Assembly: GCA_011390695.1 (NCBI GenBank)
Contig: JAABRW010000032.1
Location: forward strand, 1-6,811
Source of the DNA: Desulfotignum sp.
Lineage (GTDB): Bacteria; Desulfobacterota; Desulfobacteria; Desulfobacterales; Desulfobacteraceae
Length of the DNA stretch: 6,811 bases
Direction of reading: 5' to 3'
A model generated the notes under the pieces. That model was not told the origin of the DNA, made no database searches, and saw only the letters and a list, made by a program, of their open reading frames with translations. This document shows positions 1 to 6,811 of this stretch, in pieces (within the stretch, counting starts at the first letter, position 1; each line of letters starts with the position of its first letter). A program made the translations under genes and the position numbers.

Positions 1-1221
1 AAATATATTGCGCTGACTCAGGTAGTTGTGGGCCTCGTCGATGACCAGGATGGAGCGAATGGTTCGCCGGCCATCCCGGACCGGGCTGTCAGGCAACAAT
101 GCCATCTCTTTATAAAGACGTTCGATCACCAGATACGCCACCAGTTCCTTTAAAACCGGCATGGCATGGACATCGATCAGCAAAGTTCTACTGGAAATTT
201 TGTCGATGGGTGCCACATCACTTCCATGCCGCCAGAACAGATCAAAATCCGAAAGGTCCCGCAAAACTTCGATAAGGCTGTCATCTTTTTTATTATCCGC
301 TTCATACATGTCGGCAACCATGCGGTACACATCATGAAAATCCGGATATGGGGTATTTGAATCGGCTCGTTGTGCATAAGCTGCCCGGATCGCCTCGGTC
401 AATGCGCCTCTTTGTACCACTCCCAGTTTGCTGTTAATGGAAGCAAAGCTTTCCGCCTTTTCACGGGCTGACACATTTACTGTCTGTTCATCGTAGCCAG
501 GCAGAACAAAAGGATTGATGGGCAGGCTCTCTCCACCCTGGAGTAGCCGAAAGGGATGGACCTTGGCAGCCTCCAGGAATCGTTCATTGTCCACCACATC
601 CCCTTTGTAATCGAAATAAATGAAATTGGTCTGATAATTAGATTGTTGGCGAATATCGGTCAAAATCTTTAAAACAAACTGTGTTTTTCCAGTACCGGGT
701 TTGCCCATGATGGCCAGGTGGGAGTTGGCATGTTTGGCGGTATTGTTGATCTCCATGATCATTTCCTGCTGCTGCAAAAGTGTCCGGCCGATAAAAATAT
801 CCAGACCATGCCCTGCTGTTTCCCGCCGCCCCCCAAATTCAACTTCTTCAACCAAGCGCATCAAAAGGCTGTCCGCATCACGGCCGCATTCCTGATACAA
901 CCTCCCCATCAATTCAGCACCGCTGTCAATATGATTTTTGACAATGGAACGATTGGAAAAAAACCTGTCTTCATCCATGTCACTTTTGTTGTAAACGTGA
1001 GAGATCAGCGCCCGCATAAAAATTTCGTCTTCACCCACAAACGTGGGGCGTTTCATCTCAGCGCCGGAAAAACTGGTGCTCGGTACCACATCTGGCCCTT
1101 CCTTTGTCAGGGAGATGGCAAAAGCCATGCGTGCCAGGGTTGCCTTTTCCAGTTTGGTTTCAAATCTCAGGGCGCTGAGAACTTCGTCCGCTTCATTGGA
1201 TGTGTACAGTCGATCGGCCAT
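1..1221 (-). CDS. DndE-type domain fused to HerA/FtsK-like ATPase (3' end outside window)
   Basis: The reading frame is open from ATG at 1221 to the window edge: 407 codons, no stop. It starts 3 bp after the dndD-like stop, with GGGAGA just upstream inside that gene. Residues 1 to about 125 resemble DndE (DUF1832), the small DNA-binding protein of phosphorothioation systems, with the stretch TLARMAFAIS at 28-37 as the clearest mark. A HerA/FtsK-type ATPase follows: GRT entry at 145-147, Walker A GKPGTGKT at 173-180, FDYKGD at 203-208, INPF at 235-238, Walker B ILVIDEAH at 391-398. Family knowledge: HerA-type ATPases are hexameric DNA translocases, and DndE alone is about 110-130 residues, so the fusion couples DNA binding to a motor. 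Translocation or remodelling of marked or foreign DNA is inferred. The ATPase assignment is firm; the DndE assignment is from remembered family pattern. The arginine finger and C-terminal part lie outside. Confidence 0.82.
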   Translation of the reverse strand, partial: MADRLYTSNEADEVLSALRFETKLEKATLARMAFAISLTKEGPDVVPSTSFSGAEMKRPTFVGEDEIFMRALISHVYNKSDMDEDRFFSNRSIVKNHIDSGAELMGRLYQECGRDADSLLMRLVEEVEFGGRRETAGHGLDIFIGRTLLQQQEMIMEINNTAKHANSHLAIMGKPGTGKTQFVLKILTDIRQQSNYQTNFIYFDYKGDVVDNERFLEAAKVHPFRLLQGGESLPINPFVLPGYDEQTVNVSAREKAESFASINSKLGVVQRGALTEAIRAAYAQRADSNTPYPDFHDVYRMVADMYEADNKKDDSLIEVLRDLSDFDLFWRHGSDVAPIDKISSRTLLIDVHAMPVLKELVAYLVIERLYKEMALLPDSPVRDGRRTIRSILVIDEAHNYLSQRNIF

Positions 1222-1224
1222 GGT

Positions 1225-3216
1225 TTAATTCTCCCAGAAATATCCTTCCTGAAATGTCGTCAACTCCCGCTGCTGATCAAATACCAGTCTTCCGGCACCA
1301 TTGAGAAAAATTTTGAGCGTTCGGTAATAGTTCTTGTCGATTTCGGTGTCCGTGGACAGTATGATCACCTGTTCTCCGGCATTGGGAAAATAATTGTTGA
1401 CGATGTTATCCCTGTGGGTGCTGTCCAGCCGGGACAAAGGGGTATCGATCACAATGGGCAGTTTCAGCTGACTGGTCTGAGCCAGGCCCCACAACAAAGA
1501 AACAGCGAACACTTCCTTTTCGCCGGCGGAAAGCCCGGATTTCTTGATCTCATGACCATTTCGGTCGGAAATACGAATTTCATAAGTCTTGTCATCAATG
1601 ATAATATCCTTGATCAACCCGCTGCGGCTGGACAGAAGGTGGTACATTTCAAAGGTTTTTTCTTGCAACAGGTGAACCTTATTTTTCCGAAGCCGCACCA
1701 CGAATTGATTGAGTACGCCGGCAATGGCATCACATTCCTGGATAAATTCAGCCCGCTCCCTGGAGACATGATGCCTTTCGTACAGTCTTTCAATCTCCAT
1801 CTCGATGGCGGTGATCCGGTGTTCAAGCCCAAGCAATTCCTCCTCCAGCAACCGCAATTGTTCCGATTTCCGTCCAATCTGGGTGGCGCAGCTCTCAATT
1901 TCTGCATTGAGCTGCTCGAACAGCTGGGTTTCGGATTCACTCATCATGCCTGTCTGGCTTAATCCTTCAAGCTTGCGGACCTGAGAGGCCAGTTCTCTTT
2001 TTTCCTCCAGCAATGGTTTGAGCAGAAACACATCCCCGTTTTCCAAAGATTCCATCTTGTTGAGTACTCGTGCCGCATCACGGTCGGAAAGATTCAATAT
2101 CCGAAGTACCTCTCCTTTGGAATCTCCCTCCCTGAGCAGCCGAAAGATGCGCCGTTCCAGCTCTGCCATTTTTTCATTTGACAATGTCTCCCGATAAATC
2201 GGTTCGGGCTCTTCCACCACACGGACGATTTTTTTGGCCAAAAAGGCAGCGTTTTCCTTGATGGCTTCACTGCCGGCAGATTCCCTTTCTGCTTCGATCT
2301 GTTGCCGCATCGGCCCAAACAGTCTGCCGGTGATGGCAAACGGCAACATTTTTTCACACAAAGTCCGGATTTCACTTTCTACTTGTGCCAGGCGATTGGA
2401 TGCCTGAATTCGTTTTTTTTCATTGGCTTGCAGGGTTTCACGTGTTTCCGGTTCGGTATGAAAGGCCGCTGAGAAGCGCTGCCTGGCATGCTCCAGCTGT
2501 TCCTTGAACTCAGACAATTCCTGCTGCACCTGCTCCCGCTCTTTCTGACGGCGGGTCAGCTTACTGCGTTCTTTCTTTAACTCACTCTGCTTGAAATCCA
2601 GGTCTTCATCTGAAATTTCCACAAACCCTTTTCGCTCTTCATTTTTGATATAAAGGATGTCAGTGGCCAGTCGGTTAATGTATTGGATCCCCAAGGCCGA
2701 TTCCAGGGATGATTTCAGCCGCACCTCAGAGTGATCGTCGGCTGCAATTGCCTGTATTTTCTCTCCATCAAAGAAAAAAAACTGGGTAATGCCCGGCGGG
2801 ATCATGGAACGGATAAAATCCTGCCAGATTTCCCGGTTTTGAACCGATACTCTTTTCCCATCGCGCACCACCACCAGCCGTTCGGTCAAATCTCGAGGTT
2901 TGGGATCCTCCGTCACACCCGCACTCCAGGAACGTTTGACCACCAGCTCTGACAGGTCATCCATTTCCATCACCAGTTCAAAAGATACCAAAACATTTCC
3001 CCGGGCCTTTTCCCTGCGGTTGATGTTGCGGAAGATTTCGTCCACCTTGGCCCCATACAGACAAAAATTGATCGCTTCCATGATGGAGGTTTTGCCAGCG
3101 CCATTCATGCCCCCGATCAAAAAGATGCTTCGACCGTCTTCATCCATCGGGAAACGAATTTCCGTGGCGAACTGGAATGATTTAAAATTTTCGATGGTCA
3201 GTTTGCGGAATTTCAT
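1225..3216 (-). CDS. dndD: DndD-like SMC/RecF-type ATPase
   Basis: A 663-residue ABC-type ATPase of SMC/RecF/Rad50 architecture, the usual length for DndD. Visible: N-terminal MKFRKLTIENFKSF; Walker A GMNGAGKTS at 36-44 within IFLIGGMNGAGKT, typical of DndD; FFFFDGEKI at 146-154, also typical; charged coiled-coil stretches at about 200-285 and 400-490; ABC signature GLSAGEKE at 561-568; Walker B plus D-loop PIVIDTPLSRLD at 587-598. No CxxC zinc hook lies between the coils. In known Dnd systems DndD is an ATPase working with DndC and DndE in phosphorothioation; that role here is inferred, because dndC is not in the window. The ATG overlaps the previous stop as ATGA, with GGGGA upstream, and dndE-herA follows after 3 bp. 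Its first 51 bp are duplicated at 3886-3936. Alternative: a generic AAA/SMC-like defence ATPase recruited from DndD stock. Confidence 0.85.
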   Translation of the reverse strand: MKFRKLTIENFKSFQFATEIRFPMDEDGRSIFLIGGMNGAGKTSIMEAINFCLYGAKVDEIFRNINRREKARGNVLVSFELVMEMDDLSELVVKRSWSAGVTEDPKPRDLTERLVVVRDGKRVSVQNREIWQDFIRSMIPPGITQFFFFDGEKIQAIAADDHSEVRLKSSLESALGIQYINRLATDILYIKNEERKGFVEISDEDLDFKQSELKKERSKLTRRQKEREQVQQELSEFKEQLEHARQRFSAAFHTEPETRETLQANEKKRIQASNRLAQVESEIRTLCEKMLPFAITGRLFGPMRQQIEAERESAGSEAIKENAAFLAKKIVRVVEEPEPIYRETLSNEKMAELERRIFRLLREGDSKGEVLRILNLSDRDAARVLNKMESLENGDVFLLKPLLEEKRELASQVRKLEGLSQTGMMSESETQLFEQLNAEIESCATQIGRKSEQLRLLEEELLGLEHRITAIEMEIERLYERHHVSRERAEFIQECDAIAGVLNQFVVRLRKNKVHLLQEKTFEMYHLLSSRSGLIKDIIIDDKTYEIRISDRNGHEIKKSGLSAGEKEVFAVSLLWGLAQTSQLKLPIVIDTPLSRLDSTHRDNIVNNYFPNAGEQVIILSTDTEIDKNYYRTLKIFLNGAGRLVFDQQRELTTFQEGYFWEN
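3166..3216 (-). repeat. 51-bp direct repeat, downstream copy (start of intact dndD)
   Basis: This is the live copy, forming codons 1-17 of the DndD-like gene. Together with 3886-3936 it brackets the whole RAMA gene, so recombination between the copies would remove exactly 720 bp and rejoin the 211-residue gene to dndD with the same ATGA junction. Confidence 0.95.
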
Positions 3217-3869
3217 CTTGCCATCCCCTTTTGGATGTACTGTGATCGAATATCTTCAAATGATGTGGTGGTTCCATCAGAATTAACCCGCCGCCAATGA
3301 GTCCAGCCGTTCAAAGAACGCTCAGCCATTTGTGATGCAGCAGTTGATAACGAATTATAAGCTTTCCATCCATCGGGCGTTTTGAGCATCACTTTGCCAT
3401 CATCCATGACCTTACCTTTGTGGACAGGGCCGTTCTTAAGCCATTGCAGTTCCAGATGATCATCAGGGGACAACAAGCCGTCCTGAATGAGATCCAGCAA
3501 TGATACCCCATAATTTTTTTTCTTGCCCCCAGCCGGTCTCGTTGTTTTCAGTCTTTCTCTATGGGACCGGGCGTTTTGGATTGTTTTTCCAAGTGCTCGA
3601 ATAACCGTTTCGACTGCATTTAATTGCTTCTCCACCTCCTGGTTCTGATATCCAGTGACATCCCGGGCGGAGAGTTCCAGTTTGAGGCGGCGCAAATCTT
3701 CCGGCACAGGAATATTGTTACGCTGAAGGTTCTCAACCGCTTTGTTGACAGCCTGCAGTTGCTTGAGTTCCTTTGCAGATAAACCCCGGGGTGGGGCAGA
3801 AATTTGATTCAATTGATCCAGCCATTGATCCAGCGCTTTGATATGGGTCGTTATCTCTTTTGGCAACAT
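3213..3869 (-). CDS. RAMA-domain modified-DNA reader protein with shared helical N-terminus
   Basis: A 218-residue protein. Residues 1-105 are mostly helical and share with the next two upstream proteins the motif VPEDLRRLKLEL at 55-66, preceded by an AVxxL helix. A basic linker (about 108-120, with KKK) leads to a C-terminal module at about 122-195 that reads as a RAMA domain: LIQDGLLSPDDHL, then a beta-rich stretch with KGKVMDDGKV, DGWKAYNSLSTAA and NGWTHW at 187-192. RAMA domains are predicted readers of modified DNA that accompany methylases and restriction enzymes. The start has the strongest ribosome site in the window (AAGGAGG, 5 nt before ATG), and the stop overlaps the dndD ATG as ATGA. 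The gene sits between two copies of the dndD 5' end, which marks it as a late insertion. That it reads a DNA mark and reports it to DndD is inference; no nuclease motif is visible. Confidence 0.8.
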   Translation of the reverse strand: MLPKEITTHIKALDQWLDQLNQISAPPRGLSAKELKQLQAVNKAVENLQRNNIPVPEDLRRLKLELSARDVTGYQNQEVEKQLNAVETVIRALGKTIQNARSHRERLKTTRPAGGKKKNYGVSLLDLIQDGLLSPDDHLELQWLKNGPVHKGKVMDDGKVMLKTPDGWKAYNSLSTAASQMAERSLNGWTHWRRVNSDGTTTSFEDIRSQYIQKGMAR

Positions 3870-3873
3870 AAAT

Positions 3874-3880
3874 CCTCCTT
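3874..3880 (-). promoter_or_regulatory. Strong ribosome binding site of the RAMA gene
   Basis: AAGGAGG sits 4-5 nt before the ATG at 3869 and directly after the stop of the dndD remnant. It is the only near-consensus Shine-Dalgarno site in the window; the other genes use weaker sites or overlaps. It presumably arrived with the inserted gene. Confidence 0.8.
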
Positions 3881-3882
3881 AA

Positions 3883-3936
3883 TCAGGCGAACTGGAATGA
3901 TTTGAAATTTTCGATGATCAGTTTGCGGAATTTCAT
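3883..3936 (-). pseudogene. Remnant of the dndD 5' end (17 codons then TGA)
   Basis: The stretch reads MKFRKLIIENFKSFQFA then stop, identical to the first 17 residues of the DndD-like protein except T7I. Its ATG overlaps the stop of the 211-residue gene as ATGA, exactly as the real dndD ATG overlaps the stop of the RAMA gene. GGGGA lies upstream, so it may still be translated. TGA and a following TAA-containing AAGGAGG site lead straight to the RAMA gene. It is best explained as the original start of dndD, left behind when the RAMA gene entered. It could now serve as a coupling leader for the RAMA gene. Confidence 0.85.
3886..3936 (-). repeat. 51-bp direct repeat, upstream copy (dndD 5' end)
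   Basis: Matches 3166-3216 at 49 of 51 positions, same strand, offset exactly 720 bp. Differences are at 3904 against 3184 (synonymous, Phe codon 11) and 3917 against 3197 (Ile for Thr at codon 7). Similarity stops abruptly at the ATG on one side and after codon 17 on the other. Confidence 0.95.
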
Positions 3937-4568
3937 TTTTGGTCCCCATTAAGCTCCCAATACCCACGTGGGGAATCGCCACGGAGTGTGCCGTCCTGTG
4001 TCATTCTGTAACGCTCCCAATGGGCGCTGTGCTGCCAGACATACATATTGGTGTTTTCACGCCACTCCAAATCACCGGGTAGCAATTCGGCTTTCATCTG
4101 ACGACCCATTTCTTCAAGCACATCTGTAACATTGGCTTTTCCGCCCAAAGTTTGCAAAGCCTTAATGATATTTTTCCGAAGGATCTTTCTATCAGTCCTG
4201 GATGTGTGAAATCTTTTCTTTCGTGACTTAGGGGTTTTGGTTTTACTTTTATTGATACCCAGCCTTTTGTTGAGTTCCTTGACAATGACATCGAGTTCTT
4301 GGGCGAGATGTCGTAATGTCTGATCAGACTGAACCTGAATTTCCAGATTTGCCGCAAGTCGCGTTTTTTCTGCTCGAAGACCGCCCGGAACTGGAACTCC
4401 CTTTTTTTCCAATTGCTCGACTGCTCTGGCTATTTCTCGAAGCTGGGCCTCTTTTTCAGAAGTATTCGAATTGGGTGGTGTACCATCTATCCCGTCAATA
4501 ACATTCCGACACAGCTCAATCAGGAGATTTGGATTTTTGATATAATGATCGATACATTCGTTCATCAT
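3933..4568 (-). CDS. Winged-helix (Mrr-N/HARE-like) reader protein with shared helical N-terminus
   Basis: A 211-residue protein paralogous to its two neighbours in the N-terminal half. It has a short helix with HYxxxPxLLIxL near 8-19, nearly the same in the 214-residue neighbour, then the shared motif VPGGLRAEKTRL at 60-71. A very basic linker (about 105-128, KSKTKTPKSRKKR) precedes a winged-helix module at about 130-208: IIKALQTLGG, then VTDVLEEM, a tryptophan at 178 and another at 184, and DGTLRGDSPRGYWEL closing the wing. This layout matches the N-terminal DNA-binding domain of Mrr-type restriction enzymes and HARE-HTH domains, here without any nuclease. AAAGGA lies 5 nt before the first of two adjacent ATG codons. 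The stop overlaps the ATG of the dndD fragment as ATGA. Role as a DNA-sequence or DNA-modification sensor is inferred. It could instead be the operon's repressor, although it lacks an obvious ligand domain. Confidence 0.72.
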   Translation of the reverse strand: MMNECIDHYIKNPNLLIELCRNVIDGIDGTPPNSNTSEKEAQLREIARAVEQLEKKGVPVPGGLRAEKTRLAANLEIQVQSDQTLRHLAQELDVIVKELNKRLGINKSKTKTPKSRKKRFHTSRTDRKILRKNIIKALQTLGGKANVTDVLEEMGRQMKAELLPGDLEWRENTNMYVWQHSAHWERYRMTQDGTLRGDSPRGYWELNGDQK

Positions 4569-4569
4569 T

Positions 4570-4605
4570 TTATCCTTTGGAAGGGGTGAGTTTAATGGAT
4601 TTCAT
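4570..4605 (-). other. 11-codon mini-ORF between the two winged-helix genes
   Basis: The 41-bp gap between the 214- and 211-residue genes holds ATG followed by MKSIKLTPSKG and TAA, ending 1 bp before the next ATG and containing that gene's AAAGGA site. Its first 21 bases match the dndD start at 16 of 21 positions, and both begin MKxxKLT. It may be an older, eroded dndD start or a coupling leader, or chance. Confidence 0.35.
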
Positions 4606-4609
4606 TTTT

Positions 4610-5254
4610 TTATTTCCTTCGAAGTTCCCAAACTCCAAATCGACTTCCTGATTTTATTGTTCCCGATTTGATCATTTTGGTTTTTTCAGCCACAGCCCAT
4701 TTTTTCCAATTCATGTTTCCTTGAACGTCCTTTTCCAAGTCCTGTGATTTAAATTTACCGTTCAAGTTTTGTTCCATTTTTTGAAGGACTTCAGCCTTTT
4801 TTCCAGATCCTCCCAGCTCCCGCAATGCTTTTCTAAGCTCCTTTGCCAAAATGGCAGGAGATGTTCGCTTAACATACCGTCTAACTTTTGGGATGTATTT
4901 TTTGTCATTTGTGGCGTTTGACAGTATTGCCCGAACCTGCGTAAGACTGTTTCCGAGTCTGAATTCTATCTCCTTAAGGTCTTGGACCGCATTTTGAAAC
5001 CGTTCATTTTCTTTTTCATATGTTTCAGCCTCGTGGGACAACTCAATTTTTAATCTTCGTAACTCATCCGGCACGATCGTTCCTGTTTCCTTGAGCCGAT
5101 CGATGGTTTTAGAAATTTCATTATATTGGATTACTCTATCCGCTTTCATCTCTGGCGGCTTTTTTTGATTGTATCTTTTAATGACCTTGTCCAATATATC
5201 GATAAGTCTGATCGGATCACGGGCATAATGTTCAACCTCCTCGGATTTTTTCAT
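4610..5254 (-). CDS. Winged-helix (Mrr-N/HARE-like) reader protein, second paralogue
   Basis: A 214-residue protein. The start overlaps the stop of the small upstream gene as ATGA, with GGGAAA before it. It has the same plan as the 211-residue neighbour: HYARDPIRLIDIL at 9-21, shared motif VPDELRRLKIEL at 61-72 (closest in wording to the RAMA protein), a charged helical stretch to about 105, a basic linker (about 118-130), and a winged helix at about 135-212 with LRKALRELGG, AEVLQKM, W183 and W186, and SGTIKSGSRFGVWEL. The winged helices of the two neighbours align along their full length, so these are true paralogues; their DNA-contact region differs (SRFGVWEL against SPRGYWEL), which would allow different targets. 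Its codons are AT-richer than those of the flanking dar and dnd genes. No catalytic motif is seen. DNA reading is inferred from the fold pattern. Confidence 0.72.
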   Translation of the reverse strand: MKKSEEVEHYARDPIRLIDILDKVIKRYNQKKPPEMKADRVIQYNEISKTIDRLKETGTIVPDELRRLKIELSHEAETYEKENERFQNAVQDLKEIEFRLGNSLTQVRAILSNATNDKKYIPKVRRYVKRTSPAILAKELRKALRELGGSGKKAEVLQKMEQNLNGKFKSQDLEKDVQGNMNWKKWAVAEKTKMIKSGTIKSGSRFGVWELRRK

Positions 5255-5433
5255 TTCCCGTGCCCCATATTTTTCTTCAGAATTTCCCGCAAAGCATCAT
5301 ATATCCCGGTCCGACGTTCTTTGAACTCATAGTCATAAACCGTTTCCAGCAGTTTTTGCACCTTGACCAGGTTCACATCGTTCTGGCTGCACAATTCACC
5401 AAGTAACTGCTGGTCCTCTTCTGAAAGCTTCAT
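5251..5433 (-). CDS. Small DNA-modification-system-associated protein, 60 residues
   Basis: The ATG at 5433 was chosen because GGGAGAGGA lies 4-12 nt upstream; a GTG five codons earlier overlaps that ribosome site and is unlikely to be the start. The product is an acidic-then-basic helical mini-protein with VNLVKVQKLLETVY followed by YEFKERRTGIYDALREILKK. From memory, proteins with this KERRxGIYDAL ending are annotated as small proteins associated with DNA modification systems and sit beside dnd-type genes; I could not run a search. It follows darG by 22 bp and overlaps the first reader gene by 4 bp (ATGA), so the two are probably translationally coupled. It carries no signal peptide, membrane segment or metal site. 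A role as a bridging or stoichiometric partner of the reader or ATPase complex is a guess. Confidence 0.65.
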   Translation of the reverse strand: MKLSEEDQQLLGELCSQNDVNLVKVQKLLETVYDYEFKERRTGIYDALREILKKNMGHGK

Positions 5434-5436
5434 GGT

Positions 5437-5445
5437 ATCCTCTCC
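5437..5445 (-). promoter_or_regulatory. Ribosome binding site deciding the small-protein start
   Basis: GGGAGAGGA lies just before the ATG at 5433 and overlaps the alternative in-frame GTG at 5448, so it supports the ATG start and a 60-residue product. Confidence 0.65.
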
Positions 5446-5455
5446 CACCTGTTTT

Positions 5456-6493
5456 TTATGCGTTTACCCACCCTTCGATCCGAAGTCTCTCCCAGGCTGA
5501 GTGGATATGTGCCGGCTTGAACAAGTTCCGTTTGCGATCGTTCCAACGGGCCATGGCTGACACAGCAGTTTGTCCGTCAGAAACATCTCCGTCATGGACA
5601 GCTGCCCAGTGAACCGACGCCAGCAGCTCCATGCCATAAGGGGTTTCAAACCCATCCACAAGATCGGCCACTCGCTCAAGATGCCTGGCAGCATTTGCAT
5701 CCTGATTAAGGAACTGGTCAGCAGTTTTATCCGCATCTGGAAGCAAATTTATTTCCACATCCGGTTTCTGGGTATCCCCATACCCCCGGATATGGTGCCC
5801 TTCGAGAATTTCCAGCACTTTGTTTAGATTGTGCGCATAAGGGCCATAGAAGTGTTTGACATACCGCAATTTCAGATCCATGCCTGATTCCTGAAGAAAA
5901 TAAGCCAGCTTCTGTATCTCCAGCAGGGTCAACCGGTATGCAAACCGCGAATACTGCTTCATGAGCTTGATGAGCACGGCCCGGGCCACCGTCATCTTCG
6001 GCTGGGAGGTCCCCACCGGCATATCTCTGGCATCTGGAGCGCCTTTGGGTTCGTAAAGCCTCACCTGAATGTCCGGCATGTTCTTGAATGCCCCTTCGAT
6101 CATGCCCTTGACCCGCGCCCATTGCAACCCTCCCAGTCCGGAACCCAATGGGGGAATGGCAATCGACCGGATTTGCCTTTCCTGTATTTCCCGCACCAGG
6201 GCCTGTAAACCGCTTTCAATATCTTCATACCGGCTTTTGCTTCGCCAGTGGCGCTTGGTTGGAAAATTGACAATATACCTGGGTTTGAACATGTCCCCGA
6301 TTTGATACACGAACATCCGGCCGGGCTGAACCTCATTTCTCCGACAGGCGGCTTCGTATGCCTTGAAATTATCGGGAAACGCCTTCTTGAACTGCAAGGC
6401 AATTCCCTTGCCCATCACCCCGACACAGTTCACTGTATTGACCAGGGCCTCTGCATCGTCTTTAAGGATATTTCCACTGGCGGGTTCAATCAT
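5456..6493 (-). CDS. darG: DarG macro-domain antitoxin (DNA ADP-ribosylglycohydrolase)
   Basis: A 345-residue, two-domain antitoxin of the DarTG system. The N-terminal macro domain (1 to about 150) removes ADP-ribose from thymidine in DNA. It shows GNILKDDAEALVNTVNCVG at 7-25 with the ribose-binding asparagine at 22, the loop VMGKGIALQFK at 26-36, FPTK at 77-80 whose lysine 80 matches the catalytic lysine described for Thermus DarG, and PPLGSGLGGL at 114-123. The C-terminal half (about 170-345) is the toxin-binding domain of DarG, with LEIQKLAYFLQESG at 191-204, HFYGPYAHNLNKVLE at 214-228 and EGHHIRGYGD at 231-240. Full length for the family and apparently intact. It starts 17 bp after the darT stop, with GGGAGGAAAC upstream, the usual toxin-antitoxin arrangement. 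No other macro-domain family has this C-terminal half, so the assignment is strong. Confidence 0.95.
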   Translation of the reverse strand: MIEPASGNILKDDAEALVNTVNCVGVMGKGIALQFKKAFPDNFKAYEAACRRNEVQPGRMFVYQIGDMFKPRYIVNFPTKRHWRSKSRYEDIESGLQALVREIQERQIRSIAIPPLGSGLGGLQWARVKGMIEGAFKNMPDIQVRLYEPKGAPDARDMPVGTSQPKMTVARAVLIKLMKQYSRFAYRLTLLEIQKLAYFLQESGMDLKLRYVKHFYGPYAHNLNKVLEILEGHHIRGYGDTQKPDVEINLLPDADKTADQFLNQDANAARHLERVADLVDGFETPYGMELLASVHWAAVHDGDVSDGQTAVSAMARWNDRKRNLFKPAHIHSAWERLRIEGWVNA

Positions 6494-6510
6494 TGTAAGT
6501 TTCCTCCCGG

Positions 6511-6811
6511 CTAATAATACCAGTGCCGGCAGACGTCCACCGGCAAAGAACAGTTTTTTTGTTCCAGAATACGCTCAACCGTTTTTTTGACAGTGTCATT
6601 CAAAACACCGATCCGAATGATCAGATCCCACGGACAGAATCGGTGCACCAGAAATTCAGCCTGTTTACGTCGCTGACGGTCCATGTCATCCATGGTGTCT
6701 GCCCAGAAATCAGCATATACTATGTTCCAATCCACCTTATCCAAATCATCGGTATTGTCAAACCATTGGGTAAAAGCGGCGATACCGTGGCCGTCGGAAA
6801 AGACAAATTCA
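6511..6811 (-). CDS. darT: DarT DNA thymidine ADP-ribosyltransferase toxin, C-terminal part (5' end outside window)
   Basis: The frame is open from the right edge to TAG at 6511, giving the last 100 residues of a protein that is normally about 200-220 long. The visible part starts EFVFSDGHGIAAFTQWFDN and contains the catalytic block KQAEFLVHRFCPW, whose glutamate is the catalytic residue of DarT, used to transfer ADP-ribose from NAD+ to thymidine in single-stranded DNA. Family knowledge: this arrests replication and can block phage DNA synthesis. The reading is uninterrupted and the key glutamate is present, so the toxin is probably active, though the NAD-binding N-terminal half cannot be checked. 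It lies directly upstream of darG, its antidote, in the same direction. An in-frame TTG at 6744 is internal and not a start. Confidence 0.93.
   Translation of the reverse strand, partial: EFVFSDGHGIAAFTQWFDNTDDLDKVDWNIVYADFWADTMDDMDRQRRKQAEFLVHRFCPWDLIIRIGVLNDTVKKTVERILEQKNCSLPVDVCRHWYY

Follow-up and report, generated by a model that had tools for sequence, protein, structure and literature searches.

What do three consecutive small genes contribute to an operon built around a DndD ATPase and a DndE-HerA fusion? The genes lie in a stretch of 6,811 nt from Desulfotignum sp. (contig JAABRW010000032.1, positions 1 to 6,811), hereafter called the window, and an earlier note had taken their products for paralogues in which one N-terminal domain, docking onto a shared effector, carries swappable DNA-reading heads. 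All features described here are on the minus strand. In the direction of reading, the window holds the 3' part of the DarT gene (6511..6811, cut by the window end; PF14487, E 1.5e-29; NF048013, 1.3e-34), the DarG antitoxin (5456..6493; NF048014, E 4.3e-143), a small protein with homology to the DndC C-terminal tail (SP, 5251..5448), reader A (4610..5254), reader B (3933..4568), reader C (3213..3869), the DndD ABC-type ATPase (1225..3216; TIGR03185, 1.4e-113) and DndE fused to a HerA/FtsK-type ATPase (1..1221, cut by the window; PF08870, 5.1e-11; DUF87, 2.4e-7). Four-base ATGA overlaps join SP to A and C to dndD. An operon 97% identical to the window (L001) shows the fuller order HsdM, HsdS, DarTG, SP, readers, DndD and DndE-HerA, the last being 508 aa long there.

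One helical N-terminal domain is common to the three readers (profile-profile probability 96-99%), comprising residues 1-112 of A (4919..5254), residues 1-112 of B (4233..4568) and residues 1-107 of C (3549..3869), which bears out the claim that they are paralogues with a single kind of N-terminus. Unrelated N-terminal folds, which the earlier note had named as an observation that would speak against its idea, were not seen in A and C: their AF2 models, compared without superposition, resemble each other in how the N-terminal helices follow one another, and in both the VP motif immediately precedes the third main helix. The N-domain has no Pfam family, sequence profiles gave nothing significant against the PDB, and there was no sequence similarity to the DndD coiled coil (best probability 7.1%). 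A fold search with A returned only common winged-helix matches over the head and barely probed the N-domain, so that a new fold is not implied. In the literature searched we found no description of the reader family. Both models show an all-helical N-domain that closes with a long helix, and such an architecture, together with the co-encoding of three paralogues, would also suit a dimerization or hetero-oligomerization module, by which A, B and C would form one multi-headed reader that contacts the core elsewhere.

The heads differ as the earlier note had proposed, although not entirely in kind. The heads of A and B are winged helices related to each other, whereas that of C is a RAMA domain. 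At the level of Pfam matches the Mrr_N/HARE assignment of the winged helices found no support in the window, where neither A nor B matched PF14338 (Mrr_N) or, at E up to 10, PF05066 (HARE-HTH). The head of B is nevertheless Mrr_N-like: Mrr_N was flagged in 13 of 120 listed relatives of B, and PF14338 reached 28.5 bits with the B protein of L018 (below the cut-off of 29.5) and 52.1 bits at L059, where the N-domain was not recognised. The RAMA head of C (residues 107-214; 3228..3551; PF18755, E 1.3e-14) scored 54.4 bits against a cut-off of 35.2, and its fold matches 7ydw and 6pbd. The weak Pfam matches of A and B, like those of C other than RAMA/DUF4357, are attributed to sequence composition. 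The same RAMA fold occurs in the C-terminal domain of CcrM and in MPND; in contrast to these, C has the helical N-domain and neither a methylase nor a peptidase in the same protein. Likewise, a winged helix is found both in A and in the Mrr_N, 6mA-reading modules of type IV enzymes (PMC11037411), but no nuclease is fused to A or B.

How freely the heads are swapped is another matter. Among 250 sampled relatives, a sample biased towards full-length matches, the class of the N-domain predicted the class of the head in 249, meaning that heads are not freely shuffled, and each of the three families has heads that are better conserved than its N-domains, contrary to a simple picture of a constant dock with variable readers. 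When 55 N-domains were placed in a tree, those of A, B, C and D (the HTH-like type) and the solo domains each came out as one group. A separate origin of the RAMA head at L053 was not significant (AU p 0.22), nor was the placement of an N-domain protein adjoining TmtA (p 0.50), and repeated switching of heads between clades is therefore not claimed.

Gene neighbourhoods tie the readers to the core. Seven close relatives could be counted, all having a DndE-HerA of 75% identity or more, an intact dndD and available sequence upstream of it, and in 7/7 an N-domain protein lies directly upstream of dndD, so the other outcome that would have counted against the idea, homologues never co-occurring with dndD or dndE, does not apply. 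The upstream slot can be filled by A, B or C. It holds a single reader in six of the seven loci, and two of these (L018 and L051) have one N-domain protein in all; hetero-oligomers can thus not be general. In four loci another N-domain protein follows dndE-herA; its head is HTH-like, on weak matches, in L049, L050 and L052, and short and RAMA-like in L053. At L054, where dndD has an in-frame stop, SP directly precedes dndD without a reader, and two distant loci (L061, L062) encode DndD and DndE-HerA with no recognised reader. In an order-level sample, the N-domain was present in 6/8 genomes in which a full-length fusion reached 69% identity or more, versus 11/381 others; the Fisher p of 7e-8 is descriptive only, since the 13-row N-domain profile was built from the window and the loci of G386 and five of the six positive genomes, the sixth (G001) holding a near copy of the window. 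Small proteins with winged-helix or HTH-like heads inside a defence operon might also be DNA-binding autoregulators of that operon and no part of an effector complex, but the four-base overlap of C with dndD, the reader slots on both sides of dndD-dndE and the RAMA head, which to our knowledge is not a usual repressor head, make this improbable.

The N-domain is not exclusive to dndD, and here the proposed dock has to be qualified: one N-domain family, different heads and a strong linkage to dndD/dndE-herA stand, but headless N-domain proteins occur in 12 copies in 10 genomes, and in one further genome a winged-helix N-domain protein adjoins TmtA. A dndD match was absent in all 11 of these genomes and present in 3/3 control genomes, and so the partner of the N-domain need not be DndD. 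Such stand-alone copies would be in line with an oligomerization module as well; given the constant adjacency to dndD and the loci with a single reader, we regard that explanation as unlikely. A broader idea, which we hold to be less probable than not, is that the N-domain is a general socket of prokaryotic immunity, a helical adaptor for winged-helix, RAMA or HTH-like heads that serves more than one effector class (DndD/DndE-HerA and a TmtA-type system). Entire reader genes would then travel as cassettes through recombination at the dndD start, and alleles would exchange heads. If true, defence motors would have, next to HsdS target domains, another modular means of retuning the DNA state to which they respond.

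The intergenic sequences bear on how the three readers came together. Right after B lies a 54-nt copy of the 5' end of dndD (3883..3936; 49/54 identical), whose ATGA register is that found where B natively meets dndD in L049; it is likely the scar of a cassette insertion. After A, a putative degenerate copy of the dndD start (4573..4605; 16 of the first 21 nt) is only suggestive of a similar remnant. Copies of this kind, and the sufficiency of one upstream reader in most counted loci, could mean that only C, beside dndD, works and that A and B merely persist from cassettes acquired before it. A and B are, however, intact in both the window and L001, with 4 and 7 substitutions and dN/dS values of 0.26 and 0.37 (few changes), and we hold this explanation to be improbable too.

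Among the readers, only the RAMA head of C has diverged between the window and L001. The diverged tract lies inside the head (3261..3512; 32 substitutions in 252 nt and a 6-nt indel), dS being 0.35 for the head and 0.013 for the N-domain, and the C protein of L001 agrees with the window in its N-domain but has a head that is closest to P0057. This pattern suggests an exchange of heads; mosaicism is also seen in other parts of the operon. Searches among mobile elements gave little: a search with the whole window gave 15 plasmid records, none covering >6% of it (mostly DarG, one dndD), 17 matched DndE-HerA, but in none did a single place account for 80% of the query, B had no match in phages and plasmids, nor the B protein of L018 in plasmids, viral contigs searched with A1 and A3 contained no relative, and PHROGs had no match for 8 proteins.

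The operon core as such is already described in print. HerA/FtsK fused to DndE beside a DndD-related ABC ATPase is the clade-3 arrangement of Rakesh, Aravind and Krishnan 2024 (PMC10853773), who proposed that the ABC ATPase and DndE together form a core that scans DNA and classed the clade-3 set within the phosphorothioate (PT)-modification systems; the same fusion adjoins a DndD-type ATPase here, a gene arrangement like that of clade-3. In the main text of that article we found no description of the reader family, the type I methylase or the DarT/RhuM cargo. With the DndABCDE system the operon shares DndD (380.6 bits with TIGR03185, cut-off 245.85), DndE (43.3 bits with PF08870, cut-off 25; 40.9 bits with TIGR03184, below the cut-off of 71.85; fused to HerA) and, as SP, the C-terminal tail of DndC (PF20306, 2.3e-7; PADLOC DndC, 7.6e-9, model 399-457/481; TIGR03183, 6.1e-6, model 390-447/447). 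DndA and DndB are absent among the identified genes of the operon. Unlike in DndABCDE, the catalytic part of DndC was not found in 8 genomes and a type I methylase is present instead. DndC scored above cut-off in 0/8 system genomes, but 0/14 controls passed either and genomes may be incomplete; 3/4 weak DndC matches were SP itself, at model positions 384-447. In PMC12193691, the C-terminal part of E. coli DndC was modelled and tested as a DndD-binding surface.

The methylase gene lies outside the window. In L001, HsdM (PF02384, 3.2e-37) carries a PD-(D/E)XK-like domain and is followed by HsdS (PF01420, 2.7e-9); D..ExK and the methylase motifs are intact in 7/7 aligned HsdM sequences. The earlier note had seen no nuclease in the three reader proteins; the operon does have a nuclease-like domain, fused to HsdM upstream of the window. 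HsdM and HsdS are shared with type I restriction-modification, but the HsdR motor is absent from the locus: 46 HsdR matches were distributed over 7/8 system genomes, and just three of them share a contig with the system, one at a distance of about 150 kb (G426) and the other two >0.6 Mb from it (G682). HsdM is present in 5/7 counted loci; L050 has only an HsdS remnant and no HsdM within 39 kb, while in L052 the contig stops short of the HsdM position, so that obligatory methylation is unsupported. Nor need a RAMA head read methylation, since the RAMA domain of MPND bound DNA regardless of 6mA in the binding experiments of PMC9963953. That the operon is a conventional DNA phosphorothioation system to which further genes have been added would agree with the family membership of DndD and DndE; with no DndC above cut-off in the system genomes and a type I methylase before the core in 5/7 counted loci, we consider it very improbable.

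Two further systems resemble the operon in part. HsdM, HsdS and the HerA part are similar to mad2 (4.6e-33), mad5 (1.7e-25) and mad8 (2.9e-22) of MADS, models that common type I and HerA proteins match as well; no other mad model was among the matches listed for 8 window and 7 locus proteins (the best 25 for DndD, HsdM, HsdS and RhuM), and in contrast to MADS the operon has DndD, DndE and readers. The CxC ABC ATPase systems (PbeABCD) have an ABC ATPase, DndE and a small SP in common with it, and the best named PADLOC models for DndD were DndD (447 bits) and, close to it, PbeC (411 bits). However, the equivalog match is DndD, and no HKD-helicase (PbeA) is among the identified genes of the operon.

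The operon looks like an anti-phage defence system. We give an even chance to the reading that it is a methylation-linked Dnd relative in which A, B and C are adaptor-readers, gained as cassettes and with exchanged heads. DndD and DndE-HerA would form a core that handles DNA and is driven by ATP, DndC would have lost its sulfur chemistry and survive only in SP, its DndD-binding tail, and self-marking would fall to the type I methylase, that is, HsdM with its nuclease-like domain, plus HsdS. The shared N-domain would anchor the readers on the core complex. Their heads, whether winged helix, RAMA or, in sister loci, HTH-like, would contact DNA and report its state, which may in turn gate translocation or an effector. 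Candidate effectors are the nuclease-like domain of HsdM or cargo such as DarT, RhuM or YhcG. Reader genes would be gained by recombination at the conserved dndD start, with heads exchanged between alleles. If true, a phosphorothioation machine became methylation-linked by keeping motor and docking tail and swapping chemistry and readers, and the copied dndD start and the diverged head tract would be a molecular record of a defence system collecting sensors. The parts are small and separable, which makes one motor with several interchangeable readers a testable proposition.

Some loci were left unused (L019 and L020, and L063, L064 and L065, of which one is a fragment of DndE-HerA and the others are long proteins matching HerA), and the weak matches in L022-L027 were listed only. 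An Mrr_N-like protein at L021 was dropped because it had no detectable N-domain; it lies between an Eco57I-type methylase and a PLD/SNF2 protein.

The window holds a single operon on the minus strand, reading DarT (cut)-DarG-SP-A-B-C-DndD-DndE-HerA (cut). SP (65 aa) is a small protein matching the C-terminal end of DndC models, and A (5254-4610, 214 aa), B (4568-3933, 211 aa) and C (3869-3213, 218 aa) are readers with a common helical N-domain and differing C-terminal heads, winged helix in A and B and RAMA in C. DndD comprises 663 aa, and ATGA overlaps occur at two junctions, SP/A and C/dndD. The open reading frames and motifs given in the earlier note are correct. A near copy, L001 (Desulfotignum MAG contig JAIPDL010000098.1; 197 substitutions over 6811 aligned bases), contains the operon in full: HsdM (bearing an HSDR_N_2 domain)-HsdS-DarT-DarG-SP-A-B-C-DndD-DndE-HerA.

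With the DndE-HerA query, full-length fusions were found in 2/395 genomes of a phylum sample, and at identities of at least 69% in 8/389 genomes of an order sample, the genome of L001 (G001) belonging to both sets. Gene content of the loci was read by tblastn and profile. The reader arrangement is real, ordered and recurrent among close relatives, counted as loci with DndE-HerA 75-100% identical to that of L001: a reader lies immediately upstream of dndD in all seven (L001, L018, L049-L053). The orders are HsdM-HsdS-RhuM-SP-B-DndD-DndE-HerA in L018, HsdM-HsdS-DarT-DarG-SP-B-DndD-DndE-HerA-D in L049, (HsdS remnant)-DarT-DarG-SP-C-DndD-DndE-HerA-D in L050, HsdM/HsdS in one frame-RhuM-SP-C-DndD-DndE-HerA in L051, (DarG part at contig end)-SP-C-DndD-DndE-HerA-D in L052, and HsdM-HsdS-YhcG-SP-A-DndD-DndE-HerA-E in L053. 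D and E are further N-domain proteins; the head of D is weakly HTH-like in L049 (HTH_40, E 0.0024) and L050 (HTH_38, E 0.059), with no HTH match in L052, and that of E is short and RAMA/DUF4357-like.

Outside this count stand L054 (72%) and L055-L062. In L054, SP immediately precedes dndD, which has an in-frame stop, without a reader. L055 and L057 were left out for contig ends, and L056, L058 and L060 for decay. In L059 (37%) a winged-helix protein in which the N-domain was not recognised precedes dndD, and L061 and L062 (about 30%) have no recognised reader. In L061:1502-6904, DndB separates DndD from DndE-HerA, both of them distant (identities near 23% and 29%).

The B stop is followed immediately by 54 nt that repeat the dndD start (49/54 identical), sharing the ATGA register of the native B-dndD junction in L049; L001 has this copy too. 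In the seven other loci checked, none with two upstream readers, the best second match reached 27-30/54. A degenerate third copy may lie behind A, agreeing with the dndD start at 16 of its first 21 positions; random pieces (n=200) reach at most 14. The simplest reading is that B formerly abutted dndD and C was then inserted between them, bringing a second dndD start.

Between the window and L001, the N-domain of C (residues 1-112) shows one synonymous and one non-synonymous change (one residue difference; dS 0.013), while dS behind it is 0.35. The differences cluster in the tract 3261-3512, whose borders were set post hoc: its 252 nt carry 32 substitutions, where the rate elsewhere in the alignment would predict about 6. 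The L001 head differs from that of P0057, another sequence compared, at one position over a central 53-residue stretch. Comparison of C in L050 and L051 gave the same trend (N-domain dS 0.15, head dS 0.43). Recombination was not confined to the C head, since other operon parts are mosaic too: DarT differs by 10%, and the last 100 nt of the window (12-111) hold 18 differences, against one in the preceding 400 nt, reflecting either recombination or an assembly edge.

HsdM is present in 5/7 close-relative loci, none being found in 39 kb of L050, and no HsdR occurs at the locus. All 7 aligned HsdM sequences retain D..ExK of the HSDR_N_2 domain and the methylase motifs DPACGS(A/G)GF and (T/A)NPPF. 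The single frame L051:7276-10056 matches HsdM residues 56-768 and HsdS 246-452 and apparently represents a methylase fused with a specificity part of half size. Upstream of DarTG, L050:8350-14128 encodes a Fic-domain protein, an AAA_21 protein and another DarG copy, which is truncated; the HsdS match left there spans just 51 residues. DndC was above cut-off in 0/8 system genomes and likewise in none of 14 controls. One study locates E. coli DndC residues 433-482 and the last helix on DndD by modelling and pull-downs (PMC12193691). We infer that phosphorothioation was replaced by methylation with the DndC tail retained.

The core is known: PMC10853773 already describes DndE-HerA fusions beside DndD-related ATPases, plus SP proteins. 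A family of RAMA or Mrr_N readers at loci of this kind, and the dndD-start copies, did not turn up in the literature listings and passages searched; a 2020 ABC ATPase survey, reference 24 of PMC10853773, could contain such a description. We regard an adaptor-reader mechanism as likely, with confidence near an even balance.

The earlier note proposed the N-domain as a docking domain for a shared effector, here the DndD-like ATPase and DndE-HerA, and several results speak against this. A profile built in part from these loci matched 17/389 genomes, six with the full fusion and 11 without any. None of the latter yielded a DndD match, while a comparable search was positive in 3/3 system genomes. 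These 11 belong to one family, in which 11/22 genomes carry the N-domain, and ten have headless N-domain proteins (12 copies, open frames of 106-163 aa). Profiles relate these to the reader N-domains at 93-97%, against at most 1.3% among the shuffled controls listed. In L102:2175-7850 (G649), an N-domain plus winged helix immediately follows a 1631-aa match to PADLOC TmtA (Tiamat) that has a C-terminal NO VEIN domain. Freely interchangeable heads were not borne out, N-domain and head classes agreeing in 249/250 relatives, and heads are the better conserved part, with mean identities of 65% (A), 80% (B) and 63% (C) against 51%, 70% and 59% in the respective N-domains. The genes around the headless N-domain proteins in L092, L093 and L094 are again and again about 300, 204 and 390 aa long. 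In L093 they encode a protein with a weak TPR match, a Ras/Arf-like GTPase and a cNMP-binding/DUF4388 protein, a setting that looks unlike defence.
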